Below are positions 1 to 64,000 of a stretch of DNA of 64,000 nucleotides, piece by piece; the first letter of the stretch is position 1, and each line of letters opens with the position of its first letter. The position numbers and the translations under genes were made by a program. The stretch lies in the NCBI RefSeq assembly GCF_041361345.1, contig NZ_JBGKAD010000001.1, forward strand, positions 1,364,001 to 1,428,000, written 5' to 3'. The notes under the pieces were generated by a model. The model had not been told where the DNA came from and did no database searches. It worked only from the letters and a program-made list of their open reading frames with translations. Origin of the DNA: Halobaculum sp. MBLA0147. GTDB lineage: Archaea > Halobacteriota > Halobacteria > Halobacteriales > Haloferacaceae.

Positions 1-2
1 AC

Positions 3-767
3 GCCGTCGGCGACCTCCGCGCGGTGAAGACGGACGAGGAGGTCGAGTGGATCCGCGAGGCACAGGCGGCCAACGAGACCGCGATGGCCGCCGCCGAGGA
101 GCTCCTCCGGGCGGCGACCGTCGAGGACGGGACGCTGTACCACGACGGCGAGCCGCTGACGAGCGAGCGCGTCCGCCGGGAGATCGAGGTGACGCTGTTG
201 CGCCACGGCTGTGCGCTCGACGAGACGATCGTCGCCTGTGGGGCGGACGCCGCCGACCCACACGAGCGGGGGAGCGGTCCGCTGACGGCCGACGACACGA
301 TCGTCGTCGACATCTTCCCGCGAGACAAGGAGACGCGGTACCACGGGGACATGACGCGGACGTTCGTGGTCGGCGAACCCAGCGACGAGGTGCGGCGACG
401 GTACGAGTTGACCCACGAGGCGATGGAGGCGGCACTGGACGCCGTCGCGGCCGGGGTCACCGGGAGCGAGGTCCACGGCGCCGCGTGTGACGTGTACGAG
501 GACGCGGGGTACACGACGTTCCGGACGGACCCGAGCACGGAGACGGGGTTCATCCACTCCACCGGTCACGGGCTCGGCCTGGAGGTCCACGAGGCCCCGA
601 GCGTGAGTCCGCGCGGCGAGGAGTTGGAGGCGGGCAACGTGATCACCATCGAGCCGGGGCTGTACGATCCCGCCGTCGGCGGCGTGCGGATCGAGGACAC
701 CGTCGTGGTCACCGAGGACGGCTACCGGAACCTCACCGACTACCCGATCGAACTCGTCGTCGACTGA
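3..767 (+). CDS. M24 family Xaa-Pro aminopeptidase/dipeptidase, 5' truncated by window edge
   Basis: A creatinase-fold metallopeptidase that removes residues next to proline during cytosolic peptide turnover. The frame is open to the window edge and the visible start (AVGDLRAVKTDEEVE) is the usual linker before the catalytic domain, so the N-terminal domain lies upstream. The GTG at 24 is probably internal. Counting from 24, the five metal ligands of the family are present: D96 (VVD), D109 (HGD), H182 (GHG), E210 (IEPG) and E224 (RIED). The frame stops at 767 and is followed by two hairpins before the convergent HD gene. Exact substrate is not readable; PepQ-like is the best guess. Confidence 0.88.
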   Translation, partial: AVGDLRAVKTDEEVEWIREAQAANETAMAAAEELLRAATVEDGTLYHDGEPLTSERVRREIEVTLLRHGCALDETIVACGADAADPHERGSGPLTADDTIVVDIFPRDKETRYHGDMTRTFVVGEPSDEVRRRYELTHEAMEAALDAVAAGVTGSEVHGAACDVYEDAGYTTFRTDPSTETGFIHSTGHGLGLEVHEAPSVSPRGEELEAGNVITIEPGLYDPAVGGVRIEDTVVVTEDGYRNLTDYPIELVVD

Positions 768-898
768 CGGAGCGGCGACCCCCCGTCGGCCGCTCCGCCG
801 CCGACTGACGTACCGGCAACCTCTGCGCCGGTCGATCCACTCGCGACTGACGGAGCGGCGACGTCTCTCGTCGGCCGATCGGCCGCTCTCTCGACGAC
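761..898. repeat. Two related hairpins between convergent genes, starting from a 19-bp direct repeat
   Basis: The 19-mer CGACTGACGGAGCGGCGAC occurs at 761-779, spanning the peptidase stop codon, and again at 844-862. Each copy is followed by a complementary arm (GTCGGCCGCTC or a longer form), giving a GC-rich stem with GAGCGGC/GCCGCTC arms. The position between convergent stops at 767 and 899 suggests a terminator or a duplicated 3' end. No poly-T tract follows. Confidence 0.5.
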
Positions 899-2128
899 TC
901 ACTCCGCACCGAACTCGTCGAGCGTCTGGTGGACGCTCTCGCGGATCTCGGAGACCGGCGCCGAGTCGGCCTCCAAGCCGAGTTCCTCGACCGCGGCGGC
1001 GCCGACGCGGTCCGTCGCGTCGGCGTGCGTGTACACCCCGAGTCGCCACCGGCGGCGCTGTGCCACTCGCAGCGCGGAGACGAGTGGCGACTCGTCCTCC
1101 AGGCGTCGCACCTCGTCGTTGACCACGACCTCCGAGGAGGACTCCCGCATCGTGGGTTCGGCCTCCACGTCGACGATCACCTCGCTGGCGTCGAGCCCGG
1201 CGCGGTCCGCGACGGCGCGCTCTGCGGCCCGCTCCTGGTCGTGATCGAACTCGCGGACGCGCGCCGGCACGTCGTCGTACTCCGCCCACACTGCCCGCTT
1301 GTAGAGGTCCCGCTCGTCGTACCGGCGCGCGAACTCGCTGGTCGCCTCCGTCGCCCGCAGCGCGGCCAGCAGGTCGTAGTCGTCCCATCGCCGCACCTCG
1401 TGGGCGGTGTGGTCCGTCTCGTCCAACAGCCGTTCCGTCGCGCGCCGCAACATCGCCTTGCTGATCCGGGCAGTGTGTTGGGTGTAGACGGTCGGGTTCA
1501 TCAGCGCCCGCGCCAACAGCAGCGACTCGGCGGTCTGGACGTTCCCCTCCGCGAGCACCAACTCCCCGTCCGCGAAGGTCAACTCCCGGATCAGTCGCTC
1601 GTGGTCGATCGTGCCGTACGGCACGCCAGTGTGGTGGGCGTCGCGCACGAGGTAGTCCATCCGGTCGACGTCCAACTCCCCGGAGACCAACTGGCCGTAC
1701 CGCCCCTCGCCGGCGATCAACCCGGCGACGCGGTCCGGTTCCAAGTCGTGGTCGCGCAACACCTCGCCGACGGTGGCGTCCGTGAGCAACTCGCCCACGT
1801 CGTCGTGGTAGAGGCCGGTCCGGCGGTGGAGGAGCGCCTCGACGTTGTGACTGAACGGGGCGTGACCCACGTCGTGCAGCAGCGCGGCCGCCCGGACGCG
1901 CTCGGCCTCCGTGCCGGCGACGCCCAGCGAGTCGAGCGCGCGGTCCGCGAGGTGGTAGACACCCAGCGAGTGTTCGAACCGCGTGTGGTTCGCGGAGGGG
2001 TAGACGAGTCTGACGGTGCCGAGCTGTGAGATCCGACGGAGCCGCTGGACCGCCGGCGTGTCCAGCAGGTCGGCGGCGACGCCGTCGACCTCGATGTGGT
2101 CGTGGACGCTGTCCTTGATCGTGGGCAC
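899..2128 (-). CDS. HD-domain phosphohydrolase (dGTPase-like)
   Basis: A 409-residue member of the HD superfamily related to dNTP triphosphohydrolases (YdhJ/SAMHD1-like); it probably hydrolyses phosphate esters of nucleotides in the cytosol. The metal-binding set is visible: H53 in TRFEHSLGVYHLA, H85-D86 in LLHDVGHAPFSH, and the downstream ELDVDRMDYLVRDAHHTG motif. I chose the GTG at 2128 (MPTIKDSVHDHIEVDG) over the 48-residue longer frame because family similarity begins there and a TTTTGTA box lies about 24 bases upstream on the minus strand. It converges with the M24 peptidase. The substrate is not deducible from sequence. Confidence 0.85.
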   Translation of the reverse strand: MPTIKDSVHDHIEVDGVAADLLDTPAVQRLRRISQLGTVRLVYPSANHTRFEHSLGVYHLADRALDSLGVAGTEAERVRAAALLHDVGHAPFSHNVEALLHRRTGLYHDDVGELLTDATVGEVLRDHDLEPDRVAGLIAGEGRYGQLVSGELDVDRMDYLVRDAHHTGVPYGTIDHERLIRELTFADGELVLAEGNVQTAESLLLARALMNPTVYTQHTARISKAMLRRATERLLDETDHTAHEVRRWDDYDLLAALRATEATSEFARRYDERDLYKRAVWAEYDDVPARVREFDHDQERAAERAVADRAGLDASEVIVDVEAEPTMRESSSEVVVNDEVRRLEDESPLVSALRVAQRRRWRLGVYTHADATDRVGAAAVEELGLEADSAPVSEIRESVHQTLDEFGAE

Positions 2129-2322
2129 ACACTCCGGTTCGGCGGCTTCGTACAAAAGGCTCGTGAGAGGACGGTGGTCCGGTCCCCGTCCCCGTGGAGT
2201 GTGTCTCACCGTTTCACCGTCCACCTGCTGCCGGACGGAATCGAGCGCGTCACCTGCCGGCAGACGGCACACGCTCGCCCCGCGTCGTCACGCTTAACCT
2301 CGGCGCAACCGTCGGTCGGGGC

Positions 2323-2730
2323 ATGTTCGGTGGCGGCGGCATGAACCCGCGGAAGATGGAACAGATGATGAAGCAGATGGGGATCGACATGGAGGAGCTC
2401 GACGCCGAGTCGGTCGTCATCGTCACCGAGGACGAGGAACTCGTCTTCGACGCCCCGCAGGTGACGAAGATGGACGCCCAAGGGCAGGAGACGTACCAGA
2501 TCGTCGGCTCGCCGGACACCCACCAGGTGGCCGGCGGCGACGACGAGGCGCTGGAGTCGGGTGACGAGAGTGACACCGACGCGGCCGACGGGGAGGAGGC
2601 GGCCGACGCCATCCCCGAAGAGGACGTGGAACTGGTCGCACAGCGGGCGGGCGTCCCGCCGTCGGAGGCACGCGAGACGCTGGCGGCCGTCGACGGCGAC
2701 CTCGCCGCCGCCATCTCCGAGTTGGAGTGA
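2323..2730 (+). CDS. nac: Nascent polypeptide-associated complex protein (archaeal NAC alpha)
   Basis: A 135-residue ribosome-associated chaperone subunit that binds nascent chains at the tunnel exit. The order is typical: a basic Met-rich start ([20 protein letters not shown]), a NAC beta-barrel domain at about 20-65, an acidic linker rich in Asp, Glu and Ser, and a C-terminal UBA domain (about 95-135, [22 protein letters not shown]). The ATG at 2323 is used; the open frame extends upstream to 2194 but that part is not NAC-like. The stop overlaps the next gene by four bases (GTGA), so it is co-transcribed with TrmI, a common haloarchaeal pairing. Confidence 0.93.
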
Positions 2731-3494
2731 CCCGACGGACCCTCCTGTTGGTCCACGACGACCCCGACTCCGACCGCGAGTACCTCCGCGAGCGCGGGGC
2801 CGAACTCCAGACGGACCTGGGCGTGCTCACCGTCCCCGAGGACGCCGAACCCGGCGACACCCTGGAGACGCACCTCGGGGAGGCGTTCCACGTCCGCCGG
2901 CTCCGTGGGCCGGACCTGTTCGATCACTTCGAGCGGACGGGTGCGCCGATGCTCCCTCGTGACGTGGGACTGATCGTCGGCGAGACCGGCGCGCAGGCGG
3001 GTGACACCGTGTTGGACGCCGGCACCGGTACCGGCGTATTGGCCGCGTACCTCGCCCGGCTCGGTGCCGAGGTCGTCACCTACGAAGTCGACCCGGAGTT
3101 CGCCGAGGTGGCTCGCGAGAACGTGCGCCTGGGTGGGGTCGCGGACGCGGTCGAGGTCAGGACGGGCGACGTGACCGACGAACTGTCGACGCTCGTCGAC
3201 CGGGAGCCCGGGTTCGACCTGCTGACGTTGGACACCGCGGACGCGCCGGCCGTGGTCGAACGTGCGCCGGACCTGCTGCGGCGCGGCGGCTTCTGTGCGG
3301 TGTACTCGCCGTTCGTCGAGGACGCTCGCGAGGTCGCACTCGCGGCCCGCGAGGCCGGCCTCGCCGGGGTCGAGACCGTCGAGACGATCCAGCGCGAACT
3401 CGACGTGGGCGAGCGTGGCACACGCCCCGACACCGCCGGCGTCGGCCACTCGGGGTACCTCACCTTCGGTCGTGCCGTCGAGGACGGGCACTGA
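2727..3494 (+). CDS. trmI: tRNA (adenine-N1)-methyltransferase, TrmI family
   Basis: A 255-residue SAM-dependent Rossmann methyltransferase expected to make m1A57/58 in the tRNA T-loop. An N-terminal beta domain (about 1-70) precedes a [17 protein letters not shown] segment, the SAM-binding motif [18 protein letters not shown] (about 96-113), and an acidic ribose-binding position in [20 protein letters not shown]. The C-terminus has the [10 protein letters not shown] signature of archaeal TrmI. The GTG start overlaps the NAC stop by four bases, indicating translational coupling. Assignment is from motifs and neighbourhood. Confidence 0.88.
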
Positions 3495-3620
3495 CGGGCG
3501 CCCGCGACCGGCGACTGCGAACGCTACTCGGACGACGGCTCTCCGTCTGCCGACCCCGACCTGTCTCCCAGATCCCTCACTCCCACACGGTGCGTGTGAA
3601 TGTCTCACTAAATTCAGACT

Positions 3621-3651
3621 AGTTGTCGGCACCCAATTTCAAGTTGTCGGC
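3621..3651 (+). promoter_or_regulatory. Direct repeat AGTTGTCGGC flanking the putative TATA box of the TbsP-like gene
   Basis: AGTTGTCGGC occurs exactly at 3621-3630 and 3642-3651, 21 bases apart (two helical turns), on either side of the AT-rich CAATTTCAAG. That AT-rich core lies about 27 bases before the ATG at 3668, so it is the likely TATA element. A repeated site of this geometry around a promoter suits a dimeric regulator, possibly the product of the downstream gene. Confidence 0.5.
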
Positions 3652-3667
3652 GTGTGGACCTTCGCAC

Positions 3668-4735
3668 ATGGGTCCCCGAGCACACACGGCGACGTGTCTC
3701 GCAGACAGGTCGACCGCCTCCGACAGTCCCACACTGTGTGTCGCACCGCCGACGAACGTCACCGAGTCACTGGTGACTGCTCTCCACCGCACCGAACTCG
3801 CCGCACCGACGGATCCGGGGCCAGATCTCCTCGGCAGGGACGCTCCCGGCGTGGCCGAGTGTGTCGAGGACACCGGTCTCGGCGGAGGTGTCACACGCGG
3901 TACCGACCACCGTTCCGACGGGCCGACTGGAGACGACGGCACCGACGTGCCCGAGGGAGTCGTCGACACGGCCGAGACGGGCGAGGGCACGACCGACGCA
4001 GGCGAGGGCACGACCGACGCAGGCGAGGACACGACCGACGCGGGCGAGGACGCGTCCGTCCAGCTCCTCCTCACGCCGGCCGAGCGCGAGGAGTTGTTCG
4101 CGACGTTCCGCCGGAGTGGACTCGTCGCGGATCTCCGTCGTGCAGGTGTGCTCGCGATCCGAGAGTGTTCCAGCGTCGACGGTCGACTCACCGTCGTCGG
4201 CGACCGGACACACGCACACCTCTGCGTCGGCGACAGGGTCGAGACACTGACCGCCACGTCGTCGTCGCTGGCCGACGGCCTCCGCGAGCGGTACGGACGC
4301 GTGTGGGCGACGGCGACGAGTGTCGCGGCCCCGCTCCCCCCGTTGTCGACGTTCGTCTCGACGTTCGCCGACGCGTTCCCGGGTGCCGCACGGACGCTGC
4401 TGGCGGTGGTCGACGCCGAGACACTGCGCCGCGACGAACCGTTCGACCCGATCACGACGGTGTTGGTCGTCGCGGCCCGCCACGAACTCCAGACGCTGCG
4501 CGTCAGCGAGTGGGCAGAGTCCGTCGACCTCGCCAGCCGGACGGAGATCTCGCGGTGTACCACCCGTCTCGTCGACCGTGGCGTGATCGAGACGAATCGT
4601 GTCCCACACGGGATCGGCCGTCCGCGACAGGTACTCGTCCCGACCGACGGCGCACTCCGCTCGTGTCCACCCGAAGAAATTCTCACCGTCGCCCGCGAGC
4701 GGTACGCGAGCGGGCCCGTCCCGGCGGTCGAGTGA
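3668..4735 (+). CDS. TbsP/DUF5821-like transcriptional regulator
   Basis: A 355-residue predicted DNA-binding protein. The last 110 residues resemble the winged-helix half of haloarchaeal TbsP (DUF5821), a regulator of glycolytic/gluconeogenic genes: VLVVAARHELQTLRVSEWAES, then SRTEISRCTTRLVDRGVIET and the wing GIGRPRQVLV. The middle (about 130-240) matches the family's effector-like part. The N-terminus carries an unusual acidic low-complexity stretch encoded by a 21-base tandem repeat (3980-4054; TTDAGEG/D units). I prefer ATG 3668, with a TATA-like box 27 bases upstream, over the first in-frame start at 3623. It appears monocistronic. The target genes are unknown. Confidence 0.65.
   Translation: MGPRAHTATCLADRSTASDSPTLCVAPPTNVTESLVTALHRTELAAPTDPGPDLLGRDAPGVAECVEDTGLGGGVTRGTDHRSDGPTGDDGTDVPEGVVDTAETGEGTTDAGEGTTDAGEDTTDAGEDASVQLLLTPAEREELFATFRRSGLVADLRRAGVLAIRECSSVDGRLTVVGDRTHAHLCVGDRVETLTATSSSLADGLRERYGRVWATATSVAAPLPPLSTFVSTFADAFPGAARTLLAVVDAETLRRDEPFDPITTVLVVAARHELQTLRVSEWAESVDLASRTEISRCTTRLVDRGVIETNRVPHGIGRPRQVLVPTDGALRSCPPEEILTVARERYASGPVPAVE
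3980..4054 (+). repeat. 21-bp tandem repeat inside the TbsP-like gene
   Basis: Three consecutive units beginning GGCGAGGGCACGACCGACGC at 3980, 4001 and 4022, and a partial fourth at 4043, with few substitutions. The period is a multiple of three, so the frame is kept and an acidic GEGTTDA-type linker is encoded. Confidence 0.85.
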
Positions 4736-4826
4736 CCACGTCTCGGGAGACGAGCGAGCCAGTCTCGGGAGACGGACGGAGTCGTCGCAGCGGGCGAGCG
4801 AGCGAGTGCTCACGAGCGGCGCGGAG

Positions 4827-5411
4827 TCACTCGACGGCCGCGACGAGTTCGGCGAGTTCCTCGTCGAAGTCCTCGGGCGCCAGCGCCGCGTCGACGGCAC
4901 CTCGTGTCTCGACGTCGCGGCCGTCGCGGACGGCGGTCGGGTACGCCCCCCCAGCCAGCAGGTAGGCGTCGTCCGCCGGTCGGACGGCGACGCGGGCGGT
5001 CGTCCGGACGGAGACCGGACCGGGGTCGTACACCGCCTCGTAGCGGGCGACACGGGCCTCGGTCCCCGCAACGGTACGACGTTCGGTGCCGCGTTCGCGA
5101 ACGTCGGTCAGCCCGCGACTCGCGAGGCGGTCGGCGAAGCCCGCGTGAGCGCGGTCGGCGACGACGCGGGTGAGTGGTCGCGACGGCGACGTGCGGGGGC
5201 GGAGCGCGAGGCGGGCGGCGACGAAGAACCGCCAGCGGCCGTCGACGCCGGCGGTCTCGCGGAGGCGCTCGGTGAGCGCGGCGTCGTCGTACACGACAGT
5301 GTGGGCGTGGACCGACACCACGCGGGCGTCGAACGGGCGCTCGACGCTCGTCTCCGTCTCGCGCCAGCCGTCGAGCAGCGCCGCCGGGAGTCGCGGGCGT
5401 TCGACCTCCAT
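4827..5411 (-). CDS. Conserved haloarchaeal hypothetical protein
   Basis: A 194-residue soluble protein without a motif I recognise. It begins MEVERPRLPAALLDGWRETETSVERPFDARVVS and alternates predicted strands and helices, rich in Arg and Val, with no membrane segment or cysteine pair. Coding character is convincing (GC-rich third positions, acidic C-terminus EDFDEELAELVAAVE). I use ATG 5411 instead of the 52-residue longer frame: the extra residues are Arg/Pro-rich junk and a TTCAAC box lies about 27 bases upstream of 5411. It is divergent from the MOSC gene, with about 150 bases between the starts. No function is proposed. Confidence 0.7.
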   Translation of the reverse strand: MEVERPRLPAALLDGWRETETSVERPFDARVVSVHAHTVVYDDAALTERLRETAGVDGRWRFFVAARLALRPRTSPSRPLTRVVADRAHAGFADRLASRGLTDVRERGTERRTVAGTEARVARYEAVYDPGPVSVRTTARVAVRPADDAYLLAGGAYPTAVRDGRDVETRGAVDAALAPEDFDEELAELVAAVE

Positions 5412-5560
5412 CGTCCGCCCGTCTCGCGCGACGGTGTTGAATCCCCGGTCCGGTCGGGGGTCCCGACGCGACGCTCGCCTCCGTGTCCCGCTCGCGGAGC
5501 TACGAGGCGGGGCGCGTGGCGTCCGGCCCGCTTTTTGCCCACCGGCGTCGAAGCGTGTCC

Positions 5561-6634
5561 GTGACACGAGCAGACGACGGCGACGCGGGTGCCGCGCCGA
5601 CGGCGGAACTCGACACGATCAGGGTGTACCCCGTGAAGTCGCTCGACGGCGTCGCGGTCGACGCGGCACGGATCGGCCCCGACGGCGGGCTGGTGCCCGA
5701 CCGCACCGTCGCACTCGTCGACGCCGACGGCGACTACGTCAACGGGAAACGCGAGCCCGCACTCCACCGGATCGTGGCCGACTACGACACGGCCGCCGGG
5801 ACTGTGACACTCTCTGTCGGGGAGCGAGCCGACGCCACCGGAGATCCGGACGCCAGCGCCGACCCGGACGCCACCGGAGATCCGGACGCCACCGGCGGCT
5901 CGGACGCCAGCGCCGAGGAGTCGGGGTCGGCCGCCGGGACGGTCCCGGAGCCGGCGACGTTCGCGGTGCCGGGGTTCGACGACGGCTCGGGCGACGCGAC
6001 TACTCCGGCGGACGCGACTACTCCGGCGGACGCGACCACTCCGGCGGACGCGTCGACGGCCGACGACACGACCGTCGACGGCGGGCCGGACGAACTCGCC
6101 GCGTGGGTCGGCGAGTACCTCGGCTACACGGTCGAGGCGGCGGTCACGGAGCCGAGCTACCCGGACGACACGACTGCAAGCGGGCCGACGGTCGTCTCGC
6201 GAGCCACCCTCGCGACCGTCGCGGCGTGGTTCGACCTGACGCCCGGCGAGGTGTTACGCCGGTTCCGCGCGAACCTCGTCGTCGCGAGCGGGGGCGACGA
6301 GCCACTCCCCGCGTTCTGGGAGGATCGACTGTACGACGACCGCTCGACGTTCGTCTCGGTCGCCGTCGGCGACACGACGCTGTACGGCGAGGGGCCGTGT
6401 CGGCGCTGTGTGGTGCCGACACGCGACCCGGACACCGGCGCCGAGACACCCGAGTTTCGAGAGCGGTTCGTCGAGCGCCGTCGCGAGACCCTCCCCGCGT
6501 GGAGCGAGGGGCCGCGGTTCGACGGCGCGTTCCGCCTGGCGCTCAACACCGTCGTCCCGGCGGAGACGACGGGCGACCGACTGGCGGTCGGCGACCGCGT
6601 CGCGGTGACCGGGACGGTGCCGGCCGAAGAGTGA
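5561..6634 (+). CDS. MOSC domain protein (YcbX/mARC-like)
   Basis: A 357-residue cytosolic protein with the N-terminal MOSC beta-barrel start (ELDTIRVYPVKSLDGVAVDAARIGPDGGLVPDRTVALVDADG) and a C-terminal MOSC domain with the conserved cysteine in GEGPCRRCVVPTRDPDTG, the likely molybdenum-cofactor sulfur ligand. Such proteins bind Moco and can reduce N-hydroxylated compounds or deliver sulfur. Between the two lies a Thr/Asp/Ala-rich insert of about 90 residues encoded by short tandem repeats (5830-6053), not part of the normal fold. GTG 5561 (or 5555) is chosen because the TTTTTG element at 5532 sits about 27 bases upstream. Partner electron carriers are not adjacent. Confidence 0.82.
   Translation: MTRADDGDAGAAPTAELDTIRVYPVKSLDGVAVDAARIGPDGGLVPDRTVALVDADGDYVNGKREPALHRIVADYDTAAGTVTLSVGERADATGDPDASADPDATGDPDATGGSDASAEESGSAAGTVPEPATFAVPGFDDGSGDATTPADATTPADATTPADASTADDTTVDGGPDELAAWVGEYLGYTVEAAVTEPSYPDDTTASGPTVVSRATLATVAAWFDLTPGEVLRRFRANLVVASGGDEPLPAFWEDRLYDDRSTFVSVAVGDTTLYGEGPCRRCVVPTRDPDTGAETPEFRERFVERRRETLPAWSEGPRFDGAFRLALNTVVPAETTGDRLAVGDRVAVTGTVPAEE
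5830..6053 (+). repeat. In-frame short tandem repeats within the MOSC gene
   Basis: Two repeat arrays: diverged units around GACGCCACCGGAGATCCG at about 5830-5916, and three near-identical 18-base units (GACGCGACTACTCCGGCG) at 5993, 6011 and 6029. All periods are multiples of three, encoding TGDPDA and ATTPAD peptide repeats. Confidence 0.85.
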
Positions 6635-6685
6635 GGCGTGGGTCCGGGACGAAACGCCGTCCTCCAGTCGGTCTCGTGCCCAGCC

Positions 6686-6943
6686 TCAGCCCTCGTCGTA
6701 CTCTTCGGGCGTGTACGTCGTGATCTCGAGGGCGTGGACCTCCGTCGTCATCGCGTCGCCGACGGCGTCGTACACCATCTGGTGGCGGTCGACGATGCTC
6801 TCGCCCGCGAACGCCGGCGAGACGACGACCGCCGCGTAGTGGGCGTCCTCCGTCTCGTCGTCGTGCACTCGTGGGTTCGTCACCTCCGCGCTCGCGTCCT
6901 CGATCCCCGCCTCGATCGCCTCGGCCACGTCTGTCGCGTCCAT
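6686..6943 (-). CDS. BolA family protein
   Basis: An 85-residue BolA/IbaG-type protein, a class linked to iron-sulfur trafficking with monothiol glutaredoxins and to stress morphology in other organisms. The class II KH-like fold is evident: DVAEAIEAGIEDASAEV, the central HYAAVVVSPAFAGESIVDRHQMVYDAVGD with the conserved F-x-G-x5-RHQ region, and the end LEITTYTPEEY. The ATG at 6943 gives normal family length; the 14 residues upstream are not BolA-like. A TTTTGC element lies about 25 bases upstream on the minus strand. It converges with the MOSC gene. Confidence 0.92.
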   Translation of the reverse strand: MDATDVAEAIEAGIEDASAEVTNPRVHDDETEDAHYAAVVVSPAFAGESIVDRHQMVYDAVGDAMTTEVHALEITTYTPEEYDEG

Positions 6944-7048
6944 ACCCGCCGTCGGTGGGCGACGGGCAAAAGCCGGTCGGCACACGACGAGCGACCCACG
7001 ACCTCCACACCGTCAGTGTCACACGGGAGCGGCTACACGTCTCGGACC

Positions 7049-7609
7049 GTGTCGGACAGAGAAAGGGGCCCGTGTGCGTCGAATGGCGAGACGAGTCCGA
7101 ACGACACCGACGAGGCCGCGCGCGTCGCGGCGCGGCTGCGTGACCACCACGCCGAGTCGATCGCACGCGTCTGGGACGCGGCCGACGCCGTCGCCGAGGC
7201 GTGGGACGGCGACGCGACCCCAGATCGGGAGGCCGTCGTGGCGCCGCTGGAACGGCGCCTCCGGGCGGACGGCACGCTCGCCGCGCTGCTCGAACTGTTC
7301 CCGACCGCGACGGACGAACTGGGGACGAGTCTCGCCGCCGACCCCGTCCCCGCTCCGCCGTACCTCGTCGTCACCGCGACAGGACCGATACTCCGTGCGA
7401 CACTCCCCGACCGCGACGGACGGCTCGTCGTCGAACTCCGTGCGTTCCGCGTCGTGCGCGGGGGCGACGACACCGACACCGCCGGCGGCTCCGGCGACAC
7501 ACCGAGCGACGCCGACGCCACCGGCGGTACCGACGACCCACCGACCGACGGGCCCTCCTACCGGCGTGTCGACGACGACGGCGGTCGGATCGTCGTCTCA
7601 CTCCGGTGA
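7049..7609 (+). CDS. Conserved haloarchaeal protein of unknown function
   Basis: A 186-residue soluble protein, acidic at its C-terminus. The N-terminal half is helical (EAARVAARLRDHHAESIARVWDAADAVAEAW) and the middle has a motif I associate with a conserved haloarchaeal DUF (DPVPAPPYLVVTATGPILRATLPDRDGRLVVELRAFRV). A Thr/Asp/Gly-rich stretch at about 145-170 interrupts before a terminal strand (GRIVVSLR). The GTG at 7049 is preferred because the upstream frame reads through the BolA promoter region. No catalytic motif is seen, and there is no operon partner. Confidence 0.6.
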   Translation: MSDRERGPCASNGETSPNDTDEAARVAARLRDHHAESIARVWDAADAVAEAWDGDATPDREAVVAPLERRLRADGTLAALLELFPTATDELGTSLAADPVPAPPYLVVTATGPILRATLPDRDGRLVVELRAFRVVRGGDDTDTAGGSGDTPSDADATGGTDDPPTDGPSYRRVDDDGGRIVVSLR

Positions 7610-7716
7610 CCGTCGCCTCCGGCCAGCGTCCACTGTCGTGTCCAACACCCACACAATCAGCTCCACCTAGTTTTCAAAAATACTTTCAACCGGAGTAGTG
7701 TTGTCGTGTACGAACC

Positions 7717-8100
7717 ATGGCGACCAGTTTCACAGACGTACCAGTCGAGTACGAAGACCACGGTGCGTTCGTGGTGTGGGATCTCTGCGAGTGGGACGGA
7801 GACGTGGAGACGATGGAGGCGATCAACGAGGCGTGGATGGAGGTCCACGACCCACCGGAGAAGGTCGGGACGATCAGCGTGTTCCCCGAGGACGTGATCG
7901 TCGACGGAGAGCTCCAGTCGTTCATCGCGGACGGGTGGAACGAGGCGGGCGAGGCCGTCGGACTCGAACACCTCGCCATCGTCGGGGAGAGTCTGGCCGG
8001 GATCGCAGTCAAGAGTCAGATCGAGATGCCCGACATCGACGTCGACGTGTTCGGCGAGGTCGACGACGCCGTCGCGTGGCTCGAGGATCTCACGAACTGA
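7717..8100 (+). CDS. Small STAS/SpoIIAA-like protein, hypothetical
   Basis: A 127-residue acidic protein (MATSFTDVPVEYEDHGAFVVWDLCEWDGDVETMEAINEAW). The alternation of strands and helices and the end FGEVDDAVAWLEDL resemble SpoIIAA-like (STAS/SEC14) proteins such as those encoded next to many archaeal genes; this is a weak match by eye. It has its own promoter: an A/T-rich TTTTCAAAAATACTTTC element at 7673-7689 upstream of the ATG at 7717. It is a single gene before the helicase gene, which starts 57 bases after its stop. Confidence 0.6.
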   Translation: MATSFTDVPVEYEDHGAFVVWDLCEWDGDVETMEAINEAWMEVHDPPEKVGTISVFPEDVIVDGELQSFIADGWNEAGEAVGLEHLAIVGESLAGIAVKSQIEMPDIDVDVFGEVDDAVAWLEDLTN

Positions 8101-8157
8101 CACCCTGCCGACACGGAGGTTCAAGACCGATCGGGCGACCACCGACGGATTGAATCC

Positions 8158-10707
8158 GTGGCGTCCCAACTGACGACCGTGAGCGGCGGGGAGTCGACAC
8201 GAGGAGAGACGACTGGCGACGACGGCGAGAGTGGCGGGACCGGCGAGAGCGGCGAGAGCGGTGGCTCCGACGGAGTCGGTGCGACCGACGGAACCGGTCC
8301 GAGTGACAGAACCGACGCGACCGGCGCCGACACCCCGTCGTGGCGGCGCGTGTTCGGGCACGCGGAGCCGTACGCCGAACAGCTCGACGGCATCGAGACG
8401 GTGCGCGACACCGCCCGCGAGGAGGGGTACGTCTGTCTCGAAGGGGCCTGTGGCACCGGGAAGACGATGCTGGCGCTGACGGCCGGGATCGACATGGTTC
8501 GGGACCCCGACAGCGACTTCGAGCGCGTGCTGGTGTTGACGAGCGTCAAACAGCAACTGCGGCAGTTCGAGGCGGACCTGCGGACGATCAACGACGACCC
8601 GCCGGACGACGACCCCGTGTCGGCGCTGACCCTCGTCGGGAAGGCCGACGTGTGTCCGTACGCCCGCGAGACGACCGCCGGGGTCGACGACCACAACGTG
8701 TACGACCGCTGTGAGGGACTGCGCGACCGGACGCGAGGGCTGACCGGCGAGGGTGGCGAGACGAGCGCCGGCGCACTCGTCGAGGACGCCCGGCGCGCAC
8801 AGACCGGCATCGTCGACAGCGGCAGCGACCGGACGCCGTTCCTCGAGACCGCCGGCGAACCGACGCCGTACCTCCCGGAGACACCCGAGTTCTACGGCGA
8901 CGGGACGGACCCGACGGCCGCCGACGCCGACGGGACGGAGTACTGCCCGTTCTACGCGCAGTACCTCGACGACACGGCGGAGGGCGACGACGACGGCGGC
9001 GCGGTACCGTTCGACCCGGCCGACCACGGAGTGATCGACACGGAGGATCTCGTCGGACTGGCGGCCGGCTACGGCTCGTGTCCCCACTCCGTGATGGGTG
9101 CGCTGGCGACGGAGGTGGAGGTCGTCGTCGGCAACTACTACCACGCGTTCGACCCGACGACGGCCGCGGCGTTCACCGGCGCGTTGATCGACGAGGGGAC
9201 GTTCCTGATCTGTGACGAGGCGCACATGCTCGAACCACGCGTCCGGGACCTCGTCTCCGACGGCGTCGGCGACGCGACACTGCGGGACGCGGAGGGTGAA
9301 CTCACGCGGGTGATCCAGCCCGTCGCCTTCGAGGACGAGGGGAAGGCGGCCGCTGGCTCGACCGACGCCGACCTGGTCCGCGGGGAACTGGACGACGCCG
9401 ACGTAGATCTGGACGACCTGCGGCGGCTGCGCGAGTTCGTCCGCGACCTCCGCGAGGAACTGGATCGGCGCGTGACCGAACACCTCGACCGCGCGAACCC
9501 CGGCTGGGAGGAGACGGATCCGGACCGGCTGGAGTCGTACGAACTCCCCCTGCGCGACCCGGAGCGGCCCGCGGAGGACGCGATCAGCCAGTGGGCGCGG
9601 CAGGCGGGGTACGGCGACCGGGTCTGGTCGCGTGCGGCGGCGGTCGGGGCCACCGTCGAGCGGATCCTCGACGAGGCCGAGGACGAGGACCGGCGCCGTG
9701 CCGCGCCGGCCGTCGGGCGCGTGCTGACGGCGTGGTACCAGTACGACCACGAGTCGTTCTTCCGGGAGGTGGAGTTGGAGCCGACGTTCGACGAGACGGG
9801 GGCGCCGGACTCCTGGCGGCGGGTGTACAACGCCCGGCTGGCGCTCCAGAACTGTGTGCCGGCGTCGGCCATCGGCGAGCGCCTCGCGGAGTTCGGCGGC
9901 GGCGTGTTGATGAGCGCGACGCTGGCCCCGACGGACGTGTTCCGGGAGGTGACCGGGTTGAACTACCTCGAAGACGAGGGGCGGCCGGTGGTCGAGCGGA
10001 CGTACCCGCTTTCGTTCCCGGCCGAGAATCGCGTCTCGTTCGCCGTGGACGCGCCGAAGTTCACCTACCAGAACCGCGGTGCGCCGGTCGACCCCGCGGA
10101 GAACCACACGCGGCAGGTCCACGCGGACGCCGTCGTCGACGTGGTCGCGACGACGCCGGGGAACGTGTTGGTCGGGATGCCCAGCTACCGCGAGGCGGCG
10201 TGGCTCGCGGACGTGCTCGCGGACCGCGTGGACTGTCCCGTCTTGCTCGACGAGTCGAGTTCCGACGCGGCGACGGAGGCGCTGAAAGACGAGTTCTTCG
10301 CGGGGGAGGGAAAGGCGCTGGTGACGAGCATCCGCGGGACGCTGACGGAGGGGGTCGACTACAGCGGCGACAAACTCGCCGGGGCGGTGATCTGTGGCGT
10401 CCCCATCGTCTCGACGGCCTCGCCGGCCACGTCGGCGGTCCGGACGGCCTACGACCGCCAGTTCTCCCGCGACGGGTTCGAGACGGCGCTCACCGTCCCG
10501 GCGGTCCGGAAGGCACGCCAGGCCATCGGCCGCGTGATCCGTGGCCCCGAAGAGGTGGGCGTGCGGGTGCTCGTCGACGGCCGGTACGCCAGCGACTCGT
10601 GGAACGCCGTCCGGGAGTTCCTCCCCGACCCGGTGCGCGAGGAGTTCCAGACCGTCTCCCCCGACATGCTCGAGTTCGGGCTCGAACGGTTCTGGGACGG
10701 CCAGTAG
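8158..10707 (+). CDS. XPD/Rad3-family ATP-dependent DNA helicase with iron-sulfur cluster
   Basis: An 849-residue superfamily 2 helicase expected to unwind DNA 5'-3' in repair. The Walker A motif EGACGTGKT is at about 95-103 (K102). Cysteines C166, C185, C263 and C308 are well placed for the 4Fe-4S domain. The DEAH box CDEAH is at 352-356, and the C-terminal helicase motifs include LVTSIRGTLTEGVDYSGD and the Q/R-rich AIGRVIRGPEEVGVRVLVDGRY. The GTG start at 8158 gives a Gly/Thr/Ser-rich acidic leader of about 60 residues before WRRVFGHAEPY, where family similarity begins. It is monocistronic. Whether it is the XPD orthologue or a DinG-like paralog cannot be fixed here. Confidence 0.9.
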   Translation: MASQLTTVSGGESTRGETTGDDGESGGTGESGESGGSDGVGATDGTGPSDRTDATGADTPSWRRVFGHAEPYAEQLDGIETVRDTAREEGYVCLEGACGTGKTMLALTAGIDMVRDPDSDFERVLVLTSVKQQLRQFEADLRTINDDPPDDDPVSALTLVGKADVCPYARETTAGVDDHNVYDRCEGLRDRTRGLTGEGGETSAGALVEDARRAQTGIVDSGSDRTPFLETAGEPTPYLPETPEFYGDGTDPTAADADGTEYCPFYAQYLDDTAEGDDDGGAVPFDPADHGVIDTEDLVGLAAGYGSCPHSVMGALATEVEVVVGNYYHAFDPTTAAAFTGALIDEGTFLICDEAHMLEPRVRDLVSDGVGDATLRDAEGELTRVIQPVAFEDEGKAAAGSTDADLVRGELDDADVDLDDLRRLREFVRDLREELDRRVTEHLDRANPGWEETDPDRLESYELPLRDPERPAEDAISQWARQAGYGDRVWSRAAAVGATVERILDEAEDEDRRRAAPAVGRVLTAWYQYDHESFFREVELEPTFDETGAPDSWRRVYNARLALQNCVPASAIGERLAEFGGGVLMSATLAPTDVFREVTGLNYLEDEGRPVVERTYPLSFPAENRVSFAVDAPKFTYQNRGAPVDPAENHTRQVHADAVVDVVATTPGNVLVGMPSYREAAWLADVLADRVDCPVLLDESSSDAATEALKDEFFAGEGKALVTSIRGTLTEGVDYSGDKLAGAVICGVPIVSTASPATSAVRTAYDRQFSRDGFETALTVPAVRKARQAIGRVIRGPEEVGVRVLVDGRYASDSWNAVREFLPDPVREEFQTVSPDMLEFGLERFWDGQ

Positions 10708-11140
10708 TCCCGGACGAGGCGATCCCCTCGGGGCTTCCCGAGTGCTAGTCTGACCCGACGGTCCACCCGTATCTGAACATCACCGCTCGTCTGGTGGTGT
10801 GCAGATAGGCCAGTAGTTGTGGGTGGCGCGCGAGAAACGCGCGAGGGTCTCGCGAACGGAGTGAGTGAGACCTCGTCAGAGCGTGCTCTGACGTAGGAGG
10901 AGCGAGCGAAGCGAGCGACGAGGTTGGGGAGGGTGAGGTGCTGTGCGGAGCGGTCCGGAGGCGGGGTCCGAGTACCGGCGGAACCTCGCCGTCACGGCCG
11001 TAGTCTGCACCCGAAACCCCGACCCGCCACGACTGCACCACCACGTTCGCTCCGCGACCGGCACCCCACCCGTCCACGACCGTGACACGGCTGCTCGTCC
11101 ATCGGCAAGACTTATTCGCCCGCTCGGACTCCAGTCGCGT
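10708..11140. other. 433-bp intergenic spacer with a dispersed repeat and the thrS promoter
   Basis: No plausible gene. It holds a copy of a dispersed repeat (10819-10924) containing an 8-base inverted repeat, a G-rich tract (about 10920-10975), and the CTTATTCG element at 11111 that lies about 27 bases before the thrS ATG and is its likely TATA box. Confidence 0.7.
10819..10924 (+). repeat. Dispersed intergenic repeat, copy A
   Basis: The order of elements is GTGGGTGGCGCGCGAGAAAC, then TCTCGCGAACGGAGTGAG, CTCGTCAGAGCGTGCTCTGA and GGAGGAGCGAGCGAAGCGAG. The same order of elements, diverged, is present on the minus strand at 43584-43674 and 45021-45108. No coding capacity is conserved between copies. 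The copy includes the perfect inverted repeat GTCAGAGC-GT-GCTCTGAC at 10875-10892. Confidence 0.75.
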
Positions 11141-13087
11141 ATGTCAGCACTCACGGTGACGCTCCCGGACGGCTCCGAACTCGCCGTCGACGAGGGGGCG
11201 TCCGTGGAGGACGTGGCCTACGAGATCGGACCCGGACTCGGAGACGACACGGTGGCGGGGGTCCTCGACGGGGACCTCGTCGACAAGGCGACGCCGGTGT
11301 ACGACGGCGCCGCGGTCGAGATCGTCACCGACCAGTCCGAGGAGTACCTCGACGTGCTCCGGCACACGGCGGCGCACGTGTTCGCACAGGCGCTCCAGCG
11401 ACGCCACCCGGAGGCGAAACTCGCCATCGGCCCGTCGACGGACGACGGCTTCTACTACGACGTGCACGGCGTCGACCTCGACGAGGACGACCTCGACGAG
11501 ATCCAGGCGGAGATGGAGGAGATCGTGGCGGCCGACTACGAGTTGGTCCGCGAGGAGCGGTCCCGCGAGGAGGCGCTGGCGACCTACGAAGACAACCAGT
11601 TCAAACGCGACATCCTCCACGAGGAGGCCGCCGGCGAGGACCCCGTCTCCTTCTACGTCCAAGACGGCTGGGAGGACCTGTGTCAGGGGCCACACGTCGC
11701 CTCGACGGGTGAGATCGGCGCGGTGGAACTGCTCCAGATCTCCACCGCCTACTGGCGCGGCGAGGAGGACAACGAGACGCTGACGCGGGTGTACGGCACC
11801 GCCTTCGCGTCCGAGAGCGACCTCGAAGCGTTCCTCGAACGCCGCGAGGAGGCGAAGGAACGCGACCACCGGAAGATCGGCCGCGAGATGGACCTCTTCT
11901 CCGTCCCCGACCACTCCCCGGGGTGTGTCCACTTCCACCCGGCCGGGATGACGGTCCGCCGAGAGTTGGAGGAGTACATCCGCGAGAAGAACGCCGAGTT
12001 GGGGTACGAGGAGGTGTGGACCCCCGAGTTGAACAAGGCGGAGCTGTGGAAGCCGACGGGCCACTACGACGCGTTCAAAGAGGAGGGGGAGATGTTCGCG
12101 TGGGAGCAAGACGAGACGGAGTACGGGCTCAAGCCGATGAACTGCGCGAACCACGCGCACGTCTACGGCGACGAGCGGCACTCCTACCGCGACCTCCCGC
12201 TGAAGTTCGCGGAGTTCGGCACCTGCTACCGCAACGAGCAGTCCGGCGAACTGTCGGGGATGCTCCGCGTCCGCGGGTTCACGCAGGACGACGGCCACGC
12301 GTTCGTCCGCGAGGACCAACTGGAGGCGGAACTGCTCGACCACGTCCGCGTGATCGAGGACATCTACGAGACGTTCGGCCTGGAGGTGAAGTACGTCCTG
12401 GAGACGCAGGGTGACGACGCCATCGGCGACGACGAGATCTGGGCGACCGCGACGGACGCGCTCCGGAACGCCCTGGAGACGGAGGGGCTCGACTACGAGG
12501 TCGAGGAGGGCGAGGCGGCCTTCTACGGCCCGAAGATCGGCGTCAACGGGATCGACGCGCTCGGTCGCGAGTGGACCATCGGCACGGTGCAGGTGGACTT
12601 CAACATCCCCGAGCGGCTCGACCTGGCGTACGTCGGCGAGGACAACGAGGAACACCGGCCGGTGACGATCCACCGGGCGTTGCTGGGCTCGATGGAGCGG
12701 TTCATGGGCGTGTTGATCGAGCACTTCAAGGGGAACTTCCCGCTGTGGCTCGCCCCCGAGCAGGTGCGTGTCCTCCCCATCTCCGACGACCAACTCGACT
12801 ACGCCGAGTCCGTCGCGGACGACCTCTCGGCGGCCGGCTTCCGCGTCGAGGTGGAGGACCGCGACATGACGATCGGCCGGAAGATCCGCGCGGGTCACGA
12901 CGACCGCGTGCCGTACATGCTCATCCTCGGCAGCGACGAGGCCGAGGCGGAGACCGTCTCCGTCCGCGACCGCGAGGAGCGCGAGTTGAACGACGTGGCG
13001 CTGGGGACGTTCCTCGACCACCTCCGCACCGAACGGGAGGAGAAGGCCGAGGACCCGTACTTCGTCCCGATGCAGAAGCACCAGTAA
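11141..13087 (+). CDS. thrS: Threonyl-tRNA synthetase
   Basis: A 648-residue class II synthetase that charges tRNA-Thr. Domains in order: TGS (about 1-62, LTVTLPDGSELAVDEG), the editing/second domain with HTAAHVFAQAL near 70, the catalytic core from about 245 with motif 2 (FGTCYRNEQSGELSGMLRVRGFTQDDGHAF) and motif 3 (IHRALLGSMERF), and an anticodon-binding domain (about 540-648, VRVLPISDDQLDY). This is the bacterial-type domain layout that many haloarchaea carry. The ATG at 11141 follows a CTTATTCG box 27 bases upstream, implying a leaderless message. The stop is one base before the next start. Confidence 0.95.
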   Translation: MSALTVTLPDGSELAVDEGASVEDVAYEIGPGLGDDTVAGVLDGDLVDKATPVYDGAAVEIVTDQSEEYLDVLRHTAAHVFAQALQRRHPEAKLAIGPSTDDGFYYDVHGVDLDEDDLDEIQAEMEEIVAADYELVREERSREEALATYEDNQFKRDILHEEAAGEDPVSFYVQDGWEDLCQGPHVASTGEIGAVELLQISTAYWRGEEDNETLTRVYGTAFASESDLEAFLERREEAKERDHRKIGREMDLFSVPDHSPGCVHFHPAGMTVRRELEEYIREKNAELGYEEVWTPELNKAELWKPTGHYDAFKEEGEMFAWEQDETEYGLKPMNCANHAHVYGDERHSYRDLPLKFAEFGTCYRNEQSGELSGMLRVRGFTQDDGHAFVREDQLEAELLDHVRVIEDIYETFGLEVKYVLETQGDDAIGDDEIWATATDALRNALETEGLDYEVEEGEAAFYGPKIGVNGIDALGREWTIGTVQVDFNIPERLDLAYVGEDNEEHRPVTIHRALLGSMERFMGVLIEHFKGNFPLWLAPEQVRVLPISDDQLDYAESVADDLSAAGFRVEVEDRDMTIGRKIRAGHDDRVPYMLILGSDEAEAETVSVRDREERELNDVALGTFLDHLRTEREEKAEDPYFVPMQKHQ

Positions 13088-13088
13088 G

Positions 13089-13775
13089 GTGTCCGTCGGG
13101 ACGGGAGAGACACCCGTCGGCGATGGATTTGACATCCCCAGAGACACGATAGAGAGTGTGGAGAGTCCCGACGCGGCCACGGACGGCGGCTGGGATGCCC
13201 GTTCCGGACGGGCACAGTCCGAGCGTGTGGAGGTGGACCTCGAAGACACCTCGGGAGCGGGCGCACTGTCGGGACTCGTCGCCGGTGGGGCGCTGGGAAC
13301 CCCGTTCGGTCCCGCGGGTGTCCTGATCGGTGGTGCGGTCGGTGGCCTCCTCGGGAACGCGGTCGAGTACCGGAACCTGGAACGGGAACAACGGGAGCGA
13401 CTCCGGCGAAGCGTCGCAGACTTCCTCGACCGGCACACACAGCCCGGTGTCCGAATCGAGACGTTCGAGGGTGTCACGGGGGGCACCGACGACGACGGCG
13501 AGAACTACTGGCAGTTCGAGTTCCGAGACCGTGAGGGACAGTCGCACGCCGCGCGACTGTACCCGCCGCGGAGCGTGTCGTGCTCGTGGAGTGACCACGC
13601 AGAGACACTGCCCGCATTTTCTTCACGATTCCGACCGAGACGACTCCGTGCGCCTCGCGAACATCGACACGGCTTTCCTCCAAGACGCCGACCGCACGGT
13701 CGCTCACGACGTCGACCTCCTCCTCGAAGACGGGGAGATCGTCGCCGTCGAGTCGGATCTCGCGGACCAGTCTGA
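13089..13775 (+). CDS. Glycine-zipper protein, probably frameshifted near its end
   Basis: As read, 228 residues, but only the first 160 or so look genuine: an acidic N-terminus, a glycine-zipper hairpin (GAGALSGLVAGGALGTPFGPAGVLIGGAVGGLLGNAVEYRN, about 58-98) that could insert in the membrane, a basic helix, and an acidic strand region (DDDGENYWQFEFRDREGQSHAARLY). After 13565 the frame turns Arg/Pro-rich and runs 128 bases into the next gene. Another frame continues AERVVLVE and stops at 13594, a more natural end. A one- or two-base indel near 13565 is therefore likely. The start is one base after the thrS stop. Function unknown. Confidence 0.6.
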   Translation: MSVGTGETPVGDGFDIPRDTIESVESPDAATDGGWDARSGRAQSERVEVDLEDTSGAGALSGLVAGGALGTPFGPAGVLIGGAVGGLLGNAVEYRNLEREQRERLRRSVADFLDRHTQPGVRIETFEGVTGGTDDDGENYWQFEFRDREGQSHAARLYPPRSVSCSWSDHAETLPAFSSRFRPRRLRAPREHRHGFPPRRRPHGRSRRRPPPRRRGDRRRRVGSRGPV

Positions 13776-14952
13776 CCACCGCGTGTTGGACTGTCGCGAC
13801 CGGATCGCCGTCCCGGGGCTGGTGAACTGCCACGCACACACCGCGATGCAGTTCGCGCGTGGGCTCTCGGACGACGAGCCCCTGTTCGAGTGGCTCGCGA
13901 CGAACGGGACCTACACCGCCGCGGTCGACCGCGACACCAAACGCGCGGGTTGTCGCTTCGCGACGCGACTGATGCTCGAACGCGGGACGACGACCGTCCA
14001 CGACATGTGGAACACGTACCTCGCCGACGAGTTCGCCAACTTCGGCATCCGAGCGGTGATCGGGAGCACGATGGGCGAGGAGGAGCCACCCGGTCCGGAC
14101 GAGACGCGCCCGCGACTGGAGACGACACGTGAGGCGGTCGAGGCCTTCGCCGACCGGCCGACGCTGCACCCGTCCGTGCCGGTCCACTCCGTCTACCGTG
14201 CCACACCCGAACTACTCCGAGCGGCACACGAGGTCGCCGCAGACGCCGGGATTCCGTTCCACGTCCACGTCGCCGAGAACGCGACCGAGGTGCAGCGCGT
14301 TCGCGACGCCTACGGTACCACTCCCGTCGGCGTACTCGACGACCTCGGCGTCCTCGACGAGCACACTGTCGCGGTCCACTGTACCGAACTGACGGACGCG
14401 GACCGCGAGCGACTCGGCGCCGCCGGCGCAGGTGTCGCACACTGTCCGTCGGCGAACCTCAAACTCGGGGGCGGCGTGGCGGACGTGTCGGCACTCCCCG
14501 ACAGTGTCGCCGTCGGAATCGGGACGGACGGTGCAGGGTCGAACAACGATCTCGCGCCGCTGCGGGAGGCGCGACTGGCGGCGCTCCTCCAGAAGCGCGC
14601 GGACCCGACAGCGATGGACGCCCAGCGGGCGCTGGATCTGGTCACGCGCGAGGGGGCAGCGGTGCTGGGCCTCGACGACCGTCTCGGCTCGCTCGTCCCC
14701 GGCCACCGCGCCGACGTGACGCTGTTCGACGCCACGGATCCGGCGCTCACGCCGGCGATCGGCGACGAGGGGCTCCTGTCGAACCTGATCTACAGCTTCC
14801 ACGGCCACGCCGAGACGGTGCTCGTCGAGGGCGAGGTGGTCGTCGACGACGGCCGGTGTCGCACCGACACCGACGACGCCGTCGCGACGGTCGAGGCGTT
14901 CCAGGCCGAGGTGGCGACGGAGGAGGGTCGCACACCGTACCGCCGGTCGTGA
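13648..14952 (+). CDS. Amidohydrolase of the TRZ/ATZ (MTA/SAH deaminase-like) family
   Basis: A 434-residue TIM-barrel metal hydrolase; relatives deaminate S-adenosylhomocysteine, methylthioadenosine, guanine or related bases. Metal ligands are visible: the HAH pair in LVNCHAHTAMQFARG (about 61-63), the His of FHVHVAENATEVQ, the VHCTEL histidine region, and the aspartate in GIGTDGAGSNNDL. The GTG at 13648 (VRLANIDTAFLQ) is chosen because a TTTTC-rich box lies about 27 bases upstream and the longer frame is not protein-like. The DUF4097 gene follows on the same strand. MtaD-like is the best specific guess. Confidence 0.85.
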   Translation: MRLANIDTAFLQDADRTVAHDVDLLLEDGEIVAVESDLADQSDHRVLDCRDRIAVPGLVNCHAHTAMQFARGLSDDEPLFEWLATNGTYTAAVDRDTKRAGCRFATRLMLERGTTTVHDMWNTYLADEFANFGIRAVIGSTMGEEEPPGPDETRPRLETTREAVEAFADRPTLHPSVPVHSVYRATPELLRAAHEVAADAGIPFHVHVAENATEVQRVRDAYGTTPVGVLDDLGVLDEHTVAVHCTELTDADRERLGAAGAGVAHCPSANLKLGGGVADVSALPDSVAVGIGTDGAGSNNDLAPLREARLAALLQKRADPTAMDAQRALDLVTREGAAVLGLDDRLGSLVPGHRADVTLFDATDPALTPAIGDEGLLSNLIYSFHGHAETVLVEGEVVVDDGRCRTDTDDAVATVEAFQAEVATEEGRTPYRRS

Positions 14953-15037
14953 GTCTCCGGCACCGGAGGAGTATCACTCACTCGACAGAAAGCCGCTTCT
15001 GCGGAGTTTTACGTGTCTCACCCCGGTATCGGTGGTC

Positions 15038-15997
15038 GTGAGCGCACTCGGACGACTCGTCGAGACGGTGATCGGCTCGGCGGCAGCGGCGGGGAGCGAC
15101 GCGACGTACGACCACGAGGCGACGGAGACGCTCCGGTTCGAGCGGCCACCGTCGGTGTCGGTTGAGGCGACGAACGGGCACGTCGACCTCCGGACACACC
15201 GGACCACGTCCGGCGCTGGCGACGAGACACAGCACGGTGACGACGACGCCGTCGAGACGGAGACGGGAGCGGAGGGAGCCGTCGTCGTCGAGGTCACGAG
15301 ACGGGCGCAGACGCAGGCGGGGTTGGAACGGCTCTCGGTGGTCGCCACTGGCGGCGACGAGGACCCACTCCAGATTCGGGCGGACCACCCGGCGGACGCC
15401 GACGGCGAGGTGTCGTTCGCGGTGCGGGTACCGTCGACCCTCCCGGTCACGCGCGTCGAGACCACGAACGGTTCGGTGGAGACGGTCGACGCACGGGTGG
15501 GGACGGTGACGACGACCCACGGGCGTGTGGACGTGCGCGACGGCTCGGTGGAGCGTGTCACGACGGAGAACGGCTCGGTGGCAGTGACCGACACGGACGG
15601 AGACGTGTCGGTCCGGACCACGAACGGCTCGGTGACGCTCGCGCGTGTCGACGGCGTGGTGGACGTGGAGACGACGAACGGCTCGGTGAGTGTCGACGAG
15701 CCGGCCGCGGTCGGTCGCCTCGTCTCGACCGCGGGAGGGATCGACGCCCACGTGCCGGCGATCGACGGCGATACCACCGTCCGGACCCGGACTGGCAGCG
15801 TCACGCTCGAACTCGGACGCGACCTGGACGCGACCGTCTCCGCGTCGACGACTCTCGGGACCCTCCGAGCACCGGCCATCGACTCGTACGGTGCCGGTGC
15901 CGGATCGATCGGTGGAGAGGCGGTCGTCGGCGACGGGGGGCCGGAGTTGGCGGTGTCGACTCGACTCGGCAGCGTGACCGTCAACCGTCGCGTCTGA
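15038..15997 (+). CDS. DUF4097-type beta-strand repeat protein
   Basis: A 319-residue protein dominated by short repeats built on T-T-x-N-G-S-V (VETTNGSVETVDARVGTVTTTHGRVDVRDGS, and so on, about 140-235), typical of DUF4097 right-handed beta-helix or adhesin-like proteins of unknown role. The N-terminus (VSALGRLVETVIGSAAAAGSDATYDHEATETLRFERPPSVSVEATNGHV) has no convincing signal peptide, so a cytosolic or membrane-peripheral location is equally possible. The GTG at 15038 is chosen over 15032 because a GTTTTACG element lies about 27 bases upstream. An Asp/Glu/Gly-rich stretch at about 60-85 interrupts the first repeats. Confidence 0.75.
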   Translation: MSALGRLVETVIGSAAAAGSDATYDHEATETLRFERPPSVSVEATNGHVDLRTHRTTSGAGDETQHGDDDAVETETGAEGAVVVEVTRRAQTQAGLERLSVVATGGDEDPLQIRADHPADADGEVSFAVRVPSTLPVTRVETTNGSVETVDARVGTVTTTHGRVDVRDGSVERVTTENGSVAVTDTDGDVSVRTTNGSVTLARVDGVVDVETTNGSVSVDEPAAVGRLVSTAGGIDAHVPAIDGDTTVRTRTGSVTLELGRDLDATVSASTTLGTLRAPAIDSYGAGAGSIGGEAVVGDGGPELAVSTRLGSVTVNRRV

Positions 15998-16047
15998 CTG
16001 CGGTGGGTCACTCGGGTGAATACACCGAAGACCACACCGCTCCGTCG

Positions 16048-16662
16048 TCACCGCGTCAGATCGGCGTACCCGAACGGGACGCCGAACGCCTCACACCAGA
16101 TCGCGATCCCCTCTACGTCGTCGGCCGACACGGAGTCGGGGAGCTTCTGGACGAAGGTCCCGCGTTTGGTCGCCTCGCCGCCGTCCCCGCCGCCGTCCAA
16201 CCGCACCTTCGTCCCGGCGTTCACCGGGCCGCTCGTCGTCGGCTCGTCTGCGGGGGTGACGTAGACGAACACGTCGGGGCCGCTGGTCTGTTGGTAGTCG
16301 CGGAACTGGAGGTAGAGGTCCCCGTCGCGCTCGACGAGCGAGACACGCCCCGACACGTCGTGGCCGTCGACCCCGACGAACTCGCCGCTCGCGAGCACCG
16401 TCGCAGAGCCGTCACCGTCCGAGCCCGAGTCAATCGCCGCCGTCCCGCCGTCACCGGACGGCGTCCCGTCGCTACCCGACGCCGTCTCTTCGGTGTCGCC
16501 CGTCGCGCCGTCGGTAGTGCTCGGCGTCTCCGTCGCCAGGACGGTGCCGTCCCCCTGTGTCGTCTCCTCGGGGAGGAAGAAGTCACCGGGACCGATCACC
16601 GCGACCGCACCGCCGCCGACGGCCACGAGGACCGCCGCGGCGACGAGGAGTTTCGTGTTCAC
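16048..16662 (-). CDS. Exported or membrane-anchored DM13-domain protein
   Basis: A 204-residue protein: an N-terminal signal peptide or anchor (NTKLLVAAAVLVAVGGGAVAV), a long Thr/Ser/Asp/Gly-rich linker (about 30-90) typical of haloarchaeal surface proteins, then a DM13 domain (about 90-204) with the signature GEFVGVDGHDVSGRVSLVERDGDLYLQFRDYQQTSGPDVFVYVT and the terminal IAIWCEAFGVPFGYADL. DM13 domains are related to DOMON domains, and their conserved cysteine, here in IWCEAF, is proposed to take part in redox or electron transfer. It acts outside the cytoplasmic membrane. It is 105 bases downstream of the two-gene membrane operon on the same strand. Confidence 0.82.
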   Translation of the reverse strand: MNTKLLVAAAVLVAVGGGAVAVIGPGDFFLPEETTQGDGTVLATETPSTTDGATGDTEETASGSDGTPSGDGGTAAIDSGSDGDGSATVLASGEFVGVDGHDVSGRVSLVERDGDLYLQFRDYQQTSGPDVFVYVTPADEPTTSGPVNAGTKVRLDGGGDGGEATKRGTFVQKLPDSVSADDVEGIAIWCEAFGVPFGYADLTR

Positions 16663-16767
16663 GGCTCACCGTCGGTCCCGTGGTGGAAAGGGTGTTTTTC
16701 GAGATCCGACCCAAATTCGACCCGAGAGAGTACCGTTCGGAGCGGAGCGTGATTCGACTGGGTCGAG

Positions 16768-16995
16768 TCACCGTAGCCAGTCGAACAGAAGAAACAGCGC
16801 GAAGCTCAGTGCCGACCACACGATCGCGAGGAGTGTCGGGCTGATATCACTCACCTCGGTGGCTGTCAGGAGGGTCAGTACGGCGACGAGAGACCAGAGG
16901 AGAGTGAGCGCGACGATTGCGGCTTGCGCGTACTGGAACGCCGTGCTCTCCAGCCACAACCTGAACCGGCTTCCGTACGGGGTCTGTCGTGACAT
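16768..16995 (-). CDS. Small two-helix membrane protein
   Basis: A 75-residue hydrophobic protein with two predicted transmembrane helices (AIVALTLLWSLVAVLTLL and LAIVWSALSFALFLLFDWL), flanked by a basic N-terminus. No family is recognised. The ATG at 16995 begins two bases after the stop of the coiled-coil gene upstream, so the two are almost certainly one transcript and perhaps one complex. The GTG at 17001 would overlap the upstream stop and is less likely. Confidence 0.65.
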   Translation of the reverse strand: MSRQTPYGSRFRLWLESTAFQYAQAAIVALTLLWSLVAVLTLLTATEVSDISPTLLAIVWSALSFALFLLFDWLR

Positions 16996-16997
16996 AC

Positions 16998-17618
16998 TCA
17001 CTCGGTCTCTGTCTCTCTGTCGTCTGCGTCCGAATGCACACTACTGCCTTCTGGCTCTTGGCTCTTTCCACCACTACCCGCTCGGTTCCCTAGTTCCTCG
17101 ATATCCGGGTCGCGAAGGCTCCTGCCGTGTCTCTCGGACATCTCGGCGACTCGGTGATCAAGTTCGGAGAGACGATCCTCGACACGGCTCGATCCGTGCG
17201 TGGAGGAACTGTCTCCGCTTCTGTCGGGGGACGGAGTACGGTCCTCCAGACGATCGAGACGTGAGTCGAATTCGTCGAATTGACGTTCGAGACCGGCGAG
17301 ACGGGACTCGAGAGTCCGTAGTCTCTCTTCGGATCGCTCGTCCCCAACCCGTGTGACTGGCTCCCCCTCCTCAACGGTCTCGGCGAGGCTATACACGACC
17401 GCGAACAGCAAGAGTACGGCGACGAGACTCACTGCGCCGATCGTCAGTGTCGGGTGTTCGAAGAGGAACGAGGCGTTCGCCACGAGTGTCGCAGACACGA
17501 ACGCCTGCACGACGAACAGAGCGAGCCCGATGACACGGCGAACTGTCTGTGGCGTCTCGTCGTACGCCCGTCGTAGTACTCGCCGTTGTTTGGCGACGAG
17601 TCCGTCCTCGTCGTCCAT
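16998..17618 (-). CDS. Membrane protein with C-terminal coiled coil
   Basis: A 206-residue protein: a basic N-terminus (MDDEDGLVAKQRRVLRRAYDETPQTVRR), two transmembrane helices (about 29-50 IGLALFVVQAFVSATLVANAS and 62-83 IGAVSLVAVLLLFAVVYSL), then a charged cytosolic or external region with a heptad pattern (ERLRTLESRLAGLERQFDEFDSRLDRLEDR) and a Ser/Asp-rich tail. The coiled coil suggests oligomerisation or a scaffold role. The ATG at 17618 is chosen; the upstream frame is not protein-like. Base use is slightly less GC-rich than neighbours. It is followed two bases later by the small membrane gene. Confidence 0.7.
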   Translation of the reverse strand: MDDEDGLVAKQRRVLRRAYDETPQTVRRVIGLALFVVQAFVSATLVANASFLFEHPTLTIGAVSLVAVLLLFAVVYSLAETVEEGEPVTRVGDERSEERLRTLESRLAGLERQFDEFDSRLDRLEDRTPSPDRSGDSSSTHGSSRVEDRLSELDHRVAEMSERHGRSLRDPDIEELGNRAGSGGKSQEPEGSSVHSDADDRETETE

Positions 17619-17682
17619 CTGGGCCAGTGTTGTGACTCTAGAATAGAAGTACATTTTGGAGCAGTTCGGTATGATGAGGTTG

Positions 17683-18630
17683 CTACTGGCTAGTCCGACG
17701 CTCCTCCCACGCATCCAACAGTTCCCATAGCGTCCGCGTCGTCGGCGTCGCCACCCCGGCCCGCTCGCCGCGTTCGACGACCGCACCGAGGATAGCGTCC
17801 GCCTCCGTCTGCCTGCCGGCGCGTACGTCCTGGAGCGTCGACGAGCGGTTCTCGGCGGTCGCCGTCGCGACCTCCCGGACGGCCGTCACGGCTGCCTCGT
17901 CCGACAACGAGACACCCTCGGCACGCGCCACCCGTGCGGTCTCGCGAGCCGCACGCGCCGCCGTCTCGCTCGCGGGGTCGTCTCGCACCGCGCCGTTGCG
18001 TACCCGTGCCAGCGCGGTGACGCCGTTGATCCCGACGTTGACCGCGAGCTTCTCCCAGCGTCGCCGCGCCATGTCCGCGTCGGCGGTACACCGGAGCCCG
18101 GCGGCCCGACACGCCGCCGCGACTCGCTCGGCACGTGCGGAGGGGTCGTCGTCGAACCGCGTGTCGTGGCCGTCGTCGCCGGAGGCACCACCACCGAGTC
18201 CCGGCAACGCGCCGACGTGGAGCTCACCGACGCCGGTACACCGCACTACTCCGGGCTCGACGAGTTCTGCGCCGTAGGTCGCGGTCCCGGCCAGCACCCG
18301 ATCGCCCAACTCCCCGTGGAGCGTCTCCTCGGTCAACCCGTTCGTCAGCGACCAGACCGTCTCGACGGAGCCACTCGCGAGCGCCGCGGCGGCGGTCGGC
18401 GTGTCGCGTGCCTTCACCGTCACGACGGCGAGGTCGGCGTCGAGACCAGTCCCGTCGGTCGTCGCCGCGGGCGCGACCGTCGCCTCGACTGCACCCGTCA
18501 CTCGGAGTCCGGACTCGCGGACGGCGGCGACGTGTGGGTCGCGGCCGACGAGTGTCACCGCGTGCTCGCGAGCGAGCACCCCCCCGACGAGACTCCCCAG
18601 CGACCCCGCGCCGAAGACGACGACCTCCAT
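17683..18630 (-). CDS. Ketopantoate reductase-like protein (PanE/ApbA family)
   Basis: A 315-residue NADP-dependent reductase of the 2-dehydropantoate 2-reductase family. The Rossmann motif is at the start (EVVVFGAGSLGSLVGGVLAREHAVTLVGRD). The NADPH-domain lysine occurs in VVTVKARDT, and the C-terminal helical domain has the signature RRRWEKLAVNVGINGVTALARVRNG and the S-T-LQDVRAGRQTEADAILGAVVERG motif with the catalytic Lys and Glu positions. It would act in pantothenate/CoA synthesis, or on another 2-oxoacid. The ATG at 18630 removes a non-family Arg-rich extension. It has an extra Gly/Asp loop at about 165-180. Confidence 0.85.
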   Translation of the reverse strand: MEVVVFGAGSLGSLVGGVLAREHAVTLVGRDPHVAAVRESGLRVTGAVEATVAPAATTDGTGLDADLAVVTVKARDTPTAAAALASGSVETVWSLTNGLTEETLHGELGDRVLAGTATYGAELVEPGVVRCTGVGELHVGALPGLGGGASGDDGHDTRFDDDPSARAERVAAACRAAGLRCTADADMARRRWEKLAVNVGINGVTALARVRNGAVRDDPASETAARAARETARVARAEGVSLSDEAAVTAVREVATATAENRSSTLQDVRAGRQTEADAILGAVVERGERAGVATPTTRTLWELLDAWEERRTSQ

Positions 18631-18810
18631 CGGCCTCTCGTCGGTGTTCGACGGCAAGGTGGTTTGCGGTCGCGACGCACGCGTCTCGCGTGCCCGTCGA
18701 CGCCCCCGTTCTCCCGGTCCCGACTTGTCGGAGCCGGTGACCGCCACACGCCCGTCTCGCGGTGCGAGATCCGCCGCAAGCTACTCACCGTCGCCGCCGG
18801 AGACTCACCC

Positions 18811-19212
18811 GTGATCGTCGTCCACACCGAGATTCCGATCGACCCCGAGCGGGAGGGGGCGTTCCGCGGGATCGCGGCCGAACTGGTCGCACACGCCGAG
18901 CGGGAGGAGCCAAACACGGTGCGGTACCGTGCGAGTCTGAGCGTCGACGACCCCCCGGTGGCTCGCTTCTTCGAACAGTACACCGGCGCCGACGCCGCGG
19001 AGACACACCAGGCGAGCGAGCCGTACCGACGGTTCAACGAGCGGCTCCCGGCACTGGCCGCCGGCGAGATCGAGACGGTGCAGTTCGAGGTGCCCGACGA
19101 CGCCGTCGCGACGGCGACGTTCGCTCCGGAGGCGGCCGCCGCGGCCGTCGCCGACGAGTCGCCCGAACGGGACGAGACGAGCGAGTCCGACGAGCACGAC
19201 GCGAACTCGTGA
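18811..19212 (+). CDS. Antibiotic biosynthesis monooxygenase (ABM) domain protein
   Basis: A 133-residue ferredoxin-like dimeric fold protein. The ABM pattern is clear: VIVVHTEIPIDPEREGAFRGIAAELVAHAEREEPNTVRYRASLSVDDPPVARFFEQYTGADAAETHQASEPYRRFNERLP. Members act as cofactor-free oxygenases or heme-binding or degrading proteins; the substrate is unknown. An acidic tail of about 35 residues follows the domain. The GTG at 18811 is chosen as the domain's first strand starts there. It is divergent from the PanE-like gene and followed by thrC. Confidence 0.78.
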   Translation: MIVVHTEIPIDPEREGAFRGIAAELVAHAEREEPNTVRYRASLSVDDPPVARFFEQYTGADAAETHQASEPYRRFNERLPALAAGEIETVQFEVPDDAVATATFAPEAAAAAVADESPERDETSESDEHDANS

Positions 19213-19335
19213 CTCTCGGCCCCCGTGGCCGTGTGACCGACGGTCCGAGTGGCGCCGCGATCGATCCCCGGCGCGGGGACCGGCACGTCTGACACCGAGC
19301 GCCCGACTTTTCACCGAGCACGACGAGAGGAGTGT

Positions 19336-20613
19336 ATGGCCGAACTGCCGCTCGTGGGCGGTGCGGAGTCGACGCCGTCGGTTCCCTCGGCGGCGACCGA
19401 CGGGACGTGGCTCGCCTGTGTCGCCTGCGGCGCGACGTTCCCGCCGTTCGACGCGATCAGGTACACCTGCGACGACTGTGACGGACTGCTCGAGGTTCGG
19501 TACGCCGACCACCCGGACTTCGACGACTTCGAAGCGTCGCCGACGGACCGCGGCGTCTGGCGGTACGCCGACGCACTCCCGTTCGAAGAGGGAGTGTCGC
19601 TCCCGGAGGGTGACACGCCACTCCACCGCGTTCCGCGGATCCGCGAGGACGCGGACGTGAACCGGCTGCGCGTGAAACACGAGGGGATGAACCCCACCGG
19701 CTCGTTCAAGGACCGCGGGATGACGGTCGGGGTGCGCGTGGCACAGGCGGTCGGGGTCGACCGCCTCGCCTGCGCCTCGACGGGGAACACGAGCGCCGCC
19801 CTGGCCGCCTACGGTGCTCGTGCGGGGCTAGAGACACTCGTCTTGCTTCCACAGGGGAAGGTCGCCGCCGGGAAGGTCGCACAGGCGAGTCTCCACGACG
19901 CGCGGATCGTGGAGTTGGACGGCAACTTCGACGACTGTCTCGACGTGGTCCAGGAGTTGGCCGCCCGCGGGGAGGCGTACCTGCTCAACTCTCTGAACCC
20001 GTTCCGCCTGGAGGGCCAGAAGACGATCGGCTTCGAGATCTTAGAGCAGTTCCACGCCGACTACGGCACCTTCCCGGACCGGATCGTGCTCCCCGTCGGC
20101 AACGCGGGCAACACCTCGGCGCTGTACAAGGCGTTCCGCGAACTCGTCGCCGCGGACGCGATGGAACCAGAGCAAGTCCCGGCGCTCACGGGCGTCCAGG
20201 CGGCCGGCGCGGCCCCGCTCGTCGAAGCCGTCGAGGAGGGGAACGACGAGATCAGACGGTGGCCGGACGTGGAGACGCGCGCGACGGCGATCCGGATCGG
20301 CAACCCGGTGAACGCGCCGAAGGCGCTCCCGGGAGTTCACGGGACCGGAGGGACCGCCGTCGCCGTCGACGACGAGGCGATCACCGCGGCACAGCGGGCC
20401 CTCGCGCGAGAGGGTGTCGGTGTCGAGCCCGCCTCCGCGGCCAGTGTCGCCGGGGTGCGGAAGCTCCGCGAGCGCGGCGAGATCGGTGCCGACGAGGACG
20501 TGGTGTGTCTCACCACTGGGCACCTGCTGAAGGATCCGGACGCCGCCTACGAGGCCGGCGGCGAGCCGGTGCCGGCCGACGCGGACGCCGACGCAGTGTT
20601 GGACGCGCTCTGA
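19336..20613 (+). CDS. thrC: Threonine synthase
   Basis: A 425-residue PLP enzyme converting O-phosphohomoserine to threonine. An N-terminal zinc-ribbon-like part (CVACGATF and CDDCDGLLEVRY) precedes the fold-type II core. The Schiff-base lysine is K125 in NPTGSFKDRGM, followed by the ASTGNTSAALAAYGARAG phosphate-binding loop, LPVGNAGNTSALYKAF and the C-terminal VGVEPASAASVAGVRKL. The ATG at 19336 is chosen; the in-frame upstream extension is not family-like. It seems monocistronic, 123 bases after the ABM gene. It serves as an internal reference for the lysine-less paralog at 32707. Confidence 0.94.
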   Translation: MAELPLVGGAESTPSVPSAATDGTWLACVACGATFPPFDAIRYTCDDCDGLLEVRYADHPDFDDFEASPTDRGVWRYADALPFEEGVSLPEGDTPLHRVPRIREDADVNRLRVKHEGMNPTGSFKDRGMTVGVRVAQAVGVDRLACASTGNTSAALAAYGARAGLETLVLLPQGKVAAGKVAQASLHDARIVELDGNFDDCLDVVQELAARGEAYLLNSLNPFRLEGQKTIGFEILEQFHADYGTFPDRIVLPVGNAGNTSALYKAFRELVAADAMEPEQVPALTGVQAAGAAPLVEAVEEGNDEIRRWPDVETRATAIRIGNPVNAPKALPGVHGTGGTAVAVDDEAITAAQRALAREGVGVEPASAASVAGVRKLRERGEIGADEDVVCLTTGHLLKDPDAAYEAGGEPVPADADADAVLDAL

Positions 20614-20654
20614 TCTCGGTTCTGGCGGTCGCCGTCGGATCACTCCCGTCCGGG

Positions 20655-21389
20655 TCACTCCGACGCGGTCGGGACCGCACGCGTCGCGGTCGTCTTGAAC
20701 GAGACCGTGACCGGATCGCCGTCGGCCAGGCCGAGTCTGTCTGCGCTCTCGGCCGTCACGAGTGCCGTCACCGTCTCCTCGCCGACTGCCACGGAGACGG
20801 TGACCACCGCGTCGCCCCGGTCGATCGACCGGACGTCCCCGTCGAACCGGTTGCGTGCGCTCGTGGTGTCGGGCGTCGGCGCACCGTCGGGGTCGTGGAG
20901 TGTCACTGCGTCGGCCCCGACGCTCACGGTGACGGCTTCTCCCGGGTCTGGATCGTCGACCGCCACCGCGCGGACCGCGCCGAGGCTCGTCTCCACCACG
21001 GCGAGTTCCCCCTCGCGTCGGGTGACGCGACCACGGACCACGGACTCGGTGTTGCGTGCCGTGCCGGCGAGCGCAGCCTGGAGTCGGTCGAACCGGTCCA
21101 AGAGCTCGCGCGCGCCGGCCGTCAACCGACTCCCCCCACCGTCGGCGCCGCCGCGTCGTCGTTCAACGAGCGCCCCGAACGCGGCCTCCAGTGTCTCCAG
21201 GCGATCCAGCGCTCGTGCCCGCGATCGCCCGAGCGTCGTCGCCGCCGCCCGGACGGAGCCGCCGTCGTCGATCGCGCGCAGTAGGGCGGCGTCGGCGGTC
21301 GCGAACGTCGTCTCCCCGACGCTCAGTCCGACCGACACCGTCGCTGCCGTCGGGGCTCGTGCGCCGTCGGACGCCGTCTCCTCGCTCAC
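20655..21389 (-). CDS. ModE-like molybdate/tungstate-responsive regulator
   Basis: A 244-residue regulator. A LysR-type winged helix at about 20-100 (ALLRAIDDGGSVRAAATTLGRSRARALDRLETLEAAFGALVERRRGGADGGGSRLTAGARELLDRF) matches the ModE N-terminal domain. Two TOBE/Mop-like oxyanion-binding modules follow (about 118-165 RGRVTRREGELAVVETSLGAVRAV and 178-244 NRFDGDVRSIDRGDAVVTVSVAVGEETVTALVTAESADRLGLADGD). It probably senses molybdate or tungstate and controls the divergent ABC genes. The GTG at 21389 has a TTTTGTCC box about 25 bases upstream on the minus strand. The shared 60-base promoter region supports this regulatory link. Confidence 0.8.
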   Translation of the reverse strand: MSEETASDGARAPTAATVSVGLSVGETTFATADAALLRAIDDGGSVRAAATTLGRSRARALDRLETLEAAFGALVERRRGGADGGGSRLTAGARELLDRFDRLQAALAGTARNTESVVRGRVTRREGELAVVETSLGAVRAVAVDDPDPGEAVTVSVGADAVTLHDPDGAPTPDTTSARNRFDGDVRSIDRGDAVVTVSVAVGEETVTALVTAESADRLGLADGDPVTVSFKTTATRAVPTASE

Positions 21390-21450
21390 GTGTCGCGGTG
21401 CGAGTGGCCCGGACAAAACCGTTATGAGCCACCGACGAGTCGTTGTATCC

Positions 21451-22488
21451 GTGTCGAAACAACGGTCGGCCACCCCCGAGACACCGGCCCACGAGCCGTC
21501 TCGGACCGAGCACCGGTCGGCTCCCAGCGAACGGGGCGGTTTCGACGCCCGCGTCGGGCCGGCGACGGCCGTCTCGGCGGTGATCGCCGTTCAGGTCGCC
21601 GCGTACGCTGCGGTTGCGGCGGTCGGTCGACCGACACTGTACGTGCCGGTCGCGGTCGGATCGGCGGCACTGCTCGGGTGGCGGACCGACGACGGGTGGT
21701 TCGGTGTCGTGACGGCGACGCTCGGCTCGCTGTTGGTGCTCGCGTTGGGGCTGCCGCTGCTCGCGTTCGCGTTCCAGTTGGACCCCGGTCTCGTCGCCGC
21801 GGCAGCGGGACGACCCGCCGTCCACCGGATGCTGTTCGTGACGGTGTACGCGCCGGTGCTCGCCGCCGGTGTCGCTACCGTCGGCGGGGTGCCGCTGGCG
21901 TACCTCCTCGCACGCGGGTTCACCGGCGCAGCCGTCGTCCAGAGTCTGGTCGACCTCCCGCTGGTCGTCCCCCACTCCGTCGCCGGGATCGTGGTCCTGT
22001 TCGGCTTCGGCCGCGGCGGGGTGTTCCCGAGTGTCCCGATCCTCTCGTCGCTCCCGGGAGTAGTGTTGGCGCTCGTGTTCGTGAGTGCGCCGTACGTGGT
22101 CGCCGCCACGCGGGACGCGTTCGCCGCCGTCGACGACGACCTCCGGCGTGCCGCACGGTCGCAGGGTGCGAGTCCGTTCGAGACGTTCCGTCGCGTGACG
22201 CTCCCGCTGGCGAAGCGGGGCGTGGTCACCGGTGGCGTGCTGGCGTGGGCGCGCGGCGTCTCGGAGTTCGGTGCCGTCGCGGTCGTCGCCTACACCGTCC
22301 AACTGTTCGTTCCCGGGGTCGGCCAAGTCACTGCCCAACACGCACCGGTGTTCGTCTACACCACCTACACGAGCCGTGGGCTCGCCGAGGGTGGCGCCGT
22401 CGCGGCGGTCCTGCTGGTGGTCAGCGCCGGGATCTTCCTCCTGGTCCGTTGGGTCACCGACGGCGACGGCATCGGGGTGGTTCGGTGA
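21451..22488 (+). CDS. Molybdate/tungstate-type ABC transporter permease
   Basis: A 345-residue inner membrane permease with about seven predicted helices, starting after a polar N-terminus (AVSAVIAVQVAAYAAVAAVG, TLGSLLVLALGLPLLAFAF, LFVTVYAPVLAAGVATVGGVPLAYLLA and more). The ABC permease EAA loop is present at about 230-250 (RRAARSQGASPFETFRRVTLPLAKRG). Substrate class is inferred from the adjacent ModE-like regulator and the ModB/WtpB-like pattern. The GTG at 21451 is preferred, with the GTTATG element about 27 bases upstream; ATG 21424 is an alternative. The stop overlaps the ATPase start by four bases. No substrate-binding protein gene is in the neighbourhood. Confidence 0.83.
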   Translation: MSKQRSATPETPAHEPSRTEHRSAPSERGGFDARVGPATAVSAVIAVQVAAYAAVAAVGRPTLYVPVAVGSAALLGWRTDDGWFGVVTATLGSLLVLALGLPLLAFAFQLDPGLVAAAAGRPAVHRMLFVTVYAPVLAAGVATVGGVPLAYLLARGFTGAAVVQSLVDLPLVVPHSVAGIVVLFGFGRGGVFPSVPILSSLPGVVLALVFVSAPYVVAATRDAFAAVDDDLRRAARSQGASPFETFRRVTLPLAKRGVVTGGVLAWARGVSEFGAVAVVAYTVQLFVPGVGQVTAQHAPVFVYTTYTSRGLAEGGAVAAVLLVVSAGIFLLVRWVTDGDGIGVVR

Positions 22489-23516
22489 CCGTCTCCCTCT
22501 CGTTCGACGTCGCGGCCGCGTTCGGGGACGAGCAGGAGGAGGCGTTCCGACTCGACGCCAGTCTCGACGTCGCCGCCGGGGAGACACTGGTCCTCCTCGG
22601 CCCGAGTGGGAGCGGGAAGACACTCCTCGTGGAGTGCATAGCGGGGTTCAACGAGCACACGGGAACCGTCGAGATCGACGGGCGGGACGTGACCGACGCG
22701 CCGCCAGAACGGCGCGACACGGGTGTCGTGTTCCAAGACGACGCGCTGTTCCCGCACCTCTCCGTCCGCGAGAACGTCTCCTTCGGCGCGCGCTACCACG
22801 AGACGACGGGCGACCCGGACGCGCTCTTGGAGACGTTGGGCGTCGCCGAGCTCGCCGACAGAGACCCACAGACGCTGTCTGGCGGCGAACGACGACGGAT
22901 CGCGGTGGCGCGTGCGCTGGCGGTCGATCCGGGTGTGTTGGTGCTCGACGAACCACTCGCGGCGCTGGACGTACCGACGCGGGAGCGACTCCGCGGCGAC
23001 CTCGTCGAGCGGCTCGCCGACAGGACGACGGTGTGTGTCACCCACGACCGGACGACCGCGCGGGCGCTGGGCGACCGCGTCGCGGTGCTCGCCGACGGGC
23101 ACGTCCGGCAGGTCGGGACGCCGGCGACGGTGTTCGAGCGACCGGCGACGCCGTTCGTCGCGCAGTTCGTCGGCGCGAACGTCGTCCCGTCGACGGTCGA
23201 CTGGGAAGACGGCGGCGAGCAGATGGGCGGTCCGAGCGACGAGGCCACCGACGACTGGCGTGCGATCCGCCCGGAACGGGTCGCGGTCGGCGATCCGACC
23301 GACGCGCCGGTCACCGGCCGCGTGCGTCGGGTGGTCCCGACGACGACGGAGTACCGCGTCACGGTCGAGCTCGACGACGCCGCGGACTGTTCGGTGGTGG
23401 CGACGAGCACGACGGCACCCACAGTCGGCGAGCGAGTCGGCCTCTCGCCGGGGGCGTCCGGTCCGTCTGCGACCGAGGGGGAGCGACCACTCGTCGATCA
23501 CCACGGACGTGAGTGA
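22485..23516 (+). CDS. ABC transporter ATPase, molybdate/tungstate type
   Basis: A 343-residue nucleotide-binding subunit. Walker A GPSGSGKT is at 39-46, the Q-loop at VVFQDDALFPHLS, the signature LSGGERRRIAVARAL near 132, Walker B VLVLDEPLAALD near 150, and the switch His in CVTHDRTTA. The C-terminal part (about 260-343) carries a TOBE-like domain (AIRPERVAVGDPTDAPVTGRVRRVVPTTTEYRVTVEL), as in ModC/WtpC. It energises the permease whose stop it overlaps (GTGA). A short acidic, polar insert (about 238-258) precedes the TOBE part. Confidence 0.88.
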   Translation: MTVSLSFDVAAAFGDEQEEAFRLDASLDVAAGETLVLLGPSGSGKTLLVECIAGFNEHTGTVEIDGRDVTDAPPERRDTGVVFQDDALFPHLSVRENVSFGARYHETTGDPDALLETLGVAELADRDPQTLSGGERRRIAVARALAVDPGVLVLDEPLAALDVPTRERLRGDLVERLADRTTVCVTHDRTTARALGDRVAVLADGHVRQVGTPATVFERPATPFVAQFVGANVVPSTVDWEDGGEQMGGPSDEATDDWRAIRPERVAVGDPTDAPVTGRVRRVVPTTTEYRVTVELDDAADCSVVATSTTAPTVGERVGLSPGASGPSATEGERPLVDHHGRE

Positions 23517-23576
23517 TCGAGCGAGCACGGTGTCGTCGGTCGGGAGTGACTTGTCCGTCCGCCGTCTCCGAGCGGT

Positions 23577-24236
23577 ATGGACGACTGGGAGCGACTGTTC
23601 GGTCGTGTCGACGCGTCGCCGACGGTCGCGGAGACCTCCGAGCGGCTCGCGGCGGTGCGATCCGAGACGCGGACGGACGACGAGACGACGCCACCAACCG
23701 ACGCGAGCGACGACGGCGGAGACGGCAGCGGAGGCGGCGACGGAGACGGCGGCGAGACGGACGGACGCGTGGAGCCGTCGCCGGCGCGCGTCGTCGTAGA
23801 CGCGGACGTACTCGCTGCCGACCTCCTCGGCGACGAGGACGCCAGAGCGGCGCTGGACGAACTGCGCCGGCACTCGTGGACGACGCTCGTCGCCAGCGAC
23901 GCACTGGTGGCCGACGCCGCGGCGGTGATCGCGTCGCTGACCGACGAGTCACTCGCCACAGCCTGGCGAGATCGTGTCGAAGCGTGGCGCGAACCGGTCA
24001 CACACCCGGCCGGGGACCACCCAGCGCTGGCGTCCGCGTACCGCGGCGGGGCGATGCACGTCCTCTCGTTCGACGACTCGCTCACCGGCGCGGGTGCCGG
24101 ACTCGGGCTCGCGGACCACTTCCGGGTGAGCGTCCGCGAACCCCGGGCGTTCGCGACACTGTTCGACCCGGCGAGTCTCTACGCGGAGGTCGTCGGCGGT
24201 GAGTACCCCGGGCCGGACACCGATCCGCGAGGGTGA
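23577..24236 (+). CDS. PIN-like domain protein, haloarchaeal
   Basis: A 219-residue acidic protein. The N-terminal helix (MDDWERLFGRVDASPTVAETSERLAAVRSE) is followed by a Gly/Asp-rich disordered stretch (about 38-65), then a PIN-like fold: VVVDADVLAADLLGDEDARAALDELRRHSW, LVASDALVADAAAVIA and GGAMHVLSFDDSLTGAGAGL. The acidic residues D83 and D85 and the FDD pair are plausible metal ligands, but the overall match to nuclease PIN domains is loose. There is no antitoxin-like gene upstream, so a stand-alone role is more likely than a toxin. It is 60 bases downstream of the ABC ATPase and may be co-transcribed. Confidence 0.6.
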   Translation: MDDWERLFGRVDASPTVAETSERLAAVRSETRTDDETTPPTDASDDGGDGSGGGDGDGGETDGRVEPSPARVVVDADVLAADLLGDEDARAALDELRRHSWTTLVASDALVADAAAVIASLTDESLATAWRDRVEAWREPVTHPAGDHPALASAYRGGAMHVLSFDDSLTGAGAGLGLADHFRVSVREPRAFATLFDPASLYAEVVGGEYPGPDTDPRG

Positions 24237-24443
24237 GCCACCGGTGGAGCGCGGGAGACACCACTGCGACGAGTCTGTGAACGGGGAACCGACACGGAGC
24301 GCTGGCGAGTAGAGAGCGAACAGGCGACACGACCGCGACCGTCTGCGACGCCGGTGTGTCGCGCACCCGCTCGGCCGGCGCCGTGCGGCTCGTCAGGACA
24401 CACGGCGTCTGGTCCCGGTATCACCGATAAGGCTCCGGGTCGG

Positions 24444-25100
24444 CTACCGCTGTTGGACCCACTCGGCGAACTTCTCCAGCGCGCGGCCGCGGTGCGAGAC
24501 GGCGTTCTTCTCCGTCGCGTCCATCTCCGCCATCGTGGTTCCGTCGTACTCGAAGATCGGGTCGTAGCCGAACCCGCCGTCGCCGCGTGGGGCCACCAGT
24601 TCGCCGCGGACGACCCCCTCGAACAGCTTCACCGGGATCGGATCGTCGTCGAGCGCGTCGCCGCCGTCGCCCGCGTCCGTCTCGGCTCCGTCGGCGCCCG
24701 TCGCGGCCGCGACGACGCGGTCCTCGCGATCCACCGGGTCCGGGGTCGCGTCGAACGGCTCCCCGTCACAGTACGCGAGCACACACCGGAACGATGCGCT
24801 CGTGTCCTCGAGCTCGGCGTCAGCGAGGCGATACACCGTCTCGACGCCGAGTGTGTCCTCGACGAACGCGGAGTACGGACCCGGGAACCCGTCGAACCCC
24901 TCGACGAACAGCCCGGCGTCGTCGACGAGGACGGGCTCGCCGACTCGCCGGTACGCCGTGCGGGCGCCGTGGGCGGCGACCGTCGCCACGTCGTCGGCCT
25001 GGACCTCGGGGTAGTCGAAGTCGAACTGCGTCACCTCGTCGTCGAGGTACGCGCGCGCCTCGCGGAGTTTCCCCTCGTTCGTCGTGACGTACCTGAGCAC
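24444..25100 (-). CDS. XTP/dITP diphosphatase (HAM1/RdgB family)
   Basis: A 218-residue house-cleaning pyrophosphatase that removes XTP, ITP and their deoxy forms. Family motifs are clear: VTTNEGKLREARAYL (substrate loop), VLVDDAGLFVEGFDGFPGPYSAFVEDTLG (metal-binding DD and the G-x-YS-x-F motif), RCVLAYCDGE, FEGVVRGELVAPRGDGGFGYDPIFEYDG and AVSHRGRALEKF. The GTG at 25100 gives normal length at the N-terminus. An acidic Gly/Asp-rich insert of about 25 residues (around 120-145) interrupts the core between two strands; enzymes of this family usually have a short loop there. Confidence 0.93.
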   Translation of the reverse strand: MLRYVTTNEGKLREARAYLDDEVTQFDFDYPEVQADDVATVAAHGARTAYRRVGEPVLVDDAGLFVEGFDGFPGPYSAFVEDTLGVETVYRLADAELEDTSASFRCVLAYCDGEPFDATPDPVDREDRVVAAATGADGAETDAGDGGDALDDDPIPVKLFEGVVRGELVAPRGDGGFGYDPIFEYDGTTMAEMDATEKNAVSHRGRALEKFAEWVQQR

Positions 25101-25204
25101 ACTCGGGTACTCGGAGCGGGTGCCGTTAGACCCGTCGGTCGCGGTCTGGCGTGTGCGACTGCCACCACCGAGACGCTTTTCTCGCTGCGGCCGTAGTGAA
25201 ACGC

Positions 25205-25921
25205 GTGACCGAACCCGACGGCTCACTGGGCGACGCGAGTGTCGACGAACCACCGGACAGGGCGGCGGCGGTCGGCGACCCGGTCGTCCGCGGCGATCCG
25301 GACGTGACGGGATCGGCGGCTGCGGACGCGATCGGGTTCGACCCAGACGACGAGGCGAGTCTGGCGACGGCCGCCGAGACGGTCAGACGCTTCGCGACAC
25401 AGACCGTCGGCGCGGCGGACAACGTCGTCTTGTTGCGTGGTGCGGCAGCCAGCGCGGCACTCGTGCGCGGCGAAGGGTCGTACAAGGCGGCCGCGGAGCG
25501 GGCCGGCGACAGCGTGACGGTGTCGTTCGTCCGCAAGTGGGCACGCGTCCACGACCTCCCGGAGTCCGTCCGACGACACGTGGCGCGGGGGAACATCCCG
25601 CCGACGGCGGCGAAACACGTCGCACGTGTCGACGGGGACGCCCGGTTCGCGCTCGCGTGGGCCGTCGTCGACGCCGACCTGACCGTGCGGGAGGTGCGGC
25701 GGCTCGCCTCGGCGATCAACGACGGGCGCGACCCGGAGGCGGCGCTGGCAGACCACGGCGTCACGCCGGGGCGGGTGACGTTGGATCTCCCGTTCGAGAC
25801 GTACAGACGGCTGCGCGTGACGGCGTCGTTGGAAGACCGGTCGCCGGGCGAGGTCGTCGGGGAGGCGTTGGCGGCCTACTACACGGACCAGCGTCGCGAC
25901 CGTGGCCGAGACGGTGAGTAA
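25205..25921 (+). CDS. DUF7119-type haloarchaeal protein with a probable HTH
   Basis: A 238-residue conserved haloarchaeal protein. After an acidic leader, the segment LLRGAAASAALVRGEGSYKAAAERAGDSVTVSFVRKWARVHDLPESVRRHVARGNIPPTAAKHVARV reads like a ParB/KorB-type helix-turn-helix, and the C-terminal region (DLPFETYRRLRVTASLEDRSPGEVVGEALAAYY) resembles a ribbon-helix-helix-like tail. It may bind DNA; the role is unknown. The GTG at 25205 is chosen, with a GCTTTTC element about 27 bases upstream. The tRNA-Lys gene follows 35 bases after the stop, with its own promoter. Confidence 0.75.
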   Translation: MTEPDGSLGDASVDEPPDRAAAVGDPVVRGDPDVTGSAAADAIGFDPDDEASLATAAETVRRFATQTVGAADNVVLLRGAAASAALVRGEGSYKAAAERAGDSVTVSFVRKWARVHDLPESVRRHVARGNIPPTAAKHVARVDGDARFALAWAVVDADLTVREVRRLASAINDGRDPEAALADHGVTPGRVTLDLPFETYRRLRVTASLEDRSPGEVVGEALAAYYTDQRRDRGRDGE

Positions 25922-25923
25922 AC

Positions 25924-25932
25924 ACTTAAACA
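25924..25932 (+). promoter_or_regulatory. TATA-like box of tRNA-Lys
   Basis: The A/T-rich element ACTTAAACA lies about 27 bases upstream of the tRNA 5' end at 25957, the normal distance in haloarchaea, and just after the stop of the DUF7119-type gene. Confidence 0.55.
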
Positions 25933-25956
25933 CGACCGTGGCGAACGGGTGCGTGT

Positions 25957-26030
25957 GGGCTGGTAGCTCAGTTAGGGAGAGCGTCCGGCTTTTAACCGGA
26001 CGGTCGGGGGTTCGAATCCCTCCCAGCCCG
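25957..26030 (+). tRNA. tRNA-Lys (anticodon UUU)
   Basis: A full cloverleaf of 74 bases. The acceptor arms GGGCTGG (25957-25963) and CCAGCCC (26023-26029) pair, with G as discriminator. The D arm begins TAGCTCAGTTAGGGAGAGC, the anticodon stem TCCGG/CCGGA encloses the loop CTTTTAA, placing TTT at 25991-25993, and the T arm holds GGTTCGAATCC. CCA is not encoded and no intron is seen. The 3' end is repeated about 204 bases downstream. Confidence 0.97.
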
Positions 26031-26400
26031 TGTTGCGAGGTGCGAACACCGTGAGCGCCTCGTCTGTCGAGCGGCGAAGCCGCGAGACAAGAGACGGTGA
26101 GCGATGCGTGGGTCGAGCGGAGCGAGACCCCGCGAGTGAACCGTCGAGTGAACCGGACGGAGAGATTCGAACTAGACCAGACGCGCACAACGGAGTGAGC
26201 ACGTCTGGGCGTGGTTCGAATCCCTCCCAGCCCGTGTGGTGCGAGGCGCGAACACCGTGAGCGCCTCGTTCGTCGAGTGTGGCGAGACCGGTGGTCTCGC
26301 TGTGTGCCGGACAGCGCGACCGTCCGGCACCGGCGAAGCCGCGAGACGAGAGACGGTGAGTGGAGCGAACCGTCGACTGCCTCCACAGGTGACGCTCGTC
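26009..26400 (+). repeat. Duplicated tRNA 3' end and flank (att-like repeat)
   Basis: GGTTCGAATCCCTCCCAGCC plus CGTGT at 26009-26033 recurs exactly at 26213-26237 (25 bases). Similarity continues downstream of both copies (GCGAACACCGTGAGCGCCTC, then GGCGAAGCCGCGAGACRAGA and GAGACGGTGAG) with indels. The second copy lacks the rest of a tRNA. No integrase or plasmid gene lies between, so it is a degenerate tandem duplication or the footprint of an excised element. The 26031-26445 spacer otherwise holds no gene I can support. Confidence 0.75.
26283..26313 (+). repeat. Hairpin element of the dispersed repeat, copy D
   Basis: GCGAGACC-GGT-GGTCTCGC is a perfect inverted repeat with 8-base arms, followed by TGTGTGCCGG. 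The same element follows copies B and C of the dispersed repeat on the minus strand. Here it lies in the spacer behind tRNA-Lys. Confidence 0.65.
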
Positions 26401-26445
26401 CAGAAGTGTCGAAACGTTGAACACGAATCGAACGGTGGCACGCTT

Positions 26446-27594
26446 GTGAGACGACGCAGCGTGCTGGCGACACTCGGGGCGACGTTCGCGGGTGGGTGTC
26501 TCAGACTGACCGGGGGCGGCGACGAGACGGCCACCCGAACACGGACACGAGGGGCGACGGACACGACGACACCCTCGCCGACGGCGTCACCGACGGAGAG
26601 TCCGACCGACTCACCGACACCGGCGGAGCCACCGATGCCGTCGGGGCTCACCGAGAACGGGGTCAGACCGTTCCTCTACTCCGTCCACCAGTCGACGCTG
26701 AACGCGGCGAGCTTCGAGGCGGAGTGGTCGAAACTCCGCCGCGAGGACTCCTCGCTCAAGTGGCAACGACGCTACCGGGTGGGTTCGACGAGTGCGGTCG
26801 GGCGAGCACAGGTCCGTGCGGAGGGTGGCCCGGTGGACGTGTACCGGAGCCTCGACACGGGGACGGTGTGGCGCGAACCGGTCGGCAGCGGCTACACGTA
26901 CGGCCGGGACGACACCGAACCGAAGCTCTCCGAGGCGGCGTGGGCGAGCGAGGTGGAACCGCTGATCCGCGCCGGATCGTGGAGCGAACCCACCAGAGCG
27001 AACGACTCCCGTCCGGCCGTCTGGGAGGTGACGACCGACACCGTGAGCGAGCCGAACGTCGCTCCGGGGAAGGGGTACGGCTCGGGGACGATCCGGTCGC
27101 TGTCGGGGACGATGCGGATCGACCAGCGTGGCTTCGTCCGGTCGCTCGTCGCGAACTACGAACTCGACGCTCGCGGCGAGACACAACGCTACACGAGTCG
27201 GTTCGCCGTCTCAGGACTCGGATCGACGACCGTGTCGGAACCGAGCTGGGTCCAGACGGCGCTGGACCGACGGCCGAGGGTGGCGGTCGACTCGACGGAC
27301 GACGACCGGTTCGTGACGCTGACGATCGAGGAGGGGAACCGACTCGAACCGGGGACGGTCGTCTCCGTGTACAGTACCGTCGACGAGTTCAGCTACGACG
27401 TGAAGATCGACCGTGCGATCGAACCCGGAACGACCACGTACCTCTCGCAGATCCGCGGGGCGGAGTCGTCACCGACGCTCCAAGCCGACCGGGAGGAGCG
27501 TCCTATCGGGGAGCCGCCGACGTTCGACGGGACGCTGATCGTCGAGGCGCGACGGGCGGCACTGAAGTACTTCAGAGTAGATGGAATCCGCTGA
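26446..27594 (+). CDS. Tat-exported lipoprotein of unknown function
   Basis: A 382-residue secreted protein. The N-terminus VRRRSVLATLGATFAGGC has a twin-arginine-like start and a lipobox ending at C18, so it is probably folded in the cytoplasm, exported by Tat and lipid-anchored outside. A Thr/Ser/Pro/Glu-rich stalk (about 28-68) follows, then a globular region beginning ENGVRPFLYSVHQSTLNAASFEAEWSKLRRED with no recognised family. The second half (SGLGSTTVSEPSWVQTALDRRP onward) has a beta-rich pattern. The GTG at 26446 is chosen because the signal starts there. It is the first gene after the tRNA-associated repeat. Confidence 0.72.
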   Translation: MRRRSVLATLGATFAGGCLRLTGGGDETATRTRTRGATDTTTPSPTASPTESPTDSPTPAEPPMPSGLTENGVRPFLYSVHQSTLNAASFEAEWSKLRREDSSLKWQRRYRVGSTSAVGRAQVRAEGGPVDVYRSLDTGTVWREPVGSGYTYGRDDTEPKLSEAAWASEVEPLIRAGSWSEPTRANDSRPAVWEVTTDTVSEPNVAPGKGYGSGTIRSLSGTMRIDQRGFVRSLVANYELDARGETQRYTSRFAVSGLGSTTVSEPSWVQTALDRRPRVAVDSTDDDRFVTLTIEEGNRLEPGTVVSVYSTVDEFSYDVKIDRAIEPGTTTYLSQIRGAESSPTLQADREERPIGEPPTFDGTLIVEARRAALKYFRVDGIR

Positions 27595-27687
27595 CACGTC
27601 GCGTCACACCGCACGCTCGTCGTCGAAGGGAAGAGACCAGACGAGGTGAGCCGAGACGGACCGAGAACTCGTCGTGACCTGACTCGG

Positions 27688-28329
27688 TCAGGAACTCGAC
27701 CCGTGCCCGCGTCCGGCGGCCTGACTCACCTGTTCGGCGACCATCTCGTTGACGTCCTGCGGGTCCGGGACGTTGACGAACGAGAGGTCACCGAGGCCGT
27801 TGTTGACGGAGATGGTGCCGTAGCCGAGCAGCTTCTCGATCCGTCCCTGGCGGAGTTGGTGGCTGCGGACCATCGTCAGGGGAACCTCGCGACGCCACGT
27901 CCGCAAGAGGAGCTCGTACCGCCGGACCAGCGAGCGCTCGTCGACGACGTACTCCGTCCGGCGGAGCACGTACACCCGCAGCAGGTACCGGAGCATCCCG
28001 ATCACGGTGACTGCGAGCAACACGTTCCCGACGACGTTCGCTTGGTTGGAGCCACCCACCAAGTCGGGGTTCGTGACGACGTACGCCGTCGCCGCCCCAC
28101 CGAGGACGATCACGAGCCCGAGGTAGATCAGTGTCGGAGCAATCGTCGGCTTGACCGTCACCGGGTACCGGTCGCTGCCGGCGGTGCCCGTCCCGGTCGC
28201 CGTCTCGTCGGCCGCCGTCCGGTCGGTCGACGCGCCGTCTCCCGCCGTGTCGCCTGTCGACGCGCCGTCGCCCGCCGTACCGTCCGTCGACGCCTGTGCG
28301 TCCGTCTGTGTCGTGTCTGTCTCGCTCAT
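27688..28329 (-). CDS. PH-domain (bPH2/YdbS-like) membrane protein
   Basis: A 213-residue protein: a long Thr/Ala/Asp-rich acidic N-terminus with repeats of TAGDGAST (about 10-50), two transmembrane helices (about 66-88 APTLIYLGLVIVLGGAATAYVV and 98-116 NVVGNVLLAVTVIGMLRYLL), then a bacterial PH domain (about 120-190: EYVVDERSLVRRYELLLRTWRREVPLTMVRSHQLRQGRIEKLLGYGTISVNNGLGDLSFVNVPDPQDV). Proteins of this type sit in the membrane with the PH domain in the cytosol; their role is not known. The start overlaps the stop of the Yip1-like gene (ATGA), so the two are coupled. Confidence 0.82.
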   Translation of the reverse strand: MSETDTTQTDAQASTDGTAGDGASTGDTAGDGASTDRTAADETATGTGTAGSDRYPVTVKPTIAPTLIYLGLVIVLGGAATAYVVTNPDLVGGSNQANVVGNVLLAVTVIGMLRYLLRVYVLRRTEYVVDERSLVRRYELLLRTWRREVPLTMVRSHQLRQGRIEKLLGYGTISVNNGLGDLSFVNVPDPQDVNEMVAEQVSQAAGRGHGSSS

Positions 28330-29114
28330 AGTTTGGGAACGAAGGGGAGGTTCTGTGCCAACACCGTCGCGACGACGTACACAACCGGGGAGGCGGCGAC
28401 GCCGGCCACGACGAGGAGGCTGGTCAGTCTGTTCGCGCGGTGGTTGATCCGCGTGCCGAGGTACAGCGAGTAGAGGTAGTAACACGCCAACAACACCAGC
28501 GCCGACAGCGCGTACGCGCCGGCCGTCGACAGCCCCGCGAACTGGAACCCGTCCGGCCGACCGCCGGGCGGTGCCAGCGACGACCCCATCGCGTCCAACA
28601 CCGTCGCGAACAGCGCGCGCTGAACGTCGAGGACGATCTCCGCGGCCACCGGTGTCCCCGCCTGGGACAGGAAGACGACGACCGTGTACATCCCGGCGAG
28701 GTAGACACTCGTCGAGTACACCACGCTGTAGGCCGTCCGGAGGAACCCACGCGACTGGAGTGTCACCACCAGCGCCACGTGGACCGCCAGCAGTGTCAAC
28801 ACGGTCCCCGCCAACAGCGTGAGGGAGTTCACCGTCAGTCCGACGAGGAACTCCCACACGGTCACCGGGTCCGCGACCGGGAGTCGGTCGAGGATCGGCG
28901 GCGGCGACCCCGCACCCCGCACCCCGACGCCGGCGAGTGTCAACGGCGCGGCGTACAAGACGACGTTCGCGAGGTACACGACGGTCAGCGTCGACAACTG
29001 GCCGAGTTGGCCGCGCAGCGAGGTGCGGCCCTGGCGTGTCTGTGTGGCGACGAGCCGTGCTGGTCGGAACACGGCGTCGAACAGACCGACGACGACACCA
29101 CTCCCCCGTGCCAT
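28326..29114 (-). CDS. Yip1-like multi-spanning membrane protein
   Basis: A 262-residue integral membrane protein with five or six predicted helices (for example LSTLTVVYLANVVLYAAPLTL, VNSLTLLAGTVLTLLAVHVALVV, AGAYALSALVLLACYYLYSLYL, SLLVVAGVAASPVVYVVATVL). The pattern FRPARLVATQTRQGRTSLRGQLGQL before the first helix resembles Yip1-type proteins. The ATG at 29114 is preceded by a CATTTCAAC box about 27 bases upstream on the minus strand. It is the first gene of a two-gene operon with the PH-domain protein. Confidence 0.75.
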   Translation of the reverse strand: MARGSGVVVGLFDAVFRPARLVATQTRQGRTSLRGQLGQLSTLTVVYLANVVLYAAPLTLAGVGVRGAGSPPPILDRLPVADPVTVWEFLVGLTVNSLTLLAGTVLTLLAVHVALVVTLQSRGFLRTAYSVVYSTSVYLAGMYTVVVFLSQAGTPVAAEIVLDVQRALFATVLDAMGSSLAPPGGRPDGFQFAGLSTAGAYALSALVLLACYYLYSLYLGTRINHRANRLTSLLVVAGVAASPVVYVVATVLAQNLPFVPKL

Positions 29115-29190
29115 CCGTACGACCGACGTAGGGTGGGTAGTTGAAATGCCTGTGGGGGCGAGTATCAGAAACGACAGCGGAGTCGCTCTC

Positions 29191-29232
29191 GGCGACACGT
29201 GTCGGGCGACACGCGTCGAGCGACACGTCCGG
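29191..29232. repeat. Cluster of CGACACG repeats with a 12-bp palindrome
   Basis: CGACACGTGTCG at 29193-29204 is a perfect palindrome, followed by two more CGACACG half-sites (CGACACGCGTCG and CGACACGTCC). The cluster is in the 172-base spacer between the divergent Yip1-like and AzlC-like genes, a plausible place for a regulator, though the motif is also compatible with local GC-rich composition. Confidence 0.4.
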
Positions 29233-29286
29233 TGGTGCCGACGGTGGCGTCCGAGCGCGAGCGCGACCGACAGTGCTACCACGCGG

Positions 29287-30111
29287 GTGACCGAGAGACA
29301 GCACGTGTCACGTCGTCGCGAGTTCCTGGCCGGTGTCCGCGTCGTCGCCCCGGTGTTGGCGGCGGCGGGGCCGTTCGGGTTGGTCGCGGGCGCGGCGGCG
29401 GTGTCGGCTGACCTCTCCGTCGCACAGGCGCTGGGGCTGTCGACGGTCGTCTTCGCCGGTGCCTCCCAGCTCGCCGCCATCGACCTGTTGGGTGCCGACG
29501 CGTCGCTCCCGGTGGTCGTCGGCACCGCCTTGGTGATCAACGCCCGGCTGGTGATGTACTCGGCCTCGATCGCGCCGTACTTCGAGCGGCTCTCTCGCGG
29601 TCGGAAGGCGCTCGTCGCGTACCTGCTCACGGATCAGGCGTACGCGCTGTCGATCGCGCGGTTCCGCGAGCACGACACCTCGCTCTGGTTCTACCTCGGG
29701 ACGGCGGCGCCGCTGTGGATCGTCTTCGTCGCCGCCACCGCCGTCGGTGCGGTCGTCGGCGCGCGCCTCCCGCCGGCACTCCCCCTGCAGTTCGCGGTGC
29801 CACTGGTGTTCCTGGCCGTGCTCACGCCCGCGATCGTCGACACCCCCTCGACCGTCGCCGCGGTCGTCGGCGGTGCGGTCGCCACGCTCGGCGTCACACT
29901 CCCGTTCAACCTCGGACTCCTCCTCGGGGCCTCCGCCGGGATCGCCGCCGGGCTGGTCGTCGACGGCGTGGCCGGCGGTGGGTTCGACGGCGGCGGTGAC
30001 GACGACGGCTCGGAACACGACGACGAGGCCGACGACTCGGGACACGGCAGCGACGGCTCGGAGCACGCCGGTGCGAGTGACACCGGAGCCGACACGGAGG
30101 GATCGCCGTGA
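29287..30111 (+). CDS. azlC: AzlC family branched-chain amino acid permease subunit
   Basis: A 274-residue membrane protein of the AzlC family, the larger component of a two-part exporter of branched-chain amino acids. Family features are visible: APVLAAAGPFGLVAGAAAVSADLSVAQALGLSTVVFAGASQLAAIDLLG and the INARLVMYSASIAPYF motif, followed by alternating helices to about 225. The last 50 residues are an acidic His/Ser/Asp-rich tail not normal for the family. The GTG at 29287 is used; GTG 29305 is also possible. The stop overlaps the azlD start by four bases (GTGA). Confidence 0.88.
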   Translation: MTERQHVSRRREFLAGVRVVAPVLAAAGPFGLVAGAAAVSADLSVAQALGLSTVVFAGASQLAAIDLLGADASLPVVVGTALVINARLVMYSASIAPYFERLSRGRKALVAYLLTDQAYALSIARFREHDTSLWFYLGTAAPLWIVFVAATAVGAVVGARLPPALPLQFAVPLVFLAVLTPAIVDTPSTVAAVVGGAVATLGVTLPFNLGLLLGASAGIAAGLVVDGVAGGGFDGGGDDDGSEHDDEADDSGHGSDGSEHAGASDTGADTEGSP

Positions 30112-30437
30112 CGGCGTGGCTCGCCATCGTCGCCGTCGGCGTGGGGACGTTCTGTCTCCGGGCGTCGTTCCTCTACCTCTACGAGCGGATCGACCTCTCA
30201 CCGCGTGCGGAACGAGCGCTCGAACTCGTCCCGGCGGCCGTCCTCGCGGCACTCGTCGCACCGGCGCTGCTCGCCCCCGACGGGACCGTCGCGGTCGTCG
30301 GCAACGACCGCCTGCTCGCCGGTGCCGCCGCGGTCGTCGTCGCCTGGCGGACGGAGGACGTGCTGGCGACGATCGTCGTCGGCATGGCCGTGTTGCTCGG
30401 ACTCCGGTGGCTCCCGACGCTGGTCGGTCTCGTCTGA
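30108..30437 (+). CDS. azlD: AzlD family permease subunit
   Basis: A 109-residue small membrane subunit with three or four helices, starting TAWLAIVAVGVGTFCLRASFLYLYERIDLSPRAERALELVPAAVLAALVAPALL, a pattern typical of AzlD. It is expected to assemble with AzlC for branched-chain amino acid efflux. The GTG start overlaps the azlC stop, and the spacing leaves no room for another gene. Confidence 0.9.
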   Translation: MTAWLAIVAVGVGTFCLRASFLYLYERIDLSPRAERALELVPAAVLAALVAPALLAPDGTVAVVGNDRLLAGAAAVVVAWRTEDVLATIVVGMAVLLGLRWLPTLVGLV

Positions 30438-30527
30438 GTGTGTCGACACCCGGACTGGACACCCACGAGAACACACTCCGACCCGGGCAGCGCCGTCGAC
30501 TACTCGTCAACCGGTTCGGCCGACCGA

Positions 30528-31841
30528 CTACTCGCCCACCGGCTCTGCCGAGCGGACGGCACTCGCGGCGCGTGCGCCACTGTCCATCGCCCCCTGGATC
30601 GACGACCACTCCGTGTAGTCGCCCGCGAGGTACACCGACCCACTGGGGTCCGTCGGCGCCGGGAGCGTCTCGAACACGCCCGGTGGTTGCGCGAACTGTG
30701 CGAACGGGAGCCGGTCCGTGTGGATCGGCTCCAGCCCGTCGAAGGACCGTTCCGGGTACCACGCCGTCAGCGCGTCACGGGTGTCGGCGGCCAGCGCCGC
30801 CTCGTCGCGGTCCAACGCGTCCTCGCCGAGGAACGTCGCACACAACAACTCACGGTCGTCGGGCGCGTACTCCGGCGCCACCTCCGACAGCGGAACGACG
30901 ACGTTCGGCGACTCCCCGTCCGTGTGCAGCAGGATCTTCTCGCCGGTGCCGAGCGGCTCCGTCGTCGGCAGCGCGTAGTACTGTGTCGTCGACGGCTTCC
31001 CCGTCGTCGGGATCAACTCGACGCCGGTCACCTCCCGTGCTCGCTTCGGGTCCGTGGCGACGACGAGCGCCTCCGCCTCGCGGCGCGCCTCCGTCGTGCG
31101 GAAGGCGACCGGTCCCGAGCCCCGAACCGCACCGCCACCGCGCTCCGTCTCGATCTCCGCCAAGGCCTCGTTGCGGACGATCTCGACGCCGGCCGCACGC
31201 ACGCGGTCGGCCAACTGTTCTGCGATCGCACCCATCCCGTCGGCCGGGACGGCGATCCGACCCCGCGAGAGCGTCCGGAACGTGTACTCGAAGACGTGCT
31301 TCGAGGTCGCCAGCGAGCGGTCGAGCGTGATCCCGCCGTAGAACGGGGCGACGAAGTTCTCGACGTACCCCTCGGCGAACCCCCAGTCGTCGAGGTACGA
31401 GCGGATACTCTGGTCGTCGCCCGCGAAGAACGACGACTCCGGGCGACTCGTCAGGTCCCGGCGCAACAACAGCGTCCGGAGTTTGTCGGCGGTCGACACC
31501 TGCCGGTTGAACGCCGACTCGACGAGCGCCCCGGGGTCGCGCAGCGGGTCCGACAGCACGGAGCGTGTCCCCTCGCTCGTGGAACACAACACCGCGCCGG
31601 GGGAGAACGAACGGAGGTCTAGAGCGTCGAGGTCCAACTCGCGCTGGACCGCGGGATAGGCGGTGAACAACACCTGGAACCCGCGGTCGAGGACGAACCC
31701 GTCGCGGTGGCGCGACCGGACGCGGCCGCCGACCGTGTCGCGCGACTCGTACACCCGCACGTCGACGCCCGCCTCCGCCAGCCGTGCGGCGGTGACGAGC
31801 CCCGCCAACCCGGCTCCGGCGACGGCGACTTCCTCGCTCAT
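30528..31841 (-). CDS. FAD-dependent oxidoreductase (protoporphyrinogen/phytoene oxidase-like)
   Basis: A 437-residue flavoprotein. The dinucleotide-binding motif is at the N-terminus (VAVAGAGLAGLVTAARLAEAGVDVRVYESRDTVGGRVRS), followed by the amine-oxidase-type DRGFQVLFTAYPAV and a C-terminal FAD segment (GSVYLAGDYTEWSSIQGAMDSGARAASAV). Members include phytoene desaturases, amine oxidases and protoporphyrinogen oxidases; the closest here is the haloarchaeal group of uncharacterised NAD(P)/FAD-dependent oxidoreductases. It may act on carotenoid-like substrates, but nothing in the neighbourhood supports that. The ATG at 31841 is the only sensible start. It converges with azlD. Confidence 0.82.
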   Translation of the reverse strand: MSEEVAVAGAGLAGLVTAARLAEAGVDVRVYESRDTVGGRVRSRHRDGFVLDRGFQVLFTAYPAVQRELDLDALDLRSFSPGAVLCSTSEGTRSVLSDPLRDPGALVESAFNRQVSTADKLRTLLLRRDLTSRPESSFFAGDDQSIRSYLDDWGFAEGYVENFVAPFYGGITLDRSLATSKHVFEYTFRTLSRGRIAVPADGMGAIAEQLADRVRAAGVEIVRNEALAEIETERGGGAVRGSGPVAFRTTEARREAEALVVATDPKRAREVTGVELIPTTGKPSTTQYYALPTTEPLGTGEKILLHTDGESPNVVVPLSEVAPEYAPDDRELLCATFLGEDALDRDEAALAADTRDALTAWYPERSFDGLEPIHTDRLPFAQFAQPPGVFETLPAPTDPSGSVYLAGDYTEWSSIQGAMDSGARAASAVRSAEPVGE

Positions 31842-32033
31842 ACCCCGACGTTCGACACCCGGGGACTAAGGCGTACAGATTCCGGTGGGGGACGGACGAC
31901 CCACACGCCGGCGGGGTCGCTCGTGTCGACTGGGAGCGACTCGTCTCACCGTCGCACGTGGCCTCGGAGAAGGGACGGCGTGTGGCTGGGGGACCACACG
32001 GGCGTGTGACACCCGTCTGAACGAGGCTGGGAG

Positions 32034-32064
32034 ACCTCGCGTCAAGCGAGGCTGGGGAACCTCG
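32034..32064. terminator. Possible hairpin downstream of the HTH gene
   Basis: GACCTCGC-GTCAA-GCGAGG at about 32033-32051 pairs six bases (CCTCGC/GCGAGG) and a second CCTCGC at 32057-32062 gives an alternative pairing. It is 30-50 bases past the HTH gene's stop at 32083 (minus strand). There is no poly-T run, so a terminator role is only a suggestion. Confidence 0.35.
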
Positions 32065-32082
32065 CGGGGAAGAGCCGGTCGA

Positions 32083-32472
32083 TCAGTCGGCGTTCGTCGC
32101 GGGGGCACCGGGTTCGACGCCGAACCCGTCTGGGGTCAGCGTGACGGTGACTTCCTCGAAGGTGGCCTGGAACACCTGTCGGTGGTGGCCGTCGGGGTCG
32201 AACGACATCGTCGGCTCGACGAGCCCGGCCTCCTCGAGGTCGTCCAGGCGCCGGTAGACGGTCGGCCGCGAGACGCCCAGTGACTCCACCAGCTCGCAGG
32301 CGGGCTTTGCCTCGCCCGTCACCGCACGCAGGACCTCGCGTGCGTACTCGTCCGTCAGGAGGTCGACGACCTCCTCCGGCGGGGAGTCGAGCGTCGGCCC
32401 GTCGTCCGTCTCGCCGGCGTAGCGTTCTCTGGCACGGTGCACTGCCGCGGTGTCGGAGGGCGCACGGGACAT
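32083..32472 (-). CDS. ArsR/TrmB-like winged-helix regulator
   Basis: A 129-residue DNA-binding protein. The winged helix is at about 28-95: PPEEVVDLLTDEYAREVLRAVTGEAKPACELVESLGVSRPTVYRRLDDLEEAGLVEPTMSFDPDGHHRQVFQATFEEV. Similar haloarchaeal proteins are transcription factors of unknown ligand. The ATG at 32472 lies about 27 bases from a strong TTTATATA box (32498-32507, minus strand), so the message is leaderless. It is divergent from the threonine-synthase-like gene, which it could regulate; the spacer is 234 bases. Confidence 0.8.
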   Translation of the reverse strand: MSRAPSDTAAVHRARERYAGETDDGPTLDSPPEEVVDLLTDEYAREVLRAVTGEAKPACELVESLGVSRPTVYRRLDDLEEAGLVEPTMSFDPDGHHRQVFQATFEEVTVTLTPDGFGVEPGAPATNAD

Positions 32473-32497
32473 CGGTACTCGGTCCGAGGGACCGAAC

Positions 32498-32507
32498 TGG
32501 TATATAA
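32498..32507 (-). promoter_or_regulatory. TATA box of the winged-helix regulator gene
   Basis: On the minus strand the sequence reads GATTTATATACC about 27 bases upstream of the ATG at 32472. This is one of the clearest TATA boxes in the window. Confidence 0.75.
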
Positions 32508-32706
32508 ATCTGTCCCCGTTTGCCGATCTCGAAAATCGGCGGAAGGTCGTCTCACGGAGATTCGAGTCGAACGGAGTCGACCGTGCCGTCGGTCTCGGGT
32601 CCGCAGCGGTGACACGGGGGCAGTCGGGCTGATCGCGTCGGCCGCACGCGGGCCGACACGTCCGGCGAGAAGAACCCCTATGCCGATCCGGGTCGGACAC
32701 GTTCGT

Positions 32707-33927
32707 ATGACGACCACACGAGACGGGTTCCGCGGGTTCCGGTGTTCCGACTGCGGCGCGACGTTCGACCCGGACACGCACGGCCGGTGTCCCGACTGTG
32801 ACGGCCTCCTGACGGCGCGGTACGACGACGACCCAGAACGCGTTCGCGCGGGACTGGCCGACCCCGCGGACGCGCCGTTGCCGTTCGCTTGTGCCGACCG
32901 CCTGTCGGCCAGCGAAGGGGGGACGCCGCTGCTCCGGACGGACCGCCTCGCCGAGGAGTCGGGGGTCGGGGACGTGTTCCTCAAAGACGAGGGGCGCAAC
33001 CCGACGGGGACCGTGTACGACCGGGGGATGGCGACGGCCGTCACCGCCGCGGCGACGACCGACGTGGAGCCGCTGGCGCTGGCGGCGGCGGGCAACGCCG
33101 GCCAGTCGGCCGCCGCGTACGCTGGTCGCGCGGATCTGCGGTCGTACGCGTTCGTCCCCTCGCGCACGGCGTTCTCGAACAAGGCGATGGTGAACGTCCA
33201 CGGCGGCGAGATGCGCGTCGTCGGCGGCCGGTTCGACGACGCCGCCGCGGCGGTCGACGACCAACTCGCGGCCGACTACTACTCGCTGAGCGCCTTCGAG
33301 ACGCCGTACCGCGTCGCGGGGACGAAGACGCTCGGGTACGAACTGTGTGCGGACTACGCCGTCGCGACGGACGCACTGCCCGCTCGGACGCCAGAGGCGG
33401 TCGCGGACGCGGCCCCGCTCCCGACGCCGGACGCCGTGGTCGTCCCCGTCGGCACCGGCGAGGTGCTCGTCGCCGTCGAGCGCGCCCTCGCGGAGCTGTC
33501 CGAGGCGGCCCTCCTCGCGAGCGTCCCCGCGGTGTACGCGGTTCAGCCCGCCGGGTGTGCGCCGATCGCCAGCGCCGCCGCGGCTGGCGAGGACACGACG
33601 GAGCCGTGGGACCGCCCCGACACGATCGTCGGCGAGTTGGAGATTCCCGATCCGGTCGGCGGCGACCACGCCCTCGCCGCGCTCTCGCGGCTCGAGGGCG
33701 GCGCCGTGACCGTCTCCGACGACGACGCTCTGGAGAGTGCCGTGACGGCCGCCCAGACGGAGGTCGTGGAGGTCGGCGGCGCGGGCGGCGTCGCCCTCGC
33801 CGGTGCGTGGGCACTGGCGGACGACGGGACCCTCGGCGACACGGACGACGTGGTCGTGGTCAACCCCGACGCCGGCGTCAAGACCCCAGACGTGTTGCGG
33901 AGTCACCTGATGGGCCAGGGGATCTGA
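32707..33927 (+). CDS. Threonine synthase-like protein lacking the PLP lysine
   Basis: A 406-residue fold-type II PLP-like protein. A zinc ribbon (CSDCGATFDPDTHGRCPDCDG) starts it, as in the nearby true ThrC, and the core aligns: FLKDEGRNPTGTVYDRGMATAV, LAAAGNAGQSAAAYAGRADLRSYAFVPS, VVVPVGTGEVLVAVERAL and VEVGGAGGVALAGAWALA. The position of the Schiff-base lysine (K in NPTGSFKDRG, K125 of the gene at 19336) is Y104 here (codon TAC at 33016). Without it PLP catalysis should fail, so the protein may be a pseudoenzyme or use another mechanism. The ATG at 32707 has CCCTATG 27 bases upstream. Confidence 0.78.
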   Translation: MTTTRDGFRGFRCSDCGATFDPDTHGRCPDCDGLLTARYDDDPERVRAGLADPADAPLPFACADRLSASEGGTPLLRTDRLAEESGVGDVFLKDEGRNPTGTVYDRGMATAVTAAATTDVEPLALAAAGNAGQSAAAYAGRADLRSYAFVPSRTAFSNKAMVNVHGGEMRVVGGRFDDAAAAVDDQLAADYYSLSAFETPYRVAGTKTLGYELCADYAVATDALPARTPEAVADAAPLPTPDAVVVPVGTGEVLVAVERALAELSEAALLASVPAVYAVQPAGCAPIASAAAAGEDTTEPWDRPDTIVGELEIPDPVGGDHALAALSRLEGGAVTVSDDDALESAVTAAQTEVVEVGGAGGVALAGAWALADDGTLGDTDDVVVVNPDAGVKTPDVLRSHLMGQGI

Positions 33928-33964
33928 GGCGGAACGTCAGGGTCGTAGGGAGCGAACGCTTTTG

Positions 33965-33984
33965 TGTGATACAGTCGTATCACA
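33965..33984. promoter_or_regulatory. Perfect palindrome, likely operator of the RHH/RelE operon
   Basis: TGTGATAC-AGTC-GTATCACA is a perfect inverted repeat with 8-base arms, between the TATA-like CTTTTGTG (about 33959) and the GTG at 33989. A ribbon-helix-helix antitoxin binding here as a dimer pair would block transcription of its own operon. Confidence 0.7.
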
Positions 33985-33988
33985 GAAC

Positions 33989-34264
33989 GTGAGCACCGAC
34001 ACAGACTCCGGAGACGGACAGATGCAGAAGATCAACGTTCGCGTCCCAGAACCGCTCTTGGAGCGGATCGACGAGGAGTGGGAGCGCCGTGGGTACTCCA
34101 GTAAGTCCGAGGCGATCAGAGACGCACTGCGTGACTGGGTGAGCCCTCCCGCGACACTCTCCGACGAGACACTGGACGACTTGGCGGCGAGCAGAGAGCA
34201 GGCGAACCGCGGTGAGACGCTGTCGGCCGACGACGTTCGGGATCGATTAGATCTGGATGACTGA
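33989..34264 (+). CDS. Ribbon-helix-helix antitoxin/repressor
   Basis: A 91-residue CopG-type protein. QMQKINVRVPEPLLERIDEEWERRGYSSKSEAIRDALRDWV (about 11-52) is a canonical RHH domain: a strand followed by two helices. The acidic C-terminus (TLDDLAASREQANRGETLSADDVRDRLDLDD) would wrap the toxin. It overlaps the RelE-like gene by eight bases, as in many relBE-type operons. The GTG at 33989 is chosen because the operator and TATA box lie directly upstream; ATG 34022 would remove only an acidic leader. Autoregulation is inferred from the palindrome. Confidence 0.85.
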   Translation: MSTDTDSGDGQMQKINVRVPEPLLERIDEEWERRGYSSKSEAIRDALRDWVSPPATLSDETLDDLAASREQANRGETLSADDVRDRLDLDD

Positions 34265-34520
34265 GGTCGAATACACCGAACAAGCCGTCGACCACCTGTC
34301 ACAACTCGACCCACAAGTCGCAGATCGAATCATGAACAAGGTGGACGAGGCGACCGAGTGGACCGAACACAGACTCGAACCGCTCTCCGGATATCCTTAC
34401 TACAAGTTGCGAGCCGGAGACTACAGAGTGATCCTCAGTTGGAATCGGAGCGCCGACACACTCCGTGTCGAAGCTGTCGGTCACCGTCGAAACGTCTACG
34501 ACAGACACCTGCCTCCGTAG
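34257..34520 (+). CDS. RelE/ParE-family toxin
   Basis: An 87-residue RelE-fold protein: VEYTEQAVDHLSQLDPQVADRIMNKVDEATEWTEHRLEPLSGYPYYKLRAGDYRVILSWNRSADTLRVEAVGHRRNVYD. The conserved core YKLRAGDYRVIL and the terminal HRRNVYD are typical of RelE, which cleaves mRNA on the ribosome, although ParE-like action on gyrase cannot be excluded. The start lies inside the antitoxin gene (34257, eight-base overlap), giving tight coupling. The antitoxin upstream is RHH, a common archaeal combination. Confidence 0.87.
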   Translation: MTEVEYTEQAVDHLSQLDPQVADRIMNKVDEATEWTEHRLEPLSGYPYYKLRAGDYRVILSWNRSADTLRVEAVGHRRNVYDRHLPP

Positions 34521-34679
34521 TGTGGAACCCCTTGTCGAGGAGTCCTCCAACCGAGAGCGAGCGATCATCACTACCCCGGCCCCGTGTGAGGAATGAAGCG
34601 TGAGTGGTGTCGCCCCTCGACCGAAGCGGCCGGTCCATTCGGCAGAAAGCGTATTTGACCCCGTTCCGTCGGTGAACGT

Positions 34680-34964
34680 ATGCCGACTGTCGACCCGAAG
34701 GGACGGATCGTCCTCCCGGAAGTCGTCCGGGACTCACTGAACATCGGGCCCGGGACGGAGGTCGAGGTCGAACGTCTCGACGGCGAGTCCGGTATTCTCC
34801 TGAAACCGGTCCCAGACCCCGAGACGACGGCAGAGGCTCTCGTCGACCTGATCGAACGGGAGGCGGCTCGCCGGACGGACCCGAGTCGACCAGACGGGGA
34901 TGCACATCCGGTCGCACGCGATCACGTGGACGCTGTGGCTCGTCACGTCTCGGACGACGGCTGA
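34680..34964 (+). CDS. AbrB/SpoVT-type DNA-binding protein, possibly an orphan antitoxin
   Basis: A 94-residue swapped-hairpin AbrB protein: VDPKGRIVLPEVVRDSLNIGPGTEVEVERLDGESGILLKPV (about 4-44), with a C-terminal region predicted helical and acidic (PDPETTAEALVDLIEREAARR). Such proteins are VapB-type antitoxins or chromatin-like regulators. No toxin gene adjoins: the next gene is on the other strand. The TATA-like GCGTATTTGACC lies about 27 bases upstream of the ATG at 34680. It is 159 bases after the RelE-like gene. Confidence 0.78.
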   Translation: MPTVDPKGRIVLPEVVRDSLNIGPGTEVEVERLDGESGILLKPVPDPETTAEALVDLIEREAARRTDPSRPDGDAHPVARDHVDAVARHVSDDG

Positions 34965-35019
34965 CGACGAGCCCGCAGTCGAGCCGCGAGACGGACGGTC
35001 TCGCGACGACCGACCGTGA

Positions 35020-37425
35020 CTACCGCACGGAGTCGAGGATCAGCTTCTGTTCGGTGCGTTTGACCTCGTGTTGCACGTCGCGGACGGCGTCGATGTTCGC
35101 GGAGATGGAGGTGACACCCTCGTCGACGAGGAAGTCGACCATCTCCGGTTTCGAACCGGCTTGCCCGCAGATGCTCGTCGCCACGTCGTGCTCGCGACAG
35201 GTCTCGATCACGTCCCCGATCAACTCCAGGACGGCCGGGTGGAGTTCGTCGAACCGGTCGGCGACCTTCCCGTTGTTCCGGTCGACCGCCAGCGTGTACT
35301 GGGTGAGGTCGTTCGTCCCGAAGGAGGCGAAGTCGATCCCGGCTTCGGCCAACGCCTCGATCTGGAGCGCCGAGGCCGGCGTCTCGATCATCACACCCCA
35401 CGAGATGGCGTCCGGGTCGAGTCCCGCCGCACGCATCTCGCGTTTCGCCGCCGTCACGTCGGCGGCGTCGTTGACGAGCGGGAACATCAACTCCACGTTG
35501 TCGTACCCCATCTCGTACAACTCGGCGAAGGCGGCCAACTCGTGTGCGAACAGTTCCGGCTTGTCCAGCGAGCGCCGGATCCCCCGCCACCCCAGCATCG
35601 GGTTGTGTTCGACGGGCTCGTCGTCGCCACCCTCCAACTCGCGGAACTCGTCGGTCGGGGCGTCCAGCGTCCGCACCCGCACCGGCCGCGGGTAGAACTC
35701 CTCGGCGACGCCGCGGACCCCCTCGACGAGCTCCTCGACGTACGCGTCCTCGCCGTGGTCGGCGACGTACTGTGCCGGCGTCTTCCCGGTCGACAACACC
35801 ATGTGCTCGATCCGGAGCAGCCCGACCCCGTCGGCACCGGTCGCCGCGGCGCGTTCCGCCGCCTCCGGGATCGAGACGTTCACCTTCACCTCCGTCGCCG
35901 TCATCGGCTTCACCGGTGTGTCCGGGCGGACCGCCTCCACCGGCTCGTGGTCGTCCGCCTCGTCGGCGTCGGGGCTGCCGGCGCGGACGGTGCCCTTGTC
36001 GCCGTCGATGGTGATCGTCTCGCCGTCCGTCAACTCCCGCGTGGCCGAACTCGTCCCGACGACCGCCGGGACACCCAACTCTCGGGAGACGATGGCGGCG
36101 TGGGAGGTCATCCCGCCCTCGTCGGTGACGATCCCGGCGGCGCGTTTCATCGCGGGCACCATGTCCGGCATCGTCATCTCCGTCACGATCACGTCACCCT
36201 CCGCGACCTTGTCGAGTTGGTCGAGTTTGGTGACGATCCGCACCTCGCCCGCGACGGTGCCGGGAGAGGCACCCAACCCGGAGACGAGGACGTCCCCCTC
36301 CGCGGCGGTCTCGCCGGTGCCGCCGTCGGCGCTCGCGGTGCCGTCTGCGCCCGCACCGTTGGCACGGGTCGCCTCGGGGTCCGTGCCGTCGGGACCTGCT
36401 CCGGCGGTCTCGCCCGCCCCGCCGGCCGTGTCGGCCGCGTCGCGTTCGCGTTCGCCGGGATCGGCGGCCGCGCTCGCGCCGTCGTCGATCGTCGTGATCG
36501 GGCGCGACTGGAGCATGTACACCTCGCCGTCGTACACCGCCCACTCCACGTCCTGGGGCTCACCGTAGTGGTCCTCGACGGTCCGGCCCAACTCCACCAG
36601 GCGTTCGATTTCGGCGTCGGTCAACACGCGTTCCTCGCGGCGCTCGGGGGCGACCTCGCGTTCGACCGTCTCCCCCGTCTCCGGATCCTTCTCCATCATC
36701 GTCTTCTTGTCCGCGACGGTCACCTGCTGGACGGTCGCCGTCTCGCGGTCCACCTCGTAGTTGTCCGGCGAGACGGAGCCCGAGACGACCGCCTCCCCGA
36801 GTCCCCACGCCGCCTCGAGGATGATCCGCGGGTCGCCCGTCGACGGGTGGCTGGTGAACATGACCCCGGACTTCTCGGCGTCGACCATCCGCTGGACGAC
36901 GACGGCGATGTCCACCTCGTCGTGGGGGAACCCCTGTCGCTGGCGGTAGTAGATCGCCCGCTGGGAGAACAGCGAGGCCCAACACTCCTTGACACGTTCG
37001 AGCAACGTCTCCTCGCGGACGTTGAGGAACGTCTCCTGTTGGCCCGCGAAGGAGGCGTCCGGCAGGTCCTCGGCGGTCGCGGACGACCGGACGGCGACGA
37101 ACGACGCGCCGTCACCCAGCGAGCGGTACGCCGAGAGGATCTCCTCGCGGACGGACTCCGGGAACGGCTCCCCGAGGATCAACTCCCGAGCCCGCTCGTG
37201 GGCGGTCTGGAGCGCCTCGTTGTCCTCGTGGTCGATGTCGACGGCCGCGAACAGTTCCTCGTCGATGCCCGCCTCCTCGATGAAGCGGCGGTACGTGCCC
37301 GCGGTCACGACGAACCCCGGCGGCACCGGGAGGTCGGCCCCCGTCAACTCGCCCAGCGAGGCCGCCTTCCCGCCGACCGTCTTCAGGTCGGTCGCGCCGA
37401 TCTCGTCCAGCCAGAGTACAGCCAT
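35020..37425 (-). CDS. ppsA: Phosphoenolpyruvate synthase
   Basis: An 801-residue enzyme converting pyruvate and ATP to PEP, AMP and phosphate, the gluconeogenic entry from pyruvate. The N-terminal ATP-grasp domain (about 1-340) begins WLDEIGATDLKTVGGKAASLGEL and has ATAEDLPDASFAGQQETFLNV. The central swivelling domain carries the phosphohistidine H442 in GGMTSHAAIVSREL. The C-terminal barrel (about 500-801) ends with the catalytic cysteine motif CGQAGSKPEMVDFLVDEG. Between the first two is a Gly/Ala/Asp-rich linker (about 315-380, encoded around 36290-36480), longer than usual. The ATG at 37425 is used, the first ATG before WLDE. Confidence 0.95.
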   Translation of the reverse strand: MAVLWLDEIGATDLKTVGGKAASLGELTGADLPVPPGFVVTAGTYRRFIEEAGIDEELFAAVDIDHEDNEALQTAHERARELILGEPFPESVREEILSAYRSLGDGASFVAVRSSATAEDLPDASFAGQQETFLNVREETLLERVKECWASLFSQRAIYYRQRQGFPHDEVDIAVVVQRMVDAEKSGVMFTSHPSTGDPRIILEAAWGLGEAVVSGSVSPDNYEVDRETATVQQVTVADKKTMMEKDPETGETVEREVAPERREERVLTDAEIERLVELGRTVEDHYGEPQDVEWAVYDGEVYMLQSRPITTIDDGASAAADPGERERDAADTAGGAGETAGAGPDGTDPEATRANGAGADGTASADGGTGETAAEGDVLVSGLGASPGTVAGEVRIVTKLDQLDKVAEGDVIVTEMTMPDMVPAMKRAAGIVTDEGGMTSHAAIVSRELGVPAVVGTSSATRELTDGETITIDGDKGTVRAGSPDADEADDHEPVEAVRPDTPVKPMTATEVKVNVSIPEAAERAAATGADGVGLLRIEHMVLSTGKTPAQYVADHGEDAYVEELVEGVRGVAEEFYPRPVRVRTLDAPTDEFRELEGGDDEPVEHNPMLGWRGIRRSLDKPELFAHELAAFAELYEMGYDNVELMFPLVNDAADVTAAKREMRAAGLDPDAISWGVMIETPASALQIEALAEAGIDFASFGTNDLTQYTLAVDRNNGKVADRFDELHPAVLELIGDVIETCREHDVATSICGQAGSKPEMVDFLVDEGVTSISANIDAVRDVQHEVKRTEQKLILDSVR

Positions 37426-37578
37426 CTCGTGTCGGACCACACACCGGACGCGACAAAGAAGCTTCCGAACACTCCGGAGAGCCGCCAACGCGCCGAAAAA
37501 TTACTCGACTCCGAATTCGTCGGTCGAGGCGTGTCCGCAGCCGTCGACGCCCCGAACACGTGTCGGTGGCCGCCCGCC

Positions 37579-38577
37579 TCAGGCCTCGATGATCTCGTCG
37601 TCGGCCTCGTCGGGGACGCGGATCTGGCCCTCGAAACTCGTGACGGCGGTGCCGCCGACGGTCGGCGCGTCGCTCCCGCTGGCGCGCACGTGGACACGAC
37701 CCGGTCTGTCGAGGTAGTGGCCCTGTTCGAACACCATCTCCTCGGGGGTGCCGACCGTCGTCGACACGTCCGTGGCGGTCGAGGACTCGCCGAGGCCCGC
37801 GCGGTCGCCGGGCGCGCGGTCGCTCCCGTTCTCGCGGAACGCGCCGAAGTGGTCCAGGTACGCCCCGCACGCGCCCGAGGCGGTGCCGGTGACGGGGTCC
37901 TCGGGGACCCCCGCGCCGGGGACGAGACACCGCCCGTGGAGGGTCGACTCGGCCGACAGCGTGTCGAAGGTGAACGCGTACACCCCGGCGGCGTCGTGCG
38001 CCTCGGCGAGTCGTTCGACGGCGGGGAAGTCCGGGTCGAGTCCCCCGAGCGCGTCGAGGAAGTCGACGGGGACGACGAGGAACGGTAGCCCCGTGGAGGC
38101 GTACGCGACCGGGAGGGCGTCGCCGACACCCGTCAACGCGGCCGTCTCGCAGCCGAGTGCCGCCGCGATCACGTCGTAGTCGGCGTCGACCTCGTACACC
38201 GTCGGCGGGTTCTGTGTCATCCACACCGTGCCGTCCTCGTGCACCTCGATGGAGAGCGTGCCGACGTTCGTCGCCAGCGTGTGTGTGCCGGGGTCGAGAC
38301 GCTCCGTCTCGTGGAGGTACGCGTGGGCCGCCACGGTGGCGTGCCCACACAGGTCGACCTCCGTCGTGGGCGTGAAGTAGCGCACGCGGCGGTCGGCGTC
38401 GTCGGCGGGGGTGAGAAACGCCGTCTCGCTGACCGCCAGTTCGCGTGCCACCGCCTGCATCTGTGTCTCCGAGAGGCCGGTCGCGTCCGGGACCACCCCG
38501 GCCGCGTTGCCGGCGAGCGGTTCGTCCGTGAAGGCGTCGACCAACGCCGCCTCCCGCGTGTCCGGTGTGTCTGTCAC
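37579..38577 (-). CDS. PhzF family isomerase/epimerase
   Basis: A 332-residue PhzF-fold protein: VDAFTDEPLAGNAAGVVPDATGLSETQMQAVARELAVSETAFLT at the start, the HATVAAHAYL motif and PVTGTASGACGAYLDHFG near the middle of the second domain, the hallmark of the family. Relatives act as isomerases or epimerases in phenazine synthesis, and many are uncharacterised. The GTG at 38577 has a CACTATC element about 27 bases upstream on the minus strand. An Asp/Arg/Gly-rich loop (about 255-280) departs from the normal fold. It is upstream of ppsA with a 153-base spacer. Confidence 0.87.
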   Translation of the reverse strand: MTDTPDTREAALVDAFTDEPLAGNAAGVVPDATGLSETQMQAVARELAVSETAFLTPADDADRRVRYFTPTTEVDLCGHATVAAHAYLHETERLDPGTHTLATNVGTLSIEVHEDGTVWMTQNPPTVYEVDADYDVIAAALGCETAALTGVGDALPVAYASTGLPFLVVPVDFLDALGGLDPDFPAVERLAEAHDAAGVYAFTFDTLSAESTLHGRCLVPGAGVPEDPVTGTASGACGAYLDHFGAFRENGSDRAPGDRAGLGESSTATDVSTTVGTPEEMVFEQGHYLDRPGRVHVRASGSDAPTVGGTAVTSFEGQIRVPDEADDEIIEA

Positions 38578-38753
38578 GAGCCGTGTGTGGGGTCGGCGGG
38601 GAGATAGTGGTGACGCACGGGACCGGTGTGATCGTTCGACGAGCCACCGATCCGTCTCCCTCAGACCCGTCGCTCTCCCGACGGAGTGTCGGCTCGACCG
38701 TCGCGGCCGACTTCGGACGAACCTACAAGTACGATTACGAGCGAGTCTGTCGT

Positions 38754-39011
38754 ATGTCACAGTTCGACGGATCGAAGACGACGGTCGACGACCGCGGGTC
38801 GGTGTCGATTCCAGAGCCGGTTCGCGAGGCGGCCGGCATCTCCCCGGGCGACGACGTTCGGTGGACCGTCGGCGAGGACGGAACGGTGACCCTGGAGGTA
38901 CTCGAGGGGACGTACGGGGCGTTCGACGACGTGGACCCGGTCGAGGGGCCGGATCGGGACCGCGTCGACGCAGTGATCGACACGGACAGGACACCGGAGT
39001 TCGAGCAGTGA
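38754..39011 (+). CDS. AbrB/VapB-type antitoxin
   Basis: An 85-residue AbrB swapped-hairpin protein (KTTVDDRGSVSIPEPVREAAGISPGDDVRWTVGEDGTVTLEVLEG), with an acidic C-terminus rich in Asp. It overlaps the downstream PIN-domain gene by four bases (GTGA), the usual arrangement of a VapBC pair in which the antitoxin also represses the operon. The ATG at 38754 is chosen: the longer frame overlaps the PhzF gene, and ACAAGTACG about 27 bases upstream is TATA-like. Confidence 0.85.
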   Translation: MSQFDGSKTTVDDRGSVSIPEPVREAAGISPGDDVRWTVGEDGTVTLEVLEGTYGAFDDVDPVEGPDRDRVDAVIDTDRTPEFEQ

Positions 39012-39433
39012 GACGGGCCGCCGTCGACGCGAACGTGCTCTACGGTGGGCTCGTCCGTCGGGATCAACACCACGACGAGGCGTCCGAACTACTGTCGGCG
39101 TTCGACCACGGCGCACTCCCGCGCGGCGTCGTCGTGAGTAGCGTCTTGGAGGAGGCGGTGAACCTCCTCCACGTCGACACGTCTCACCGCACCGCACTCC
39201 GTCTCCTCGACGCACTGGGGTCGAGCGACGGGTTCGAGACCACCCACACGACGGGCGAAGACCTCGCCGACGGACGGCGTCGGTTCCGTCGGTACGAACA
39301 CCTCTCGCTCACCGACGCGGTCGTCACTGCGTGGATGGAACGGAACGACATCGAGTTCCTCTACTCGTTCGACGACGACTTCGACGCGGTGGCGGAGATC
39401 ACGCGGCTCGACAGTCCACACGACCCGTACTGA
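39008..39433 (+). CDS. PIN-domain toxin, VapC family
   Basis: A 141-residue PIN nuclease. The acidic metal ligands are visible: D8 in AAVDANVLYGG, a Glu in VVVSSVLEEAVNLL, D in HLSLTDAVVTAWME, and FDDDFD near the C-terminus. VapC toxins cleave tRNA or rRNA. The GTG start overlaps the AbrB-type antitoxin by four bases, and the pair is the third toxin-antitoxin type locus in 5.5 kb. It converges with lpdA. Confidence 0.88.
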   Translation: MRRAAVDANVLYGGLVRRDQHHDEASELLSAFDHGALPRGVVVSSVLEEAVNLLHVDTSHRTALRLLDALGSSDGFETTHTTGEDLADGRRRFRRYEHLSLTDAVVTAWMERNDIEFLYSFDDDFDAVAEITRLDSPHDPY

Positions 39434-39454
39434 CTCGGACGCCGCGTGGTCGCC

Positions 39455-40879
39455 TCACCGATTCAGCGTGTGGATTGCCTGCTCTTCGGCGTTCTCGGCG
39501 GCCTCCATCACCGTCTCCGACAACGTCGGGTGGGTGTGGATCGTCGAGCCCAGATCCTCCAGCGTCGCCCCCATCTCGACGGCGAGGGCGATCTCGGCGA
39601 TCAGCTCGGACGCCTCCGGCCCGACAACCGTGCCGCCGAGCACGAAGCCGCTCTCCGCGTCCGCGACGACCTTCGTGAACCCCTCCGTCTCGTTGGCCGT
39701 CAGCGCACGCCCGGAGGCGTTGAACGGCATCTCCCCGACGACCGGATCGAAGCCGGCCTCCTCGGCCTCCTCGGCGGTCATCCCGACCGTCCCGATCTCG
39801 GGGTCGGTGAACACCGCCGCGGGGATCGCCTGGTAGTCGAGTGCCGCGGGCTCCCCGGCGGCGACCTCCGCCGCGACGATCCCCTCCTTGCTCGCCTTGT
39901 GTGCGAGCATCGGCTCGCCGGCCACGTCGCCGACCGCGAAGATGTGCTCCTGGTCCGTGCGTGCGCGGTCGTCCGTCTCTACGAACCCGTCCTCGTTCGG
40001 CTCCAGCCCGGCCTCCGCGAGGTCGAGCGTGTCCGTGACGGGCGAGCGCCCGACGGCGACGAGCACCTGGTCCGTCTCGTACTCGGCGACCTCGCCGTCC
40101 TCCGTCTCCGTCTCGACGACGATCCCACCGCCGCGCTCGTACCACTCCGAGGCCCCCTCGCCGAAGGAGAACTCGACGCCGATCGCCTCGGCGCGCTCGC
40201 GGATCACCCGGCGCACGTCCGGCTCGTAGGCCGGCAACACGTCGTCGAGCATCTCCACGACCGTCACGTCGGCGCCGAGTTTGGCGAAGGTGGTCGACAG
40301 CTCCATGCCGATGTACCCCGCGCCGACGACGACCAACCGGTCCGGGAGCGAGTCGAGCGCGAGTGCGTCACGCGAGGAGAGGACGCGCTCGCCGTCGAAC
40401 GCGAACCCCGGGACCTGGATCGGTCGCGACCCGGTCGCGACGATGGCGCGTTCGAACTCCAGGGTCTCGGAGCCCTGCCCGTCCCCACCGTGTTCGACGC
40501 GGAGCGTGTTCTCGCCGGCGAACTTCGCCGTCCCCTGCATGAGGTTGACGCCGTTGGCCTTACACAGCTTCTCGACGCCGCCGGTGAGTCGGTCGACGAC
40601 GTCGTTCTTCCACGACTGCATCTGGGCCACGTCGACGGCCGGATCGGCGTGGATCCCCAGCTCCTCGGCGTGTTCGACCTCCCAGGCGAGACTCGCGCCG
40701 TGGATGAGCGCCTTCGAGGGGATACACCCGTAGTTCAGACAGGTGCCGCCGTACGCGTCGCGCTCGATCAGCGTCGTGTCGAGTCCGTGCTGTGCCGCCC
40801 GGATCGCGGCGACGTACCCGCCCGGTCCGCCACCGATCACGGCCACGTCCGTTCCCGTGGAGATGTCTCCGACGACCAT
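39455..40879 (-). CDS. lpdA: Dihydrolipoyl dehydrogenase
   Basis: A 474-residue flavoprotein that reoxidises the lipoyl groups of 2-oxoacid dehydrogenase complexes or the glycine cleavage system. The FAD motif AVIGGGPGGYVAAIRAAQ and the redox-active pair C47 and C52 in GGTCLNYGCIPSKAL are clear. The NAD motif VVGAGYIGMELSTTFAKLG and the C-terminal His/Glu of TIHTHPTLSETVMEAAE complete the active site. The ATG at 40879 has a TTTATACC box about 27 bases upstream on the minus strand. No dehydrogenase E1/E2 genes are in the window. Confidence 0.95.
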   Translation of the reverse strand: MVVGDISTGTDVAVIGGGPGGYVAAIRAAQHGLDTTLIERDAYGGTCLNYGCIPSKALIHGASLAWEVEHAEELGIHADPAVDVAQMQSWKNDVVDRLTGGVEKLCKANGVNLMQGTAKFAGENTLRVEHGGDGQGSETLEFERAIVATGSRPIQVPGFAFDGERVLSSRDALALDSLPDRLVVVGAGYIGMELSTTFAKLGADVTVVEMLDDVLPAYEPDVRRVIRERAEAIGVEFSFGEGASEWYERGGGIVVETETEDGEVAEYETDQVLVAVGRSPVTDTLDLAEAGLEPNEDGFVETDDRARTDQEHIFAVGDVAGEPMLAHKASKEGIVAAEVAAGEPAALDYQAIPAAVFTDPEIGTVGMTAEEAEEAGFDPVVGEMPFNASGRALTANETEGFTKVVADAESGFVLGGTVVGPEASELIAEIALAVEMGATLEDLGSTIHTHPTLSETVMEAAENAEEQAIHTLNR

Positions 40880-40904
40880 CGTACCCCACGGTTCGGCCGG
40901 CGAG

Positions 40905-40932
40905 GTATAAACTGGCAGGAATTGCTGCCGGC
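40905..40932 (-). promoter_or_regulatory. lpdA promoter with adjacent inverted repeat
   Basis: The box TTTATACC (40905-40912, minus strand) lies about 27 bases before the lpdA ATG. Just upstream, GGCAG-GAATTG-CTGCC (40917-40932) is an inverted repeat with 5-base arms, a possible activator or repressor site; its significance is uncertain. Confidence 0.5.
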
Positions 40933-41047
40933 CGAGAACGGTGCCGAGCCGCCGTCGAGCGGGTACTTGACGCCGAGAGTAACTCGGAATCGAGTTGTCG
41001 GAGAACGGGTCGCGTCCGGCCGCTGTGTGGTACGCGACGGCTCGCGT

Positions 41048-41239
41048 TCAGCGCCGTGCGCGATACTCGCCGTACTGGACACCGAGTGCGAGCGTGATCA
41101 GTCCGAAGATCACGACCGAGGGGAGCACCATCGTCAACACGGTAGTCGGAGTCATCATCGGTGCGGCCAACAGCCCACCGACGCTCGCGCCGACGATCAC
41201 GAAGAACACCACCGCCGTCGTCGTCGTGTCGAACTCCAT
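41048..41239 (-). CDS. Small membrane protein, DUF7333-like
   Basis: A 63-residue protein with two predicted transmembrane helices (AVVFFVIVGASVGGLLAAPMM and VLTMVLPSVVIFGLITLALGV) and a charged tail (QYGEYRARR). The order of elements, including APMMT and the tail, matches a small conserved haloarchaeal family I recall as DUF7333, of unknown function. The ATG at 41239 is the only good start. It is upstream of lpdA with 168 bases between, so not necessarily co-transcribed. Confidence 0.72.
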   Translation of the reverse strand: MEFDTTTTAVVFFVIVGASVGGLLAAPMMTPTTVLTMVLPSVVIFGLITLALGVQYGEYRARR

Positions 41240-41433
41240 ACCTAGGTTTGGACACAGTCGAACATAACGGTCGTGGTCTGGATCGGTCGGCCGGACGACC
41301 CACTCCGTCGGAAGTGTCGAGGCTGTCTACCCACTACCGTCGTGCAGTCTCGTCCGATTATCGGACCTGATACAGAGCCACAAATGTTATTGGCAACTGG
41401 ACCAACCGTTCAGCTATCAGGGGTCCACTAATC

Positions 41434-42057
41434 ATGCTCAAGGACACAGAGGCGGAGCGGGGTCAGGTAGGGATCGGGACGCTCATCGTGTTCATCGCGA
41501 TGGTGCTGGTGGCGGCGATCGCTGCCGGCGTCCTGATCAACACCGCCGGCTTCCTCCAGTCGAAAGCGCAGGTGACCGGTGAACAGTCGACACGGCAGGT
41601 CACGGACCGCCTGCAAGAGGTCGTCACCACCGGAAAGGTCGACTCGAACGACGAGATCGACGAAGTTGAGGTGACGGTGACACAAGCGCCGGGTGCCGGC
41701 GAGATCGATCTCACGAACCTCTCCGTGACATGGATCGGCGAGGACGACGCGTACGTCTACGTGTATGGTGACTCTGCCGGGGAGACGAGCGGTATCAACA
41801 CCGGTGCCGACGAGACGTTCGGTGTCTCTGTGGTGCGTAACGAGGGAGAGACCGAGAGTGGAGTCACGGTATTGAACGACCCTGACGATCGATTCAACCT
41901 GTTCTTCGATCTCGACGCAGTCAGCGACGGTGGAGCGAACGAGATCGGGGCGGGTGAGTCGGTGACGTTGAAACTGAACACACAGTCCGGTGCGACGACG
42001 ACGATTCGCTTCACAGTCCCCGAGGCACTCGGTGGGAAGCAGTCTGTCCTGTTGTGA
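41434..42057 (+). CDS. arlA: Archaellin (flagellin) paralog 1
   Basis: A 207-residue filament subunit of the archaellum. The class III signal peptide (MLKDTEAERGQ) would be cleaved by the FlaK/PibD peptidase before or after the Gln, exposing the hydrophobic assembly helix [35 protein letters not shown]. The outer beta domain follows (about 60-207), acidic and with an N-glycosylation sequon (NLS). The GC content is slightly lower than the neighbours. A likely TATA (ATGTTATTGG, about 41386) precedes the ATG at 41434. No archaellum motor or export genes are in the window. Confidence 0.95.
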   Translation: MLKDTEAERGQVGIGTLIVFIAMVLVAAIAAGVLINTAGFLQSKAQVTGEQSTRQVTDRLQEVVTTGKVDSNDEIDEVEVTVTQAPGAGEIDLTNLSVTWIGEDDAYVYVYGDSAGETSGINTGADETFGVSVVRNEGETESGVTVLNDPDDRFNLFFDLDAVSDGGANEIGAGESVTLKLNTQSGATTTIRFTVPEALGGKQSVLL

Positions 42058-42735
42058 AGTGTTTCGGGGCGAGTGGTTTGAGACATCTCGCGCCTCGTCG
42101 TCGCGGCAATCATCGATTTCCGAATGACCCGAGGTTGTTCGGGCTCGCACTGTAGCAGACGGATTGAATCCCTCCCGACCTTTTGTGTTGGAGGTTCGCT
42201 GGAATTCGCATTCGAACACCTCACTGGTGTCTGTGAGAGTCGGCATCTTCACCCCGCCTAACGACACTCGTATCACCGCCAGTGGTAAATTTGTGTCGCA
42301 CTTCCAAACCTCCGAGCGATCGCTTCACATCGAGGCGTTCGGCGACGCTGTTCTGGCCATTTTCCTGTGTGTAGTCATAGATGCTTCGGTATGGTTTGCC
42401 CCGAGGTCGAGTAGTTCAAAACGGGAGGCGCCTCGTCGTCACGAAGGTCTTCGATGTCCAAACGGTCCCGAGAGACTCCGCCCGCTCGGTCTGTAGACGC
42501 CGACTCGTCGAATCCCTACTCACGACTCTCGTACACTCCCCACCAGTGACGGTCGGTCTTTCCGACGCCCACCAAGCTCGGAATGCAGACTGTCAAACTA
42601 CCGGACAGCGGCGATACGCCAGTGTCCGTATGCGGTAGAGAGCCCGAGTATCGAACGAGATAATTAGTACAGTGGATTTTTTATTGGCGTGCCAGAAGAA
42701 CAGGGTACACCCTGATAGAACGGGGACCACGACAC
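42058..42735. other. 678-bp spacer between archaellin genes, no gene supported
   Basis: Less GC-rich than the rest of the window. The open frames of 85-110 codons here have no protein-like composition, signal or family resemblance and overlap each other. A TTTTTTATTGGCG element near 42672 precedes the second archaellin and is its probable promoter. A degenerate gene remnant cannot be excluded. Confidence 0.6.
42669..42680 (+). promoter_or_regulatory. Probable promoter of archaellin 2
   Basis: TGGATTTTTTATTGGCG spans about 42669-42685. The same A/T-rich theme (TTTATTACTCGG) occurs upstream of archaellin 3 and ATGTTATTGG upstream of archaellin 1. It lies some 60 bases before the ATG, so the message would carry a leader, unlike most genes here. 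Confidence 0.5.
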
Positions 42736-42932
42736 ATGTTCAAGGACACAGAAACGGAGCGGGGTCAGGTAGGAATCGGGACGCTCATCGTGTTCATCGC
42801 GATGGTGCTGGTGGCGGCGATCGCTGCCGGCGTCCTGATCAACACCGCTGGCTTCCTCCAGTCGAAGGCACAGACCACGGGTGAACAGTCGACGAAACAG
42901 GTCTCCGACCGGGTCCAGGAAGTCGTCACGAC
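42721..42932 (+). repeat. 212-bp block identical to 43788-43999
   Basis: From CGGGGACCAC to GTCACGAC the sequence is identical base for base to 43788-43999 (offset 1067), covering the last 15 bases of leader and the first 197 coding bases. Upstream the sequences diverge at once, and downstream after one mismatch. Identity at synonymous sites points to recent duplication or gene conversion. Confidence 0.9.
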
Positions 42933-43332
42933 GGGGACGGTCGCGGACAACAACACGGTCACAGATGTCTCCGTGACGGTGACGCAGGCACCGGGTGCCG
43001 GTGAAATCGACCTTGAGAACCTCACGGTCAACTGGGTTGGGGAAGATAATTCCTATGTCTACGTCCAGAATAGTGACGGTGCGAGCGGTGCGGACGACAG
43101 CTTCACCGTCGAGGTCGTCCGTAACGAGGGCGACTCCAGTGGAGCGACGGTACTAAACGATCCCGACGACCGTTTCAACCTCGTGTTCAACCTGGAGACC
43201 ACTTTCGCGGCCAACCCCCTCGGCGAGGGGGAGTCGGTGACGCTGAAGCTGAACACGCAGGCTGGCGGGACGACGACGATCCGGTTCACTGTCCCTGAGT
43301 CGCTTGAGGACAAGAGCTCCGTCCTCCTGTAG
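42736..43332 (+). CDS. arlA: Archaellin (flagellin) paralog 2
   Basis: A 198-residue archaellin. The signal peptide ([11 protein letters not shown]) and helix are followed by a beta domain with N-glycosylation sequons (NNT, NLT). The first 197 coding bases and the 15 bases upstream are identical to archaellin 3, while the variable domain differs. A second block coding [21 protein letters not shown] is also nearly identical. A T-rich tract (CTCCTTTTGTTTTC) follows the stop and may terminate transcription. Multiple archaellins in haloarchaea can be alternative or co-assembled filament subunits; which applies here cannot be told. Confidence 0.95.
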
Positions 43333-43802
43333 GACAGCTCTCCTTTTGTTTTCGCCGACACATACGAGCGGTACGAGTCGGGCATCTGTGGTGTGTGGGT
43401 CGCAGTCCCGTCCACAACCGGTGGTGTACAGATACGACCAGATCGTCGGACGAAATTAGCACTCAGAGAGTCTCGATCTGCCGCCGGACGGCTGTTGAGC
43501 GAAAAGCCTCCCGCACCCGACACACGGCAAGACCGCCGGTCACACGGTCTCCCGTCGACGCCCGACACTGGCGCGCCTCACACGTTTCCCTCGCTTCTCC
43601 TCCGTCGGGGCACGCTCTGACGAGGGATCACTCCGCTCGCGAGGTCCCTGCATGTTTCTCGCGCACCACCCACAGCGGTCAGCGTATCCGAACACCGCCC
43701 TATGACAACCCCGGACCCATTATCAAGATAAATAACTGGTGGGTGTGGTTTATTACTCGGACATTACTATCTGCCTCCATCCCCACTCGGGGACCACGAC
43801 AC
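43333..43802. other. 470-bp spacer between archaellin 2 and 3 with a dispersed repeat
   Basis: No gene is supported. It holds a T-rich terminator-like tract at 43342-43356, a minus-strand copy of the dispersed repeat (43519-43674) and an A/T-rich promoter region for archaellin 3 (ATCAAGATAAATAACTGG at 43722-43739 and TTTATTACTCGG at 43749). Confidence 0.65.
43519..43674 (-). repeat. Dispersed composite repeat, copy B
   Basis: Read on the minus strand: GTGGGTGGTGCGCGAGAAAC, CCTCGCGAGCGGAGTGA, CTCGTCAGAGCGTGC and GACGGAGGAGAAGCGAG, and about 35 bases later GACCGGCGGTCTTGCCGTGT. The first four elements match copy A (10819) and copy C (45021); the last matches 26283 and 44950. About 80% similar by eye. 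Confidence 0.65.
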
Positions 43803-44432
43803 ATGTTCAAGGACACAGAAACGGAGCGGGGTCAGGTAGGAATCGGGACGCTCATCGTGTTCATCGCGATGGTGCTGGTGGCGGCGATCGCTGCCGGCGT
43901 CCTGATCAACACCGCTGGCTTCCTCCAGTCGAAGGCACAGACCACGGGTGAACAGTCGACGAAACAGGTCTCCGACCGGGTCCAGGAAGTCGTCACGACA
44001 GGGAACGTCGCCTCTGGCAGCAATGAAGTCAACGGTGTGAACGTGACGGTGACGCAGGCACCGGGTGCCGGTGAAATCGACCTTGAGAACCTCACCGTCA
44101 ATTGGGTCGGTGAACAGCAGTCGTACGTGTACGTCTACGAGGGTGCCGACAGTAACTCGATCGGCAGTGGTGCGTCGACGGGTGGCGCGGACGCGCTGTT
44201 CGACATCGAAGTGATCCGCAACGAGGGCGACTCCGCCACCGACGCCACGGTGTTGAACGACGCCGACGACCGATTCAACCTCGCGTTCAAATTGAAGCAG
44301 GACAACGGCCCGAACTCGATCGCGGAGGGTGAGTCGGTGACGCTGAAGCTGAACACGCAGGCCGGCGGCATCACGACGGTCCGGTTCACCGTCCCCGAGT
44401 CGCTCGAAGACAAGAGCTCCGTCCTTTTATAA
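43803..44432 (+). CDS. arlA: Archaellin (flagellin) paralog 3
   Basis: A 209-residue archaellin with the same N-terminal 66 codons as paralog 2 and a different outer domain, richer in Asp, Ser and Gly ([30 protein letters not shown]). N-glycosylation sequons NVT and NLT are present. The ATG at 43803 is set by identity with paralog 2. A T-rich tract (CCGTTTTTTGAAG, about 44450) follows the stop and may act as terminator. The C-terminal LEDKSSVLL is shared with paralog 2, QSVLL with paralog 1. Confidence 0.95.
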
Positions 44433-45484
44433 ACGGACGAACCGGTCGACTCCGTTTTTTGAAGACGCGACAAGGCACCTCCAGTTGCGACGCTCTCTCG
44501 TCCGACCGCGTTCCGTTTGAAGATGTTCTCTCGCCACGGGATCGGACGACAGGAAGAGACAGTGTGGCTTGGCCGGTAGGCCCCGAGGGATCTGTAATCC
44601 GTCGTGTCCATTAGGGGGATACCGCGATAGAGGGACGGGACGAATGTCTCGGGATCTTTCGAGCGACAGTCTCCCTCTCGTGATGACGGGACACCTTCGG
44701 TGTCTCGGACCACTCGATACTCGGGAACGCTCTACGGTCGTTCCGCACACTACCGTACCGGCGAGTACGGTTGCGACGGACTACGTTCGTCCGCAACGCT
44801 CACCACGTCCGTCCATGACGGTACCCCTCGTCTTGGGACGATAGTGTGCAGGTACGGCCGAGTCGTCGAGGAAGACTACTGCTTGGAAGGCCCCGAGGTG
44901 CCGTCAAGCGGTTCCCGGTACCGTGCGGCGATCCCACGCGTGACTCTCACCACACCCGGCACGTAGCGAGACCGCCGGTCTCACCACAGTTGCAGTCGAG
45001 GCATGGCACCGTCCACACCTCGCGTGCTTCGCTCGCGCCAACGGAGGAGGAGCAAGCTCTGAGAGATTCCCACTCCGTCGGGGAAGCCTCTAGCGTTTCT
45101 TGGGTGCCGTCCGCAGCCGTCGGCTCGTCCGAATACCACCCTTCGGATGTATGGCCGACGGCAAAGTCCAGAGTCCGTCTCGAATGGAACGTCGTCGGTT
45201 GTGGCCGCCACGTTCGGTTCCCTCCATCCACTCGTTCACACGTCCCCGATTGACCGTCACGATCCGGTCGTCTTCACCGACGGAGAGAACCGCCTGTGTC
45301 CGTGCTGGCTTCGTGTCACTTTCGTCCGCCGGCTCCGAGGCGGGCGAGACGACCGACACCAAGTCGATCGAGTGCCGTCGACCCGCCGTCAGAGGAACGG
45401 GAGTACCGGCGTAGAGATCGAGTAGACGAACGGACGACGGCGAACGTCGCTCCGTCGGCGTTGCGAAGAGTGACCGGACGACCC
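44433..45484. other. 1052-bp region without a supported gene
   Basis: Several open frames of 60-135 codons occur on both strands, none with family features. The minus-strand frame ending at 45090 has about 45 codons with protein-like bias (AVLSVGEDDRIVTVNRGRVNEW) then loses it, perhaps a gene remnant. The region also contains copy C of the dispersed repeat (44950-45108). Its base use is less GC-rich at 44433-44700. Confidence 0.55.
44950..45108 (-). repeat. Dispersed composite repeat, copy C
   Basis: Read on the minus strand: CACCCAAGAAACGCTAGAGG, CCCCGACGGAGTGGGAATCT, CTCAGAGCTTGCTCCTCCTC and GGCGCGAGCGAAGCACGCGA, then GTGAGACCGGCGGTCTCGCT and ACGTGCCGGG, whose GAGACC-GGC-GGTCTC is a perfect hairpin. 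The same hairpin element is at 26283-26313 (GCGAGACC-GGT-GGTCTCGC, then GTGTGCCGG). Confidence 0.65.
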
Positions 45485-47281
45485 TCAGTCGTCCGTTCGT
45501 CTGTGTAGAACCAGGACCACTGTCAGGAGCGCGAGCACGGACACCGGTCCACTGAACCCAGGTGCGAACGTGTTGCTACCGGTCTGTACGGCCGTCCGCG
45601 CCGTCACTTCTCGACCGACCGTCGGTGTGACCGCGGTCGGGGTCGCCGTGGACGGTGGTGACATCGTCGGTGCCGGACTGGGAGCCGTCGTCGTGACCGG
45701 GGTACTTGAGCGTGTCTGTGTCAGGTCTGGCGTGCTTGTCGGTGTCGGCGAGTCAGTGAGCGTGTCTACCGAACGCGTCTCGTTGGGACCCAGCGACGGG
45801 AGCGGTGTCGGCGTGATCCGTGCACGGAGCGTCACCGACCGTTTGGCCCTCGCGCTCCCCACCCTCGGGACGGACAGATTCGTCGGGCGGACGCTCGCCT
45901 CGAACTCTCGTGGGAGCTCCTCGTCGACCGCGTCCTGATCGCGGAAGTCGAAGGTAGCCGAGAACGTCCGGTCGTCGTCAACGATCACCGTCTGGCTCTT
46001 CGAGAACAGCAGTACGGTTCCCGTCCCCTTCGTGCCGACCTGTAGCTCGGTTCCCGGTGCGAGTGTGGTCGATCCCGACACCCGCTGGTCCGGTCCGGTG
46101 ATCAGCGTGTCCGTGTCGATCGTCGTCGCGGGCTCGACGAGTTCGACGCCGACGGACCGCTCGACGTCGTCCTTGAGCATCGTCGAGATCGGGTTCTCGA
46201 CATTGCCTCGCACGGTCAGCGTCGTGTCGTACACGAACCCAGTCGGGGGGTCCGACAGCGCCGTCGTGTTGATCAGGACGTACAACTCTCCGTCGGTCGT
46301 GTCGAAGAAGGCCCGCACCCCGTCGGCCGACTCGCCTGTGTCTAGGATTCGCACCGGGTCCCGGTTCGGGAGCGGGTCCCGCTGTACCATCCCAAGTTCG
46401 ATCGGTGGTGACGGCTCCTGTGCCAGTGGTGCGATCCGCCCGGTGACTTCCCCACCTGTCGGGGCCCGCAACAGCCCTTGGAGCCACGTCGCGTTGGTCA
46501 GCCTGAGGACCACGGTGTCACTCGACGCGGTCAGGTTCGTCGGGCTACCGGTCGTCTCGACATCCTCGACGGACCCGAGAGGCGCCTCGCCCGGTGCGGT
46601 GAACACGTCTAGCTCGGACGAGTTCGTCGACGGTGACGTGACGGTGAGGAGCGCGGTCGCGTCCGGAACCTCCGCAGCGGCCGGACCCGCCGTCGCCTCG
46701 ATCCGGTACCGTCCCTCGGCGAACACACGCCCACTCGTCGGGTTACTCGCCGGTCGGACCGTCACGTCCGCAGCCGGAACCTGCCCGTTCTCCGTACTGA
46801 ACGCGTCGTCACCCTGGTTCGCTCGGTACGTGTTGAAGTACAGGGTCGTCCCACTCGACACCGTCACGTTCGCCTCGTAGCCCGCACGTTCGAGGTCGCC
46901 GATCTTGATCGTCACCTCGCTCTCACTCCCCGCGGCGGTGATCGCGACGATCCCGCCACGTTTCACCGTGTACCGAGCCTTCGAGAAACTGGCTCGTGTC
47001 GTTCGAGTCGTCGCTCGACCGGCGGTGTCGAGGGCGCCGGCGTCGATCGAGTCGTGGGCGGCCTCGTCGACGGTGGTGTCGGCGCTCTCGTCGACGAGAC
47101 CGTCGGCTGCGGTGACGGTGGGGACGCTCGTGACCGCCGACGCCTCCGGCGTCGAGCGGTCCGGTGTCGCTGCTCCCGACCCGGTGTCGACTGGTCCCGC
47201 TGCCCCGACGGGGGCGACGACGAGGAGGAGACAGACGACGAGCGAGACGGCCGACGGGAGGTGGAGGCGATCACGAGACAT
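45485..47281 (-). CDS. S-layer-like surface protein (BGTF type) with PGF-CTERM-like tail
   Basis: A 598-residue secreted protein. A signal peptide (LHLPSAVSLVVCLLLVVAPVGAAG) is followed by a Thr/Ser-rich region and BGTF-type beta domains of haloarchaeal S-layer glycoproteins (FSKARYTVKRGGIVAITAAGSESEVTIKIGD; SSGTTLYFNTYRANQGDDAF). N-glycosylation sequons (NVT, NSS, NLT, NAT, NTT) are scattered. A Thr/Pro/Ser stalk (about 495-565) precedes the tail FAPGFSGPVSVLALLTVVLVLHRRTDD, the PGF-CTERM pattern recognised by archaeosortase, which replaces it with a lipid. The ATG at 47281 gives the signal start. It is probably a surface anchor protein rather than the main S-layer. Confidence 0.85.
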   Translation of the reverse strand: MSRDRLHLPSAVSLVVCLLLVVAPVGAAGPVDTGSGAATPDRSTPEASAVTSVPTVTAADGLVDESADTTVDEAAHDSIDAGALDTAGRATTRTTRASFSKARYTVKRGGIVAITAAGSESEVTIKIGDLERAGYEANVTVSSGTTLYFNTYRANQGDDAFSTENGQVPAADVTVRPASNPTSGRVFAEGRYRIEATAGPAAAEVPDATALLTVTSPSTNSSELDVFTAPGEAPLGSVEDVETTGSPTNLTASSDTVVLRLTNATWLQGLLRAPTGGEVTGRIAPLAQEPSPPIELGMVQRDPLPNRDPVRILDTGESADGVRAFFDTTDGELYVLINTTALSDPPTGFVYDTTLTVRGNVENPISTMLKDDVERSVGVELVEPATTIDTDTLITGPDQRVSGSTTLAPGTELQVGTKGTGTVLLFSKSQTVIVDDDRTFSATFDFRDQDAVDEELPREFEASVRPTNLSVPRVGSARAKRSVTLRARITPTPLPSLGPNETRSVDTLTDSPTPTSTPDLTQTRSSTPVTTTAPSPAPTMSPPSTATPTAVTPTVGREVTARTAVQTGSNTFAPGFSGPVSVLALLTVVLVLHRRTDD

Positions 47282-47454
47282 GTGTGGGCGTACGCCCGTC
47301 GCCGCACGAGTGCCGGCCGGCGACGGGCCCGTGTCGATTCTGTGGTGGGCTGCCGCTCCCGATAAACCTCGTGGTTCCGGTATCAGTCCCGATAACACTG
47401 CGAGCCACCGCCGACTGGGGTAGCTTTTTGCACACGGCTGTCCCGAGCGACCGT

Positions 47455-48777
47455 ATGGTGTCGCTCGACGCAGACCGGTCGCGCCTCGCGTGGGGGGTGT
47501 TCGGAGCCGTCCTCGCGCTCGCGCTCGCCTTCGTCGTCTACTCGTTCGTCGGAACCGTCGTGTTCGGGATCTTCCTCTACTACGCGACGCGGCCGGTGTA
47601 CCGCCGGATCAGACGGCGGATCGGCCGTCCGACAGTCGCGGCCGGGGTGTCGCTGCTCGCGCTCACCACCCCGGCGCTGCTCCTCGTCGGGTACGCCCTG
47701 GTCGTGGTCGCCACGGAGTTGGACCGACTCGTCGGGCAGTTCGACGCGGTCGACCCGACGCAGATCCCCGGTGTCGACGAGGAGACCCTCGCGCTGTTGT
47801 CGGATCCGCAGGCACTGGCGTCACTCGACTGGGCCCAGTACGTCTCGACGGACGCCGTCGCGAGCGTGCTCTCGTCGGCGACCGACGCCGTCGAGACGGT
47901 CGCGTTCTTCGGGACGGGGTTGGTTCACCTGTTCGTGATGCTCGCGATCGCGTTCTACCTCCTGCGCGACGGCGACAGACTCAGACGCTGGCTGGCCCGG
48001 TACACCGACGACAGAGGCGTGGTTCTCGCGTACGCCGAGCGCGTCGACCGGGACTACCGGAACGTCTTCTTCGGGAACATCCTCAACGCGGCGCTGACGG
48101 GGGCGATCGGCGTCCTCGCGTACTCGTTGCTGAACCTGTTCGCGCCGGGAGGTGCGAGTATCCCGGCGGCGGCGCTGGTCGGGTTGCTCGCGGGTGTCGC
48201 CAGTCTGATCCCGGTCGTGGGGATGAAACTCGTCTACGTCCCGGTCGCGGCGGGGATGAGCCTCAGAGCCGTCGCCACGGGTGCGACGCCGACGCTGTGG
48301 TTCGTCGCGGTCTTCGTCGGCGTCTCGTTCGTGGTCGTGGACACTATCCCGGACCTGGTGTTGCGACCGTACGTCTCCGGCCGGTCACTCCACGTCGGGT
48401 CGGTGATGCTCGCGTACACGCTCGGGCCGCTGTTGTTCGGGTGGTACGGGATCTTCCTGCTCCCGATGCTGCTGGTGTTGGCGGTCCAGTTCGTCCGGAT
48501 CGTCCTCCCGGAGCTGATCGCCGGGCGCGAACTCCAGCCGTACAGTGTCGATCCGGGCTACGTCGACACCGACCCGACACCGGACGGACGGACGGGCGGG
48601 GTGTCACCCTCTCTCGGTGAACCGACGGGCGACGCCGAGGGACTCGGCGGCGGGGAAGTGACCGACGGCGGTGATCGCAGGGGCACGGACGAGGGCGGTG
48701 ACGGCCCCGAGGTCGACGACGACACACTCGACGACGGTGACGACACGGCCGACAGTGGCGACGGTAGCGGTCGATAG
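47455..48777 (+). CDS. AI-2E/PerM family membrane transporter
   Basis: A 440-residue integral membrane protein with seven or eight helices, including RLAWGVFGAVLALALAFVVYSFVG at the start, LVHLFVMLAIAFYLLRDGD in the middle and the AI-2E family hallmark ALVGLLAGVASLIPVVG (PVVG loop) at about 240-255, then VFVGVSFVVVDTIPDLVLRPYVSG. The C-terminal 80 residues are an acidic Gly/Asp-rich tail. Family members export small molecules or act as Na+/H+ antiporters; the substrate is unknown. The ATG at 47455 is used. It is divergent from the surface protein gene with 173 bases between. Confidence 0.85.
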   Translation: MVSLDADRSRLAWGVFGAVLALALAFVVYSFVGTVVFGIFLYYATRPVYRRIRRRIGRPTVAAGVSLLALTTPALLLVGYALVVVATELDRLVGQFDAVDPTQIPGVDEETLALLSDPQALASLDWAQYVSTDAVASVLSSATDAVETVAFFGTGLVHLFVMLAIAFYLLRDGDRLRRWLARYTDDRGVVLAYAERVDRDYRNVFFGNILNAALTGAIGVLAYSLLNLFAPGGASIPAAALVGLLAGVASLIPVVGMKLVYVPVAAGMSLRAVATGATPTLWFVAVFVGVSFVVVDTIPDLVLRPYVSGRSLHVGSVMLAYTLGPLLFGWYGIFLLPMLLVLAVQFVRIVLPELIAGRELQPYSVDPGYVDTDPTPDGRTGGVSPSLGEPTGDAEGLGGGEVTDGGDRRGTDEGGDGPEVDDDTLDDGDDTADSGDGSGR

Positions 48778-48860
48778 AACGACGAGTCGACCGGTTCGAT
48801 GCGGACGGCGTCCGGCAGTCGACCGGCGAGTGCGACGGGGACCACCGCGTGTTCTCGCCC

Positions 48861-48926
48861 GACGTGCCAGCGGTACGACGTGCCAGCAGTCCGACGAGTC
48901 AGGCAGTGTGACGTGCCAGCAGTCCG
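48861..48926 (+). repeat. Short direct repeats of GACGTGCCAGC
   Basis: GACGTGCCAGC occurs at about 48861 (next to CCGACGTGCCAGCGGTAC), 48877 and 48910, the last two followed by AGTCCGACG. They fall in the 3' spacer between the AI-2E gene and the PadR gene. The copies are exact over 11-20 bases; function unknown. Confidence 0.55.
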
Positions 48927-48984
48927 ACGGCCCACCACGGCGACGATCCGCGACCGACGGCACGAGGCGGACGACGTCCCGAAC

Positions 48985-49266
48985 TCACTCGTCGCTCTCG
49001 ACGTACTCCCGCTCCCACTCGCGACGGGCGTCCAGTTCGCGTTGCCCACGCCGCGTCAGCGTGTAGAAGTTCGTCCGTCGGTCCCGCTCCCCCTTCTCGA
49101 CGAGCCCCTTGTCGACGAGCGTGTCGAGATTGGGGTACAGTCGGCCGTGGTGGATCTCCTTCTCGTAGTAGTCCTCCAGCTCCTCTTTGATCGCCAGTCC
49201 GTGTGGGTCGTCCAGCCCCGCGATCACGTACAACAGGTCACGCTGGAAGCCTGTCAGGTCGTACAT
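48985..49266 (-). CDS. PadR family transcriptional regulator
   Basis: A 93-residue winged-helix regulator. The whole length is the PadR domain: LTGFQRDLLYVIAGLDDPHGLAIKEELEDYYEKEIHHGRLYPNLDTLVDKGLVEKGERDRRTNFYTLTRRGQREL, with the recognition helix in HGRLYPNLDTLVDKG and the wing at DRRTNFYTLT. Such proteins repress transport and stress genes and often their own. The palindrome between its TATA box and start codon (49277-49299) makes autoregulation likely. The AI-2E gene downstream on the other strand is a candidate target. Confidence 0.9.
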   Translation of the reverse strand: MYDLTGFQRDLLYVIAGLDDPHGLAIKEELEDYYEKEIHHGRLYPNLDTLVDKGLVEKGERDRRTNFYTLTRRGQRELDARREWEREYVESDE

Positions 49267-49276
49267 CGGTGATGTC

Positions 49277-49299
49277 TGTTCTACACTTCGTGTCGAACA
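49277..49299. promoter_or_regulatory. Palindromic operator at the PadR promoter
   Basis: TGTTC-T-ACAC-TTC-GTGT-C-GAACA: a 23-base near-perfect palindrome with mismatches only at one position in each arm and the central triplet. It lies between the minus-strand TATA (TATACTTATTT at 49300-49312) and the ATG at 49266. The spacing fits a dimeric PadR protein blocking its own promoter. Confidence 0.75.
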
Positions 49300-49655
49300 G
49301 AAATAAGTATACCGACGGTGTCACCGCGAGCGGCCACCACCCGCCCGTCTCTCCGGGTGTCGCGACTCGGCGAACTAGTCATTCGTCTGTGAGGAATTGG
49401 CGTGTAGAAATCCCGGCCGGCGACGAGCCCCCGTACCTGACAGACGAGCGAGAGGTGTCTGACGCCGGGGCGTGGCGAGGAGTGGGACCCGACACGTCGT
49501 CGGTCGTCGGTCGACGGCAGACGGGGTCGTGTCGACGAGCGGGACGCGGCGGGCCGTGGGTTGCCGCTCGACGGCAGACGGGTCGCGTCGCCCCGCGAGC
49601 CCGGACGAGTCGAATCGACTGGATTTAAGCGCGCGGTGACACCACTTCGAGACGC

Positions 49656-50801
49656 ATGCGACTCCACGAGCACCAGGCGAAGGACGTCTTCTCCGAGGCG
49701 GGGATCCCGATCCCGGACTCGACGCTCGCGACGACGACCGAGGAGGTCGTCGCCGCCGTCGAGGAGATCGGCTTCCCGGCCGCGGTGAAGGCACAGGTCC
49801 ACGTCGGCGGGCGGGGGAAGGCCGGCGGGATCGAGATCGTCGAGAGCGTCGACGAGGCACGCGCGGCCGCCGACCGCATCCTCGGGATGGACCTCAAGGG
49901 GTACACCGTCGAGAAGGTCCTCGTCGAGGCCGCCGTCGACTTCGTGAACGAACTGTACGTCGGCATCACGATGGACCGCGGCGAGGGGAAGCCGGTCCTG
50001 ATGGTGTCGACGGAGGGTGGCGTCGACATCGAGCAGGTCGCCGAGGAGACGCCGGAGGCCATCGCGCGGGTCCACGTCGACCCCGTCGCGGGGCTGCGCC
50101 CGTTCCAGGCGCGCAAGGCCGTCTACGAGGCGGGTGTCCCGGACGACGTGGCACTCGACGTGGCGAGTATCCTCTCGACACTGTACGAGCTGTTCGACGA
50201 GAAGGACGCCTCCGAGATCGAGATCAACCCGGTGATGGTGACGAGCGACCGCGAGGTCGTCGCCGCCGACGCCGTGATGAACGTCGACGACGACGCCCTG
50301 TTCCGTCACGAGGACCTCGCGGCGCTCGAAGAGGAGTCGTACACCGACGACCTCGAACGGAAGGCCGGCGAGTACGGCTTCGACTACGTCCGGCTGGACG
50401 GGAACGTCGGCATCATCGGCAACGGCGCCGGCCTGGTGATGACGACGCTGGATTTGGTCGACTACTTCGGCGGCTCGCCCGCCAACTTCCTCGACATCGG
50501 CGGCGGGGCGAAGGCCGAACGCGTCGCGAACGCACTCGACATGGTGTTCTCCGACGAGAACGTCGACAGTGTCGTGTTCAACATCTTCGGCGGGATCACC
50601 CGCGGCGACGAGGTCGCCGAGGGGATCAACGCGGCACTCGAACAGTTCGACGAGATCCCGAAACCGGTCGTCGTCCGACTCGCCGGGACGAACGCCGAGG
50701 AGGGGATGGAGATCCTGAACACGGACCTCGTGCAGGTCGAGGGGACTCTCGAAGACGCGGTACAGCGTGCAGTCGAGAACGCACAGGAGGTGGACGCATG
50801 A
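49656..50801 (+). CDS. sucC: Succinyl-CoA ligase, beta subunit (ADP- or GDP-forming)
   Basis: A 381-residue TCA-cycle subunit that makes succinate and ATP from succinyl-CoA with SucD. An ATP-grasp domain begins [21 protein letters not shown] and has [23 protein letters not shown] (nucleotide binding) and [10 protein letters not shown], the metal ligand region. The C-terminal CoA-ligase domain has [34 protein letters not shown] and [15 protein letters not shown]. The ATG at 49656 gives normal length. The stop overlaps the sucD start by four bases (ATGA). Confidence 0.97.
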
Positions 50802-51664
50802 GTGTATTCGTCGACGACGACACCCGCGTGGTGGTCCAGGGGATCACCGGCGGGGAGGGGAAGTTCCACACCGAACAGATGATCGAGTACGGCACGAACG
50901 TCGTCGCCGGCGCGGTGCCGGGGCGTGGCGGCCAGGAGGTCCACGGTGTCCCGGTGTACGACACCGTGACCCGTGCGGCCGAGGCGGAGGACGCGGACGC
51001 CTCCGTGATCTTCGTCCCGCCGGCGTTCGCCGCCGACGCGATCTTCGAGTCGCTGGACGCGCCGGTGGACGTGGCGGTCGCGATCACCGAGGGCATCCCG
51101 ACCCAGGACATGGCCGAGGTGAAGGCCGAACTCGCCGACACGGACACGACGCTGATCGGGCCGAACTGTCCGGGGATCATCACGCCGGGTGAGGCGAAGC
51201 TGGGGATCCTCCCGGGCAACATCTTCGAGTCCGGCAACGTCGGGCTCGTCTCCCGCTCGGGGACGCTCACCTACCAGGTGGTCTCGAACCTCACCGACCG
51301 CGGGCTGGGGCAGTCGACCGCCGTCGGGATCGGTGGCGACCCGATCATCGGCACCTCCTTCGTCGACGCGCTGGCGGCCTTCGAGGCGGACCCCAACACG
51401 GACGCCATCGTGATGTGTGGCGAGATCGGCGGCGAGGACGAGGAGCGTGCCGCCGAGTTCATCGCCGAGCACGTCGACACGCCGGTCGCCGGCTTCATCG
51501 CCGGGCGAACCGCGCCGCCGGGCAAGCGGATGGGCCACGCCGGCGCCATCGTCTCCGGCTCCGGTACCGGTACCGCACAGTCGAAGATCGACGCGTTGAA
51601 CGACGCCGGCGTGCCGGTCGGCGACACCCCCGACGAAGTCGCACAACTCGTCGAAGAGTTCTGA
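50798..51664 (+). CDS. sucD: Succinyl-CoA ligase, alpha subunit
   Basis: A 288-residue subunit binding CoA. The Rossmann CoA-binding N-terminus has [35 protein letters not shown], and the ligase domain has [20 protein letters not shown]. The phosphorylated histidine is H247 in [17 protein letters not shown]. It pairs with SucC, whose stop overlaps its start, so the two are translated together in equal amounts. The coupling and motif completeness make this one of the safest calls. Confidence 0.97.
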
Positions 51665-51805
51665 GCGGCGGGCGCCAGCGCCCGCGTCTCGTCGGGCGAC
51701 GGGGTCGCCCGCGAATCGGCTCCCGCCGGTCGTGGCGTCGGTCGTGCCAGCCGTGTCGCCGGTCGCGCCGGAACGCTCAGGTGGGTTCGGTCCGTTCCGA
51801 CCCCC

Positions 51806-52732
51806 GTGGACGACACACCGACACGGACCGAGGAGCCGGTCGACCCGGAGACGCTGGCGGCGTCGACGACGGCGTTCTCGCTTGTTGCCGACGAGACGCG
51901 GCTGGAGATCCTCGTGACGCTCGTCACCGAGACCAGCGGGCGTGGGGGCGACGCGTCGCTGTCGTTCTCGGAACTCCGACACGCGGTCGGGGTCGACGAC
52001 TCTGGCCGGTTCAACTACCACCTCGACAGTCTCACCGGCACCTTCGTCCGCGAGGCGGACGACGGGCAGTACGCGGCGACGTGGATCGGCGCACAGCTGG
52101 CCGGGCGGGTCGCGGCCGGTGCGTTCGCGGACGACACCGTCTCGGTCGAGGCGTCCGTCGCCCCGTCGTGTCCGGACTGTGACCGCGAGTCGGAACTGGA
52201 CTACGACGGGACGGTGCTCTCTGTCGACTGTCCCGACCACGGGACGGTGGCCGGCGTCCCGGCACCGCCGACGGCGGTCCGAGGACGAGACGCAGACGAA
52301 CTGTTCCGTCGACTCCGGGACACCATCGCTCGCCGGGTGGAGTCGATCAGGAGTGGGACCTGTCCGGTCTGTGGCGCGCCGGTCACGACCCGACTCTCGC
52401 CGGATCCGCCGTCGGACACGGATCGGTACACGGGGATACCGTGGGCGACGTACGACTGCCGAGGTTGTTGGCTCGACGGCACCACGCCGGTGCAGGAACT
52501 GTGCCCGGGGCACCCGGCGGCACGCGTACTGTGTCTGACCGCCGGGTACGCCGCGAGTGGGTTCGCCGTCTCCTCTGGTCGAGACGGGTTGGCGGTCGAC
52601 ACGGACACGACGGCGCGGGACCCGCCGCGAGCCGAGGTCACGTTCACCGCCGACGACCTGTGCGTGACCGTCGGACTCGACGAGCGATTGAACACGGTCG
52701 GCGACCCGACTCCGAGTCCGGTCTCGGAGTGA
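51806..52732 (+). CDS. ArsR-type winged-helix protein with zinc-ribbon-like cysteines
   Basis: A 308-residue regulator of the haloarchaeal DUF7347/DUF7351-like type. The N-terminal winged helix (about 20-95: FSLVADETRLEILVTLVTETSGRGGDASLSFSELRHAVGVDDSGRFNYHLDSLTGTFVREAD) is followed by two probable zinc ribbons, CPDCDRE...CPDH (about 118-145) and CPVCGAP...CRGC (about 185-220), plus LCPGHPAARVLC. The C-terminal part is a beta-rich sensor-like region. The metal or ligand is unknown. The GTG at 51806 is used, 142 bases after sucD. No operon partner. Confidence 0.78.
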   Translation: MDDTPTRTEEPVDPETLAASTTAFSLVADETRLEILVTLVTETSGRGGDASLSFSELRHAVGVDDSGRFNYHLDSLTGTFVREADDGQYAATWIGAQLAGRVAAGAFADDTVSVEASVAPSCPDCDRESELDYDGTVLSVDCPDHGTVAGVPAPPTAVRGRDADELFRRLRDTIARRVESIRSGTCPVCGAPVTTRLSPDPPSDTDRYTGIPWATYDCRGCWLDGTTPVQELCPGHPAARVLCLTAGYAASGFAVSSGRDGLAVDTDTTARDPPRAEVTFTADDLCVTVGLDERLNTVGDPTPSPVSE

Positions 52733-52752
52733 CCCGGCGGTCAGTCTCGAGA

Positions 52753-54789
52753 CTAGTTCCCGTCGACGCGGTCGTCACCGCCACCGTCGCCGAGTCTCCC
52801 TCGTCGGCTGCCCGCCGTCTCGACGGCGCTCGATCGACCGTCGTCACGCTCGTCGACCGGTGCCGGCGCACCCCCCGTCGGCGTGACCACCGCGTCCGGG
52901 ACGCGCACCTCGACGACGGTGCCACGCGGGTCGTTCTCGCGGAAGCTGACAGTCCCGTCGAGCGTGTCGGTCACCCACGTGACGACCCAGAGCCCGAACC
53001 CGTCGACGTGTTCGGCGTCCGTGATCGGCGTGTCGCCGGTCACCACGCGTCTGTCTACGTCCGGCAGTCCCGGGCCGTCGTCGGCCACCGTGAACACCGC
53101 CGCGTCGCCGTCGCGCTCGACGGCCACCCGGACCGTCGGGCGCTCCCGGTCGTTGTGCTCGACGGCGTTGTCGACGAGGTGTCGCAGCGCCACCTCCAGT
53201 AGCCTGTCGGCCCGCACCGCCAACCCCGTCGGCGCGTCGACGGTGATCTCGGGATCGGTGTCGGCCTCCGCTCGACGCCCACTCACGGCGTTCTCCAGTA
53301 GAGTTCGCGCGTCCAACACCGTCTCCGAGCGGTCCTCGAGGGTGTCGCGGGCGATCTGTACCTCGCCGCTCAACGACAGCAGGTCCTCGACGACCGCCTC
53401 GATCTGGTCGGCGTGCCGCCGTGCGTCCGCGGGGACTGCCTCGCGCAGTCGTTCGAGGTAGCCCAACACGACGTTCATATCGTTGCGGAGGTTGTGCCGG
53501 AGGAGCCGACTCATCACGCCGATCCGTCGCTCCCGGCGTCGCCGGTCGCTCACGTCCCGGACGATGGTGAGCAGCGCCTCGCGGTCGCCGACGGTGGTGA
53601 GCGATCCCGACACCTCGGCGGGGATCGACTCCCCGTCGGCGGTCTGGGGAGACAACGACTCCGTGACGTACCCGTCCTCGGCGGCGACGCGCTCGGCGAA
53701 CTGTGCGAGCCGTGTCGGGTCGTACACCGTCGCGGCGTCGCTCCCCAACAGCGTCTCGCGGTCGTACCCCAGCAGCGAGCACGCCGTGCGGTTACACTCC
53801 AGCACGCGCCCGGCGTCGGGGTCGACGAGGAGGATCGCGTCGTTCGTGTTGCGGAACGTCTCCGTCAACCGGTCGCGGACGCGCGCCAGCTCCGCGGTGA
53901 CGGCGCGGTGTTCCGTGAGGTCCCGCAGCGTCAACTGGACGGCGTCGTCGGCGAACTCCGCCGGGCCGACGACGGTCGCGGCGAGTCGCCGCTCCCCGTC
54001 AAGCGTCCGGAACTGCACCTCGGCGGCGTGCTCCGCCTCCTCGTCGTCCGCGACCCGGTCGAGTCGCTCGTGGAGCGTCGCGTGGTCCGCCGGGGCGACG
54101 AGGTCCGTGATCGGCCGGCCGACGAGCGTCTCCGCGCCAGTCTCGGCCCGCTCGTCGTCTCCCGCAGCGGGGTCGGCGAGGCGGCTGTCACCGCCGTCCG
54201 TCTCGCTCGCGTCCCGCGGCCGGGTCGTCTCCCCCGCCTCCTCACTCGCCCCGCTCGGCGTCCCGTCGGTCGTGCGTCTCCCCGCAACCTCGCCGGCGAC
54301 GGGTGCGTCTCTCGCAGATCCGCCGTCCGAGCCGTCGTCGTCGCCGACCGTGGCGACGGAGTCGGCGGCGAAGTACCGCACCGCGGCGGGGTTCGCGTCG
54401 GTGACGTGACCGCCACGGACGACGAGGATCGGCGAGGGCGCCTCCGCGACGAGCGTCTCGTGGCGGCGCTGTTGGACGGCGAGGCGATCCGACAGCGCGT
54501 CGCGGTCTCGTGTCACCGACAACCCGTAGTAGACCGCCCCGGCGGTGAGCAGGTTCACGGCCGTCTCGACCGCCTGTTCGCCCGGCGTCCCGGGGACGGT
54601 GCCGGTCTCCAGCGCGGTGACCAACTGCAGCACCTGTGTGGCGATCATCCCGACGGGAACCGCGACGAGCAACAGCGGCCACCGGCGTTCCACGTCTCGG
54701 AGCACCGGGATCGAGCCGATGACGGAGACGACGAGCGCCAGCAGAGGCCCGACGACGAACACGTACAGTGTCACGAGGTTCGGGGTCAT
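52753..54789 (-). CDS. Membrane sensor histidine kinase with PAS domains
   Basis: A 678-residue kinase. Three predicted helices at the N-terminus (NLVTLYVFVVGPLLALVVSVIG, LLLVAVPVGMIATQVLQLV, AVETAVNLLTAGAVYYGLSV) anchor it. A first PAS-like domain (PSPILVVRGGHVTDANPAAVRYF) is split by an Asp/Gly/Ser-rich insert, then a second PAS (DAILLVDPDAGRVLECNRTACSLLGYDRE) follows. The phosphoacceptor region is RLLRHNLRNDMNVVLGYL and the ATPase domain has HLVDNAVEHNDRERPTV and DDGPGLP. It would sense an unknown signal and phosphorylate a response regulator not in this window. The ATG at 54789 is chosen; upstream codons are the minisatellite. Confidence 0.88.
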   Translation of the reverse strand: MTPNLVTLYVFVVGPLLALVVSVIGSIPVLRDVERRWPLLLVAVPVGMIATQVLQLVTALETGTVPGTPGEQAVETAVNLLTAGAVYYGLSVTRDRDALSDRLAVQQRRHETLVAEAPSPILVVRGGHVTDANPAAVRYFAADSVATVGDDDGSDGGSARDAPVAGEVAGRRTTDGTPSGASEEAGETTRPRDASETDGGDSRLADPAAGDDERAETGAETLVGRPITDLVAPADHATLHERLDRVADDEEAEHAAEVQFRTLDGERRLAATVVGPAEFADDAVQLTLRDLTEHRAVTAELARVRDRLTETFRNTNDAILLVDPDAGRVLECNRTACSLLGYDRETLLGSDAATVYDPTRLAQFAERVAAEDGYVTESLSPQTADGESIPAEVSGSLTTVGDREALLTIVRDVSDRRRRERRIGVMSRLLRHNLRNDMNVVLGYLERLREAVPADARRHADQIEAVVEDLLSLSGEVQIARDTLEDRSETVLDARTLLENAVSGRRAEADTDPEITVDAPTGLAVRADRLLEVALRHLVDNAVEHNDRERPTVRVAVERDGDAAVFTVADDGPGLPDVDRRVVTGDTPITDAEHVDGFGLWVVTWVTDTLDGTVSFRENDPRGTVVEVRVPDAVVTPTGGAPAPVDERDDGRSSAVETAGSRRGRLGDGGGDDRVDGN

Positions 54790-55181
54790 GTGTCGTTGCT
54801 GGCGTCGCGGGTGGCGTCGGGACGGGTCGGGTGTCGTCCTCGGGCGTCGCGGGTGTCGTCCTCGGGCGTCGCGGGTGGCGTCGGGACGGGTCGGGTGTCG
54901 TTCCCTGGTGTCGCGGGTGTCGTCCCCGGGGGGTCGCGGGTGTCGTCGTGGACGGCCGTGGGGCGACGGGCAGGTCCGCCACGACCACGGCACGGTGTGG
55001 TAGACGGCACGTCGGCGGCGACGGCGGCACCCGGCACGCACCCCCCGAGCGGCCGGACAGCCGTAGTCGGCTCCACCGACGCGCTGCCACCAGTTGAATC
55101 TGCTGGCGTCGCTGGGTGGAGACACACGACGCCACGAGGGCCGGGAGGAGTTAGTCCGTAGTCCATAGACTGTAGACCGAC
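54790..55181. other. 392-bp spacer between divergent genes: minisatellite and regulatory region
   Basis: The first 170 bases (54790-54960) are a GC-rich minisatellite, including an exact 37-base repeat at 54801-54837 and 54865-54901 and three diverged units around GTCGCGGGTGTCGTCCTCGG. The rest carries the promoters of the divergent kinase and HTH genes, with repeats TAGTCC(G/A) and TAGAC(T/C)G at 55152-55178. Confidence 0.7.
55152..55178. promoter_or_regulatory. Repeated TAGTCC/TAGAC half-sites upstream of the disrupted HTH gene
   Basis: TAGTCCG-TAGTCCA-TAGACTG-TAGACCG: two direct copies of TAGTCC followed by two of TAGAC, each unit seven bases, with the inverted pair AGTC-CATA-GACT in the middle. 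It ends four bases before the ATG at 55182, a good place for an autoregulatory operator. Confidence 0.5.
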
Positions 55182-55805
55182 ATGTCACGGGCACCGGAGC
55201 GTCCGGGTGACACGGACACCGGGGCGGCGGCGCGGGACTTCTTCGCCGCGCAGACGCTGCTGTCGACGCCGCGGCTGGCCTTCCTGTACACGGACCTGTT
55301 GGTTCACTCGCCGACCACCGTCACTGCCGCACGCGAACGGACGGGAACCGAACGGAGTACGGCGTACAAGTACGCGAACCGGCTCGCGGAGCTCGGCGTC
55401 GCACGAGAGACCGACGATCGGGTCGACGGTGCCGCACTGTGGCGGACGGAGCCGGTGGTCGGCACGTGGCAGGGGGTCGAGACGTTCGGCGTCTCGCCGA
55501 CGTTGATCGCCGTCTACGGCGCGAGTACACGCGACGACGATCTGGAGTTGTTCCGCGACCGCCACGGGACGAGCGCCGGCCGTCACCGAGACACTCGCGT
55601 ACCTCCGTGGCGAGCGAACACGGCGCGGCGTCGCGGCGGAACTCGGCGTCCCGGCGACGGAGGGAGTCGCCGTCTCGCAGGCGGTCGAGGGGATCGTCGC
55701 CGTCGTCGGGGGGCCGATCCGACCGTCGACACGGACACACTCCCTGTCGAGATCCACGAGCGTGTCGTCGCCGACTGCCCGTACACACCCCGCGACGATG
55801 GCTGA
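55182..55805 (+). pseudogene. HTH regulator of a haloarchaeal family, disrupted by two frameshifts
   Basis: The opening frame encodes an HTH protein (ARDFFAAQTLLSTPRLAFLYTDLLVHSPTTVTAARERTGTERSTAYKYANRLAELGVARETDDRVDGAALWRTEPVVGTW), of a family I associate with DUF7437. After about codon 132 the frame becomes Arg/Gly-rich, but the +1 frame reads AVTETLAYLRGERTRRGVAAELGVPATEGVAVSQAVEGIVAVVGG (55579-55710). The first frame then resumes with DPTVDTDTLPVEIHERVVADCPYTPRDDG and stops at 55805. An extra base near 55578 and one missing from the G-run 55708-55713 restore one continuous protein of about 207 residues. It is either decaying or affected by sequence errors. Confidence 0.6.
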
Positions 55806-55896
55806 GTCGGGTGCCGTCGAACCGCTCTCACCGGCGCTGCTCGGCGACACGACCCGAACGGTGGTCGACCACGCGGCGACCGCCGAGATGACGTAG
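55798..55896 (+). CDS. Short ORF overlapping the HTH gene, possibly a truncated partner
   Basis: A 32-codon frame (MAESGAVEPLSPALLGDTTRTVVDHAATAEM) with an eight-base overlap with the end of the disrupted HTH gene. The overlap suggests it was once translated after it, but it is too short to assign. It could be a truncated toxin or regulator gene, or chance. Confidence 0.25.
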   Translation: MAESGAVEPLSPALLGDTTRTVVDHAATAEMT

Positions 55897-55992
55897 CGGA
55901 CGGTGGACGGAGCGAGCCGCAGCCTCGAGAGTCGTCTCCCTCGCCGCTGGGGCTAGACAGAAGTGTCCGGAGTGGAGAGGGCGTGGTAACAG

Positions 55993-58728
55993 ATGACAAG
56001 GGGACGGGTGGTACACGTGACGGAGCCGCCGGTGGGTGACGCGACCGTCGCCGACGCACTCGCCGCACGACTCAACCGTCCGCTCGTGCGGGCGACGCCG
56101 GCCGGTCTCGCGGAACGACTCGCGGCAGAGACCGTCGCCTGCGTCGTGTGGCGCGTCTCGCCAGAGGACGACCAGGGAACCGACGACGACGCGACTCCCG
56201 TCGCGGTCGTTCCCCCGACCGTCCCGACGGTCGGCTACGCCGTCGTCGACGAGGGTGTCGACGACGAACACCCCCCGAGAGACGAGCCCAGAACAGCGAC
56301 GCGGCACGTCCCACGCGGTGTGTCGGAACAGGTTCTGGTCTCGGCGCCGGAGCGTCCCGACGAGTTGGCCGCGACCGTCGCCGGTGTCGCGGCCGCGTAC
56401 CCGGACGCCGACCGACTCGGCGCGTTCCCGCGGCGGGCCCCGTTCCCCGTCGTGGCCGGGTGGCTCCGTGCGGAGACCCGCCCCTCGCTCCTCGTCTGGG
56501 ACGCCAACGAGGCGTACGCCGCGACGTTCGACACGAGCCGCGAGGCCGTCCGCGGTGTCACGCTCGTCGACTTCCCCGAGCCGACGCCCGTCGCCGATCG
56601 CCCCGGCGAGGCACCCGACGCCGACGCGCCGGGGTCGGCGGCCGAGTCGACGGGGACACCCGACACCCGGTCGCGTTCGTCGCGGCCGTACGACGAGGCG
56701 CTCGCGAGGGCGACGGCGACGGGAGAGCCGACGACGTTGGCGACGCGTCTCCCGACGGGCGCCGACGAGACGTCGTTCCGAGTGACTGTGATTCCCGCCG
56801 CCGACACGGACGAGGGCGACGCCACGGAGCACGAGGCCACCGGCGCGTTCGTGTGGGCGTCGTACGTCGACGTGACGGACCACGCGGTCGACCGGCGTCG
56901 GGTGGCGGCGCTCCACGACGCCGCCCTCTCGCTGGCGAGCGCGGGGACGCCAGCCGCGGTCCACGAGACGGTCGCCAGCGCAACCGACGAGCTCGCCGCG
57001 GGGGAGCGGTGTGCGGTGTTCCACGAGCGCGACGGGGTGTTGGAGCCGGTCGCGACGGCGGGCGCGACCTCGCTGCGAGCGTGTCGCTCTCACGAGACGG
57101 GGACGGGCGCCGTCGGCCGGGCACACGCCAGCGGCTCCGTGACCGTCGTCGACGACCCCGACGCCGACGAGACGGCCGTCGAGACGGACGGGACGGTGGT
57201 GGCCGTGCCGGTGGGTGAGTGGGGGGTCGTCCGTGTCGTCGCCGCCGAGTCCGGTGCTGTCGACGCGTTCCAGCGAGACCTGGTGTACACGCTCGGTGCC
57301 CACGCCGCCGCGGCGCTGTCGCGTGTCGACCGCGAGCAGTCGAGTCGGCTCCACCGGCGGCGACTCGACCGGCTCCACGAGGCGACACGGGAACTCGTGG
57401 ACGCGAGCGACGAGCACGCGGCGACGACGCGCGCGGTGGACGTGGCCGCCGACCTCCTGGAGACGCCCGGCTGTGCAGTCCACCGGTACGACTCGGGGGC
57501 AGAGCGACTCCGCGTCGCCGCGAGTCGCGACACTTCGACCGTCTCCGCCGTCCCGCGCGACCCCGGTGAGGGTGTCGTCGGCGTCGCCTACGAGACCGGG
57601 AGCGAGCGGGCCGTCGGGGTCGACGGGAGACGCGACGAGACGCCGGCGGGTGGCGGAGGCCCGGGGCGGGGCGGCTCGTCGGACCACGCCGACCGATCGG
57701 GAGACGAGCCGACACCGCCACCGGGCGCAGAGACCGTCGTCGCGTACCCGCTCGGTGACCACGGCGTCCTGTCGGTGTACGCCGACGCGAGCGACGCGGT
57801 CGACACCCGCGTGCGACATCTCGGCCGGGTGTTGGCGAGTAACGTCGAGACGGTGCTCGACAGTCTCGCCGACGAGCGGGTGCTGCGCCGTCGCGAGGCG
57901 CAACTGACACGCCAGAACGAGCGGCTCGAACGGTTCGCCTCGGTGGTGAGCCACGACCTCCGCTCGCCGCTGGAGGTCGCACGCGGCAACGCCGAACTCG
58001 CACAGATCGAGGGTGATCTCGACCGACTCGACGACGTACTCGACGCACTCGACCGTGCGAATCGACTCGTCGACGACACGCTGTCGTTCGCCCGCCAGGG
58101 GACCCACGTCGGCGACGTCTCGCCCGTCGCACTCCGGCGGGTGGCCCGCGACGCCTGGGAGTCCGTCCACGTCGAGGGACACGAGAGCGGCCGGCAGGCG
58201 GACGGCGAGGGCGACGAACCCGCGGCGAACGGTGCGGGCGAGTCGAGCGGGACCGACACGGAGGCGTCCGTAAACGACGGCGCGGACGGGTCGACCGAGA
58301 CCGACACGGAGGCGTCGGCGAACGACGGCGCAGACGAGGCGGCGGCGAGTGGGAGCGAGGAGTCGGTCGCAGTCGGCGCGGCGACACTGGTCTGCGAGAC
58401 GGACGCGCGCGTCCGAGCGGACGAGCGACGGCTCCAGCGGCTGCTGGAGAACCTGTTCCGGAACGCGGTCGAGCACAACGACCGGCCGGTCACGGTTCGC
58501 GTGACGGCGACCGACGACGGATTCGCGGTCGTGGACGACGGCGTCGGTCTCCCGTCGCTCCCCGATCGGGACCTCTTCGACCCCGGGACGACGACCAGCG
58601 ACGACGGCACCGGCTTCGGGCTGAGCATCGTTCGCCAAGTCGCAGACGCTCACGGGTGGACCGTCGACGCCGAGACCGCTGCCGACGGCGGCGCCCGGTT
58701 CGTCTTCGACACCGATCCCGCGACGTGA
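55993..58728 (+). CDS. Large soluble sensor histidine kinase with PAS and GAF domains
   Basis: A 911-residue kinase without clear membrane helices. A receiver-like N-terminus (about 1-130, without a certain phosphoacceptor Asp) is followed by a PAS-like region (RPSLLVWDANEAYAATFDTSREAVRG), then two GAF-like domains (VASATDELAAGERCAVFHERDGVLEPVATAG and AADLLETPGCAVHRYDSGAERLRVAAS). The HisKA segment is FASVVSHDLRSPLEVARGNAEL (H at about 651) and the ATPase domain has ENLFRNAVEHND, DDGVGLP and GTGFGLSIVRQ. An acidic Gly/Asp-rich insert with repeated TDTEAS(V/A)NDGAD units (58250-58370) sits between them. No response regulator adjoins it. Confidence 0.87.
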   Translation: MTRGRVVHVTEPPVGDATVADALAARLNRPLVRATPAGLAERLAAETVACVVWRVSPEDDQGTDDDATPVAVVPPTVPTVGYAVVDEGVDDEHPPRDEPRTATRHVPRGVSEQVLVSAPERPDELAATVAGVAAAYPDADRLGAFPRRAPFPVVAGWLRAETRPSLLVWDANEAYAATFDTSREAVRGVTLVDFPEPTPVADRPGEAPDADAPGSAAESTGTPDTRSRSSRPYDEALARATATGEPTTLATRLPTGADETSFRVTVIPAADTDEGDATEHEATGAFVWASYVDVTDHAVDRRRVAALHDAALSLASAGTPAAVHETVASATDELAAGERCAVFHERDGVLEPVATAGATSLRACRSHETGTGAVGRAHASGSVTVVDDPDADETAVETDGTVVAVPVGEWGVVRVVAAESGAVDAFQRDLVYTLGAHAAAALSRVDREQSSRLHRRRLDRLHEATRELVDASDEHAATTRAVDVAADLLETPGCAVHRYDSGAERLRVAASRDTSTVSAVPRDPGEGVVGVAYETGSERAVGVDGRRDETPAGGGGPGRGGSSDHADRSGDEPTPPPGAETVVAYPLGDHGVLSVYADASDAVDTRVRHLGRVLASNVETVLDSLADERVLRRREAQLTRQNERLERFASVVSHDLRSPLEVARGNAELAQIEGDLDRLDDVLDALDRANRLVDDTLSFARQGTHVGDVSPVALRRVARDAWESVHVEGHESGRQADGEGDEPAANGAGESSGTDTEASVNDGADGSTETDTEASANDGADEAAASGSEESVAVGAATLVCETDARVRADERRLQRLLENLFRNAVEHNDRPVTVRVTATDDGFAVVDDGVGLPSLPDRDLFDPGTTTSDDGTGFGLSIVRQVADAHGWTVDAETAADGGARFVFDTDPAT

Positions 58729-58773
58729 CTGCCGTCAGGGAACGACGCCGTCGAGACGAGCGTGTCGCGTCGA

Positions 58774-60765
58774 CTACCGGTCGCTCGCGGGGAGCGTGAC
58801 GGTGATCTCCGTCCCGTCGTCGACCGTCACGTCGATCCGGCCGTCCGAGAGGTCGACGATCCAGTAGACGAGCCACAGGTCCACGCCGTCGGCGTGGTCC
58901 AGCACGCCGACCGTCCCGTCGCCGGTCAACACCTCTCGTTCCGCCTCTGGCAGCCCCGGGCCGTCGTCCGCGATCCGCAGCCGCACCGCCTCGCCGTCGG
59001 CACCCTTCGCGACCTCGGGAGCCGACTCGGTGCGTGCCACCGAGACCGTCACCGTCGGCTCGGGCCCGGTGTGTTCGACGGCGTTGTCGAGTAGTTCCTC
59101 GACGGCGCGCCGGAAGGCCGGCACCGCCTCGACGGTACACGACGCCGGGAGGTCCGTCTCGACGGTCGCGTCCTCGGCGGACTCCGTCACGTCCGCGACG
59201 ACCTCGCGGACGGTGTCGGCGGCGGGGACGGCCCCCGGTGTCGGCGGGTCCGTCAGTAGGTCGACCGCCTCGCGGTAGCGCGCGACGAGCTTCGACAACT
59301 GCGTCGCACGCCGGTGGATCCGTGCGGCCATCGACTGCTCGTCGTCGACGACACCCTCCGCGATCCCCTCCGCGAAGCCGCCGATCACGCCCACGTCGTT
59401 GCGGAAGTTGTGGCGCAACACCCGCGAGAGTACCGCCAGTTGCCGGTCGCGCTCGACGCGAGCGGTCACGTCCCGGCCCTCTGGGATCAGTAGTTCCACC
59501 TCGCCCGTCTCGTCGGTGATCGGACGCACGGAGAAGTCGATGATCTGTTCGCCGTCGACGCCCGAGACCGGCGTCTCGTAGCGGACGAACTCCCCGTCGG
59601 CCGCGCGGTCGAGCGCGTCGGCGAGTCGCTCGCGGTACTCCTCGTCGACATCCCACCACGGCGCGTCCGTGAAGTGTTCGCCGACGGCCTGCTCGCGCGT
59701 GACGCCGGCGAAGTCCAACGCCGTCTGGTTGGCCTCCAACAGCGTGCCGTCGGGCGCGAGCAGCCCGGTGAACTGGTGCGTCTGGTCGAAGATGGCCTCC
59801 GCGCGCCGTTCGCGCCGCCGCCGGTCGGCGATGTCACGGATCGTCACCTGTGCGTGTTCGCGGCCGTCCAACGAGACTCGGTCCGCCTCGATCGAGACCG
59901 GCACCGTCTCGCCGTCCGCCGTCTCGACGACGATCGGCTCCCCGTCCGGGAACCACTCGCGGCTGCCGTCGATGTCGACGATCCAGTCCCAGTGGGTCGT
60001 GTACCGCTCGCGTTCGCCGTCGGGGAACAGGACCAGGTACTCGCGGCCGACCAGCGCCTCCGGGTCGGCGGCGTCGGCCAGATCCGCCGCGGCGTCGTTC
60101 GCCTCGACGATCTCGCCTGAGTCGCGTTCCAACAACACGACCGCGTCCGTCGCCGACGAGACGAGACTCTCGTACTTCCGGCGCGTCCGGTCGAGTTCGG
60201 CGCCCATCTCCGCCTCCGTGAACCGCCGACCCAACGCCTCCGAGAGCAGTTCGACGAACGTCTGCTCGACGGGGGTGAACTCGCGGTCGCGTGGCGTCTC
60301 CGCCCCGAAACACACCGTCCCGTACACCTCTCCGTCGACGGTGATCTTCGCGCCCAGGTAACAGGCGACGCCGTGGTCCGCGTAGCCGGGGTTCGTCTCG
60401 TACCCCTCCGCGACGGCGTCGGCGACCGCCAGCGACTCCTCGCGTTGGATCACCGTCTTACAGTACCCTGGGTGGTCCACCTGGGCGCCCTCCGGGACGA
60501 GGTCCGCGGTCTCGTTGGTGACGGTGACCGTCGCCCCCTGCTCCGGGTCGTCGATCCGTTTGACGTGGCCCTCGGGGAGGTCGAGGTACCGACAGGTGAG
60601 TGTCACCGCCCGCCGCTGGAGTGCCGGGAGGTCCAACGACTCGTCGTCGAACAGCTCGTACAACTGCTCGCGCGCTGCGGCGATGTCCAGCGACTCCCGT
60701 CTCTCCTCCGCCGTCGTCTCTGGCCGCTCGTCGGCGGAGTGACTCTCGCTCACAGTCTCCAGCAC
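58774..60765 (-). CDS. Soluble GAF/PAS sensor histidine kinase
   Basis: A 663-residue kinase. The GAF domain (about 30-180, LDLPALQRRAVTLTCRYLDLPEGHVKRIDDPEQGATVTVTNETADLVPEGAQVDHPGYC) is followed by a PAS domain (ATDAVVLLERDSGEIVEANDAAADLADAADPEALVGREYLVLF) and a second (FTGLLAPDGTLLEANQTALDFAGVTREQAVGEHFTDAPWW). The phosphoacceptor segment is SRVLRHNFRNDVGVIGGFAEG and the ATPase has ELLDNAVEHTG and DDGPGLPEAEREVL. The kinase domain resembles that of the kinase at 52753 but differs in sensors. It converges with the large kinase at 55993. The ATG at 60765 is used. Confidence 0.88.
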   Translation of the reverse strand: MLETVSESHSADERPETTAEERRESLDIAAAREQLYELFDDESLDLPALQRRAVTLTCRYLDLPEGHVKRIDDPEQGATVTVTNETADLVPEGAQVDHPGYCKTVIQREESLAVADAVAEGYETNPGYADHGVACYLGAKITVDGEVYGTVCFGAETPRDREFTPVEQTFVELLSEALGRRFTEAEMGAELDRTRRKYESLVSSATDAVVLLERDSGEIVEANDAAADLADAADPEALVGREYLVLFPDGERERYTTHWDWIVDIDGSREWFPDGEPIVVETADGETVPVSIEADRVSLDGREHAQVTIRDIADRRRRERRAEAIFDQTHQFTGLLAPDGTLLEANQTALDFAGVTREQAVGEHFTDAPWWDVDEEYRERLADALDRAADGEFVRYETPVSGVDGEQIIDFSVRPITDETGEVELLIPEGRDVTARVERDRQLAVLSRVLRHNFRNDVGVIGGFAEGIAEGVVDDEQSMAARIHRRATQLSKLVARYREAVDLLTDPPTPGAVPAADTVREVVADVTESAEDATVETDLPASCTVEAVPAFRRAVEELLDNAVEHTGPEPTVTVSVARTESAPEVAKGADGEAVRLRIADDGPGLPEAEREVLTGDGTVGVLDHADGVDLWLVYWIVDLSDGRIDVTVDDGTEITVTLPASDR

Positions 60766-61087
60766 CTCCCACGGTGACGTGTGTGAGTACGCGGGGGCGA
60801 TCCGTCGGTGGCGTGCGGACGCGAAGGTCGTGTGAGTACCATCGGTAGTGTCGAGGAGCCGTGTCGTCTCCGGTGGCGAGTGTCGTCCCCGGTCTGTGAC
60901 TCGCCGGTCACGGTCGTACGTGGCTTCAGTGAGGCGCTCCCGGCCTAATAGTCTTGGCCCCGACGACGCCGGAGACGTGCTGATCGACGCCGTCGGTAGG
61001 TACGAGAGACGGGGACCGCCTCGCGACCGGAACTGGCGTCGTCCGGATTCCCGCAGCTATTTCACACCCCTCGGGCAAGTTTTGCAC
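60766..61087. other. 322-bp spacer upstream of the aldehyde dehydrogenase gene
   Basis: No gene is supported. It includes the inverted repeat GTGAC-TCGCCG-GTCAC at about 60897, and the element GCTATTTCAC at 61052-61061, about 27 bases upstream of the ATG at 61088 and likely its TATA box. Confidence 0.6.
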
Positions 61088-62623
61088 ATGAGTCCGGACC
61101 CATCCGGCGCGTACCAGCACTACGTCGACGGCGAGTGGATCGACGGCGAGGGAACCGAGACGTTCGAGAGTCGCAACCCCGCCAACGGGGAGACGCTCGG
61201 CACGTTCCACCGCGGGACGGAGGCGGACGTCGAGCGGGCGGTCGACGCCGCGAACGCCGCCGAAGAGGAGTGGCAGGCCATGTCGTACACGGATCGCGCG
61301 GAGTACCTGTGGGACATCTACCACGAACTCAAGGAACGCCACGAGGAACTCGGCGAGGTCGTCACCAAAGAGTGCGGCAAGGAGATCAGCGAGGGGAAGG
61401 CCGACGTGACGGAGGCCTGGCACATGGTCGAGTGGGCCGCCGGCAACGCCCGCCACCCACACGGCGACGTGGTGCCCTCCGAGATCGCCTCGAAGGACGC
61501 CTACATGCGCCGGAAGCCGCGCGGCACGATCGGCTGTATCACGCCGTGGAACTTCCCAGTCGCCATCCCGTTCTGGCACATGGCCATCGCCCTCGTCGAG
61601 GGGAACACGGTCGTCTGGAAGCCCGCCGAGCAGACTCCGTGGTGTGGGCAGATCATCGCCGAGATGTTCGTCGACGCCGGCATCCCGGACGGCGTGTTCA
61701 ACATGGTGCAGGGCTTCGGTGACGCCGGCAACGCCATCGTCCAAGACGACCGCGTGGACACCGTCCTGTTCACCGGGTCGGCGGAGGTGGGCCACCAGAT
61801 CGCCGACGAACTCGGCGGGCAGGCCGGCCGCGAGGTGTCTCTGGAGATGGGCGGCAAGAACGGCATCGTGATCACCGAGGAGGCGGACCTCGACGTGGCG
61901 GTCCACTCCGCGGTGATGTCGTCGTTCAAGACCACCGGCCAGCGGTGTGTCTCCTCCGAGCGACTGATCGTCCACGAGGACGTGTACGGCGAGTTCAAGT
62001 CGCGGTTCGTCGAGATCGCCGAGAACGTCGCCGTCGGCGATCCCCTCGACGAGGACACGTTCATGGGGCCGCTGATCGAGGACGAGCACGTCGAGAAGGT
62101 GAAGAAGTACAACCAGCTCGCCCGCGACGAGGACGTGACCGTCCTGGTCGACCGCGAGGAGTTGGCCGACGACGAGATCCCCGACGGCCACGAGGAGGGG
62201 TCGTGGGTCGGCCCGTTCGTCTACGAGGCGGACGCCCACGCCGACCTCCGGTGTACCCACGAGGAGGTGTTCGGTCCGCACGTGGCGCTGTTGGAGTACT
62301 CCGGCGACATCGAGGAGGCCGTCGCGATCCACAACGACGTGGACTACGGGCTCGCAGGTGCCATCATCTCCGAGGACTACCGGCAGATCAACTACTACCG
62401 CGACAACGCCGAGGTCGGGCTCGCCTACGGGAACCTCCCGTGTATCGGCGCGGAGGTCCAGCTCCCGTTCGGCGGCGTGAAACGCTCCGGGAAGGGTGCC
62501 CCGAGCGCCCGCGAGGCGATCGAGGCCGTCACCGACCGCACCGCCTGGACGCTCAACAACGGCGACGACATCGAGATGGCACAGGGCCTCTCCGCCGAGA
62601 TCGTCACCGAAGACGACGACTGA
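61088..62623 (+). CDS. Aldehyde dehydrogenase, NAD(P)-dependent
   Basis: A 511-residue ALDH superfamily enzyme oxidising an aldehyde to an acid. Motifs: TPWNFPVAIPFWHMAIALVEGNTVVWKPAEQTP (cofactor binding), FTGSAEVGHQIADELGG, the base Glu in SLEMGGKNG, the nucleophile C287 in GQRCVSSERLIV, and the C-terminal EVFGPHVALLEY and PFGGVKRSGKG. Similar haloarchaeal enzymes act on 2,5-dioxovalerate, aminoadipate semialdehyde or other substrates; this one cannot be decided. The ATG at 61088 is followed by the family's normal N-terminus. It appears monocistronic. Confidence 0.9.
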   Translation: MSPDPSGAYQHYVDGEWIDGEGTETFESRNPANGETLGTFHRGTEADVERAVDAANAAEEEWQAMSYTDRAEYLWDIYHELKERHEELGEVVTKECGKEISEGKADVTEAWHMVEWAAGNARHPHGDVVPSEIASKDAYMRRKPRGTIGCITPWNFPVAIPFWHMAIALVEGNTVVWKPAEQTPWCGQIIAEMFVDAGIPDGVFNMVQGFGDAGNAIVQDDRVDTVLFTGSAEVGHQIADELGGQAGREVSLEMGGKNGIVITEEADLDVAVHSAVMSSFKTTGQRCVSSERLIVHEDVYGEFKSRFVEIAENVAVGDPLDEDTFMGPLIEDEHVEKVKKYNQLARDEDVTVLVDREELADDEIPDGHEEGSWVGPFVYEADAHADLRCTHEEVFGPHVALLEYSGDIEEAVAIHNDVDYGLAGAIISEDYRQINYYRDNAEVGLAYGNLPCIGAEVQLPFGGVKRSGKGAPSAREAIEAVTDRTAWTLNNGDDIEMAQGLSAEIVTEDDD

Positions 62624-62842
62624 GAACGTCGTCTCACCACCCGTCTCTGAAGCGTCGTGTGCCCACCGGTCGAGACTCCAGCGGGTGAGCGTCGACCGGC
62701 CGACGCGGAAGCGGTTCCGTCGGCGCCGTTCTCACCGATCTGTGTGACTCGTCGGTCACGACGACGGGTCCGAGGCCGTACCGAGACGGGCAGAGACGAG
62801 TGCGGAGGAAGCGAGACAGAGAGCCGGGTATCGTCGAGCGCG

Positions 62843-63601
62843 TCACCGCACCAGCGCGGCGCGGATGGGCTCCGGGAGCGAGCCGTCGGTGTCGAAGTCG
62901 ACCGCGACGCGCAGCCGCCGCTCCGGGCGGCCGAGGCCGCCGTCGTTCACGGGCACGGCGGTGATCAACCCCTCGTCGGCCAGCGAGTCGATCCGGCGTT
63001 GGACCGTCCGCGGGGCGGCCACGTCGAGGTCGCGGACGGTGTCGATCACCTCACCGACGCGGGCTTCCCCCTCGGCGCCGGCCCACACCAACAGCGAGAC
63101 GGGGTCGAGCGAGCCGAGCGACTCGCGGGTGGTCTCGACGGCGACCGTCTCGGCGGCGGACGCGCCCAGCGTCTCGCGGGTCCGCGCGAGCACGGTGTCG
63201 CGCCCCGGCGTCTCCAGGTCCACGGGCTCGCTGCGGTCGAACCGCTCGCGGTAGCGGTCGTACACGTCCGCCGCGCCGACGAGTCCCACCGGCGGTTCGA
63301 CGGAGGGGTCGAACGTCCCGACGGTCTCCGGGTCGACGACGACCACGTCGGCGGCGGGCCCCACACGCACGGACAGTCGCCCCTGCTCGACCAACGCCGC
63401 GGCGCGGATCCGCGTCGTCCACCGCAGGCGGTCGGGCACGCCCTCCGCCAACACCAGGTCCACACGACTCCCCTCGCGGTCCGCCAGCGCGGCCAGGAAC
63501 GCCCGCGTCTCGTCGCGCGCAGGCAGTGTCACCACCGGTTCGGACACGCGGTCGAGGAGAGCCGCGAAGACTTTGTTAGCTTGCCCCTCGATGGAATCCA
63601 T
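62843..63601 (-). CDS. Predicted HTH transcriptional regulator of TbsP-like architecture
   Basis: A 252-residue protein. The C-terminal half has a winged helix (GSLDPVSLLVWAGAEGEARVGEVIDTVRDLDVAAPRTVQRRIDSLADEGLITAVPVNDGGLGRPERRLRVAVDF) whose wing (GRPERRL) recalls GRPR of the gene at 3668. The N-terminal half (LDRVSEPVVTLPARDETRAFLAALADREGSRVDLVLAEGVPDRLRW) matches the effector-like half of TbsP. The ATG at 63601 is chosen, and ATTATAACC at 63628-63636 (minus strand) is a good TATA box at the expected distance. The ligand and targets are unknown. It is divergent from the exporter gene. Confidence 0.65.
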   Translation of the reverse strand: MDSIEGQANKVFAALLDRVSEPVVTLPARDETRAFLAALADREGSRVDLVLAEGVPDRLRWTTRIRAAALVEQGRLSVRVGPAADVVVVDPETVGTFDPSVEPPVGLVGAADVYDRYRERFDRSEPVDLETPGRDTVLARTRETLGASAAETVAVETTRESLGSLDPVSLLVWAGAEGEARVGEVIDTVRDLDVAAPRTVQRRIDSLADEGLITAVPVNDGGLGRPERRLRVAVDFDTDGSLPEPIRAALVR

Positions 63602-63901
63602 ATCGGGTGTACCCAATATTCGAGAAGGGTTATAATTTTCTAATCTGGGTGGTCTCGGGTTCCTCGCCCGCAACCACAGGTTCCGCGGCTCGTGAACGTT
63701 TCTTCACACGACGTGGCAGTATCTACACACGAGTCTGTGGCGGCGGCGGAGCAGATTCCGTCGTCGTGATCGTCTATTCCGTCGTCGAGCGTCGGATTCG
63801 TTCGCCTCCGACGCCGAAACCGGATGACGACACAAAAAATTAGGTTGTCTCTTACTATCTAGCCCGTTAAAATCAAGTTGTCAGAGGCAATGTATCGGAG
63901 T
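63602..63901. other. 300-bp AT-rich spacer between divergent genes
   Basis: The window's most A/T-rich spacer, with a TATA box for each side (ATTATAACC on the minus strand near 63632; GTTAAAATC at 63866 on the plus strand). GTTGTC occurs at 63844 and 63877, the second within AAGTTGTCAG, similar to the AGTTGTCGGC repeat at 3621-3651. A 78-codon plus-strand frame at 63607 is not supported as a gene. Confidence 0.6.
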
Positions 63902-64000
63902 ATGCGCTCACTGTTGACGCGCGTTCGGTGTGCCGCCGCGGCGCACCCGCGCCTCGTCGTGTCGTTGCTCGTCGTGACCACGTTCCTGCTCGCGAGCGGG
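63902..64000 (+). CDS. Start of a membrane protein, probably RND/MMPL-type exporter, 3' truncated
   Basis: Thirty-three codons before the window ends: MRSLLTRVRCAAAAHPRLVVSLLVVTTFLLASG. The short basic leader, HPRLVV, and a first hydrophobic helix at once are typical of archaeal RND/MMPL family exporters. There is a TATA-like GTTAAAATC about 30 bases upstream. The rest lies outside the window, so the family is only suggested. Confidence 0.5.
   Translation, partial: MRSLLTRVRCAAAAHPRLVVSLLVVTTFLLASG

Follow-up and report, generated by a model that had tools for sequence, protein, structure and literature searches.

P0001, a protein encoded in the 64,000-nucleotide stretch of haloarchaeal DNA analysed here (the window), has the fold of threonine synthase but lacks both the Schiff-base lysine and an intact phosphate loop. 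In threonine synthase, it is this lysine and this loop that hold vitamin B6 (PLP). Judging from the sequences of its relatives, the P0001 family appears to be a real, clade-wide pseudoenzyme variant within the threonine-synthase family that arose repeatedly. Our preferred reading, to which we give a probability of roughly 0.5, is that P0001 is a pseudoenzyme with a threonine-synthase fold whose former active site would bind a ligand other than PLP and/or the C-terminal tail. That P0001 performs no PLP aldimine chemistry is very likely, since both the covalent anchoring of PLP through K104 and the PLP-phosphate loop are lost, and a maintained non-catalytic function is probable. Docking of the tail in the pocket is, taken by itself, less likely than not. 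Any specific pathway proposed for the protein would be improbable. As is characteristic of pseudoenzymes, the family has a conserved fold without a conserved catalytic motif and is under selection. The original prediction had offered a pseudoenzyme or regulator, a PLP carrier or an enzyme of another mechanism; this interpretation is partly supported, and a PLP carrier is unlikely, the phosphate loop being broken as well.

The PALP profile (PF00291) matches both P0001 (202.9 bits, cut-off 35) and the bona fide thrC of the window well above its cut-off. P0001 falls below both threonine-synthase cut-offs (NF006050, 221.8 versus 303; TIGR00260, 109.5 versus 167.1), the second of which is passed by thrC, and the two proteins are 34% identical across 396 aligned residues. 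The AlphaFold model of P0001 (pLDDT 93.8) has a threonine-synthase fold and matches threonine synthases with a probability of 1.00 and TM values of 0.69-0.83, the best PDB matches being 6cgq, 2zsj and 6nmx; the best matches of the model of a lysine-bearing ortholog (pLDDT 95.3) are likewise threonine synthases. With ThrC as defined by TIGR00260 and NF006050, P0001 thus shares the fold, the zinc ribbon, the NPTG-xxx-DRG segment and the Asn loop, and unlike ThrC it carries an additional conserved C-terminal tail (Table 1). A search of the open-access literature found no report of a lysine-less haloarchaeal threonine synthase. The auxotrophy genes of Haloferax volcanii include thrC3 (HVO_2969), one or other of the paralogs. 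Plasmid-borne copies of the P0001 family were looked for and none were found.

Table 1 Features of the P0001 gene and its surroundings (window positions).
Feature	Position	Strand	Basis
Bona fide thrC, comparison sequence	19336..20613	+	TIGR00260 over cut-off
Divergent FAD amine-oxidase-like gene, the family's most conserved neighbour	30528..31841	-	neighbourhood comparison, domains
Divergent winged-helix regulator, adjoins the P0001 gene only within the genus	32083..32472	-	profile match, neighbourhood comparison
Lysine-less threonine-synthase-like protein P0001, 406 aa	32707..33927	+	translation, PALP profile match, AlphaFold model, structure matches
Zinc-ribbon region with C13, C16, C28, C31	32743..32802	+	translation, alignment
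Former Schiff-base segment NPTGTVYDRG, Y104 (TAC 33016-33018) in lysine's place	32998..33027	+	translation, alignment with thrC and orthologs
Retained Asn/carboxylate loop GNAGQ (129-133)	33091..33105	+	ortholog alignment
Conserved segment FSNKAMVNVHGG (156-167); N163 changed in tail-less lysine paralogs	33172..33207	+	alignment
R175, an invariant residue of tail-bearing members that is E or Q in the tail-less lysine paralogs	33229..33231	+	alignment
Degenerate PLP-phosphate loop PVGTGEVL (247-254); lysine-bearing orthologs PTGGGVGL	33445..33468	+	ortholog alignment
Predicted pocket-rim segment PDTIVGELE (304-312), conserved with tail	33616..33642	+	alignment
C-terminal tail VLRSHLMGQGI (396-406), ends exactly at stop codon	33892..33924	+	ortholog alignment, tail count

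The correspondence of the thrC lysine to a tyrosine in P0001, the starting point of the original prediction, is borne out by translation and alignment. P0001 reads FLKDEGRNPTGTVYDRG, with TAC as the codon of Y104, thrC reads VKHEGMNPTGSFKDRG, with the motif NPTGSFKDRG, and the lysine column is unambiguous within NPTG-xxx-DRG. Nine of the ten PALP proteins of the genome have the Schiff-base lysine, which is missing only in P0001. K104 is also missing in all 60 close orthologs first aligned, being replaced by L, Y, H, V or I in this Haloferacaceae-type clade; outside the clade, the replacements are A, T, R, V, D, L, F, N, S or others. Across 99 de-duplicated lysine-less sequences, 12 different residues occupy the site (L 33, A 19, V 11, T 11, Y 7, R 6, H 4 and others) and no replacing residue is conserved. 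Because site 104 is nearly free, the tyrosine is not a catalytic substitute, and Tyr104 as a catalytic residue is ruled out. A DNA pattern for the lysine-less motif (NPTG-xx-DRG with a codon starting with C, G or T before DRG), run on 105 sampled genomes of the window's family, detected a lysine-less copy in 100, and four of the remaining five (G026, G054, G075 and G199) proved lysine-less when read, giving 104/105 with the last genome, G205, not read. Lysine-less copies are also present in many lineages of other haloarchaeal families. An isolated mutation or sequencing error at Y104 is ruled out by this distribution within the family. A lysine-less family spanning genera, as had been proposed, therefore stands, whereas the conserved tyrosine that was to mark it does not. 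Lysine in most orthologs, which would have made the tyrosine an isolated case, is not found in the window's family, although syntenic lysine-bearing orthologs occur elsewhere in the class.

The glycine-rich PLP-phosphate loop reads PVGTGEV in P0001, versus PTGGGVG in the lysine-bearing orthologs and PVGNAGN in thrC. The zinc ribbon and the NPTG-xxx-DRG segment are common to P0001 and thrC, as had been noted, but the phosphate loop that was also listed as shared is broken in P0001, the retained glycine loop being GNAGQ. The de-duplicated set has GGG at positions 249-251 in 30 of 32 lysine members versus 2 of 99 lysine-less ones. The loop of the window's clade is now [GS]-T-G-E, and T250, E252 and E310 are invariant in the 60 orthologs compared; at the level of sequence, this loop is best described as a remodelled pocket and not as random decay. 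Losses of lysine and loop are not perfectly linked, because L074 has the lysine with a broken loop and L106 lacks only the lysine. Zinc-ribbon cysteines are missing in about 40% of family orthologs. They are replaced (by C-T-gap-A or S-S-L-D/E) in L027, L031, L034, L038 and other loci, in genus code g2, Haloferax, Halobellus and Halogeometricum, so that the zinc ribbon also seems dispensable.

Members with NPTGTFKDRG and PTGGGVG are present in other haloarchaeal families. On the upstream side, lysine-bearing and lysine-less loci share a divergent FAD amine-oxidase gene. On the downstream side they share genes for a DtxR-type repressor, a GDT1 antiporter and a LysE exporter, as compared in Haloferax, Halobellus, Halobacterium, Halostella and Haloarchaeobius, where the full order is not kept at every locus. 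Because these conserved neighbours are common, we treat the lysine-bearing members as orthologs. They share with P0001 the neighbourhood in many genomes, the tail, the rim residues and 48% identity, and differ in having Lys104 and the GGGVG loop intact and in being annotated as threonine synthase by NF006050 (L078 from Halostella pelagica scores 374.3 bits, above the cut-off of 303). The lysine state changes at least six times on trees whose alignment excluded the motif columns. A constraint that joins all lysine-less rows in a single clade lowers the log-likelihood by 189 units (AU p 2.7e-5, for a group named after the trees had been seen), and a single ancient loss is ruled out by this test; the lysine was therefore lost repeatedly, with the count and order of the older losses unsettled because the root is made uncertain by a distant outgroup. 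The losses in L106 (K to N, 88% identical to the lysine form L078) and L189 (K to R) look recent from their sequences. Two Natrinema members, L074 and L075, have the lysine with a broken loop (GAG, GTG) inside an otherwise lysine-less group, so either loss order or a regain is possible; here a single base separates Thr ACG from Lys AAG, which makes a regain or an intermediate possible. In two genomes of genus code g27 (L190, L191), the motif is NPTASL[GS]DRK, the loop is GHG and the tail is kept; this lysine-less form looks independent and more divergent.

The exporters and metal regulators near the gene provide a weak hint at a role in amino-acid or metal homeostasis. The divergent winged-helix gene and its TATA-like box were correctly recognised from the outset: the box, TATATAAA at 32501-32508, precedes the ATG of that gene by about 30 nt, is about 200 nt away from the start of the P0001 gene, and fits the regulator start at 32472. 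The regulated pair suggested on this basis finds no support outside the genus: a near-identical HTH gene was seen in the divergent position only in the three genomes of the same genus-level group. Directly downstream of P0001 (33989-34520, +), an RHH/CopG-like gene followed by a ParE-like gene forms a candidate type II toxin-antitoxin pair, and 34680-34964 (+) encodes an orphan MazE-like AbrB-fold protein. At 29308-30437 (+), beside the FAD oxidase gene, an AzlC-type gene (Pfam AzlC) is followed by a small gene for an AzlD-looking membrane protein. In L042, too, both gene clusters flank the ortholog, and many other loci have a downstream LysE exporter instead.

The tail, RSxLMxxG[I/V] or LRSHLM[GS][QK]G[IV], is kept in nearly all lysine-bearing and lysine-less members and is not present in thrC or in the outgroups read. 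The stop codon follows 9 residues past RS in 135/135 lysine-less and 52/52 tail-bearing lysine members, and the final residue is I or V in 127 of the 135 lysine-less members, a free C-terminal end like that of CysE. Many Haloferacaceae genomes, including the present one (L002/L164), also encode a lysine paralog with an intact PLP loop and without the tail. Relative to all tail-bearing members, this paralog carries E in place of N163 (10/10), E or Q in place of R175 and A in place of E312 (10/10), and P304 and G309 are likewise changed; two sets of positions can thus be told apart, one that goes with PLP binding and one that goes with the tail. From the general layout of fold-type II enzymes, residues 163, 175 and 304-312 are predicted to belong to the pocket rim. 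The carboxylate of the terminal I or V, together with the joint disappearance of tail and rim residues from a single chain, suggests, tentatively and by analogy, docking of the tail in the pocket of the same protein or of its dimer. A changed substrate of the tail-less paralog would account equally well for part of these data, the shift at N163, R175 and E312. The C-terminal Ile of CysE, CdiA-CT and EGL-9 sits in CysK-type active sites, and CYSL-1 of C. elegans is a CysK homolog without biosynthetic activity (PMC5562914). As in those systems, a PALP-fold protein would work outside catalysis and a C-terminal Ile/Val tail would be a possible pocket ligand; unlike in them, tail and pocket are in one protein, the docking is predicted and the subfamily is different. 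A profile search of the present genome gave no match above cut-off for CysE, a possible competitor of such a tail analogue.

In the mechanism we propose, a threonine-synthase fold has lost the K104 anchoring and the PLP-phosphate loop and has kept the carboxylate loop and the predicted pocket rim, which would bind something other than PLP. The former active site would take a non-PLP ligand and/or the C-terminal tail of its own chain or dimer partner, as the CysE tail plugs CysK, and P0001 would act as a binding or regulatory component, not as a catalyst. A more elaborate form of this idea, unlikely as it stands, is a class-wide haloarchaeal family in which a PLP enzyme would repeatedly have turned into a PLP-free switch: the protein's own GxG[I/V] tail fills the former site in cis or across the dimer and an amino-acid-like ligand releases it, the Haloferacaceae paralog having kept catalysis and dropped the tail.

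P0001 might still be an enzyme that uses PLP or PMP by another mechanism, with non-covalent PLP or another lysine, given the conservation of the Asn loop and of most of the NPTG-xxx-DRG segment. In some fold-type I enzymes, His takes the place of Lys (ColD, E1). Unlike these dehydratases, the P0001 family has no conserved replacing residue, and its phosphate loop has given way to another sequence, which in the window's clade includes Glu252. The conserved lysines left in the P0001 family (K93, K159, K207 and K392) are all conserved in lysine-bearing members too, and comparison of the 60 orthologs with the latter revealed no compensating lysine conserved only in lysine-less members. A lysine from elsewhere might conceivably enter the P0001 pocket. 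Overall, a PLP- or PMP-using enzyme is distinctly improbable. Repeated loss of catalytic parts, and of zinc-ribbon cysteines in some genera, could also mean that P0001 is a relic left over from a second threonine synthase, relaxed or decaying, but this is hard to reconcile with full-length frames, an invariant tail and near-universal retention (104/105 genomes). Median dN/dS is 0.13 for close lysine-less pairs (68 pairs) and 0.087 for lysine pairs (42 pairs); the pairs are non-independent, on which the conclusion does not hinge. These ratios show the P0001 family to be under strong purifying selection, and decay of P0001 is ruled out by the value near 0.13, leaving the relic highly improbable.

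Somewhat unlikely, but the rival to which we give most weight, is a non-catalytic subunit of a hetero-oligomer in which it regulates an active enzyme of fold type II; that enzyme would be thrC or the lysine paralog without the tail. An active thrC is present in the window, the paralog is found in many Haloferacaceae, and dead-paralog activators are known, for example in trypanosomatid deoxyhypusine synthase (PMC3663545). That dead paralog resembles P0001 in having a conserved enzyme fold without catalytic residues under selection, and differs in that its fold is unrelated. Since the search showed no lysine paralog in several family genomes (G283, G068, G142 and G126 among them), this paralog cannot be an obligatory partner, and the tail and rim residues, lost together from one chain, point more to docking inside a single protein.

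If P0001 is a PLP-free pseudoenzyme as we propose, many haloarchaeal genes likely named threonine synthase cannot be one, and metabolic models are affected. The lysine-bearing and lysine-less orthologs in one neighbourhood, together with the apparently recent losses in L106 and L189, offer a natural series of a cofactor enzyme becoming a pseudoenzyme. Haloferax is among the cultivable and genetically tractable organisms in which the candidate function is conserved.

Follow-up and report, generated by a model that had tools for sequence, protein, structure and literature searches.

What keeps the beginnings of two neighbouring archaellin genes identical down to the synonymous sites when the remainder of the same genes differs strongly? 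The question is raised by a haloarchaeal locus in the window analysed here (the whole stretch of 64,000 nucleotides, G000:C1:1364001-1428000), which comes from a genome of 4.29 Mb in 6 contigs and holds a tandem of three complete archaellin genes on the + strand:

41434-42057, + strand: A1, archaellin, first paralogue, 207 aa, Pfam Arch_flagellin 124 bits
42736-43332, + strand: A2, archaellin, 198 aa, Pfam Arch_flagellin 126.5 bits
43803-44432, + strand: A3, archaellin, 209 aa, Pfam Arch_flagellin 116.4 bits

With 116.4-126.5 bits, all three genes pass the curated cut-off of the Arch_flagellin family (PF01917, 29.5 bits), and they score 38.4-39.2 bits against TIGR02537, the archaellin/type IV pilin N-terminal domain (cut-off 20). 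Together with a fourth archaellin described below (A4), they remain at 117.8-130.1 bits under the cut-off of 210 that defines the flagellin subfamily NF006325 (NCBIfam). The solved structure nearest to A2 by sequence is the archaellin 9eq7 (E 9e-38), and the best matches to A2 outside its own genome lie in genus g5, of the Halobaculum group. An AlphaFold2 model of A2 (one model, six sequences) shows a helix at residues 13-43 and strands at 51-53 and 60-69 onward; with a mean pLDDT of 60.8, it serves only as a loose guide to the point where the shared block ends. Since spacers of 678 bases (A1/A2) and 470 bases (A2/A3) separate the genes, the three apparently do not form a single tight operon. 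Two parts of the A1/A2 gap (42400-42484 and 42581-42654) match 44636-44788, located 3' of A3, on the opposite strand at 66-68% (E 6e-4, valid for the four intergenic stretches compared), and these are possibly decayed repeats.

Elsewhere in the genome, A4 is found at C1:59762, 1.35 Mb away, and a divergent archaellin at C3:178450, the matches of the Arch_flagellin type numbering eight in all. Archaellum machinery is represented by Arch_fla_DE at C1:1613943, about 205 kb from the window archaellins, and two more Arch_flagellin-type matches adjoin it (C1:1613-1614 kb). In three other species of the window's genus (G001-G003), the motif-bearing archaellins have 458-486 aa where complete, next to other, weaker matches with smaller open frames. 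No orthologues of A1-A4 were found in these three species, and the four genes may have been acquired by transfer.

The stretches of exact identity between A2 and A3 are the following:

42721-42932, + strand: 212-base block, A2 copy, exact match extended base by base
43788-43999, + strand: 212-base block, A3 copy, exact match extended base by base
42972-43025, + strand: second exact tract, 54 bases, conserved segment, A2 copy
44042-44095, + strand: second exact tract, 54 bases, A3 copy
43231-43262, + strand: third exact tract, 32 bases, C-terminal conserved strand, A2 copy
44331-44362, + strand: third exact tract, 32 bases, A3 copy

An earlier note on this DNA had described the block as identical from 15 bases before each ATG, synonymous sites included, and had pointed to a second conserved segment, to a similar yet non-identical paralogue A1, and to strong differences between and after the shared segments; all of this holds. 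The block comprises the last 15 bases before the ATG, the signal peptide and the N-terminal helix, and ends inside codon 66. Its edges are sharp, the 120 bases on its 5' side matching in register at 37/120 positions, which is about chance level. A fourth exact stretch of 17 bases lies near the 3' end of the genes, and between the exact tracts the linker and the outer domain have strongly diverged. Over the block, A1 is 87% identical with a longest exact run of 74 bases, and A4 is 91% identical; the upstream stretch of A1 has no clear match to those of A2 or A3. The pattern is mosaic, as a 20-base stretch of the linker is common to A3 and the distant A4 (10 polymorphic sites in a row; p 0.007, uncorrected for six pairs).

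The different age of the two parts is most apparent from synonymous differences counted solely where both codons encode one residue. Between A2 and A3, 0/55 such codons differ in the N block and 30/93 beyond it (Fisher 2e-7), so that the block must be far younger than the remainder of both genes. In the same N block, A1 and A2 differ synonymously at 10/51 codons and A2 and A4 at 9/52; compared with these counts, the zero of the A2/A3 pair has p-values of 4e-4 and 1e-3, and it is thus not set by constraint alone. On these synonymous counts, the block is recent and the A2 and A3 genes are old: a sharp-edged tract of synonymous identity lies in an otherwise diverged pair. A Sawyer-type permutation over A1-A4 gives a longest A2/A3 run of 31 out of 222 polymorphic sites with p 5e-5, the lowest value that 20,000 shuffles can return. 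The runs test on synonymous differences in invariant residues only, again over A1-A4, is non-significant (run of 12/50, p 0.11), partly because the second segment of A2 and A3 is nearly identical too.

The best explanation of these observations is probably gene conversion between old tandem paralogues, to which we give a probability of about 0.85. The earlier note had offered either gene conversion or a recent duplication, and the first of these two proposals is the one strengthened by the age contrast, the sharp edges and the presence of several tracts. A2 and A3 would be old tandem paralogues in which a recent non-reciprocal transfer overwrote the end of the leader, the signal peptide and the N-terminal helix, either gene being a possible donor, and the shorter exact stretches elsewhere may represent further or older tracts. 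Homologous recombination would be confined mostly to the helix-coding part, the longest stretch still similar enough for pairing, and the block should be kept pairable by purifying selection, which acts on the helix common to the paralogues and on the peptidase site. We propose that the outer domains escape conversion since they are too diverged to pair. The result may in turn be retained by selection, as archaellins are processed by a common peptidase and assemble into filament cores of one type. In Haloferax volcanii, gene conversion between genome copies has been reported to be very efficient, with tracts much longer than those seen here (PMC8223754, as far as its passages go); short tracts are what the diverged outer domains would permit.

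We then asked whether other haloarchaeal genomes carry similar patterns, using a sample of 93 archaellins from 36 genomes plus three more genomes of genus g5, which is tied to Halobaculum by the named loci L045 and L046. Nine scanned loci were devoid of a gene with the search motif (L044, L072, L084, L089, L090, L092, L093, L097 and L100). Truncated genes were removed from the pair counts, as was L046, a repeat of G007 with the protein of its L142 gene; the nearest-neighbour and between-genus comparisons were made without the two named Halobaculum loci, and the split match G278_L162 was omitted. For the comparison of N and C parts, proteins had to measure 150-300 aa and pairs needed enough comparable codons. 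Nine other genomes also contain exact tracts of 95-152 bases between archaellins of one genome. In 155/177 within-genome pairs, the midpoint of the longest identical run falls among the first 70 codons, a count that is weak by itself since the residues of these codons are nearly invariant. A more telling figure is the number of pairs whose synonymous difference in the N part is less than half that of the C part, namely 23/62 tandem and 20/115 dispersed pairs within genomes (the window's own genome included) versus 6/400 sampled pairs between genera; within-genome paralogue pairs are not independent, and small p-values are thus a guide only. The N block is also somewhat slower at synonymous sites in general (0.492 vs 0.579 between genera). 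When genera are pooled, its mean synonymous difference is 0.31 within genomes (182 pairs), 0.28 between different species of one genus (439 pairs, mostly from the Halobaculum group) and 0.48 between genera (5265 pairs), which means that within-genome N blocks are no closer than those of same-genus species at this pooled level. Little homogenisation and large core differences were found in G023 and G025, which have 7 and 9 archaellins. The nearest N block lies in the own genome for 3/6 genes in g28 and for 8/19 in g13 (one of the 8 being a tie). In g46, two tandem archaellin types resemble one another and a third type keeps its own N block, its nearest relative being the same type in another genome for 5/5 genes. 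These comparisons suggest that N-block homogenisation recurs in several haloarchaeal genomes, albeit patchily. In G045 (L071), by contrast with the partly identical A2 and A3, the archaellin genes at 591 and 1430 share 652 identical bases and represent a duplicate of the whole gene.

Whether an archaellin part follows its locus or its genome could be addressed in five g5 genomes, a genus other than that of the window, with 5-7 archaellins each. Flanking DNA defines six syntenic groups, assigned by hand from cross-genome flank matches, and yields 36 cross-genome pairs that are not independent. The outer domain is closer to its orthologue than to the mean paralogue in 33/36 of these pairs, with identities of 64% between same-locus orthologues and 48% between within-genome paralogues. 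The N block tends the other way, the mean paralogue being nearer than the orthologue in 25/36 pairs; in g13, g28 and g46, judged by the nearest N blocks, the picture is mixed. Synonymous codons of the N block differ by 25% between orthologues, 22% between paralogues and 26% between non-syntenic genes of different genomes. By these nearly equal values, the locus has left hardly any trace in the N block of the Halobaculum group. When genome labels are shuffled, closeness within rather than between genomes has, at synonymous sites, p-values of 2e-4 (N block), 0.001 (second conserved segment), 0.05 (C-terminal strand) and 0.34 (outer domain), and at all sites 2e-4, 0.08, 0.003 and 0.35, respectively. 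By these tests, homogenisation within genomes affects broadly the same regions as the exact tracts of A2 and A3. Of 29 genes, 8 find the nearest neighbour of their N block in the own genome and that of their C part elsewhere, and 3 show the reverse; for 11 genes both neighbours lie in the own genome and for 7 both lie outside it. The view of the earlier note that the signal and the assembly helix are homogenised as the outer domains diverge thus extends from A2 and A3 to their relatives. In G278_L152, the outer domain is only 36-42% identical to those of L158, L155 and L143, with both flanks conserved; a replaced outer domain is possible at this locus.

The same locus-bound outer domains bear on a further proposal, compatible with gene conversion and placed atop it, in which the shared blocks act as crossover sites of a switching system that swaps outer domains or promoters. 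As the direct repeat already includes the 15 bases in front of the ATG, one crossover between its 212-base copies would delete 1067 bases and place the A3 outer domain behind the upstream region of A2. A comparable event is known from Halorubrum lacusprofundi ACAM 34, whose sole archaellin gene combines the signal peptide of flaB1 with the remainder of flaB2, a chimera that its authors ascribe to recombination and deletion in the passages of that paper (PMC7349177). According to the available parts of a second paper, the two-gene form of H. lacusprofundi dominates in lakes, and archaellin switching has been proposed to possibly lower virus infection (PMC6011602). Our case resembles the ACAM 34 versus DL18 comparison, as far as the passages describe it, in that recombination affects the 5' part of tandem haloarchaeal archaellins and leaves the downstream part unchanged (PMC7349177, PMC6011602). 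It differs in that both genes persist in the window and a longer tract was copied, whereas in H. lacusprofundi, by the same partial account, a gene was deleted and a chimera left (PMC7349177). Against a switching system, A1-A3 are complete genes with separate upstream sequences, the intergenic stretches show no cassette fragments (tblastn best E 0.06), and the variable parts of the Halobaculum group stay at their loci in 33/36 syntenic pairs from the five genomes, G278_L152 being a possible exception. Judged from the genes alone, the locus is not organised as one expressed copy with silent donors. A signal-less archaellin-like frame beside A4 (L043:12781-13491, equal to G000:C1:60780-61490) matches Pfam weakly, at 33.7 bits for a cut-off of 29.5, and is devoid of the GQVGIGT motif that the other archaellins carry. 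With no more than 17 exact bases in common with A1-A4, it is no recent donor; it could be a degenerate gene copy or encode a protein that serves a different role. The recombinational switching of the filament surface envisaged in the earlier note is therefore left unsupported, and a switching system seems quite improbable to us. By analogy with H. lacusprofundi, recombination near the start of an archaellin gene can happen, and any regulated or selected switch is a candidate only. In a related proposal, which we hold to be improbable, the homogenised 5' module would be a selected recombination platform that keeps separately regulated archaellins able to exchange promoters and outer domains. 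If this were true, clonal populations would carry differing filament surfaces, for instance against archaella-binding viruses.

A very unlikely reading is that the block owes its identity to selection on its DNA or RNA (codon context, RNA structure or a hidden binding site) and not to copying. What speaks for it is the near invariance, across the order, of the codons ATC GTG TTC ATC GCG ATG at their synonymous sites. GTG and GCG occur together at the same two codons in 414/489 pattern-matching sites (181/293 genomes, order-wide), where the codon usage of archaellins outside the core would predict about 10%. However, the core has many other codons that vary synonymously from species to species, A1 and A4 depart from A2 within the block at the codons counted above, and the conservation mostly reflects general codon context. 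Codon pairs were counted in predicted genes, over 464 kb of this genome (the window plus L164-L183, genes being picked by a simple frame score and unannotated) and over 100 kb from each of four others. In the 464-kb sample, alanine before ATG is encoded by GCG in 151/154 cases versus 50% overall, and valine before TTY by GTG in 211/316 cases, a general context that explains most of the GTG and GCG conservation. The bias at alanine is weaker in the four other genomes (33/52, 25/36, 19/25 and 29/32). A hidden element at the six codons, with the palindrome CATCGCGATG, was considered as a candidate and rejected, mainly owing to this codon-context bias. A residual remains at the valine, with GTG at 8/9 positions in the archaellins of G025 (non-independent paralogues) versus 22/95 valines before TTY in the sample of that genome. 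Outside the order (48 genomes) both codons are free; as the residue there is mostly isoleucine, the contrast is weak. CATG is only mildly depleted in the genome sample, at 0.9 of expected, so that word avoidance alone seems insufficient for the GCG-before-ATG bias. The most depleted tetranucleotide of the sample is CTAG, with 89 observed versus 248 expected.

The other proposal of the earlier note, a recent duplication of a whole archaellin gene, here combined with rapid subsequent positive selection on the outer domain, has hardly any chance of being correct. It would account for the tandem position of A2 and A3 and for a similar segment of about 190 bases that lies 3' of both genes:

43511-43701, strand unassigned: segment 3' of A2, 65% similar to 44950-45142 (local blastn)
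44950-45142, strand unassigned: segment 3' of A3, partner of 43511-43701

The alignment covers 197 columns with E 7e-15, a value valid for the small set of four intergenic stretches. Yet a similarity of just 65% downstream and unrelated sequence upstream are at odds with a recent event, as are the synonymous differences at about a third of the same-residue codons beyond the block; selection at the protein level does not drive synonymous divergence. Since the sequence outside the tracts is old, recent whole-gene duplication finds no support, and the two downstream segments likely remain from an old duplication that comprised the gene and DNA 3' of it.

Finally, short exact repeats are prone to mis-joining, and an assembly artefact is nevertheless the remotest of the readings, given that both copies of the block have different flanks on a contig of 3.0 Mb and that the exact archaellin tracts of the nine other genomes point the same way.

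Gene conversion also acts in genes of surface-exposed proteins of bacteria. In Neisseria pilE/pilS, where the N-terminal part of pilin is conserved, and in Borrelia vls, silent cassettes feed one expression site and conversion alters the variable part. The conversion favoured here for A2 and A3 would likewise act on genes of surface-exposed proteins; unlike in those systems, it is the constant part that is homogenised, and no cassettes were found. Another parallel is the long-lasting concerted evolution of prokaryotic genes, which includes the flagellin gene fla of Alteromonadales, again a case in which paralogues encoding the subunit of a homopolymer are more alike than orthologues (PMC6053082, in part). 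In contrast to the cases presented in the passages of that work, only part of the archaellin gene is homogenised here; the seven archaeal genes reported there to evolve in concert are all from methanogens, and archaellin is absent from the entries those passages contain (PMC6053082). Several archaellins with differing properties also coexist in Haloarcula marismortui, where these ecoparalogues show salt-dependent expression and assembly; the abstract of that study makes no mention of conversion (PMC6528647). Among the open-access titles and abstract openings listed, a collection that subscription journals mostly lie outside of, none concerned concerted evolution or conversion of archaellin N-terminal regions.

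Similarity between archaellin paralogues has been read as recent duplication, at least in the passages of one study (PMC7349177). Where conversion homogenises N blocks, trees and duplication dates that lean on these blocks would mislead, and the outer domains would be older than they appear. For haloarchaea more broadly, our results suggest that conversion can act on paralogue tracts of a few hundred bases, alongside the far longer tracts described between genome copies in the available parts of the Haloferax volcanii work (PMC8223754).
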